Source: Campylobacterales bacterium
GTDB lineage: Bacteria; Campylobacterota; Campylobacteria; Campylobacterales; QNZT01
DNA length: 34,806 bases
Assembly: GCA_027068765.1 (NCBI GenBank)
Contig: JAMOMC010000057.1
Span: 1 to 34,806 of the forward strand
Reading direction: 5' to 3'
Part shown: positions 1-34,806 of the stretch, in pieces
How positions within the stretch are numbered: the stretch's first letter is position 1
Layout of the letters: every line of letters begins with the position of its first letter
Program-made: the position numbers and the translations under genes
The notes under the pieces: generated by a model
What the model was told of the DNA's origin: nothing
Database searches by the model: none
Seen by the model: only the letters and a program-made list of their open reading frames with translations

Positions 1-13
1 ATTTGAAATATTT

Positions 14-3000
14 TTAAATACTAAAATACAAAGCCTCTTTATGATAAACAACCAAAGCACTTGTACTTTGTTCTGGATGCATCTGATAAGTCTCTCCCAA
101 AACCACTCCAAACTCCTCAGGTTTCAATAAATCAAATATAACTCTATTATCTTTTAGTTCAGGACAAGCTGCATATCCAAAAGAGTATCTAGCTCCTTGA
201 TAACGACTAAGTTTTACATCCCTTAGAGTATCTCCCTCATTTTTAGCAATTCCAAGATCTAATCGTATCTGTTTATGAAGAACTTCAGCCAATGCTTCAG
301 CCAAATCTACACTAATACCGTGAAGATGATGATAGTCAGTAAACTTACCATCTTTGTACAGCTTTTGCTCATATTCACTAAATCTCTCACCAGCACTAGC
401 AAGTGTAAAAGCCACCACATCATGGCGAGAGCTTGAAAAATAATCACTCAAACATCTATGAGGTTTTCTCGTTTGTCTTGGAAACTTTATTTTATATTTT
501 GCTCTTTTTCTTACAGTTTCTAATGGCTCTTTATTTATCTCATCTTCTTTATTCCATCCTTCACTTTCATCAAAAATTAGAAGTGTATCACCATCACTAC
601 GACAAGGAAAATATCCATAAAGTTGAATAGGTTTATAGAGATCTTTTTTTAGTATCTCAGATTTTAGCTTCTCATAAAGAGGCCACAGTTTTTCATCTAT
701 CTGTTTTTGCCTTTCATCTTTGCTCATATTTTTGCCACCATATCCCCATCTAGTAGAAAAAAGAAGTTTATGATTTATCCACTCAAAACTAAGTTCTCTT
801 ACATCACTTTTTAAGACTCTTCTACCCCAAAATGGAGGAGTTGGGATTTTACTTGGTGAGGGCATTTTTATATCAGCAAAACTAGGAGTTATTATCTCTT
901 TTTTCACTTTGACTTTTGGCTGTTGTAAAACTTCACTTTTTTTACTAAGATTTACATCAAGCTCTCCACCTTTTTCTATTCTCCCCATTGCAACTATACC
1001 ATCAAATGCATCTTTACAGTAAAAAATATCACCATCATAATTAGGACGACAATACTCATCAACAAATTTAGAAGTCAAAGCCGCCCCTCCTAAAAGTACA
1101 GGAGCCAAAATACCCTCTTTTTTAAGCTCTTGTAAATTTTCCATCATCACAGCAGTTGACTTTACTAAAAGCCCACTCATGCCAATCGCATCTCCATTAT
1201 GTTCACGATATGCTTTTATAAAATCAAAAATATCCGCTTTAATGCCGATGTTTACAACCTTGAAACCGTTATTTGATAAAATTATATCAACAAGGTTTTT
1301 ACCAACATCGTGAACATCCCCTTTAACTGTACCTATGATTAGAGTAGTTTGAGTTTTTTTCTCTTTTTTAGGAAGATATGGATTTAAAAAATCAACAGCT
1401 TTTTTCATAGTCTCAGCAGATTGAAGCACAAAAGGGAGCTGCATCTTGCCACTTCCAAAAAGCTCTCCAACCTCTTTCATAGCATCTATCAAAATCACAT
1501 TTACGATTGTTTCAGGAGCTATTTCGTCTTTAGCACTTGGTAAGAGTTTTAATATCCTCTCTTTATCTCCATCAAGCAAAAGAGAGTGTAGTTTCTCTTT
1601 GGTGCTTAAAGATGCAAATTTAGCTTCTTCCTCATCTTGGTCTACCTCTTTTGCATCTGCAAAATAGTCGATAAATTTAAAAAGTGGGTCGCCATTTTCT
1701 CTATTGTTTAGGAGCAAATCATCACATACTTTTATATCCTCTTGGCTCATTTTGTGAAGAGGAATTGTATTTTTAACATTTACAATTGCCATACTTAAGC
1801 CAGCTTTTATACAATGATTTAAAAAGACAGAGTTTAAATATTCACGAGAGTGTTTATCTAATCCAAAAGAGATATTTGAAACTCCAAGAACAAATCCAAC
1901 CTCAGGATGCATCTTTTTAAACTCTTCTATTGCTTCAATTGTCTCAATTGCAGCTGTAAAATACTCCTCATCCCCACTACCAACAGTAAAAGTCAAAAGA
2001 TCAAACACCAAATCTCTAGGATCAAGCTTATGTCTATCTACACAAAGATCATAAATTCTCTTAGCAATTGCTACCTTCTCATCTTTACTCTTTGCCATCC
2101 CTTTTTCATCAATCGCTAAACAAACAAGAGCTGTACCATATCTCTTTGCAAGATAACACACTTCATCAAATTTATCTTCACCATCTTCAAGATTTACAGA
2201 GTTGATTATAGGTCGTCCACCAATCTGTTTTAAACCCATCTCTATAATTTTGCTAACGGTTGAATCTACCATAAGGGGAAGGGTTATTTTTGAAGCATAG
2301 AGGGATCCTACTATCTGCATATCTCTGGTCTCATCACGACCTGCAAAACCAACTGAAATATCTATGCCGTGAGCACCGCTTCTAACTTGTTGTTTAGCAA
2401 CCGATAAAGTACCCTCATAATCCTCTGCCAACAAAAGTTCACGAAAAGCTTTACTTCCAGTAGCATTACTTCTCTCTCCTATAAAAAATGGAGCAGGATT
2501 TTGTACTAACTCTCTTATCTCAAACAGAGATGCTAAAGATTTTGGATGTTTTCCTAAAGGTGGTTTTGGAATTTTTCCTAAAATTGAGTTTGAGAGCTTT
2601 AAAATATGTGCAGGGGTAGTACCACAACACCCACCCAAAATAGAAACACCATCATACTCTAAAAACTCATTTTGATGTAGAGTAAACTCTTTTTCATCCA
2701 TCGGATAAAAAGTAACACCTCCTCTATTTTGGGGGAGTCCTGCATTTGCATGGATTGATATAGGTTTATCCCAGACTTCACTTAGAGTCTTTATATGTTT
2801 TTTAACTTGTACGGGTCCTGTTCCGCAGTTAAATCCAAGTGATAAAATATCAAAAGGCTCTAAAATAGTAGCGATAGTCCTTGCATCTGTACCTATCAAC
2901 ATTGAACCAGAAAGCTCAATCGTAACAGAAACCATGATAGGAATATGTGAAGCAACATCTTGACAAGCATGTAAAGATGCTTTTATCTGAAGAGGGTCTT

Positions 3001-3481
3001 GACAAGTTTCAAGCAAAAAGAGATCACACCCCCCATCTACCAAACCCTTTGCCGCTTTTTTATAACCAGCATACATCTCATCATAATCAATATGACCAAG
3101 TGAAGGAAGTTTTGTACCAGGACCTAAATCTCCTGCAACAAATCTAGGTTTATCTTTTGTGCTATATTTTTCACACAACTGTTTTACTATCTTAGCACCC
3201 TCAAATGAGAGTTCATATGCTCTATCACCTATATCATAATCATCAAGTACCCAAGCAATTGAACCAAAGGTATTTGTCTTAATTATATCAGCACCAGCTT
3301 TTAAATAATCTTCGTGAATCTTTGAGATGCCCTCAGGAAATGTTACATTTAGTAACTCATTGCATCCTTCATTTCCTTCCCAAGCACTCTGTGGAATATC
3401 GAGATTTTGTATCTGTGTACCCATAGCCCCATCCATGATGAGAACTTTTTGTTTTATTAAATTTTTTAACTCTATTGACAA
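14..3481 (-). CDS. metH: Cobalamin-dependent methionine synthase
   Basis: Transfers a methyl group from 5-methyltetrahydrofolate to homocysteine through a cobalamin cofactor, giving methionine in the cytoplasm. All modules are visible in the 1155 residues. The homocysteine/zinc domain (about 1-300) has Cys219 in GFNCGTGP and Cys285-Cys286 in GGCCGTTP. The pterin-binding domain spans about 325-590 (FIGERSNATGSKAF). The cobalamin domain has DVHDVGKN with the axial His724. The C-terminal AdoMet reactivation domain includes RYSFGYAACP. Length is close to the 1227 residues of E. coli MetH. The start is TTG, supported because the peptide from it matches the family up to the first strand (IMDGAMGTQIQ). 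It overlaps the last 10 bases of the upstream Fur-family gene, so translation is probably coupled. No cobalamin riboswitch is visible upstream. Confidence 0.97.
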   Translation of the reverse strand: MSIELKNLIKQKVLIMDGAMGTQIQNLDIPQSAWEGNEGCNELLNVTFPEGISKIHEDYLKAGADIIKTNTFGSIAWVLDDYDIGDRAYELSFEGAKIVKQLCEKYSTKDKPRFVAGDLGPGTKLPSLGHIDYDEMYAGYKKAAKGLVDGGCDLFLLETCQDPLQIKASLHACQDVASHIPIMVSVTIELSGSMLIGTDARTIATILEPFDILSLGFNCGTGPVQVKKHIKTLSEVWDKPISIHANAGLPQNRGGVTFYPMDEKEFTLHQNEFLEYDGVSILGGCCGTTPAHILKLSNSILGKIPKPPLGKHPKSLASLFEIRELVQNPAPFFIGERSNATGSKAFRELLLAEDYEGTLSVAKQQVRSGAHGIDISVGFAGRDETRDMQIVGSLYASKITLPLMVDSTVSKIIEMGLKQIGGRPIINSVNLEDGEDKFDEVCYLAKRYGTALVCLAIDEKGMAKSKDEKVAIAKRIYDLCVDRHKLDPRDLVFDLLTFTVGSGDEEYFTAAIETIEAIEEFKKMHPEVGFVLGVSNISFGLDKHSREYLNSVFLNHCIKAGLSMAIVNVKNTIPLHKMSQEDIKVCDDLLLNNRENGDPLFKFIDYFADAKEVDQDEEEAKFASLSTKEKLHSLLLDGDKERILKLLPSAKDEIAPETIVNVILIDAMKEVGELFGSGKMQLPFVLQSAETMKKAVDFLNPYLPKKEKKTQTTLIIGTVKGDVHDVGKNLVDIILSNNGFKVVNIGIKADIFDFIKAYREHNGDAIGMSGLLVKSTAVMMENLQELKKEGILAPVLLGGAALTSKFVDEYCRPNYDGDIFYCKDAFDGIVAMGRIEKGGELDVNLSKKSEVLQQPKVKVKKEIITPSFADIKMPSPSKIPTPPFWGRRVLKSDVRELSFEWINHKLLFSTRWGYGGKNMSKDERQKQIDEKLWPLYEKLKSEILKKDLYKPIQLYGYFPCRSDGDTLLIFDESEGWNKEDEINKEPLETVRKRAKYKIKFPRQTRKPHRCLSDYFSSSRHDVVAFTLASAGERFSEYEQKLYKDGKFTDYHHLHGISVDLAEALAEVLHKQIRLDLGIAKNEGDTLRDVKLSRYQGARYSFGYAACPELKDNRVIFDLLKPEEFGVVLGETYQMHPEQSTSALVVYHKEALYFSI

Positions 3482-3873
3482 TTAGAACACAGACCAAAAA
3501 GCTGAAGTGAACTTTCACTTATAGTGTAGTCACTTTTTTCTAATGCATCTGATATAAGAGAATTTGTATCTAAAATTATATCTTTCACATCGCCACAGCT
3601 TTGACATATAAGGTGTGAATGAGCCTCTTTTGCTAACTCATATTTTGAATCTTGTCCCGTAATTTTCAACTCTTTTATAAAAGAGTTTTTAAGCATTGAG
3701 TTTACATTTTTATAGACAGTTGCAAGTGATAGTGAAGGAAAATTAGCTTTAATTTTATTAAAAATTTCCCTTACACTTATATGCCCATTTATATCCATTA
3801 GCTCTACTATCGCCAATCTTTGGGGGGTTACTTTGATGTTGTTATGTTTTAAAAGTTCTATATATTGTTCCAT
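3472..3873 (-). CDS. Fur/PerR-family metalloregulator
   Basis: Small metal-dependent transcriptional repressor of 133 residues, the usual Fur-family length. The N-terminal winged helix contains the family signature TPQRLAIVELM and SLATVYKNVNSM. The C-terminal dimer domain has the regulatory-site region AHSHLICQSCG and a structural zinc site from two CxxC pairs (CQSC near 94-97 and CSNC at the C-terminus). The short His cluster resembles PerR more than classical Fur, but sequence reading alone cannot separate peroxide, iron or zinc sensing. The start is ATG with an AGAAG ribosome site. The gene has its own strong promoter and its 3' end overlaps metH, so the two probably form one transcript. 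Confidence 0.93.
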   Translation of the reverse strand: MEQYIELLKHNNIKVTPQRLAIVELMDINGHISVREIFNKIKANFPSLSLATVYKNVNSMLKNSFIKELKITGQDSKYELAKEAHSHLICQSCGDVKDIILDTNSLISDALEKSDYTISESSLQLFGLCSNCQ

Positions 3874-3893
3874 CTTCTTCTCTTTTTATCTCT

Positions 3894-3922
3894 ATTGTAA
3901 CATAAAATCCAATTATCGTCAA
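3894..3922 (-). promoter_or_regulatory. Sigma70-type promoter of the Fur-family gene and metH
   Basis: On the minus strand a -35 TTGACG (3917-3922) and a -10 TACAAT (3894-3899) are separated by exactly 17 bases, about 20 bases upstream of the ATG at 3873. A 7-bp inverted repeat, AATTATC (3911-3917) and GATAATT (3939-3945), overlaps and flanks the -35. It is a plausible operator for autoregulation, since Fur-family sites are AT-rich GATAAT-type repeats. The operator role is inference. Confidence 0.7.
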
Positions 3923-3952
3923 ATAAATAGTTTTATATGATAATTCTTATCC

Positions 3953-6154
3953 TTATACATCACTCTCAATCACTTCTTGAAATCTACCATAATAGATACT
4001 CTGCATCTTAGCTAAATCTTTTTTTATATCGTTGCAGATAAATTCGTCCCCACCAACTTTTCCAATTCTATCTATTTTTATGCCCTTAGTTTTAGCAAAC
4101 TCTTCAAAAGTTTTTGTTGATTTAACCTCTACAATTGCACGAGAAAAACTCTCAGAAAATATATCTCTGTCATCTCTCAATCTAACCCCAACAACCACAC
4201 CTTTGCCACTAACAGCTGACATTTTAGCAAGAGTTATACCAATACCACCAACACTAATATCTTTTGCACAAAATAGAAGATCTTTCTCATTTGCTTCTAT
4301 AATAAAATCCCACAACTTCAACTCTTTTTCAAAATCAATTTCAGGTAAAACTCCTTCAACTTTATCAAATAACTCTTTCATATAGAGGCTTCCACCAAAC
4401 TCACTTTTTGTCTCTCCTATAAGATAAAGTGCTGAGTTTTCTTCTTGAAAACTTGAAGCTAAAACTCTATTTTGATCCTCATTTAGCCCAACCATAACAA
4501 TACTTGGAGTTGGAAAAACACCAACTCCATCAGTCTCATTATAAAGAGATACATTTCCACTTACAACGGGAGTATTTAATGCTTTACAAGCATCTTTTAT
4601 ACCCTCACATCCTTTTGCAAACTGCCACATAATCTCAGGGTTTTCAGGACTTCCATAATTTAAACAATCAGTTATAGATAAAGGTCTTGCACCACTCATT
4701 GCAACATTTCGCCCACTCTCCATCACAGCCGCCGCCGCTCCTCCTTGGGGGTCGATATAACAATATCTTGGATTACAATCACTACTCATAGCTAGTGCTT
4801 TAGAGTTCTCTTTTATACGAACCACACTTGCATCTAAACTTCCTGGTCTTTTTACTGTATTTGTCTGAACCATTGAGTCGTACTGCTCATATATCCAAGC
4901 TTTATTTACAACCTCTAGTGAGCTAAAAAGTTTATCAAAAGCTTTTGTGTTATCAACCTTCCCAAAATCATCTATTGTTGTATCTTTTATCTTTTCTAAA
5001 TAGTTAGGTTTTTTTATAGGACGATCAAGTACAGGAGCTTCTTCAGTAATTGGGTTAATTGGTATCTCCCCAACTTTATTCTCTTCCCAAAAAAGCTCCA
5101 TATCCCCACTATCAGTAACCTCACCGATCACAGCTACATCTAAATCCCACTTCTCAAATATCTCAATAATCTTATCTTCACACCCTTTTTTTGCACAAAT
5201 TAACATCCTCTCTTGTGACTCACTAAGCATAAAATCATAAGGTGTCATACCCTCTTCACGAGCAGGCACAAGTGACAAATCCATCTTCATACCACTTCCA
5301 CTTCTTCCAGCCATCTCAAATGAGCTAGAAGTAAGCCCAGCCGCTCCCATATCTTGAATACCTACGATATAATCCTCTTTAAAAAGCTCCAAACAAGCTT
5401 CAAGCAGAAGTTTTTCAGTAAATGGATCACCAACTTGAACTGTTGGGCGAAGAGATTTGCTATCTTCTGTAAAACTATCACTACTCATAACAGCCCCACC
5501 AAGACCATCACGACCTGTTTTACTACCAACATAAATAACAGGATTTCCTACCCCTTCAGCACGGCCATAAAAGATTTCATCACTTTTGCAAACTCCCAAT
5601 GTAAAGGCATTTACTAAGATATTTCCATTATAAGCATCATCAAAAAAAGTCTCTCCACCGATGGTTGGAACTCCCATACAGTTTCCATAATCCCCAATTC
5701 CAGCAACAACACCACGAACCAAATATCTCTGATGAGAGCTTACTTTGTCATTTTTTAAAACATTTCCAAAACGAAGTGCATTCATATTTGCAATAGGGCG
5801 AGCTCCCATTGTGAAAACATCTCTCAAAATCCCACCAACTCCAGTAGCAGCACCTTGATAAGGCTCAATAAACGAAGGATGATTATGACTCTCCATCTTA
5901 AAAACAGCAGCCATCCCATCTCCAATATCAATAACACCAGCATTCTCTCCAGGTCCTTGAATAACCCAAGGAGCAACTGTTGGAAATCCATTAAGGTATT
6001 TTTTACTAGATTTATAAGAGCAGTGTTCACTCCACATAGCTGAAAAGATGCCTATCTCTAAAAGATTTGGTTCTCTTTTTAAAATATCTTTAATGTGAAT
6101 GTAGTCATCTTGGGTTAATTTGTGAGATTTTAGTATCTCATCTAAGTTTTGCAT
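3953..6154 (-). CDS. purL: Phosphoribosylformylglycinamidine synthase subunit PurL
   Basis: Fourth step of purine biosynthesis: the ATP-dependent amidation of FGAR to FGAM. At 733 residues this is the small PurL type, which needs separate PurQ (glutaminase) and PurS subunits; neither is in this window. Diagnostic stretches are [15 protein letters not shown] near the N-terminus, [14 protein letters not shown], the substrate/metal motif ESHNHPS, and the duplicated AIR-synthase-like halves, the second marked by [13 protein letters not shown]. The start is ATG, preceded by AAGGT. The gene ends about 80 bases before the Fur-family start, with that gene's promoter in between, so the two are probably separate units. 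Confidence 0.97.
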
Positions 6155-6230
6155 TTTTTACCTTGGTTCGTATTTGTAGAGATTTTACTAAAAATGGACT
6201 TATTTTGAAGTAAAAGTAAAATTGAGTCAA

Positions 6231-6683
6231 CTACTCACAATCAACTACAACATCTTTTTGAACAAACTCAACCTCTTTATGGTTATCTGGTATCTCAATC
6301 ACTATGTAAGGATTTGTCAATGCCATAGTTACAATACATCCTTTGCCAGGGCTCTCTAAGATAGTTGTAACAACCATATATCTACCTGCATCTACAATAC
6401 TATCAACACTTAAATTATAACCACCACTGTTTTTTGTACCACTTTTTGAGATAATCATACTCCCTTTAAATTCTGGAATTCTCTCATCTGTTAATTTTCT
6501 AAAATCATTTTTAAAATTCTCTATATCGCTAGAACTATCACTAAAATAGACCTTATTCTCTTTTTTACCATCATCTTCTAGCTGGTACTCTCCTGTTTTT
6601 ATGATATTATAATTATCGATATTTGCACATCCTGAAAAAAACAGTATACTTAAAAGTGTAAATAAAATTGACTTTGTTTTCAT
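6231..6683 (-). CDS. Lipoprotein with PrcB-like C-terminal domain
   Basis: Predicted 150-residue lipoprotein. The start chosen is the ATG at 6683, because it gives a classical signal peptide with lipobox FSGC (Cys19) and has a GGAGAG ribosome site. A longer reading frame begins upstream but would bury the signal sequence. The C-terminal half has the pattern of the PrcB C-terminal domain: a GTKNSGGY turn, an alternating strand ending in TTILESPGKG, then ALTNPYIVIEIP. PrcB was named as a subunit of a Treponema protease complex; the domain is otherwise seen in small envelope proteins of unknown role. Two extra cysteines (the GCIV motif and near the C-terminus) could form a disulfide. It lies between purL and murB in the same direction, but gaps of 76 and 181 bases suggest separate transcription. 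Confidence 0.75.
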   Translation of the reverse strand: MKTKSILFTLLSILFFSGCANIDNYNIIKTGEYQLEDDGKKENKVYFSDSSSDIENFKNDFRKLTDERIPEFKGSMIISKSGTKNSGGYNLSVDSIVDAGRYMVVTTILESPGKGCIVTMALTNPYIVIEIPDNHKEVEFVQKDVVVDCE

Positions 6684-6864
6684 TTTCTCTCTCCAAATAA
6701 AAGTTATTAAAACCACATCTAGCATCAACCGTGCCAAGTTAGAAGTGGTTTCTAAATTGTTGTAGGTATACTTTAGCATAAAAATAAACTTTACCTAATA
6801 AACTTTAATTTATTTTTAGTTTTTTGACTATTTTTCTCATTTTATGTTACAAAAAGTACCATAA

Positions 6865-7638
6865 TTAGATGATAATCACCTCATTTTCTAACTCTACACC
6901 AGATTTTTCATAAACTCTTTTTTTTGCAAGATCTATCAAAAAAAGTGCATCTTCAGAAGTTGCATCTTCCAAATTTACCAAAAAGTTGGCATGCACCTTA
7001 CTAAAACTTGCTCCACCTTTTTTATATCCTTTCAATCCAACCTCTTCTATAAGTCGCCCAGCATAATCTCCTAAAGGATTTTTAAACACACTTCCAGCAC
7101 TAGGATAAGATGGTTGATTTTTTCGCATAGCTGAAAATATATCAAGTTTACTATCTTCAAACCCTCTTTCTATATGAAAAATTGCCTCATATATGATAGT
7201 ATCAATATCTGTAAAACGATAATCATATGAGATGCTCTGTTTCTCTTTATATCCATCAGATGTTTTTATTTTTACTAAGTTATTAAATATCTCATCATCT
7301 TTCATTCCAGCATTCATTTTTATAAGACCACCTAGAGTTCCTGGAAGTTTTGAGAGGTACTCAAACCCTTTTATATTGTTCTTTTTACAAAAAGAAAATA
7401 TTCGCCCACTTTTTGTAGCTCCACCAATAAAAAGTAAGTTCTCTTTTATATAGATATAATCAAACTCTTTAGAGAGCATTGCAAGAGAAGGAGGAGTATT
7501 TGAAACTATGATGTTATTTGCTCCACCTATCAAAAAAGTATTACAATCAAGATGCATAATCTCATCTATCAACAACACCTCACAAATAGGACCAATCTTG
7601 ATAGAGCTAAAGAGAGAAAAATCTACAAGCCTAATCAT
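6865..7638 (-). CDS. murB: UDP-N-acetylenolpyruvoylglucosamine reductase
   Basis: FAD/NADPH enzyme that reduces UDP-GlcNAc-enolpyruvate to UDP-MurNAc in peptidoglycan synthesis, in the cytoplasm. The 257 residues match the short MurB of Campylobacterota. Visible motifs are the FAD-binding IGGANNIIV, LPGTLGGLIKMNAGM, the catalytic-serine segment YPSAGSVFKNP and the terminal glutamate in ELENEV. The ATG follows the fliQ stop by one base (TGA-G-ATG), indicating translational coupling. The fliQ-murB adjacency is shared with Campylobacter and Helicobacter. Confidence 0.95.
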   Translation of the reverse strand: MIRLVDFSLFSSIKIGPICEVLLIDEIMHLDCNTFLIGGANNIIVSNTPPSLAMLSKEFDYIYIKENLLFIGGATKSGRIFSFCKKNNIKGFEYLSKLPGTLGGLIKMNAGMKDDEIFNNLVKIKTSDGYKEKQSISYDYRFTDIDTIIYEAIFHIERGFEDSKLDIFSAMRKNQPSYPSAGSVFKNPLGDYAGRLIEEVGLKGYKKGGASFSKVHANFLVNLEDATSEDALFLIDLAKKRVYEKSGVELENEVIII

Positions 7639-7639
7639 C

Positions 7640-7906
7640 TCAAAATATAAATTCAGGAATCATATTGATAACATCTTTTGTAAAATCCATCATCATATTC
7701 ATCATCCAAGGCATGGTAAATATAATCACCGCAACAACTACAATGATTTTAGGAACAAAAGACAAAGTCATCTCATTTATTTGAGTAGTAGCTTGAAAAA
7801 TACTGATTAAAAGCCCAGCAACTAATCCAGCCATAAGCATAGGCAAAGAGAGATAAAGTGCTAATTTAAATGTCTCAACTCCAAGTCCTATGAGTTTTGC
7901 TTCCAT
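7640..7906 (-). CDS. fliQ: Flagellar export apparatus protein FliQ
   Basis: Small inner-membrane component of the flagellar type III export gate, assembling with FliP and FliR. The protein has 88 residues, the standard length, and two hydrophobic helices (about 15-38 and 52-72) around the conserved segment ISIFQATTQINEMTLSFVPK. It sits alone among non-flagellar genes, as is usual in Campylobacterota where flagellar genes are dispersed. It lies 2 bases after mqnD and 1 base before murB, so it is the middle gene of a tight operon. Confidence 0.96.
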   Translation of the reverse strand: MEAKLIGLGVETFKLALYLSLPMLMAGLVAGLLISIFQATTQINEMTLSFVPKIIVVVAVIIFTMPWMMNMMMDFTKDVINMIPEFIF

Positions 7907-7908
7907 CT

Positions 7909-8790
7909 TTAAGCAAACCTATAATCATTATACTGAACAGGTACAAGATAGTCTCTAACATCTAGCTTCTCACTATAATATCCACTATCGTACCCTATCT
8001 TAAAAAGTTTATCAATTGCATCTAACTGAATATCACTCATACTTATCGACTCTTCATTTGCATATAAATCTAAATAAGTTTCTAGTTTATCTGCATCTAC
8101 TCTTATAAGTTCTCTTTGCAAAAGCATTTTTGAGAGAATTTTTCTATTTTCATGAGCAACTTTGACAGCTTTTGTTAAAACCTCTTCATAAGATATAGCC
8201 CTAGTTATAGGGATAGAACGCCTAACTCCCATGCCACCAAGAGGAAGAGGAAATCCTCCGCCTGTTAACTCTTGCCAAATATCCCAAATCTCTCTTTCAA
8301 CTTCCAAACTATCATCATAAGTTAAAATACTCTCATGAATTAAAACACCTGCATCCACTTCACCATCAATTACCGCTTTTTCAATATCTAAAAAGTTTTT
8401 ATATATAATTTTTGCATCTGGATAAGCAATTTTAAATAATAGAGCATTTGTTGTGTACTTTCCACTAAGTGCGACTTTAAAATTTCTCTTAAGCTTCACA
8501 CCTTTTTTCTTAATAAGCTTAGGACCATACCCCTCACCAAAACTCACAGCAGTCCTAAGAAGTGCATACTCATCTTTTATAAGTGGATAAAGACCAAAAC
8601 TAATAGCACTTATATCATAATAATTTTCAAGTGCTTTTACATTTAATGTTTCAATATCCAATGCGACATTATCAAACTTAACATCACTAAGACCTATCCA
8701 ACCAAACTTAATGGCATAAAACATAAAGATATCGTCTGCATCTGGAGAATGTGCAACGGTTACGGTTTTAAATTTTGCTTTCATGTGCAT
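7909..8790 (-). CDS. mqnD: 1,4-dihydroxy-6-naphthoate synthase of the futalosine pathway
   Basis: Converts cyclic de-hypoxanthine futalosine to 1,4-dihydroxy-6-naphthoate in menaquinone biosynthesis. The 293-residue protein has the periplasmic-binding-protein-like fold typical of MqnA/MqnD. The N-terminal SPDADDIFMFYA motif, a central VDAGVLIHE with the family histidine, and GGGFPLPLGGMGV favour MqnD over MqnA. Campylobacterota make menaquinone only by this route, and menaquinol is the expected donor for the NarI encoded downstream on the other strand. A second ATG two codons in (MHMKAKF) is an equally plausible start; neither has a strong ribosome site. First gene of mqnD-fliQ-murB. Confidence 0.88.
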   Translation of the reverse strand: MHMKAKFKTVTVAHSPDADDIFMFYAIKFGWIGLSDVKFDNVALDIETLNVKALENYYDISAISFGLYPLIKDEYALLRTAVSFGEGYGPKLIKKKGVKLKRNFKVALSGKYTTNALLFKIAYPDAKIIYKNFLDIEKAVIDGEVDAGVLIHESILTYDDSLEVEREIWDIWQELTGGGFPLPLGGMGVRRSIPITRAISYEEVLTKAVKVAHENRKILSKMLLQRELIRVDADKLETYLDLYANEESISMSDIQLDAIDKLFKIGYDSGYYSEKLDVRDYLVPVQYNDYRFA

Positions 8791-8871
8791 ATTGTAATAA
8801 AAAAGTTATAAACAGCTGATGAATATATGACAATTCTACAAACACATTAAAAACAAGAAAAAAATGATTAA

Positions 8872-8918
8872 TTTTTATACAATACTATGTATAAAAATAG
8901 ATATGTGTCTGATATACT
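8872..8918 (+). promoter_or_regulatory. Promoter with perfect inverted-repeat operator before the NasA-type reductase
   Basis: An extended -10 (TG at 8910-8911, TATACT at 8913-8918) predicts a start near 8925. Upstream is a perfect 9-bp inverted repeat, TTTTTATAC (8872-8880) and GTATAAAAA (8889-8897), separated by 8 bases and centred about 40 bases before that start, a classic activator position. No good -35 hexamer is present. It does not match the FNR consensus, so a different regulator is likely. The site is seen in the sequence; the regulator is unknown. Confidence 0.5.
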
Positions 8919-8954
8919 AATCAAAAGAAAAATTGGGAGTGTGAAAAACTAAAG

Positions 8955-11138
8955 ATGGTAGATGCGATTAAAGATTTTTTAGGATTTGATATAAAGAGTG
9001 AAAAATATGCACTTGTTGATGATAAGATGTTTGGAAAAATCTCAAAAGAGAAAAAACCTGACAAATGGATAAGATCAACTTGCGGATATTGTGGTGTGGG
9101 ATGTGGGCTTTATATCGGAGTTAAAGATAATAAACCTGTATATACAAAAGGTGATCCAACACATCCCGTAAACATGGGGACACTTTGTCCAAAAGGTTTA
9201 ACTCAACATGAGATGGTTGGAGCAGCTAGTCGTTTAACTTCACCAATGATAAGAAAAAATGATAAATTAGTATCAGTATCATGGGATGAAGCATTTTTAA
9301 AAGTGAGTGAGAAGTTTAAAGATATTGCTTCATTGCATGGTAAAAATGCTGTAGCTTGCATCTCATCTGGGCAACTTTTAACAGAAGAGTTTTACACACT
9401 TGGTAAATTTATTCAGCTAGGACTTGGCACAAATAACTACGATGGTAATACAACTCTTTGTATGTCTAGTGCAATCATGGGTTATAAACAGAGTTTTGGA
9501 AGTGATGGTCCTCCTGGGTGTTATGAGGATTTCTCTTATGCTGATGTAATTTTTCTTTTTGGCTCAAACCTTGCTGATAATCACCCGATAATTAAATTAC
9601 ATATTGAAAAAAACAGTGATAAAACTTTGATAGTTGTAGACCCAAGACATAGCAAAACTGCAAATATTGCTGATATATTTGTACCTATTAAGCCAAGGAC
9701 AGATTTAGCACTTATAAATGGTCTATGTTATATTGTCTGGCAAGAGGGGTTAGCAGATGAAAAATTTATGCAAGAAAAAGTTAATAAAAGCGAAGAGTTT
9801 ATAAAGCATATACAGATATATACACCAAAAATAGTTTCAGGTATAACAGGTATAGAGATAAAAGAGCTTTATAATTTAGCCAATATCTATGCAAAAGCCA
9901 ATAGAGCTTTATGTGCTTGGACTATGGGTATAAATCAATCAACCATGGGGAGTGATACAATAAGTGCAATTTGTAACTTAGCTCTAATGTGTGGAAATAT
10001 AGGAAAGAGAGGGGCTTCAGCTTTTAGTCTAACAGGACAATGCAATGCTATGGGAACAAGAGAAGTAGGATTTACAAGCTCAATTCCAGGGTATAGAGAT
10101 TTTACTAATTTAAAAGATAGGCGGGAGTATGCTGAAATTGTAAATGTTCCGTTAGAGTTAGTTCCAAAAAATAGAGGTTACTCATATCCACAAATCATAG
10201 AGGCAATTGAAAAAGGTGAGATAAAAGCATTATGGATTGTGGGAACAAATCCACTCGTAAGTTTTTCAAATCAAAATCGTATAAGAGAAGCATTTAAAAA
10301 GCTAGAAATTTTAGTAGTTCAAGATTCATTTTTAAGTGATACAGCTTCTTTTGCTGATGTTGTTTTTTCAGCTGCTACATGGAGTGAAAAAGAGGGAACT
10401 TATACAAATAGTGAAAGACGATGTAATTTAGCTAGAAAATCGATAGAAGCACCAAAAGATTGTAAAAGTGATTTTTATATAGTGACTGAGTTTTCTAAAT
10501 ATTTTGAAGGTGTTAATAAGATGTTGTTTGATGGCTGGAGTAGTCACTTAGATGCATTTGATGAGTGGAAAAAAGTAAGTAGTGGAAGACTTTGTGATTA
10601 TAGTGGTATGAGTTATGAAAAGATTGAAAAGCTAGGTGGTATACAGTGGCCGTGCAATAAGCAAAATCCAAATGGCACAAAAAGACTTTATAATGAAAAT
10701 ATTTCTTGTCGTACTCCAGATGGCAAACCTAGATTTATCTCTTCTCACTGGAAGCCTTTAGAGGAGAATATATCTAAAGAGTTTCCATTTATCTTAAATA
10801 CAGGTCGAACGGTAGAACATTTTCATACAGCAACCAAAACAAAAACTATCAAAATACTTAATGATTTAGCACCTGAAGCTTGGGTTGAGATAAATCCAAA
10901 AGATGCAAAAAAATTAAAAGTAAAAAGTGGAGATAGAGTTACAATAAGTTCTGTGAGAGGTGAAGTTGAAAATATTATAGTTAAGGTTACTGGGATTGTG
11001 AGAGAAGAAAATATATTTGTTCCTTTTCATTTTAATAAGCAACTTATAAATAGATTAACCCTTTCTACTTACGACCCAAAGTCATTTACACCAAACTTTA
11101 AACAGTGTGCTGTACAGATAAAAGTTACTAATTCTTGA
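8955..11138 (+). CDS. Cytoplasmic assimilatory-type nitrate reductase (NasA/NarB family)
   Basis: Molybdopterin oxidoreductase of 727 residues, matching the cyanobacterial NarB / proteobacterial NasA length. The N-terminal [4Fe-4S] site is Cys43, Cys46, Cys50 and Cys78 (CGYCGVGCG and TLCPKG). The molybdenum ligand is Cys169 in LCMSSAIMGYKQSFGSDGPP, a pattern diagnostic of assimilatory nitrate reductases rather than formate dehydrogenases. The C-terminal molybdopterin dinucleotide domain starts near 600 (LNTGRTVEHFHTATKTK). No Tat or Sec signal is present, so it is cytoplasmic; by family it would be ferredoxin- or NAD(P)H-partner-dependent. No nitrite reductase or electron-transfer partner lies next to it, so assimilation would need genes elsewhere. 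An atypical cytoplasmic formate dehydrogenase is the main alternative. Its stop codon overlaps the FNR-like box of the nar cluster. Confidence 0.8.
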   Translation: MVDAIKDFLGFDIKSEKYALVDDKMFGKISKEKKPDKWIRSTCGYCGVGCGLYIGVKDNKPVYTKGDPTHPVNMGTLCPKGLTQHEMVGAASRLTSPMIRKNDKLVSVSWDEAFLKVSEKFKDIASLHGKNAVACISSGQLLTEEFYTLGKFIQLGLGTNNYDGNTTLCMSSAIMGYKQSFGSDGPPGCYEDFSYADVIFLFGSNLADNHPIIKLHIEKNSDKTLIVVDPRHSKTANIADIFVPIKPRTDLALINGLCYIVWQEGLADEKFMQEKVNKSEEFIKHIQIYTPKIVSGITGIEIKELYNLANIYAKANRALCAWTMGINQSTMGSDTISAICNLALMCGNIGKRGASAFSLTGQCNAMGTREVGFTSSIPGYRDFTNLKDRREYAEIVNVPLELVPKNRGYSYPQIIEAIEKGEIKALWIVGTNPLVSFSNQNRIREAFKKLEILVVQDSFLSDTASFADVVFSAATWSEKEGTYTNSERRCNLARKSIEAPKDCKSDFYIVTEFSKYFEGVNKMLFDGWSSHLDAFDEWKKVSSGRLCDYSGMSYEKIEKLGGIQWPCNKQNPNGTKRLYNENISCRTPDGKPRFISSHWKPLEENISKEFPFILNTGRTVEHFHTATKTKTIKILNDLAPEAWVEINPKDAKKLKVKSGDRVTISSVRGEVENIIVKVTGIVREENIFVPFHFNKQLINRLTLSTYDPKSFTPNFKQCAVQIKVTNS

Positions 11139-11176
11139 CTTATATCAATAGAATTTGTAGTTTCATTTAGTATACT
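11135..11176 (+). promoter_or_regulatory. Predicted class II FNR/CRP-type promoter of the nar cluster
   Basis: TTGAC-TTAT-ATCAA at 11135-11148 matches nine of ten defined positions of the FNR consensus TTGAT-N4-ATCAA. A -10 hexamer TATACT lies at 11171-11176, giving a predicted start at 11183. The box is then centred at exactly -41.5, the position of class II FNR activation as at the E. coli narG promoter. No -35 hexamer is present at the right place, as expected for an activator-dependent promoter. The box overlaps the stop codon of the preceding gene. Confidence 0.7.
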
Positions 11177-11190
11177 AGTAGTCACTAAAT
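11165..11190 (+). repeat. Inverted repeat over the nar -10 and start region
   Basis: ATTTAGT (11165-11171) and ACTAAAT (11184-11190) form a perfect 7-bp inverted repeat with a 12-base spacer covering the predicted -10 and transcription start. It also contains the 10-bp palindrome TAGTATACTA. It could be a repressor site or chance in AT-rich DNA. Confidence 0.4.
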
Positions 11191-11205
11191 AATAGGAGGA
11201 AATAA

Positions 11206-11715
11206 ATGATATTTAGTCGTCTAGTGTTTTGGAGTGTGTTTATCTCTACAGTCTCTTTTGGGGCTAGTGTAGATAATGGTGCAAACTTATTTGATGGAAC
11301 AAAGCCATTTAAGAATGGTGGAGTTGCTTGTGTTGCTTGTCATAATGTAAACAACACCTCTACTATAAGAGGTGGTAGTTTAGCCGCAGATTTAACCCCA
11401 TACGGTGGAGATATGGCTAGTACTTTACAATATATGCTTGAAGAATCAGGGGTTATATCATCACCCATAATGGTTGAAGCTTATGAGGGAAAAGATTTAA
11501 CAAAAGATGAAATAGCAGATCTTGTATCATTTTTTAAAACAGTTGATGTAGAGTCTACTGATAGTGGTTCAGGTGGTTATTTTTGGATTTTGGGGTTAAT
11601 ACTTGCTGCTATTTTTTATGTATTAACACTTAAAATGGATCGAAGAAAAACATTAAGAGAGTCTGTAAATCAAGAGTTATATGATAGACAAATAAAATCA
11701 AGTTGGAGGGAGTAA
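11206..11715 (+). CDS. Membrane-anchored monohaem cytochrome c (NarC-like)
   Basis: The protein has 169 residues. An N-terminal signal sequence (about 1-20, ending SFGAS) leads to a periplasmic c-type cytochrome domain with one haem site, CVACH (Cys42, Cys45, His46). Met89 in SSPIMVEAYEG is a likely axial ligand. After a Ser/Gly linker, one transmembrane helix (about 124-143) and a basic cytoplasmic tail follow. It starts the nar cluster with a strong AGGAGG ribosome site and ends 2 bases before narG. This recalls Thermus, where narC encodes a cytochrome c ahead of narGHJI, though Thermus NarC is reported as dihaem. Likely role (inference): electron transfer between NarI or the quinol pool and periplasmic acceptors, or assembly of NarI. 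Confidence 0.85.
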   Translation: MIFSRLVFWSVFISTVSFGASVDNGANLFDGTKPFKNGGVACVACHNVNNTSTIRGGSLAADLTPYGGDMASTLQYMLEESGVISSPIMVEAYEGKDLTKDEIADLVSFFKTVDVESTDSGSGGYFWILGLILAAIFYVLTLKMDRRKTLRESVNQELYDRQIKSSWRE

Positions 11716-11717
11716 GA

Positions 11718-14700
11718 ATGAGTTGGATACAAGATATAGTAAACCCACAAACACGAAAATGGGAAGATTTTTATAGAAATAGATTTCAACATGATAAAAT
11801 TGTAAGAAGTACACACGGCGTAAACTGTACTGGTAGTTGCTCTTGGCAAGTTGCTGTTAAAGATGGTATAGTTGTTTGGGAAACTCAGCAAATTGATTAT
11901 CCAGAGATTGATAGTAAATTACCAGGATATGAGCCTAGAGGATGTCAAAGAGGTATATCTTTTTCATGGTATTTATATAGTCCTATTAGAATCAAATACC
12001 CTCTTATAAGAGGTGCATTACTAGATGCATACAGGGAAGAGAAACAAAAAGCTGGTGGCGACCCTATGAAAGCTTGGGAAAACCTTCAAGCCGATAAAGA
12101 GAAACGAACAGCTTATCAGCATGCAAGAGGTAGAGGTGGATTTAGAAGAGCTACTTGGGATGAAGCAAATGAGATTATGTCAAATGCAAATATCTATACA
12201 GCTAAAAAATATGGTCCAGATCGTGTCATAGGGTTTTCTCCTATTCCTGCTATGTCCATGCTAAGTTATGCAGCTGGATCTAGATTTCTACAACTTTTTG
12301 GTGGAGTAAATATAAGTTTTTATGATTGGTATTGTGATCTTCCTCCTTCATTCCCTGAAATTTGGGGTGAGCAAACAGATTGCTGTGAGAGTGCTGATTG
12401 GTACAATGCAAAAATGATTGTAGATATGGGTGCAAACTTAAACATGACAAGAACACCAGATGCACACTTTTTTGCCGAAGCTAGACATAATGGTACAAAA
12501 ACAATTGTATGTGCACCAGATTTTAGTCAAGTTAGTAAATTTGCAGATCAATGGATACCACTTCATGCTGGTAGTGATGGGGCATTTTGGCAAGCAATCA
12601 CTCATGTTGTATTAAAAGAGTTTTATGTAGATAAACAAGTTCCTTATTTTATTGATTATCTGAAAAAATACTCTGATGTACCATACCTAGTTAAAATAGA
12701 AAAAGGTGATGACGGTATCTTAAAACCAGGTAGACTCTTAAGAGCCAATGAATTAGCCGAATATAAAGATATTGAAAATGGTGAGTGGAAATTTATCCAA
12801 CAAGATACTAAAACTGGAACATTCGTTGTACCAAAAGGTAGTATGGGACATAGATGGGATAAACAAGAGACTGGTAAATGGAATATGAAGCTTGAAAACT
12901 CCATTGATGATAAACCTTATGATCCTATACTCTCATTTATAGACGACAATGATGAAGTACTTTTAGCAGCATTTGATGACTTTGGATTAGATAATCAACC
13001 ACTAAGAGGTGTACCTGTTAAATATATCAAAACTACATCTGGTGAAAAAATAGCAGTAACAACTACATTTGATGTTCACATGGCACAATATGGAGTTCCT
13101 AGAGGACTTGAAGGTGCTTACCCAACAGATTATACTGATAAAACCGCAGCTTATACTCCAGCTTGGCAAGAGATTTTTACAGGGGTTGATGCAAAAACTA
13201 TTATTAGTATTGCTAGAGAGTGGGGAAATACAGGTGAGATAACTGAAGGTAAAAATATGGTTATCGTTGGAGCTGGTATTAACCAGTGGTATCATCAAAA
13301 CCTTATGTATAGAGCTGCTACTATGGCACTTATTTTTACTGGTTCAGTTGGTAAAAATGGTGGTGGTATCAACCATTATGTTGGACAAGAGAAACTAGCT
13401 CCTGTTGATGCGTGGGGAAGTATCGCACTTGCAAAAGATTGGAATTCTACGGCAAGATTACAACAAGGACCTATCTGGCACTATATGAATACAGATCAGT
13501 ATAGATATGATACTAAACATGCAGACTATAATACCGTACCAGATAACGAACTTACAAGAGCTCATATGGCTGATGATATTTATAAGTCAGTTAGATTAGG
13601 ACATATGCCTTTTTACCCACAATTTAATAAAAGTTCATTAGAACTTGCTGCACAAAGTGGTGCTAAAGATGACGACGGTGTCAAGAAGTATGTACTAGAA
13701 TCATTAAAAGATAAATCTTTAGGATATGCAGCTGGTGATGTAGATGCCCCAGAAAATTTCCCTCGTATTTGGTATATTTGGAGAGGTAATGCAATCGCAG
13801 GTAGTATGAAGGGTCAAGAGTATGCAATGAAACATTATCTTGGAACAAATACTGACAATATCACAGCAAAAGATCAAGCAGCAACAGAAGAGGTCAAATG
13901 GCATGATGTAGCACCTGTAGGTAAAATGGATCTTGTAATTGATCTTAACTTTAGAATGGACTCATCTGCTCTTTATTCTGATATTGTTCTTCCTTCAGCT
14001 TCTTGGTATGAAAAAGCTGATATTAACTCTACAGATATGCACTCATTTATTCATCCATTGGGTGAAGCTATTCCTCCTGTATGGGAAGCAAAAACAGATT
14101 GGGAAATATTCTCTAATATTGCTAAAAGTACATCTGAAGTGGCAGAAATTCATCTTTCTGGTATTCAAAAAGATGTTGTAACCGCTCCATTAGTACACGA
14201 TACTGAAGATGAACTTGCTCAACCTACCATCAAAGATTGGTTTAAAGGTGAATGTGAAGCAATCCCTGGCAAAACAATGCACAAAATTGCTATACAAGAG
14301 AGAGATTATACAGAGATTTACGATAAATATATCCGTCTTGGGCCAAATATGAGAAATGGTGCAGGAGCACATGGAAGTTTTTATGAAACAGAGGATGTAT
14401 ATGATGAAATGATAGAATCAAATCACTTTGTAACAGAACTAGAAGAGTATAAAGGTAAAGTGTATCCATCTTTGAAGAAAGATATCTCTGCAATAGATGC
14501 GGTACTTCATCTATCTAGTGTTACAAATGGTAAATTATCAAATAGAGCATATAAAAATGCTGAAAAGAAGACAGGTCTTAAACTTAAAGATATAGCAAAA
14601 GGACAAGAACATCTTCGCCTAAACTATAATGAATTGACAAAAACTATACATAGGTATAATACATCTCCTGTATGGTCTGGTCTTATAGATACGGATAGAG

Positions 14701-15350
14701 CTTATGCTGCATATACTTATAATGTAGAAAAAATGGTACCTTGGAGAACATTGACTGGAAGACAACATACTTATTTAGACCACGAGCTTTATATTGCTCA
14801 CGGTGAACATTTACCGACATACAAACCATCACCGAACAAGGAAGTATTTGGTGATTTAAGAGAAACTGTTGTTAGTGGCGATGCTAAAGTTCTTTCGTGT
14901 TTAACACCACATGGTAAATGGCATATTCACTCTACTTATATGGATAATATTAGAATGTTGACACTTTCACGAGGTATTGAGCCTTGCTGGATTAGTGAAG
15001 CTGATGCAGCAGATCTTGGCATAAAAGATAATGATTGGGTTGAAGTTATTAATGATAATGGTGTTTATGCAACGAGAGCTTGTGTGAGTGCGAGAATTCC
15101 TAAAGGTGTAACTATCGTTTATCATACTATTGAGAGAACTATAGGATTACCGCTTACCGATAAGCGTGAAGGATTTAAAGGTGGAACCAGAAGTGGTGGT
15201 AATAATGCCATAACAAGAGTTCGTCTTAAACCAAACTTATTAGCAGGTGGGTATGGACAATTTACATATTACTTTAACTACTGGGGTCCAGTGGCTGTAA
15301 ATAGAGATGCTCATGTTGTTGTTAGAAAAAAAGATAGTGTTATTTTTTAA
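11718..15350 (+). CDS. narG: Respiratory nitrate reductase alpha subunit
   Basis: Catalytic molybdenum subunit reducing nitrate to nitrite, 1210 residues against 1247 in E. coli. The FS0 [4Fe-4S] ligands are visible as His33, Cys37, Cys41 and Cys76 (HGVNCTGSCSW and PRGCQRG). The molybdenum ligand Asp207 lies in YDWYCDLPPSFPEIWGEQTD, nearly identical to the E. coli Asp222 segment. That distinguishes true NarG from Nap/Nas, which use cysteine. No twin-arginine signal is present, so this is the cytoplasm-facing type. The start is ATG at 11718, with GGAGGG 7 bases upstream. An in-frame TTG five codons earlier overlaps that ribosome site and is rejected. It lies 2 bases after the cytochrome gene and 30 bases before narH. 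Confidence 0.97.
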   Translation: MSWIQDIVNPQTRKWEDFYRNRFQHDKIVRSTHGVNCTGSCSWQVAVKDGIVVWETQQIDYPEIDSKLPGYEPRGCQRGISFSWYLYSPIRIKYPLIRGALLDAYREEKQKAGGDPMKAWENLQADKEKRTAYQHARGRGGFRRATWDEANEIMSNANIYTAKKYGPDRVIGFSPIPAMSMLSYAAGSRFLQLFGGVNISFYDWYCDLPPSFPEIWGEQTDCCESADWYNAKMIVDMGANLNMTRTPDAHFFAEARHNGTKTIVCAPDFSQVSKFADQWIPLHAGSDGAFWQAITHVVLKEFYVDKQVPYFIDYLKKYSDVPYLVKIEKGDDGILKPGRLLRANELAEYKDIENGEWKFIQQDTKTGTFVVPKGSMGHRWDKQETGKWNMKLENSIDDKPYDPILSFIDDNDEVLLAAFDDFGLDNQPLRGVPVKYIKTTSGEKIAVTTTFDVHMAQYGVPRGLEGAYPTDYTDKTAAYTPAWQEIFTGVDAKTIISIAREWGNTGEITEGKNMVIVGAGINQWYHQNLMYRAATMALIFTGSVGKNGGGINHYVGQEKLAPVDAWGSIALAKDWNSTARLQQGPIWHYMNTDQYRYDTKHADYNTVPDNELTRAHMADDIYKSVRLGHMPFYPQFNKSSLELAAQSGAKDDDGVKKYVLESLKDKSLGYAAGDVDAPENFPRIWYIWRGNAIAGSMKGQEYAMKHYLGTNTDNITAKDQAATEEVKWHDVAPVGKMDLVIDLNFRMDSSALYSDIVLPSASWYEKADINSTDMHSFIHPLGEAIPPVWEAKTDWEIFSNIAKSTSEVAEIHLSGIQKDVVTAPLVHDTEDELAQPTIKDWFKGECEAIPGKTMHKIAIQERDYTEIYDKYIRLGPNMRNGAGAHGSFYETEDVYDEMIESNHFVTELEEYKGKVYPSLKKDISAIDAVLHLSSVTNGKLSNRAYKNAEKKTGLKLKDIAKGQEHLRLNYNELTKTIHRYNTSPVWSGLIDTDRAYAAYTYNVEKMVPWRTLTGRQHTYLDHELYIAHGEHLPTYKPSPNKEVFGDLRETVVSGDAKVLSCLTPHGKWHIHSTYMDNIRMLTLSRGIEPCWISEADAADLGIKDNDWVEVINDNGVYATRACVSARIPKGVTIVYHTIERTIGLPLTDKREGFKGGTRSGGNNAITRVRLKPNLLAGGYGQFTYYFNYWGPVAVNRDAHVVVRKKDSVIF

Positions 15351-15380
15351 GCACATAAAAAGAAAAATAAGGAGAGTAAG

Positions 15381-16925
15381 ATGGATATAAGATCACAGAT
15401 GTCAATGGTTTTTCACCTAGATAAATGTTTAGGATGCCATACATGTACAGTTGCATGCAAAAATATATGGACAGATCGTAAAGGTGCTGAATATATGTGG
15501 TTCAACAATGTTGAGACAAAACCTGGAACAGGATACCCAACAAAGTGGGAAGATCAAGATTTATACAAAGGTGGCTGGGAGAAAAAAGGTAGTTCAATTT
15601 CTTTGAAAGGTGCAGGTAGATTAAAAGGATTGTTAAATATTTTTCACAATCCAAATATGCCAGTGATAGAGGATTATTATGAGCCATTTACATATAAGTA
15701 TTTAGACCTCATTGAAGCACCACAATCTGATGTGCAACCTGTTGCACGACCTGTTTCTCTTATTACAGGTAAACCTATAGATATTAAAATGGGACCAAAT
15801 TGGGATGATGATTTAAGTGGTACACCAGATTTTGCAAGAAAAGATCCAAACTTAGCAAAACTTACGCCAGCTGAACAAGAGGCTATGTTTCAACTAGAGC
15901 AGATGGCATTTTATTATCTGCCTCGTATCTGTAATCACTGTTTAAACCCTGCTTGTGTGGCTTCTTGTCCATCAGGTGCTATCTATAAAAGAGGAGAAGA
16001 TGGTGTTGTATTAATTGATCAAAATGTATGTAAAGCATGGAGAATGTGTGTAACAGCTTGTCCTTACAAAAAAACATACTACAATTGGAGTACAGGCAAG
16101 TCTGAAAAGTGTCTTTTATGTTTTCCTAGATTAGAAGCAGGGCAAGCACCAGCTTGTATGCACTCTTGTGTTGGACGAATTAGATACTTAGGTGTACTAC
16201 TTTATGATGCGGATAAGATTAAAGCTTATGCTTCTGCAGATGAAAAAGATTTAATATCTGCTCAAATGGATATTTATTTAGATCCTTTTGATCCTGAAGT
16301 TATAAAATCTGCAAAAGAAAATGGTATAGCAGATTCAACTATTAAAGCAGCACAAGCATCACCAATTTACAAATTTGTTAAAGAGTGGGGTATTGCACTG
16401 CCTTTACATGCAGAGTTTAGAACACTTCCTAACTTATTTTATGTACCACCAATGTTACCAGTAATGGCTACAATAAGTCAAAATACGAAGGATCTCTCAA
16501 CCCTTCATCCAAAAGCAAAAGCTTGGGATGATAAGTGGTTATATGACACAAGTATAGATGAAATTTTTGGAAACATTGACAATATGAGATTTCCTCTTAA
16601 ATATATGGCAAGTTTATTTGGTGCAGGTGATGAAAAACTTATGGCAGAAAAACTTAAAAAACTTATGGCTATTAGAATTTATAGAAGATATGTAACAGTT
16701 GGAGATATTTCTAAGGAAAAATCAGATGCGGCATTATCAGAGATAGGTTTTGACGAAGCAACTGCAGAAGCAGTTTATAAAATGACTTCATTAGCTAAAT
16801 TTGATGATAGATTTGTTATCCCAGCGGCACATAGAGAACAAGCTATTGAGATGCTTGAATCTACTGCTGATGTTAAGGGTAATACTGGATTTGGATGGAC
16901 TCCAAAACCTGCTAGAGGAGTATAA
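15381..16925 (+). CDS. narH: Respiratory nitrate reductase beta subunit
   Basis: Iron-sulfur electron-transfer subunit of 514 residues linking NarI haem to NarG. The first cluster motif is CLGCHTCTVAC (Cys16, 19, 22, 26). Further cluster cysteines are in CNHCLNPACVASCP, CKAWRMCVTACPYKK and CLLCFPRLEAGQAPACMHSC. The Trp in CKAWRMC replaces a cysteine, giving the [3Fe-4S] centre typical of NarH. The ribosome site is AAGGAGA. narJ begins one base after the stop, so narHJ are translationally linked. Confidence 0.97.
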   Translation: MDIRSQMSMVFHLDKCLGCHTCTVACKNIWTDRKGAEYMWFNNVETKPGTGYPTKWEDQDLYKGGWEKKGSSISLKGAGRLKGLLNIFHNPNMPVIEDYYEPFTYKYLDLIEAPQSDVQPVARPVSLITGKPIDIKMGPNWDDDLSGTPDFARKDPNLAKLTPAEQEAMFQLEQMAFYYLPRICNHCLNPACVASCPSGAIYKRGEDGVVLIDQNVCKAWRMCVTACPYKKTYYNWSTGKSEKCLLCFPRLEAGQAPACMHSCVGRIRYLGVLLYDADKIKAYASADEKDLISAQMDIYLDPFDPEVIKSAKENGIADSTIKAAQASPIYKFVKEWGIALPLHAEFRTLPNLFYVPPMLPVMATISQNTKDLSTLHPKAKAWDDKWLYDTSIDEIFGNIDNMRFPLKYMASLFGAGDEKLMAEKLKKLMAIRIYRRYVTVGDISKEKSDAALSEIGFDEATAEAVYKMTSLAKFDDRFVIPAAHREQAIEMLESTADVKGNTGFGWTPKPARGV

Positions 16926-16926
16926 A

Positions 16927-17670
16927 ATGAACAGAGAACATTATTTAACATTATCAAGACTATTTGATTATCCTGATGAGAGTTACGGTTTGCTTGTTCA
17001 AAATATGATAGACGAATTGGCAGCAAAACATCCAGATGCATCTAAAGAACTAGAAGCATTTGCTAAATTGTTGCCAACAAGTACATATCAACTTCAAGAG
17101 CTTTACACTAAATCTTTTGAAGTTCAGGCAGTTACTTCATTAGAGGTAGGATATTTACTCTATGGTGATGATTACACTAGAGGTGAAGTTATGGTTCATT
17201 TAAACAAAGAGCATAGAGAAGTTGGAAATGAATTAGGAACAGAGTTATCTGATCATATTGCCAATGTCTTAAGACTGCTTCCTAAAATGAAAGATGAATC
17301 AGTTATAAATGACTTAGTTACGATGATGATAGCTCCTGCTGTGGAAGTTATGATGCGCGAATATAGTCCAAAAAACATGGAAGCAAAAGATAAGCTGTAT
17401 AAAAAACAGTATAAAACTTTAATTATTCCCTCTGTTCCTGTAGGTATGTTTTTGCACCTTATCAAAGCACTTTATATAGTATTAGATAATGATTTTGTTC
17501 TTATTAAAGAAAATAAACCATTTGGAGATGCAAGTTTCCTAGGTTTTTTAACATCTGAGCTTGAAGTTGAAGAGGGTAAAAAAAGTTCTAACAGCTGTAA
17601 GCCAGCATTTGATGCATCTGGTGTTATGAGTAGTAGTAGCAATAGTAGTAGTTGTAACGGCTGTGTGTAA
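16927..17670 (+). CDS. narJ: Nitrate reductase assembly chaperone with Cys-containing tail
   Basis: Dedicated chaperone for molybdenum cofactor insertion into NarG and for haem insertion into NarI; not part of the final enzyme. The start is ATG at 16927, one base after the narH stop. A longer frame reaching back into narH is rejected because family homology begins at MNREHYLTLSRLFDYPDE. The core motif LLYGDDYTRGEVMVHLNKEH matches the NarJ LFGxxxxRGxAM pattern, followed by LSDHIANVLRLLP. Total length is 247 residues. After the chaperone core, a Ser/Asn-rich linker ends in CNGCV, with another Cys about 24 residues earlier. This CxxC tail is not a usual NarJ feature and might bind metal. Confidence 0.93.
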   Translation: MNREHYLTLSRLFDYPDESYGLLVQNMIDELAAKHPDASKELEAFAKLLPTSTYQLQELYTKSFEVQAVTSLEVGYLLYGDDYTRGEVMVHLNKEHREVGNELGTELSDHIANVLRLLPKMKDESVINDLVTMMIAPAVEVMMREYSPKNMEAKDKLYKKQYKTLIIPSVPVGMFLHLIKALYIVLDNDFVLIKENKPFGDASFLGFLTSELEVEEGKKSSNSCKPAFDASGVMSSSSNSSSCNGCV

Positions 17671-17681
17671 AAATATAAGGT

Positions 17682-17711
17682 GTTGTATTTTTTTTAAGTA
17701 TAAAATACAAC
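17682..17711 (+). repeat. First intercistronic hairpin between narJ and narI
   Basis: Perfect 10-bp inverted repeat, GTTGTATTTT (17682-17691) and AAAATACAAC (17702-17711), with a 10-base loop. It begins 12 bases after the narJ stop. No U-tract follows, so it is more likely an mRNA stability or processing element than a terminator. Confidence 0.65.
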
Positions 17712-17721
17712 TGTAACAATC

Positions 17722-17746
17722 GTAAAATGAGATTTACTCATTTTAC
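17722..17746 (+). repeat. Second intercistronic hairpin between narJ and narI
   Basis: Perfect 10-bp inverted repeat, GTAAAATGAG (17722-17731) and CTCATTTTAC (17737-17746), with a 5-base loop. It ends about 10 bases before the AAAGGAG ribosome site of narI. It could protect the 3' end of an upstream transcript or the 5' end of narI mRNA; no U-tract follows. Confidence 0.65.
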
Positions 17747-17767
17747 ATATTAAAAAAGGAGTTTATT

Positions 17768-18478
17768 ATGGATATATTCTGGTTTGGGGCACTCCCTTAT
17801 GTAGCATTAGCAATCTTTGTGATTGGTTCTATCTATAGATATAAAGTTGGGTTTAAATACTCATCACTATCTTCACAATTTTTAGAATCACAAAAATTTT
17901 CTATGGCTTCTCTTCCTTTTCATATAGGAATTATTGCCGTATTTTTTGCGCATTTAATTGTGTTTATATTTCCTTCGTTTTCTTTTGGCGGAAGTACATT
18001 GGTAACAATGGAGACAATTATGCTTGCATTTAGTTTGATGGCTATTGTTGGATTAGGTCTACTTTTATTTAGAAGACTAACAAATGAAAGAGTGGTAATG
18101 GTAACCAATAAAATGGATATTATTATAGAAGTGTTAATCCTTGTACAACTTATCACTGGTGTACTTATTGCACTGTCTCTTCAGTGGGGTTCTGCATGGT
18201 ATGCTTCTAATATGGTGCCATATTTATGGTCGATATTTACATTTAGCCCTGATATTGCAGCTGTTGCAGTAGCACCTTTGCTTATTCAACTTCATGTTAT
18301 TGGTGCATTTTTAATAATCTTGCTTATTCCATTTTCAAGATTAGTACATTTCTTGGTAGCACCTTTGCATTATATTACTAGACCGTATCAAGTAGTAAGA
18401 TGGAATTGGGATAAGAAAACAGTTAGAGATCCAGATATTCCTTGGGAAGAAGTAGTTCAACGACCAAAGAATAACTAA
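17768..18478 (+). CDS. narI: Respiratory nitrate reductase gamma subunit (cytochrome b)
   Basis: Integral membrane dihaem cytochrome b that oxidises quinol (here menaquinol) and anchors NarGH. It has 236 residues with five transmembrane helices. The four haem ligands are apparent as His52, His62, His176 and His194. Their spacings (10 and 18) equal those of E. coli NarI His56/66 and His187/205. The ATG has an AAAGGAG ribosome site. Unlike most nar operons, where narJ and narI overlap or nearly touch, 97 bases with two hairpins separate them. A terminator follows 3 bases after the stop. Confidence 0.96.
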   Translation: MDIFWFGALPYVALAIFVIGSIYRYKVGFKYSSLSSQFLESQKFSMASLPFHIGIIAVFFAHLIVFIFPSFSFGGSTLVTMETIMLAFSLMAIVGLGLLLFRRLTNERVVMVTNKMDIIIEVLILVQLITGVLIALSLQWGSAWYASNMVPYLWSIFTFSPDIAAVAVAPLLIQLHVIGAFLIILLIPFSRLVHFLVAPLHYITRPYQVVRWNWDKKTVRDPDIPWEEVVQRPKNN

Positions 18479-18481
18479 GTT

Positions 18482-18538
18482 TTTAGCATAAAGAGTGGTG
18501 AGTTATGCTCTTTATGCTAAATTAAAGTTTGTTTTTTT
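18482..18538 (+). terminator. Rho-independent terminator after narI
   Basis: Perfect 14-bp stem, TTTAGCATAAAGAG (18482-18495) and CTCTTTATGCTAAA (18508-18521), with a 12-base loop. A T-rich run (18528-18538) follows, starting 6 bases past the stem. It lies inside the gene cluster, so read-through or a separate promoter must serve narK1. Confidence 0.75.
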
Positions 18539-18601
18539 GAGTATTTTCTTAATATTCAGGTAATCAAAATAGTTAAATTTTTACATACAAAAGGATGAAT
18601 C

Positions 18602-20074
18602 ATGATGGAGGTAGCAACGAGCAAATCACACAAAATGCTCATTTTTAATACGTTAGCATTTACAATTTGCTTTGCAGCGTGGATGTTAAATGGGGTATTG
18701 GTAACTTTTTTAGTTAGCAATGAGGTTTTTGATTGGACTACGGTTGAGATGGGATGGCTTATAGGTATTCCTGTTTTAACAGGAGCTCTTATGAGATTTC
18801 CTGTAGGAATACTCACAGATAAGTTTGGTGGTAAATGGGTATTTGGTATATTATTGCTTTTATCGGCTATTCCTATGTATCTACTATCTACAGCCACTAC
18901 TCTTGAAGAGTATGCACTATATAGCTTAGGGTTTGGAATAACTGGTGCTAGTTTTGCTGTTGGTATTGCTTTTACTTCCGTCTGGTATCCTAGAAAAAAC
19001 CAAGGAACAGTTCTTGGTATATTTGGTGCGGGAAATGCAGGGGCAGCAGCAACTGCTCTACTTGCTCCGTCAATACTAAATAATCTTACAGATGGTGGTG
19101 CAAACCTAGAAGGATGGAGGGTGTTACCTGTTTATTATGCGGCTATATTGTTTATAACAGGGATTGTATTTTTGATTTTTACAGAAAATAGAAAAACAGC
19201 AGCAGCTAATAAAACTCTTGCCAAAATGATGTTACCGCTTAAAGATATACAAGTTTGGAAATTTGGTTTGTGGTATTTCTTAGTATTTGGTTGTTTTGTT
19301 GCTTTTTCTCAGTGGTTAATACCATACTTTGTAAATGTATATTATCTTCCGCTTGTTACGGCAGGATTATTTGCTGCTGCATTTAGTTTTCCATCAGGCG
19401 TTATCCGTGCATTTGGCGGTTGGCTATCTGATGTATATGGTGGAAGAAAAGTTATGGTCTGGGTATTGGCTATTTCGGTAATTATTAGTGCAATGCTTAT
19501 GATACCCAAAGTTGATATATATTCACCAGGAAAAGGTATCATAGCAAAGATACCTGGTGTGGTGACTGAGGTAACAGAAAACAGTGTTACAGTTGGTAAA
19601 AGAGTTTACCACTATTCACCAAAAGAGAAAGAGGATGATGTAAATCTCATTGATAGTGATAAGATGGTTATACTTCCCGTTAAAAAAACTTGGCAAGAGG
19701 CTGTTGTGAAAGTTGGAGATGAAGTTAAGAAAAAACAACTCTTAGTTAAAGGTACAACAAGAATTGCTTTTCAGGCAAATGTTTGGATATTTGCATTTTT
19801 AGCTGTATTGATTGGTGCTATTTGGGGTATTGGAAAGGCTGGAGTTTACAAATATATTCCTGAACATTATCCAGATGATGTTGGTATGGTTGGTGGAGTT
19901 GTTGGTGTTCTTGGAGGGCTTGGTGGCTTTTTCACACCAATTGTCTTTGCATACTTACTTGATTGGACTGGTCTTTGGTCAAGTGCTTGGGCATTTATGC
20001 TTTTCTTGTCCTTCGCTGGAATGTGGTGGTTACTTAAAGATAGTGTAAACAAAGAAGAGAAAAAAGTAGCATAA
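18602..20074 (+). CDS. NarK1-type nitrate transporter with periplasmic insertion
   Basis: Major facilitator protein of the nitrate/nitrite porter family, 490 residues and 12 predicted helices. Family residues include Arg65 in TM2 (LMRFPVG), Arg269 in TM8 (VIRAFGGWLSD), the TM5 signature GAGNAGAAATALLAP and TM11 GGLGGFFTP. The signature is closer to NarK1 (proton-coupled nitrate uptake) than to E. coli NarK. Residues about 304-390, between TM9 and TM10 and predicted periplasmic, form an extra domain. It contains PGVVTEVTENSVTV and VVKVGDEVKKKQLLVKG, reminiscent of lipoyl/biotinyl-type barrel-sandwich folds. The start MMEV follows AAGGAT. A terminator lies upstream; no clear promoter of its own was recognised. 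Confidence 0.88.
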   Translation: MMEVATSKSHKMLIFNTLAFTICFAAWMLNGVLVTFLVSNEVFDWTTVEMGWLIGIPVLTGALMRFPVGILTDKFGGKWVFGILLLLSAIPMYLLSTATTLEEYALYSLGFGITGASFAVGIAFTSVWYPRKNQGTVLGIFGAGNAGAAATALLAPSILNNLTDGGANLEGWRVLPVYYAAILFITGIVFLIFTENRKTAAANKTLAKMMLPLKDIQVWKFGLWYFLVFGCFVAFSQWLIPYFVNVYYLPLVTAGLFAAAFSFPSGVIRAFGGWLSDVYGGRKVMVWVLAISVIISAMLMIPKVDIYSPGKGIIAKIPGVVTEVTENSVTVGKRVYHYSPKEKEDDVNLIDSDKMVILPVKKTWQEAVVKVGDEVKKKQLLVKGTTRIAFQANVWIFAFLAVLIGAIWGIGKAGVYKYIPEHYPDDVGMVGGVVGVLGGLGGFFTPIVFAYLLDWTGLWSSAWAFMLFLSFAGMWWLLKDSVNKEEKKVA

Positions 20075-20097
20075 AAATAAACAAAAGGAGTAATTTT

Positions 20098-20778
20098 ATG
20101 AATGATAGTTTAACTAGTGGTGTCGAATTTAACCCAAATGAACCGACACAACCAGAAGTAGAAATAGATATGGAAGGGGGTGTATCACCATATAGTCCTC
20201 CTGATGCTTATAATCCGCCAAGCAAAGAAGAAGAGATAGCATATGAAGATATGCATCCATTTTTACAAGAGATGATGGATGAGCACAATGAGTACACAAA
20301 AGAGTTAAATGCTTTTGAGGCAACCATTGCAATGATAGAAGGAGGAAAAGTAGACAGAGAAATAGACGAGAGATTACGGCAATTTTTTGCCTTTCTTGAT
20401 GACAAGGTAGTAACTCATAATCAAGAAGAAGAGAAGTATCTTTTTGCAGCTATTTCTAAAAAAATGACAGATACAGGAGATCACTCAAAAACAGATGACA
20501 GTTTTAATGTCATAGATATTTTGGAAGATGATCATGTTAAGGCTATTCAGATGTCGGCGGTCTCATTTAATATGTTTGCACTTTTTTCAAGAATACCTGA
20601 TGAGAAGTCACGTTTTATTATTTTAGATGTGGCTTTAAATCAAGCAAAAGAGTTATTGGAGCTATTAAAAGTGCATATTTTTCGTGAAGACACCATTATC
20701 TTCCCTTATGCACAGAGGAATTTTACAAATGAAGAGTTAACACAAATACAACAAAAAACAAAAGGAGAGAAAGAGTAA
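20098..20778 (+). CDS. Hemerythrin-like (HHE domain) protein of the nar cluster
   Basis: Predicted cytoplasmic diiron protein of 226 residues with no signal peptide. After an acidic, proline-rich extension (about 1-50) comes a four-helix HHE-type domain. Candidate ligands are His63 (DEHNEY), His107 with Glu111/112 (HNQEEE), His146 (EDDHVKA) and His193 with Glu197 (HIFRED). The domain family includes YtfE/RIC and NorA, which handle nitric oxide or iron release under nitrosative stress. Here, between two nitrate transporters, a role in NO or oxygen binding or in FeS repair is inferred. The ribosome site is AAAGGAG. The stop overlaps the next start (TAATG), so it is coupled to narK2. Confidence 0.82.
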   Translation: MNDSLTSGVEFNPNEPTQPEVEIDMEGGVSPYSPPDAYNPPSKEEEIAYEDMHPFLQEMMDEHNEYTKELNAFEATIAMIEGGKVDREIDERLRQFFAFLDDKVVTHNQEEEKYLFAAISKKMTDTGDHSKTDDSFNVIDILEDDHVKAIQMSAVSFNMFALFSRIPDEKSRFIILDVALNQAKELLELLKVHIFREDTIIFPYAQRNFTNEELTQIQQKTKGEKE

Positions 20779-22313
20779 TGGCAATCAATATAGAAAAATA
20801 TGATGTAGAAGATGAACGGTTTTGGGATAAAGAGGGTAAGAGTATCGCAGCTCGTAACCTCTGGATATCTATCCCATCACTTCTTTTAGCCTTTTCAGTA
20901 TGGCTTATGTGGGGTATGTTAATTGTTCAAATGAAAAAGATGGGATTTACTCTTGGTATGAATCCTCAAACACCTGAAGATTGGGCAGAGATAAATGCAC
21001 TTCTTTGGACACTTCCTGCGGTTGCAGGACTAGCAGGGGCTACTCTTAGAATTCCTAATAGTTTTTTAGTTGCTGTTGGTGGAGGTAGAAATGTTATCTT
21101 TTTAACAACTGCTCTTCTTTTAATTCCAGCAATTGGTGCTGGTTGGGCTATGGGAAATAAAGATGTTCCTTATACAGTTTTGGCAATACTTGCAGCAACT
21201 TCTGGTTTTGGTGGTGGTAACTTCTCATCTTCAATGTCAAATATCTCTTACTTTTTTCCAAAAAAAGTTCAAGGTACCTCTTTAGGATTAAATGCAGGAC
21301 TTGGTAACTTAGGTGTTAGTACAATGCAGTTTTTAATTCCTTTTATGTTAACAGCTGGTGCATTTAGTGCAGGTATGCAACTACCTGAATCTGATAAGAT
21401 TATCTATATTCAAGATGCTGCTTGGGTTTGGGTTCCGCTTCTTTTAATATGTGTTATAGCTTCATTTTTTGGTATGAACAATCTAAAAAGTGCTACACCA
21501 AACCTTGGTAATTATGCTGGTGAATTTGGTAAAATTATACTCTTGTTACTATTTGGTATAGCAGCTGCTGGACTTGCTGCATATATGTTTGTAATTTTAA
21601 AAGTTAATATGTGGATAGTTATTCCTACAGCTGTAATTGTCGCGTTAGCATTGATGAAATACTTATCTCCAAAAGAGCTAAAAGGTAGTCTTGACAAACA
21701 GTTTGCAATTTTTAACAATAAACATACATGGATTATGACTATCATATATGTAATGACATTTGGGTCATTCATAGGGTATGCGGCATCATTTCCTAAACTT
21801 ATTCAAGATATTTTTGGTGGCGAAATCAATGCTTTTACATATGCATTTTTAGGACCATTAGTTGGTGCACTTATTAGACCTGTTGGTGGCTGGCTTTCAG
21901 ATAAGATAAATAGTGGATCAAGAGTTACAGCTTGGAGTACAATACTTCAAATTGGTGCTGCTTTAGCGGTTGCTTATTTTATCGTTCAAGCAAGAGAGAG
22001 TTCAACTCCTACTGATTATTGGTGGCCTTTCTTTATATGCTTTATGTTACTGTTTGCTGGTACTGGTATTGGTAATGGTTCTACATTTAGAAGTATTCCA
22101 TATATCTTTAACAAAGAGCAAGCTGGACCGGTTTTAGGTTGGACAGCTGCAATTGGTGCTTATGGTGCATTTATCATGCCAAAACTTTTTGGTCAACAGA
22201 TAAAAGCTGGACATGCTGAGTATGCGATATATGGTTTTATTGCTTATTATGTTGTGTGTCTTATATTAAATTGGTATTATTATGATAGAAAGAATGCCGA
22301 AATAAAGTGTTAA
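20778..22313 (+). CDS. NarK2-type nitrate/nitrite antiporter
   Basis: Second nitrate/nitrite porter, 511 residues and 12 helices. TM5 contains LNAGLGNLGVSTMQFLIPF and TM11 contains GWTAAIGAYGAFIMPKLFG, both very close to E. coli NarK/NarU. Conserved arginines appear in TM2 (TLRIPNSFLV) and TM8 (LIRPVGGWLSD). It probably exchanges external nitrate for the nitrite made by cytoplasm-facing NarG. With the NarK1-type gene upstream this makes the NarK1/NarK2 pair known from denitrifiers such as Paracoccus and Pseudomonas, but as separate genes. The start overlaps the hemerythrin stop by one base. A hairpin follows the stop. Confidence 0.93.
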   Translation: MAINIEKYDVEDERFWDKEGKSIAARNLWISIPSLLLAFSVWLMWGMLIVQMKKMGFTLGMNPQTPEDWAEINALLWTLPAVAGLAGATLRIPNSFLVAVGGGRNVIFLTTALLLIPAIGAGWAMGNKDVPYTVLAILAATSGFGGGNFSSSMSNISYFFPKKVQGTSLGLNAGLGNLGVSTMQFLIPFMLTAGAFSAGMQLPESDKIIYIQDAAWVWVPLLLICVIASFFGMNNLKSATPNLGNYAGEFGKIILLLLFGIAAAGLAAYMFVILKVNMWIVIPTAVIVALALMKYLSPKELKGSLDKQFAIFNNKHTWIMTIIYVMTFGSFIGYAASFPKLIQDIFGGEINAFTYAFLGPLVGALIRPVGGWLSDKINSGSRVTAWSTILQIGAALAVAYFIVQARESSTPTDYWWPFFICFMLLFAGTGIGNGSTFRSIPYIFNKEQAGPVLGWTAAIGAYGAFIMPKLFGQQIKAGHAEYAIYGFIAYYVVCLILNWYYYDRKNAEIKC

Positions 22314-22323
22314 ATAAACCATA

Positions 22324-22351
22324 AAGAGGTTGCCAAAATAGGCAATCTCTT
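22324..22351 (+). terminator. Stem-loop at the end of the nar cluster
   Basis: AAGAGGTTGCC (22324-22334) pairs with GGCAATCTCTT (22341-22351), 11 pairs including one G-U, around a 6-base loop. It sits 10 bases after the narK2 stop. The following bases are pyrimidine-rich rather than a clean T-run, so termination strength is uncertain. The remaining 140 bases up to the Pho-like box show no gene. Confidence 0.6.
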
Positions 22352-22494
22352 CTATCTTGTAAAATAATCTTAATCTCTATTTTTTAATTTAATAATTTTT
22401 ATCAAAAAAATTAGCTCTTTCAAATTTTAATTACTGCTTAATAGTCCTTAATTAATGCTACTACCAATATTTTTATGCTGTAATTTTTAAAAAC

Positions 22495-22528
22495 TTGTAA
22501 CCATTTTGTAACTATATCTTTGTACAAT
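22495..22528 (+). promoter_or_regulatory. Pho-type box and -10 of pstS
   Basis: Direct repeats TTGTAAC (22495-22501) and TTGTAAC (22506-22512) with a 4-base spacer give the 11-base periodicity of PhoB sites. A -10 TACAAT (22523-22528) follows after 10 bases, the spacing of E. coli Pho promoters where the box replaces the -35. The first 17 bases of the box recur exactly before the porin gene at 28346. Confidence 0.7.
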
Positions 22529-22561
22529 CTTTATGAAATCAATAAAACTTAAGGACAAAAG

Positions 22562-23563
22562 ATGAATTTAAAAAAGATAATAGGCATAGTAATTGCTTCA
22601 TCTCTAATTGCAACAACAGTGATAGCAAGTGAAGTGCAAGGAAGAGGGGCTTCGTTTCCAGGACCTTTATACAAAGCTTGGATCCAAGATTATAATCAAA
22701 AAACAGGTGAAAAAGTAAACTATGCACCAACTGGTTCTGGTGATGGTGTGAAATCTATAAAAAGAAGAATGGTTGATTTTGGTGGAACTGATAAACCTAT
22801 GAAGACAAAAACATTGAAAAAGAACAAGCTTTTTATGTTTCCAACTGTAGTTGGTAGTATCGTTCTTTCATATAATATCCCTGGTGTTAAAGATGGAGAG
22901 TTGAAGCTTAGTGAAAAAGCAATTGCAGGTATTTTTAGTGGGAAAATTACCCATTGGGATGACAAAGATATAACTTCTATAAATCCTGAGTTAAAACTTC
23001 CAAATGAGAAAATTACAGTAGCAGTTAGAGCTGATAAATCTGGTACAACTTATAACTTTACATACTATCTTGCAAAGCTAGATGATAAAGCATTTAAACC
23101 TAGTAAAAATCCAAATTGGAAAGCAAATGTAGTTGCTGGTAAAAGTAATGCTGGAGTATCAGCAACAATCGGGCAGGTGAAATACTCTATTGGTTATATT
23201 GAGTATTCATTTAAACAAAAGTTAGGTCTCTCAGCCGCTCAAATTGAAAATAGAGAGGGTAAATATATATTGCCTACTTTAAAATCTTTTCAAGATGCAG
23301 CAAAATATGCGACTTGGACACCTGAAAATGATTTTTATGCTCTCATAGCTTACCCTAAAGGAGAAACATCTTATCCGATAGTAGCGGCTACTTTTATACT
23401 TTTGCCAAAAGAGAATAAAAAAGAGAATAAAAAGGTAACAAAGTTTTTTGAGTATACTTATAAAAACGGAGATAAAATAGCTGAAGATTTAGGGTATGTT
23501 CCACTTCCTGATGAGACTAAAGATATGGTTTTAAAGTATTGGGAGGGAAGGGGGATTAGGTAA
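22562..23563 (+). CDS. pstS: Phosphate-binding protein PstS
   Basis: Periplasmic high-affinity phosphate receptor of 333 residues, with an N-terminal signal peptide (about 1-22, ending TTVIAS). Phosphate-site motifs are visible: GRGASFPGPLYKAW, PTGSGDGVKSI, DFGGTDKPM and RADKSGTTYNFTYY. It normally delivers phosphate to the PstCAB ABC transporter, but no pstC, pstA or pstB follows. The next gene is convergent and unrelated, so it is an orphan receptor here. A short KENKKENKK repeat occurs near the C-terminus. Start ATG with AAGGA. Probably regulated by phosphate through the upstream box. Confidence 0.94.
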   Translation: MNLKKIIGIVIASSLIATTVIASEVQGRGASFPGPLYKAWIQDYNQKTGEKVNYAPTGSGDGVKSIKRRMVDFGGTDKPMKTKTLKKNKLFMFPTVVGSIVLSYNIPGVKDGELKLSEKAIAGIFSGKITHWDDKDITSINPELKLPNEKITVAVRADKSGTTYNFTYYLAKLDDKAFKPSKNPNWKANVVAGKSNAGVSATIGQVKYSIGYIEYSFKQKLGLSAAQIENREGKYILPTLKSFQDAAKYATWTPENDFYALIAYPKGETSYPIVAATFILLPKENKKENKKVTKFFEYTYKNGDKIAEDLGYVPLPDETKDMVLKYWEGRGIR

Positions 23564-23574
23564 TCCTCTTTGTG

Positions 23575-24123
23575 TTAAAAACCAAAAACAACACCAAAAT
23601 CAATATTAACTTCACACCCATCATGTGAAAATTTATACTCTCCATCTTGGTCAATCTTTTCTCGAAGAAAGTATTTGTCATTTTCAAGCTCAAAAATTTC
23701 TGCTTTTTGCTCATTTGGATTGACAATTATGTAGCACTTTACACCCTCTCTTTGGTATAACTCAAATTTTGTTGTAGTATCTTTAAGTGCGGTTGATAGA
23801 CTAAGTACTTCTACTATGAGTAGTGGAGTTTTTGAGAAGTATTGTTTCTCTGTTTTTTCATAAAATATCGCAACATCAGGTTGAACAACACTTGAATCAT
23901 CTATCTTCCAATCTACAGGAGAGATATACACTTCACAAATCTCTTTAAATGTACAGTTGAGATTTTTATCTAACTCTTTGGATATTGCAAAAACTATTTT
24001 TTGATGTTTTGGATAAGGTGTAGGAGCCATAGCATAAGGGATTCCATCTATAAGTTCCCAACTATCTTCCCAATACTTATAATCCTCATAAGTAAAATAT
24101 GACATCAATTTGGAAGCTGCCAT
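23575..24123 (-). CDS. Uma2-family (DUF820) putative endonuclease
   Basis: The protein has 182 residues and the PD-(D/E)xK nuclease-like pattern of the Uma2 family: an N-terminal ELIDGIPYAMAPTPYPKHQ, a core VVQPDVAIFY with the family Asp, then TPLLIVEVLS with the Glu, and LYQREGVKCYIIVNP. The family is common in cyanobacteria and scattered elsewhere; its biological role is not established. Start ATG with AAGGAT. It converges on pstS with 11 bases between stops and has no obvious partner. Confidence 0.85.
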   Translation of the reverse strand: MAASKLMSYFTYEDYKYWEDSWELIDGIPYAMAPTPYPKHQKIVFAISKELDKNLNCTFKEICEVYISPVDWKIDDSSVVQPDVAIFYEKTEKQYFSKTPLLIVEVLSLSTALKDTTTKFELYQREGVKCYIIVNPNEQKAEIFELENDKYFLREKIDQDGEYKFSHDGCEVNIDFGVVFGF

Positions 24124-24186
24124 TTTGTTATCCTTTTTTTTAATTATATGGATTATAGCATGTCTTGATATTGTATACTCAAATTA

Positions 24187-24987
24187 TTACTTTGTAATCA
24201 TATCAAGTATGACATTTAGGTTATATACTAAAACTCCATTATCACCATTTGCAACAAAAAGTATACCTTCGTTTTTATTTAAAGAGAGTCCTTTAACATT
24301 TCCACCAACTAAAAAATTGGCAACAATATCTGCTTTAATTGGAGTTGTAATATCTAGTAGGTTTATACCTGTTATTCCAGATGCAATGAGAGCTTTTGTA
24401 TCTTTGTCCGCTAAAACAATATCATAAGCATTTGCTTTATTAAAAGTATGGATTAGCTCTTCATTTGAAGGATTTGATATATCGTAAATCTCTAATCCTC
24501 TCTCTTTTTTTGGTACAAACTTATAGTTTGCATCTTCACTTATTGCAAATTTCTGAGCTTGTTTCATTGTTATTGTTCGTTCTTTTTGTGGATTTGATAG
24601 ATTTTCAATATTGATAACATTTACATAACCTTGCTCATTTTCTATATATATTTTTTTTCCATCACTAGAGAGAGAGATGCCTTTTGCATGAATCCCTTTG
24701 ATCGCTGTTATAAACTCAGATGAAATTTTATCACTGTATCCTATCTTTACAACATCAACACCATCTTTTCCTTTTGCAATAAAAAGTGCATTTCCAGATA
24801 CAGCAATACCATCAGCACTACCTGAATCTAATGTGATTGTTGTTACTTTGCCATCTTTGTCAGTTTTTATGATAGACTTTTTTGTATCTGACTTGATTTC
24901 AGGTGTATTTGTAGTTGGTGATGGACTAGAGCTCCCGCATCCTAACAAAAATAGTAGAGGTAAAATTAAACTTATTGATTTTTTCAT
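24187..24987 (-). CDS. Lipoprotein with LVIVD-type beta-propeller repeats
   Basis: Predicted lipoprotein of 266 residues: a short signal peptide with lipobox LLGC (Cys17) and a Ser/Pro/Thr linker lead to repeated units. Units such as GLEIYDISNPSNEELI, GINLLDITTPIKADIV and VNVINIENLSNPQKER fit LVIVD repeats, each probably one blade of a propeller. Such proteins are envelope-located and often of unknown ligand. The ribosome site AAAGGGAT fits the ATG. It is divergent from rnhB, with about 100 bases between. No function can be assigned. Confidence 0.75.
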   Translation of the reverse strand: MKKSISLILPLLFLLGCGSSSPSPTTNTPEIKSDTKKSIIKTDKDGKVTTITLDSGSADGIAVSGNALFIAKGKDGVDVVKIGYSDKISSEFITAIKGIHAKGISLSSDGKKIYIENEQGYVNVINIENLSNPQKERTITMKQAQKFAISEDANYKFVPKKERGLEIYDISNPSNEELIHTFNKANAYDIVLADKDTKALIASGITGINLLDITTPIKADIVANFLVGGNVKGLSLNKNEGILFVANGDNGVLVYNLNVILDMITK

Positions 24988-25091
24988 GATTATCCCTTTT
25001 GAGAGAAATCGGACTTTTAAGAGTTTAATTTATATCATTAGTATAAAAAGTATTTAAATTGCTAAAAATGGGTAGAAAGGAAACATAAGAG

Positions 25092-25634
25092 ATGATTTGT
25101 GGTATTGATGAGGCAGGTAGAGGATGTTTAGCTGGACCTTTGGTTGTAGCAGGTGTGATTTTGAAAAAAAATATATTGGGTTTGGCTGATTCTAAAAAAC
25201 TTTCACAAAAAAGACGAGAAGCATTATTTGAAGAGATTATGCAAAACTCATACTCAGAGATAGTTTTTACAGATAATAAAACAATTGATAAGATAGGATT
25301 ATCATGTTCAATTAAAAACTCTATAATTAAAATAAAGAGTAAATTAAAAGCAAAACAGACCATAATGGATGGAAATACAACTTTTGGAGTAGATGGAGTG
25401 AAAGCCATTATAAAAGCAGATGATAAAATAGCAGAGGTTAGTGCTGCTAGTATTTTGGCAAAAGTTAGCCGTGACTGTTATATCATAGAACAAGCTTTAA
25501 AATACCCATTGTATAGATTTGAAAAGCATAAAGGGTATGGGACAAAGCTTCATCGTGAGCTTATAAAAGAGCATGGGTATTGTGAGTTGCATAGGCTCTC
25601 GTTTAAGATAAAGAGTATCTCTAAAAACTCTTAA
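25092..25634 (+). CDS. rnhB: Ribonuclease HII
   Basis: Cleaves RNA in RNA-DNA hybrids and single ribonucleotides misincorporated into DNA. The 180 residues match the family. Catalytic acids are visible: Asp6 and Glu7 in GIDEAGRG, Asp93 in IMDGN, and Asp128 in SAASILAKVSRD. The substrate-sensing GRG motif directly follows the first pair. The start ATG has a GAAAGGAAA region upstream. It converges on the deacetylase gene with 23 bases between stops. Confidence 0.96.
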   Translation: MICGIDEAGRGCLAGPLVVAGVILKKNILGLADSKKLSQKRREALFEEIMQNSYSEIVFTDNKTIDKIGLSCSIKNSIIKIKSKLKAKQTIMDGNTTFGVDGVKAIIKADDKIAEVSAASILAKVSRDCYIIEQALKYPLYRFEKHKGYGTKLHRELIKEHGYCELHRLSFKIKSISKNS

Positions 25635-25657
25635 ATGAAGAAAGCTTTATCGATTTT

Positions 25658-26620
25658 TTAAAAAATAGAGTTTATCTCTGCCATTGTTAAGCTTTGAAAA
25701 CCATACTCTTTTTCTAAAACTTTATAATGTTTTAGTATCTTTTCTAAAAAAGTGATATTTTCATCTGTATAGACTCCAAAATTATGCGGATGCCACCAAA
25801 GATGAAAAAGCTCTTTATTTTTTGCAGCATAGCTCATCGCATCTGTAACTCTTTTTAGGCGAAGAGAGTCTAAAAAAGAGAGTTTTGGAGAGTGAGGTCT
25901 TAAAAATCTACTAGCAGGAATATCCAAAGGTGTTGTATCTGTAGTCTTTTCTAGCTTATAAGTGTGATAACCTGAGATATTAAGATATGAGTCTATGATA
26001 CGAAGCACTCTTTTTAGAGCTGTTTTTTTCTCTTTTTCACTTTTAGCTTCATAAATCCACCCTTTTTCATTTCCACGATATGCTTTTATGCCTATTTTTT
26101 TGATGACATTTATATAGTTTTTATTGTACTGGTTTCTAGGAAAGACCAGAGATTTTAACTCTATACCTTTTTTTTCAGCAATATTTTTAGCTACTTTTAA
26201 ATCTTCATAAAAAGCCTCTTCATCTTGCCCTTCTTCAAGACAGTAATAGTGTGAAAATGTGTGAGTTGCCATCTCTTGATTTTCATAAGATGTAATTAAA
26301 TCAATACTTTTTGGTGCAAAATGATACTCATCTTTTAGGTTTTGGTTTTGCTCTATATAGCTATATAGATTTATCTCATCATCTTTATAATTTGGTTTTA
26401 TTTTGGGATAATTTTTTATAAGTTCATTTTTATCTTTACAAAAAATATATCCTAAAGTTGCCCAAGTTACATGAGTGTCATATTTTTTAAAAAGCTCTAA
26501 CATTCTCTCAACTGCTTTTGGTGTGCCATCAAGATTTTTAGCATAATTTTCAACACTAACAACATCTTTCATCCCCCAGTATAGCTCAAAATCAAGCGAA
26601 ATTGCAAAGACTCCGTTCAT
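25658..26620 (-). CDS. Polysaccharide deacetylase (NodB-like) family protein
   Basis: The protein has 320 residues with no signal peptide. NodB-type motifs can be seen: SLDFELYWG near the N-terminus (Asp10, metal/catalytic), MATHTFSHYY as the HxxxH metal motif, and LVFPRNQYN. The C-terminal HLWWHPHNFG supplies a further histidine, typical of deacetylases found in capsule and O-antigen loci. It presumably acts on an N-acetylated glycan; the substrate is unknown. Its ATG overlaps the pit stop (TAATG), so it is translationally coupled to a phosphate transporter, an odd pairing. Confidence 0.85.
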   Translation of the reverse strand: MNGVFAISLDFELYWGMKDVVSVENYAKNLDGTPKAVERMLELFKKYDTHVTWATLGYIFCKDKNELIKNYPKIKPNYKDDEINLYSYIEQNQNLKDEYHFAPKSIDLITSYENQEMATHTFSHYYCLEEGQDEEAFYEDLKVAKNIAEKKGIELKSLVFPRNQYNKNYINVIKKIGIKAYRGNEKGWIYEAKSEKEKKTALKRVLRIIDSYLNISGYHTYKLEKTTDTTPLDIPASRFLRPHSPKLSFLDSLRLKRVTDAMSYAAKNKELFHLWWHPHNFGVYTDENITFLEKILKHYKVLEKEYGFQSLTMAEINSIF

Positions 26621-28266
26621 TAAGTTGACATCCCTTTAATCATAAAAAATATCAATGCAGATAAAATAGCAGCAGAGGGAACAGTTACAATCCAAGCGGT
26701 AATAATCTTTTTAGCTGTATCTCTTTTTACATATCTTACTTTTTGCGCACTTTTAATAGCTTTTTTGGCATTTTTTATCATCTCCTCTTCATCTTCTATT
26801 AGTTGATAGAGTGCGACAATTCTCTTATAGTTATCTTTTGATTTTTTATCTTGTGATAGAAGAGTATTTAACTCTGCATTGTATGCTCTTAATTTTTTCT
26901 CTTCATCTTGGACTATGATTTTTTCACTTTTTTTACTCTTTTGTTTTCCATTTGCATCTAGCCACTCTCTTAAAAAACCAACTCCAAATACTCCACCAAT
27001 AGTAATATGAGTAGAACTCACAGGAAGCCCAAGCTGACTAGCAATGATAACAGTAATAGCAGCTGCCATAGCGATAGAAAAAGCTCTTATTTGATCTAAC
27101 TCTGTTATCTCTGTTCCAACTGTTTTAATAAGTTTTGGTCCATAAAGAGCAAGTCCAACAGCAATTCCAATAGCACCAACAGCCATCACCCAAAAAGGGA
27201 TACCAGCACTCGAAGAGATACCACCTGTGTGAACCGCATCACTAATAGCAGCAAGTGGTCCAATGGCATTTGCAACATCGTTAGCTCCATGAGCAAAACT
27301 CAAAAGGGCAGCTGCAAATATAAGAGGAATAGTAAAAAGTTTGTTTACACCATCTCTTGAGTTTTCAATATTTTTATCTTTTTTTGATATATTTTTTTTC
27401 ACTAAGATATATACTACAACAGCAACTACAAGCCCCATAATCGCGGCTGTTAAAAAGCTAGGTTTTTTGGCTATTTCAACAGATGTAAATAGATATTCAT
27501 TGATAAACGAAGTGATACTTGGCCAAATCTTTTTTAACCCCTTAAGAGTAAGATAAGTGACAAATGCCCAAGACATGATAGCCACATAGACAGGAACCCA
27601 TTTTTTGGCCGATTTTATTCTATCGTCTTTAAATACGATTGTCTTTTTTATAGAGAGTAAAAAACCAGCAGCTACAAGACCCCCTAAAAGTGGAGATATG
27701 ATCCAAGAAGCTGCAATCGCTCCCATAGTCCCCCAAGCGACGATAGAAAAACCAGCAGCTGCAATACCCGCACCCATAACACCACCAACAATAGAGTGTG
27801 TTGTAGATACAGGAGCTTTGAAGATAGTTGCTAAGTTTAGCCAGATAGCGGCTGATAAAAGTGCCGCCATCATCGCCCAGATAAATGCATCAGTATTATC
27901 ACCAAATGCATCTATATCTATAATCCCTTTTTTGATTGTCTTTACAACATCTCCACCAGCGATAAATGCCCCACTAGTTTCAAAAACAATAGCAATCGCA
28001 ATCGCTCCTCCCATAGTTAGGGCTTTTGAGCCAACTGCTGGGCCTACATTGTTTGCTACATCGTTTGCTCCGATATTCATAGCCATGTATGCACCAAAGA
28101 GTGCTGCTATGGCTAAAAATGTACTATTTGGAATATCTCCAGTTGATGAGAAGCTGTAGATTAGAACTACCGCCATAAAAACGAGTGCTATACCGATTTT
28201 CATAAAATCAACACCACTTGATTTCATAGCTTTTTTTTGCATCTTGTTGATGGTTTTTATTTCCAT
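26620..28266 (-). CDS. PiT-family inorganic phosphate transporter
   Basis: Inner-membrane phosphate symporter of 548 residues. The duplicated PHO-4 signature is present: NIGANDVANNVGPAVGS in the first half and HGANDVANAIGPLAA in the second. The paired motifs APVSTTHSIVGG and LPVSSTHITIGG are also there. A long charged cytoplasmic region (about 440-515) precedes the last helix. About ten or more membrane segments are apparent. It is divergent from the porin with a shared 145-base control region. On its strand a -10 TATAAT (28323-28328) lies 17 bases from the edge of the Pho-like box. Low-affinity constitutive uptake is usual for PiT, so possible Pho control would be notable. Confidence 0.93.
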   Translation of the reverse strand: MEIKTINKMQKKAMKSSGVDFMKIGIALVFMAVVLIYSFSSTGDIPNSTFLAIAALFGAYMAMNIGANDVANNVGPAVGSKALTMGGAIAIAIVFETSGAFIAGGDVVKTIKKGIIDIDAFGDNTDAFIWAMMAALLSAAIWLNLATIFKAPVSTTHSIVGGVMGAGIAAAGFSIVAWGTMGAIAASWIISPLLGGLVAAGFLLSIKKTIVFKDDRIKSAKKWVPVYVAIMSWAFVTYLTLKGLKKIWPSITSFINEYLFTSVEIAKKPSFLTAAIMGLVVAVVVYILVKKNISKKDKNIENSRDGVNKLFTIPLIFAAALLSFAHGANDVANAIGPLAAISDAVHTGGISSSAGIPFWVMAVGAIGIAVGLALYGPKLIKTVGTEITELDQIRAFSIAMAAAITVIIASQLGLPVSSTHITIGGVFGVGFLREWLDANGKQKSKKSEKIIVQDEEKKLRAYNAELNTLLSQDKKSKDNYKRIVALYQLIEDEEEMIKNAKKAIKSAQKVRYVKRDTAKKIITAWIVTVPSAAILSALIFFMIKGMST

Positions 28267-28345
28267 AAAGTTGGTCGTTCCCTTCTATCAAAATTAGTTT
28301 AATAGTATCTCTATTTATCTTGATTATAAATGAAATTTTATTTTT

Positions 28346-28379
28346 TTGTAACCATTTTGTAATGTAAATTGGTTATTAT
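28346..28379 (+). promoter_or_regulatory. Pho-type box and -10 of the porin gene
   Basis: TTGTAAC (28346-28352) and TTGTAAT (28357-28363) repeat with a 4-base spacer; the first 17 bases equal the pstS box. The -10 TATTAT (28374-28379) follows after 10 bases, the same spacing as at pstS. The divergent PiT gene has a TATAAT on the other side (28323-28328), so one box may serve both directions. Confidence 0.68.
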
Positions 28380-28411
28380 TTGTCTATAAAACAATTACAC
28401 AAAGGAAAAAA

Positions 28412-29416
28412 ATGAGAAAAATTTTACTATCTACTGTGGCTTTAGCCCTTGTTTCAAGCTCACTAACTGCAAAAGAGTCTAAGGTTGAGTCTAAAGTACC
28501 ACTTTTAAAGTTCAATGGAAAACACTATCTTGGGTTTGTACATAATTCAGATAAAGATATAAGTAAATTTGAGACAAGACGAAACTATCTACAAGTAAAA
28601 GCTTATTTTGATGAAGAGTCAAAAAACCACTTTAGGCTAACTCTTGATACAAAGGATGTAGATGGAAGCTCAAACATAAGATTAAAATATGCCTATTTGT
28701 ATTTAAATCTTAAAAAGTATCTGCCATTTACTGCTGTTGAAATTGGGCAGGTTCACAAAACTTGGATAGATTATGAGTCAAAACATGGCTGGAGTTATAG
28801 ATCTATCTCTAAAGTTTTTGCAGAAAAAGGGGCTAACCTTACAAAGTCTGCAGATAGAGGTATAAACTTTAAGACAAACATGACAAATTTTTCAAGTGAA
28901 ATAGGTATTTTTAATGGTGAAGGGTATTCAGGTGAGCAAAGTGGAAAAGGATTGTCATTAGAGGGTAGATTAACTTATCATGTTTTGGGTGGTGGAGATA
29001 AAAAACCAAAAGAATCTAGTAAATATACAAATGTATCAGTTTTTGGAGAGTTTAATACAAAAAATGAAAAATATGGAGCAGGTGATGACTATAAATGGTA
29101 TGGAGTTCATGCAGTTTATAACCAAAAAGAATTTTTAGTATCAACACAATACATAGCAACTATAGATGCAATAGACAAATATGCAGGAGATGGTTATAGT
29201 GCAAATGCTATTTATAGGTTTATGAAAGATTGGAGTTTGCTTGCAAGATATGATAGTTTTGAGCTTGAAAAAGATGCAAGTGAAGAGATTAGATTGATTG
29301 CAGGAGTTTCTCATAGATACTCAAAACATGTAGAAGTAGTAGCAAATGTTATAAAAAGTGAAAAAAACTCAGTTGACGATACAGCTTTTATGTTGACAGC
29401 AGAGGTAAATTGGTAA
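28412..29416 (+). CDS. Outer-membrane porin, probably phosphate-related
   Basis: The 334 residues begin with a signal peptide (about 1-20, ending SLTAK). Amphipathic strands typical of a beta-barrel follow, and the chain ends in Trp (LTAEVNW), the outer-membrane assembly signal. Periodic segments such as RNYLQVKAYFDEE, NIRLKYAYLYLNL and SLLARYDSFELEK fit barrel strands. It resembles OprP/OprO-type or general Campylobacterota porins; the exact specificity cannot be read. The Pho-like box and the neighbours (PiT divergent, PPK2 downstream) suggest phosphate or polyphosphate passage (inference). Start ATG with AAAGGAA. Confidence 0.8.
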   Translation: MRKILLSTVALALVSSSLTAKESKVESKVPLLKFNGKHYLGFVHNSDKDISKFETRRNYLQVKAYFDEESKNHFRLTLDTKDVDGSSNIRLKYAYLYLNLKKYLPFTAVEIGQVHKTWIDYESKHGWSYRSISKVFAEKGANLTKSADRGINFKTNMTNFSSEIGIFNGEGYSGEQSGKGLSLEGRLTYHVLGGGDKKPKESSKYTNVSVFGEFNTKNEKYGAGDDYKWYGVHAVYNQKEFLVSTQYIATIDAIDKYAGDGYSANAIYRFMKDWSLLARYDSFELEKDASEEIRLIAGVSHRYSKHVEVVANVIKSEKNSVDDTAFMLTAEVNW

Positions 29417-29467
29417 ACTTATAATAAATATATAGTATAATTAGACCATAAAAAATTAAGGGTATTT

Positions 29468-30280
29468 ATGGCTGAGTCTAAAAATGGAAAAGTTCAAATT
29501 TGGGTTAAAAAAGAGACATTAGAGTATGAAAATGAGTTAAGAAGATTACAAGTTGAGCTTTTAAAATTTCAAAACCATGTTAAAAATAAAGGTCTTAGGG
29601 TTTTGATGATTTTTGAAGGCAGAGATGCTGCTGGAAAAGGTGGAGCCATAAAGAGAATCACTGAACATTTAAACCCAAGGGGAGCTAGAGTTGTAGCTTT
29701 GGAAAAACCATCAGACAAAGAGAAAACTCAGTGGTATTTTCAAAGATATGTTAGTTACCTTCCAAGTGCTGGTGAAATAGTTCTTTTTGATAGATCTTGG
29801 TACAATAGGGCAGGTGTTGAGCCTGTTATGGGGTTTTGTACACAAGCTGAACATAAAGAGTTTTTGAGAGAAGTTCCCGAATTTGAGAAGATGCTTGTAA
29901 ACTCTGGAATTATTTTGATGAAGTTTTATATCTCAGTTAGCAAAGATGAACAGGCAAGACGATTTGAAAAAAGAAGAAATGATCCACTAAAACAGTACAA
30001 AATCTCTCCAATTGACGAAAAAGCCCAAGAGATGTGGGATGCCTACACGGTTGCTAAATACTCAATGCTTTTTTCATCAAATACCCCTCGCTCCCCTTGG
30101 ATAGTAGTTCGCTCAGACGATAAGAAAAAAGCTAGAATAAATTGTATAAAACATATCTTATCTACAGTAAAGTATCCAAGTAAGATAGAAAGTAGTTTTT
30201 TAAAAACAGATAATGACATTTTGCAAACTGGTGAAGAGGAGATTAGTAGAATGGAAGAGAATTTACAAGAGGCACTTTAG
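29468..30280 (+). CDS. ppk2: Polyphosphate kinase 2 family protein
   Basis: Transfers phosphate between polyphosphate and nucleotides. The protein has 270 residues in a single P-loop kinase domain (PPK2 class I size). Walker A is GRDAAGKGG (51-59). The Walker B/lid region is VLFDRSWYNRAGVEPVMGF, followed by FEKRRNDPLKQYKISPID and a C-terminal SPWIVVRSDDKKKARIN. It lies 51 bases after the porin. A TATAAT (29436-29441) before the start suggests an additional promoter, but no -35 or Pho-like box is seen there. Likely function: polyphosphate-driven GTP or ATP formation, linked to the adjacent phosphate uptake genes. Confidence 0.92.
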   Translation: MAESKNGKVQIWVKKETLEYENELRRLQVELLKFQNHVKNKGLRVLMIFEGRDAAGKGGAIKRITEHLNPRGARVVALEKPSDKEKTQWYFQRYVSYLPSAGEIVLFDRSWYNRAGVEPVMGFCTQAEHKEFLREVPEFEKMLVNSGIILMKFYISVSKDEQARRFEKRRNDPLKQYKISPIDEKAQEMWDAYTVAKYSMLFSSNTPRSPWIVVRSDDKKKARINCIKHILSTVKYPSKIESSFLKTDNDILQTGEEEISRMEENLQEAL

Positions 30281-30367
30281 TATCAATTCATCATGTTTTT
30301 GATGAAAATTATCTCTTTAAAAGATAAATCAAGGTCTTTAAACTTTTCTACAAAAAGATCAGTTTTA

Positions 30368-30925
30368 TTACTTAACAAGTATAGTTGTCCCCCAATTTTT
30401 ATTTGATGGTTTCTCTTTTAATCTCCAACCATCTTTAAGTAACTCTTTTCGTATAAGCCAATTCATCCCACCATGCCCAAAAAGTAACACTTTATTATAT
30501 TTGTTTGAAAACACAAGTAACTTTAAAGATGCTTGTTGAGCTTGAAGTTTGGATTCTTTGAGTGATAAACCAATTTTACCAAAACTAAAAAAAGACAATA
30601 CTCTTATAATCAACAGCCATCGCATAGGTGGCAATTTTAAAAATGGTATATCTATCTTTGGTATCTTTGCCTCATTAAACAAACTATTTTCTTCATCAAT
30701 ATTCAAAGAGAGCATTTTAGCAGATAATTGTGTTCGCTTAAGCGAACTTGTGAGAACCACATCTGAACCTTGGGCTAATTCTATTGTCTTTTGTGTAGGT
30801 TTACTATCTTTACAAATCCCTGAAATATCATACTTTTTTACCCAATCTTGCAATTTACTAGCATGTATCTTTTGACTATTATCCATATCTACTTTTGCAT
30901 GGCGAATAAGGATGATATGTTTCAC
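30368..30925 (-). CDS. Histidine phosphatase superfamily protein
   Basis: The protein has 185 residues with the phosphoglycerate-mutase-like fold: the N-terminal phosphohistidine motif LIRHAKV (the RHA variant of RHG), a central TSSLKRTQLSAKML, and a C-terminal LLFGHGGMNWLIR with the second histidine. The start is GTG at 30925, chosen because MKHIILIRHAK is the family N-terminus and the upstream gene ends two bases before it. The substrate is unknown. The middle region contains a short hydrophobic stretch (MRWLLIIRVLSFF) which is unusual for soluble members and could associate with the membrane. Confidence 0.82.
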   Translation of the reverse strand: MKHIILIRHAKVDMDNSQKIHASKLQDWVKKYDISGICKDSKPTQKTIELAQGSDVVLTSSLKRTQLSAKMLSLNIDEENSLFNEAKIPKIDIPFLKLPPMRWLLIIRVLSFFSFGKIGLSLKESKLQAQQASLKLLVFSNKYNKVLLFGHGGMNWLIRKELLKDGWRLKEKPSNKNWGTTILVK

Positions 30926-30927
30926 TT

Positions 30928-31407
30928 TTAACTAGTATAATCCAACACTTCTTTGGTAAACTCCAAAGGATATACAAAAATGATTTTAAACATTAATGAG
31001 ATAGTCGCTTTATCTTTGATATCTGTCTCTACCATAGAGAGAGTAAAACCTTCTCCATCTTTCATATTTTTTGGTTTTACTTTGATAATAATTGGTTTTA
31101 GAGTCTTTAACATATTTAACATAGACTTTTGTTTTTTGGCTTTCAATCCCCCTAATATATCTCCTTCTATGTTTAAAGCTTCAATGAAAAGTGCAAAAGT
31201 ATCTTTGTAGATATATTTGTTCCATGAGATATTTCCACCGTTAAAACGAAACTTGGTAGATTTGTCCGAAAATAGTTCTAGTCCTTCTATTCGTATATCT
31301 TTAACCATTTGAAAAAAGAGCTCTTCTCCACCTATACTTTTTGCATATAATAATAACTGGTCATGTAGCTGTTGCTTCTTTTTTTCAGATAAGTCTTTAA
31401 AATTCAT
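30928..31407 (-). CDS. Hypothetical protein of unknown family
   Basis: The protein has 159 residues, lysine-rich, with no signal peptide or clear membrane helix. I do not recognise the family. The N-terminus (KDLSEKKKQQLHDQLLLYAKSI) is helical and charged. The middle has alternating strands (FRFNGGNISWNKYIYKDTF), and the C-terminal region (ISLMFKIIFVYPLEFTKEVL) is hydrophobic. The start ATG has AAAGGAA six bases upstream. The stop lies two bases before the GTG of the phosphatase gene, so the two are an operon. A short possible ORF ends inside its start. Confidence 0.7.
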   Translation of the reverse strand: MNFKDLSEKKKQQLHDQLLLYAKSIGGEELFFQMVKDIRIEGLELFSDKSTKFRFNGGNISWNKYIYKDTFALFIEALNIEGDILGGLKAKKQKSMLNMLKTLKPIIIKVKPKNMKDGEGFTLSMVETDIKDKATISLMFKIIFVYPLEFTKEVLDYTS

Positions 31408-31519
31408 AATATTCCTTTGTATTTAGACAGTATACCTTTTTAAATCTAGGCTGAGTACTTGCAAACTTCATTTGAAACTCCACCATCTTCTCAAAAGAAT
31501 AGGTTTTGCACTCTCCCAT
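31397..31519 (-). CDS. Possible small protein, 40 residues, after hsdR
   Basis: The ATG at 31519 opens a 40-codon frame (beginning MGECKTYSFEKMVEFQMKF, ending KEYYEF) that overlaps the start of the next gene by 11 bases. It lies in the same frame as hsdR, with no stop between the hsdR TAA (31553-31555) and this ATG. It could therefore be a separate small gene, a fragment of a decayed gene, or an extension reached by stop read-through. Residue composition looks protein-like. The ribosome site is poor. I recognise no family. Confidence 0.35.
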   Translation of the reverse strand: MGECKTYSFEKMVEFQMKFASTQPRFKKVYCLNTKEYYEF

Positions 31520-31552
31520 GTCGCATCTATTATAAAAATTACTAATATTATT

Positions 31553-34500
31553 TTACAATGTTTTTCTACTATACTTCTTAAAATTTTCAGCCTGTTCAAA
31601 TATCTCTTTAAACACTTCATCCTTTGTAATTGGAGGGTAACCATGTTTAGCCAGTAACATAATAAGGTCAACTTTAAGTTCAGCCTTAATATCATCTCTG
31701 ATATTCCAATCTGTATATTTAGATTTATCATCTACAACTTTCTTTACTTCTTTAGCTAATATTATTAATTTATCATCTGGATAGTCAAAGTCAAACTTAA
31801 AAGCTATAGCTTTTAAGATGTCATAAAAAGCTTTTTCCTCAAAATCAATACCCATATCTTTAAATGATTCTTTCTCTTTTTTAAGCTCATGGTACAAATC
31901 AATAATCTCATCCGTGAAGTCCTCTAAGACGCTACTGACTAAAACATCTTCTTCTTTTCTTTCATTGTATTTTTCAACTAGGTTTGTAAATTTTTTAGAA
32001 AAATCTACAGCTTTTACTTTATTGACCTTTTTAAAATCTTCTAGTGCTTTTGCTAGTAGTTGTTGAAGTAGTTTTATCTTTGTATTTGGTAGTTTAATTT
32101 TATCAATCTTATTGATATAATCTTCATCAAATATATCTATCTGGGCTTCATCCTCAGATCCTAGTTTAAATATCTCTTCAACTCCATCACTTTTAAGAGC
32201 CTCTGCTATCATCTGCGATACTTTTGCATTCATCTGTGCAGAATCTGGTGCATCACCACGAGTCAGCTTAATCACGATTGAGCGAATTGCTAAATAAAAG
32301 TGAATATAATCTTTTTCGTTCTGAGTGAAAGCTTCACTACCGCAACATATATCATAAGCCGACTTTAGCCTTTTAACTAGATACATAAATCTTGTTTCTA
32401 ACTCTTTAGTTAGTTGTACATACTCTACTGCTTTATTTAAACACTCCAGTTGCTCAGTTGGTGTTCCATCAAAATAAAGAGAAGTATCAAACTTATGAAA
32501 CAGTAAGAAAAGTAAATCTAGTTGATCTTTTACAACAACGATAGAATCATTTATATCTTCAAAGTTTTGCCCATCTATCCTTGAAAATTGTTTAAGAGCT
32601 TTGTTCATGGCTGTTTTTATACCTATATAGTCAACTACAAGCCCTTTGCTTTTTGATTTGTACTTTCTATTTACTCTTGAGATAGTTTGGATAAGGCTAT
32701 GCTCTTGTATAGGTTTGTCTATGTATATTGTGTCTAAAAATGGCACATCAAAGCCTGTGAGCCACATATCTACAACTATAGCAATTTTAAAGTTCGATTT
32801 TTCATTTTTAAATTGGGTATCAAGAGTCTTTCTATACTTTTTAGATCCCAGCATATCGTACAACTCTTTTTCATCATCTTTATTTCGAGTCATAATCATT
32901 TTGATTTTTTCTAATGGTAGTATCTCTCTTCTTTCTTTGTCTGTAAGCTCTACAGTTTCATCACAAACTCTTTTATCATTCCACTGCGGTCTGAGTGCAA
33001 CAAGCTCTTTAAATAGTGCATAAGCAATCTTTCTACTACTTGATACAAATATAGCTTTACCTTTGACTGTAGCACCTTCGCTAACTCTATTTTCATAATG
33101 TTTTACAAAATCTTTTGCTATAGCTTTAAGTCTATCAGGGTCTCCTAGTATTTCACTCATATTTGCCATAGATTTTTTACTTGTCTCTATCTGATACTCA
33201 TTAGCTCCAGCTCCTGCACACTCTTCATAATAATCTTCTATATCTTGTAATTTACTATTGTCCAGTAGCACCTTTGCAGCTCTTCCCTCATAGACAACTC
33301 TAACAGTTATCTCGTCCCTAACTGATTCAGTCATAGTATAACTATCTACTATATTTCCAAATACATCTAAAGTTGCATCTATTGGAGTGCCTGTAAATCC
33401 TACAAAAGTTGCATTGGGTAAAGAGTCATGCAAGTATTTTGCAAAGCCATAAGTTTTTTTAACACCATCTTTTGTTACTTTTACTTTTTGCTCTAGGTTG
33501 ATTTGACTACGATGTGCTTCATCAGATATACAGATAATATTTGTTCGCTCACTAAGAAGTTCTAAATCTTCTGTAAACTTATGAATAGTAGTAAGAAACA
33601 CCCCGCCACTCTCACGACTTTGTAACTTTTTTCTTAAATCTTCACGACTCTCTACACTAACAACTATATCATCACCTATGAAACCTTTGGCATTTACAAA
33701 CTGAGAACTTAGTTGAGTATCTAAGTCTGTTCTATCTGTGATAAGTATGATAGTAGGACTTGAAAAGTCTACACTTTTCATAAGCATACGAGTTAGATAA
33801 AGCATTGTAAAACTTTTGCCACATCCAGTAGCACCAAAGTATGTACCACCTTTACCATCTCCATGAGGTCGTAGATGAAGTTTTATGTTTTCATAGAGTT
33901 TTTTTGTGGCATAGTACTGAGGATAACGACACACTATCTTTTGTTCATCTTTTGACTTATCAGGCATGTAGATAAAGTTATGGATGATATCTACTAATCT
34001 TTCTTTGTTAAACATCCCAGCAATCATAGAGTACATAGAGTCTATCCCATCTACATCTATCTCGTCACCAGTTATCTTTCTCCAAGCATAAAAGAACTCA
34101 TAGGGTGCAAAAAATGAACCTGCTTTATTGTTCACTCCATCACTTATGATGCAAAAGGCATTGTATTTGAAAAGCTCAGGTATATCTCTTTTGTATCTTG
34201 TAGTAAGTTGGACAAAAGCATCATGAAGTGTAGCTTCTTCTCTTATGGCACTTTTAAACTCAAACACGACCAATGGCATACCGTTTATATACAGTATGCC
34301 ATCAGGTATTCTTCTTTCATAACCAACTATTTCGAGTTGATTTACTATTTTAAAATTGTTTTTTTCTACATCTTCGTAGTTTATAAACTGTATATGAATG
34401 TCTTTGGCTACTGCATCTTCTCTTTTAAAGATAAAACCATCAGATACAAGCTTCATGATGGATTTGTTTGTATCGTACAGATCACTAGCTGGATATGATT

Positions 34501-34705
34501 GTAGTTTTCTTACTATTTGAGTTATTTCGCTATCAGTAATATTATCAGTTTTGTATCTATCACTCAAATACTCTTTTAAATCATCTTTGAGTAGTACTTC
34601 ACTCTCATTTCTATTTATCTCTTTACCGTATTGATAGCTAATATCTTGCTCTTGGAGTAGTTCTATAAATGCTAGTTCTAGTTTTTCTTCTGTAAATTTT
34701 GCCAT
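31553..34705 (-). CDS. hsdR: Type I restriction enzyme, R subunit (HsdR)
   Basis: DNA-translocating and cleaving subunit of a type I restriction-modification complex, 1050 residues (the EcoR124I R subunit is of similar size). The N-terminal endonuclease motif is PD-(D/E)xK: Asp135 in IPDGILY, Glu149 and Lys151 in VVFEFKSA. The SF2 helicase motor has Walker A GATGCGKS (291-298), DEAH (395-398), VGFTGTPID (motif III) and QTISRVNRKYK (motif VI). A helical C-terminal domain for complex binding follows. It appears intact. The ATG overlaps the stop of the upstream gene (TAATG), indicating an operon; hsdM and hsdS are presumably beyond the right edge. Confidence 0.96.
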   Translation of the reverse strand: MAKFTEEKLELAFIELLQEQDISYQYGKEINRNESEVLLKDDLKEYLSDRYKTDNITDSEITQIVRKLQSYPASDLYDTNKSIMKLVSDGFIFKREDAVAKDIHIQFINYEDVEKNNFKIVNQLEIVGYERRIPDGILYINGMPLVVFEFKSAIREEATLHDAFVQLTTRYKRDIPELFKYNAFCIISDGVNNKAGSFFAPYEFFYAWRKITGDEIDVDGIDSMYSMIAGMFNKERLVDIIHNFIYMPDKSKDEQKIVCRYPQYYATKKLYENIKLHLRPHGDGKGGTYFGATGCGKSFTMLYLTRMLMKSVDFSSPTIILITDRTDLDTQLSSQFVNAKGFIGDDIVVSVESREDLRKKLQSRESGGVFLTTIHKFTEDLELLSERTNIICISDEAHRSQINLEQKVKVTKDGVKKTYGFAKYLHDSLPNATFVGFTGTPIDATLDVFGNIVDSYTMTESVRDEITVRVVYEGRAAKVLLDNSKLQDIEDYYEECAGAGANEYQIETSKKSMANMSEILGDPDRLKAIAKDFVKHYENRVSEGATVKGKAIFVSSSRKIAYALFKELVALRPQWNDKRVCDETVELTDKERREILPLEKIKMIMTRNKDDEKELYDMLGSKKYRKTLDTQFKNEKSNFKIAIVVDMWLTGFDVPFLDTIYIDKPIQEHSLIQTISRVNRKYKSKSKGLVVDYIGIKTAMNKALKQFSRIDGQNFEDINDSIVVVKDQLDLLFLLFHKFDTSLYFDGTPTEQLECLNKAVEYVQLTKELETRFMYLVKRLKSAYDICCGSEAFTQNEKDYIHFYLAIRSIVIKLTRGDAPDSAQMNAKVSQMIAEALKSDGVEEIFKLGSEDEAQIDIFDEDYINKIDKIKLPNTKIKLLQQLLAKALEDFKKVNKVKAVDFSKKFTNLVEKYNERKEEDVLVSSVLEDFTDEIIDLYHELKKEKESFKDMGIDFEEKAFYDILKAIAFKFDFDYPDDKLIILAKEVKKVVDDKSKYTDWNIRDDIKAELKVDLIMLLAKHGYPPITKDEVFKEIFEQAENFKKYSRKTL

Positions 34706-34806
34706 TATTTTATATCCATATCTAATAAAAGTTTATCAAAATCACTTATATACTGTTTATCTTGTATAACTCTATATTTTTCATATTCACCATGAGCTTT
34801 TAGTTT
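34705..34806 (-). CDS. C-terminal end of a gene upstream of hsdR, cut by the window edge
   Basis: The last 33 codons and stop are visible, including GEYEKYRVIQDKQYISDFDK, read in the frame ending TAA at 34707-34705. The TAA shares its final A with the hsdR ATG. The YRVIQD-x-SDFDK pattern recalls the C-terminus of RhuM-type proteins that often sit in type I restriction loci; this is from memory and weak. It is not recognisable as HsdM or HsdS from this fragment. Confidence 0.6.
   Translation of the reverse strand, partial: KLKAHGEYEKYRVIQDKQYISDFDKLLLDMDIK

Follow-up and report, generated by a model that had tools for sequence, protein, structure and literature searches.

The nitrate transporters of known structure, E. 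coli NarK and NarU (PDB 4u4t, 4jr9, 4iu8), are of the NarK2-like antiporter type and have no periplasmic domain. As E. coli NarK passes from one state to another its helices TM10 and TM11 bend, and nitrate uptake is abolished by a triple glycine mutation in TM10 (PMC4432589). The nitrate/proton symporter type, NarK1, is known from Thermus, Moraxella and Paracoccus; in Paracoccus a fusion joins NarK1 to NarK2 and the two halves interact functionally (PMC5217062), and the Thermus operon has the order narCGHJIKT. In Geobacter metallireducens a cytochrome-led nar operon (Gmet_0328-0337) encodes narK-1 (Gmet_0333), a proton/nitrate symporter, beside narK-2, and the part of that report devoted to the operon mentions no additional domain (PMC2700814).

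In PepT1 and PepT2 an extracellular domain is located at TM9-TM10, and the Kazal domain of OATP is similarly placed. Like the transporter described below, the PepT proteins are MFS transporters interrupted by a folded domain on the outer side of the membrane (PMC4597091), but their domains are immunoglobulin-like, occur in animals and are unrelated in sequence. Domains of the sandwich-barrel hybrid (SBHM, HABAS) superfamily, to which the present one very probably belongs, are recurrently inserted in unrelated proteins, and among the carriers named in a 2024 paper is a 'major facilitator superfamily transporter protein' that is not identified further (PMC11515920). The section that lists this protein gives neither its family nor its position, organism or role, and it may or may not correspond to the NarK1 analyzed here. 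Since one such case has been listed, the general notion of an MFS protein with an SBHM domain has a precedent; the literature searched contained no account of this domain in any nitrate transporter.

The stretch of DNA analyzed (hereafter the window) comprises 34,806 nucleotides of a Campylobacterota genome and harbors, at positions 11206-22313, an operon of the order cytochrome c-narG-narH-narJ-narI-narK1-hemerythrin-narK2, all encoded on the forward strand. The first gene (11206-11715), in a narC-like position, encodes a cytochrome c that has a single CXXCH and a TM segment at its C-terminus, scoring 18.4 bits with PF00034, below the cut-off of 21.3. The narG, narH, narJ and narI genes (11718-18478) encode a respiratory nitrate reductase that faces the cytoplasm, as judged from a NarG N-terminus without signal. 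These are followed by narK1 (18602-20074; 490 aa, 12 TM helices), a hemerythrin (HHE) gene (20098-20778; PF01814, 4.3e-10) and narK2 (20778-22313), which sequence matches identify as a NarK2-type nitrate/nitrite transporter of 511 aa. Directly upstream of the operon lies a gene for a molybdopterin oxidoreductase (formate dehydrogenase/NasC-like, 727 aa; 8955-11138), a homologue of which is found downstream of narK1 instead in locus L031.

The product of narK1 has the MFS fold (Pfam MFS_1, 3.7e-41), and its best full-length fold matches are NarK entries. Nitrate signatures occur in TM5 (FGAGNAGAA, residues 141-149) and TM11 (GGVVGVLGGLGGFF), and R65 (TM2) and R269 (TM8) align with arginines of 4u4t at nitrate-binding positions. 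The transporter fold, these arginines and the glycine-rich TM10 and TM11 are common to E. coli NarK and NarU. With TIGR00886 the protein scores 181.7 bits in two separate stretches, short of the cut-off of 311.7, as does the NarK2 of the window (294.7 bits); this cut-off is a naming rule and not a functional feature. In a tree rooted with NarK2 proteins, the window protein clusters with the NarK1 (symporter) type. By sequence it is therefore a NarK1-type transporter, nitrate/proton symport being predicted only.

In AlphaFold2 models built on 8 aligned sequences, TM9 (residues 281-299; 19442-19498) and TM10 (residues 394-422; 19781-19867), whose counterpart bends in E. coli NarK, are separated by beta strands spanning residues 304-390, with a low-confidence loop at residues 347-359. 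Alignments, profile comparison and the model delimit an insert of about 89 extra residues (303-391; 19508-19774). The sequence-only reading had proposed an extra periplasmic domain between TM9 and TM10 of a NarK transporter at 19511-19771, nearly the same interval, and both motifs that it quoted, GVVTEVTENSVTV and VVKVGDEVKKKQLLVKG, are present. In the 12-TM numbering, which has the two MFS 'GG(R/K)' motifs in loops 2-3 and 8-9, the TM9-TM10 loop is outside, and in the other loops of the 27 insert-bearing proteins lysine plus arginine averages 13.2 inside versus 2.0 outside; helix count and charge distribution thus locate the insert in the periplasm. The predicted beta fold, its retention in 27 members, and the topology and charge bear out the proposal of a folded periplasmic domain. 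Of the two outcomes named beforehand as contrary to it, neither appeared in the structure and topology predictions: a cytoplasmic placement is ruled out by topology and charge, and a disordered loop by the model, save for residues 347-359. Also ruled out is an assembly chimera or frameshift, the domain being in frame across four phyla.

The domain is joined to the membrane part by two strands. The first (residues 304-314; 19511-19543) contains an invariant PG.G (309-312), and the second (residues 380-390; 19739-19771) enters TM10 through the invariant F390 and N393. Overlapping the latter, residues 368-384 (19703-19753) form the GD-box-like stretch VVKVGDEVKKKQLLVKG, which profile comparisons find to be common to RNA polymerase beta, RnfC and lipoyl domains. 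Across the 27 inserts G372, L380 and G384 are invariant and shared with the GD box of RpoB, while P302, P309, G310, G312, P359, W364, T386, F390 and N393 are invariant and specific to NarK1; this second set maps mostly to the two stalk strands, leaving TM9 and entering TM10, and beside TM10. Variability peaks in the distal loop (342-358). The alignment of the 27 members reveals neither a conserved distal surface nor a charged patch, and the net charge goes from clearly positive to clearly negative from member to member, a change of sign that leaves an electropositive nitrate funnel unsupported. Entropy is higher in the insert than in the core (1.65 versus 0.92 bits), which marks the insert as the faster-evolving part. 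The dN/dS of the insert is 0.07-0.17, somewhat above that of the core where both were computable and with dS near saturation in some pairs, indicating purifying selection. None of the 27 inserts contains a cysteine or an (A/V)MK(M/L)-type turn with a modifiable lysine, in agreement with the absence of an MKM-type lysine noted earlier from the window alone.

When modelled in isolation, the insert is predicted to form six strands, with 49 of 101 residues, among them the core, above pLDDT 90. Nearly all of the best 50 Foldseek matches of this model in the PDB are RNA polymerase beta chains, with a probability of about 1.00 and TM-scores of 0.45-0.53 on the query; E-values are weak (best 0.015), as is usual for a 101-residue query. 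In profile-profile comparison (hhalign) the insert matches a profile of 33 RpoB-type ORFs at 97% (E 8e-11, 63 columns), across both halves of the domain and in the SBHM region, as against at most 1.0% for 30 column-shuffled insert alignments and 0.1% for the reversed alignment. This E-value is optimistic because the RpoB ORFs were collected through matches to the insert profile, a bias from which the Foldseek result is free, as are the matches of 6-8 of 10 inserts to NCBIfam rpoB models (best E 2.3e-4). Genome searches with the insert profile also gave repeated weak matches in ORFs of about 1400 residues, and the one inspected is RpoB. In contrast, RnfC (64%) and lipoyl (79%) profiles, made similarly, match only the GD-box half; in Pfam, 8 inserts match RnfC_N (best 2.5e-5) and 5 match Biotin_lipoyl (best 0.003). 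Among the matches listed no insert exceeds a curated Pfam or NCBIfam cut-off, and by sequence no close relative was found in the PDB, where the insert profile gave only weak RpoB matches.

Together these comparisons identify the insert, with high confidence, as a barrel-sandwich hybrid (SBHM/HABAS) domain. Its stretch V.VGD.V..K.L..G resembles the HABAS motif as given in PMC11515920. In sequence and predicted fold its nearest relative is the SBHM domain of RNA polymerase beta (universal HABAS domain beta-uD5; CATH 2.40.50.100), with which it shares the element order G.V..V - I.V - Y.L - loop - Q.P.V..GD.V.K..LA.G, through either descent from rpoB or mere membership of one superfamily. It differs from that domain in being located inside a membrane transporter, facing the periplasm and having extra stalk strands, and the stretch P359-W364 falls outside the shared motif. 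The lipoyl/biotinyl-like pattern reported by the sequence-only reading consequently stands at the level of the fold superfamily and not as a family assignment, given that the lipoyl profile fits one half of the domain and RNA polymerase beta the whole. Features of HlyD and RND adaptors (two lipoyl halves and a coiled coil) are absent from the insert, a single short beta domain. The protein would represent a further case of an RNA-polymerase-type domain reused across a membrane, on its far side.

In a NarK1 tree built from the membrane core alone, leaving out the insert, all 27 aligned insert-bearing proteins form one clade with support 1.0, with members from Campylobacterota, Geobacter-type bacteria, Planctomycetota and a small fourth phylum. 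Scanning of named genomes yielded insert-bearing NarK1s from MAGs that carry the labels Sulfurimonas, Campylobacterales, Malonomonas, Geobacteraceae, Planctomycetota (two) and Gemmatimonadetes, the last of these falling in a phylum-level group represented by two genomes. Strong matches to a profile of the insert alone were counted in 38 of 195 genomes related to the Geobacteraceae MAG, 4 of 297 genomes of its phylum, 15 of 294 and 13 of 199 genomes in two Planctomycetota samples, and 3 of 397 Campylobacterota genomes; in the Campylobacterota genomes G042 and G190 the insert was found in a separate search. A search of plasmid-borne NarKs found none with the insert. One weak profile match, L102, was discarded as it resembles an M23 peptidase by sequence and not a NarK. 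A NarK1 fragment at a contig end (L005, G011:C161:5-631), 59% identical to the window NarK1 over residues 1-210, ends before the insert.

Nearest to this clade in the tree, among transporters that lack the domain, are the NarK1 proteins of Thermus, Moraxella and Paracoccus, in which the TM9-TM10 loop has 21-22 residues, while in 25 other Campylobacterota NarK1s, more distant from the insert clade, it has 4. A short loop, taken earlier as the norm for NarK, therefore holds for the Campylobacterota proteins and not for the nearer relatives. These data define a NarK1 subfamily by its periplasmic SBHM domain, found mostly in (cytochrome c)-narGHJI-narK1-narK2 operons, the gene order of Thermus, in at least four phyla. 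The simplest reading of the tree is a single gain of the insert, with the operon probably passing from phylum to phylum thereafter. Common in Geobacter-type bacteria, this subfamily is unrepresented by the existing structures of E. coli NarK and NarU.

The adjacent NarK2 proteins are also unusual. Their TM6-TM7 linker has 87-107 residues in 29 of the 33 operons with a readable NarK2, versus 27-28 in ordinary NarK2s such as those of Thermus, Moraxella and Paracoccus, where NarK1 lacks the domain, and the long linkers that were scored contain strongly hydrophobic segments. The sequences inspected show an extra 60-80 residues or so with two likely TM helices, giving a 14-helix NarK2; in the window this hairpin extends approximately over 21504-21677. 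Long-linker NarK2s are encoded in the window and in loci L032-L034, L103, L104, L106, L107, L111-L117, L120, L202-L212, L215 and L216. A strict pairing of the NarK1 domain with the NarK2 helix insertion is ruled out by L108, L118, L213 and L214, in which a short-linker NarK2 adjoins an insert-bearing NarK1.

The best explanation as a whole, to which we give a little less than an even chance, is that the SBHM domain acts as a cap that restrains TM10 and tunes nitrate entry, possibly also holding a NarK1-NarK2 pair. The capping mechanism itself is advanced tentatively. The domain would sit close to the membrane on its two-stranded stalk, whose C-terminal strand leads directly into TM10, which bends during transport by NarK. 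It would tune the entry of nitrate through its hold on this helix and its coverage of the periplasmic mouth, and it may in addition keep the two transporters together. It would bear no prosthetic group and be no redox switch by itself. Capping is favored because the NarK1-specific invariants lie on the stalk beside TM10, the distal loop is variable and TM10 bends in NarK. Counting against it, PepT1 and PepT2 show no appreciable drop in transport when their inserted domain is taken away (PMC4597091). Insert-bearing NarK1s would in any event offer a concrete handle on the gating of respiratory nitrate uptake.

Alternatively, the domain could be a docking module recruiting an envelope protein to the transporter (NarI, the operon cytochrome c, or a protein that handles nitrite or nitrate in the periplasm), as might be expected by analogy with the PepT1/PepT2 domain, which binds trypsin (PMC4597091), and in keeping with the two cytochrome genes reported for the nar operon of G. 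metallireducens (PMC2700814). The sequence-only reading had suggested that the insert might dock another envelope protein or act as a gate, and had raised its association with a narC-like cytochrome as a point to check. A cytochrome c gene opens many insert-bearing operons; it opens the Thermus operon as well, where NarK has no domain, and is thus tied to the operon type and not to the domain. The variable distal loop, the lack of a conserved distal surface or charged patch and the inconstant sign of the net charge further weaken docking, and conservation in the alignment points to the membrane-proximal stalk more than to a distal face for docking, making this a doubtful, if serious, alternative. 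A contact between symporter and antiporter, with the NarK1 domain and the NarK2 two-helix insertion as its halves and taking the place of the Paracoccus fusion, is suggested by the distribution of long linkers and by a survey of 200 Campylobacterales genomes in which, besides the window, close full-length NarK2s of this kind occurred only in G054 and G190, both with the NarK1 insert. We consider it unlikely, as four loci combine the domain with an ordinary NarK2 and the hairpin of NarK2 lies within the membrane close to a cytoplasmic linker, away from the periplasmic domain.

The insert might also be a stable beta module that merely lengthens or stabilizes the TM9-TM10 hairpin, with neither regulation nor docking. 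Its lower conservation relative to the core fits such a passive or structural role, and the 21-residue loop of the sister proteins could be a beta hairpin; yet every member in four phyla keeps the domain, and invariants beyond those shared with RpoB (W364, P359, F390, N393) argue for something more, so that we assign this reading a low probability. The weak Pfam matches to Biotin_lipoyl and RnfC_N could hint at a lipoyl- or biotin-type carrier or a redox-sensing domain. A carrier role is unlikely in the extreme because the lysine of the lipoyl/biotinyl-type hairpin turn is missing, and with no MKM turn and no cysteine in 27 inserts both a carrier and a disulphide or heme redox sensor are ruled out. 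We know of no lipoylation or biotinylation enzyme in the periplasm, which also counts against a carrier.

Besides the domain, hemerythrins accompany some of these transporters. In five Campylobacterota operons (the window, L032, L103, L104 and L105) narK1 and narK2 flank an HHE gene, and a bacteriohemerythrin-like domain of a different type is fused to the cytoplasmic C-terminus of NarK1 in L035, L036 and L189, two of which come from Planctomycetota-type genomes and one from the small fourth phylum. PF01814 was above its cut-off in all four hemerythrin proteins scanned, and the three fusions contain the metal-ligand pattern H, H..E, H...H, H....D. The surroundings of L031, of the Geobacter-type loci read and of most Planctomycetota loci showed no hemerythrin, and its occurrence in five operons and three fusions only rules it out as a constant partner. 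Since for most insert-bearing NarK1s no hemerythrin was found nearby, it does not explain the domain. The association is nevertheless a lead, given that oxygen or redox state inhibits NarK activity as a general effect for which no sensor is known (PMC3445494). In some lineages one transporter would have a cap attached outside and a hemerythrin inside.

A more elaborate and rather improbable possibility is that the capped NarK1 and the extra-helix NarK2 make up a dedicated two-transporter machine, with cytoplasmic hemerythrin controlling nitrate entry in some lineages; if true, it would constitute a built-in answer to the oxygen/redox shut-off of respiratory nitrate uptake. On a Thermus thermophilus plasmid (L123), a nar operon of the same gene order is followed by DUF2249 genes (DrpA/DrpB). 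DrpA and DrpB have been proposed as nitrate sensors, and DUF2249 has been reported in combination with hemerythrin domains (PMC6282519), so that these neighbors hint at a wider link between hemerythrins and nar operons.
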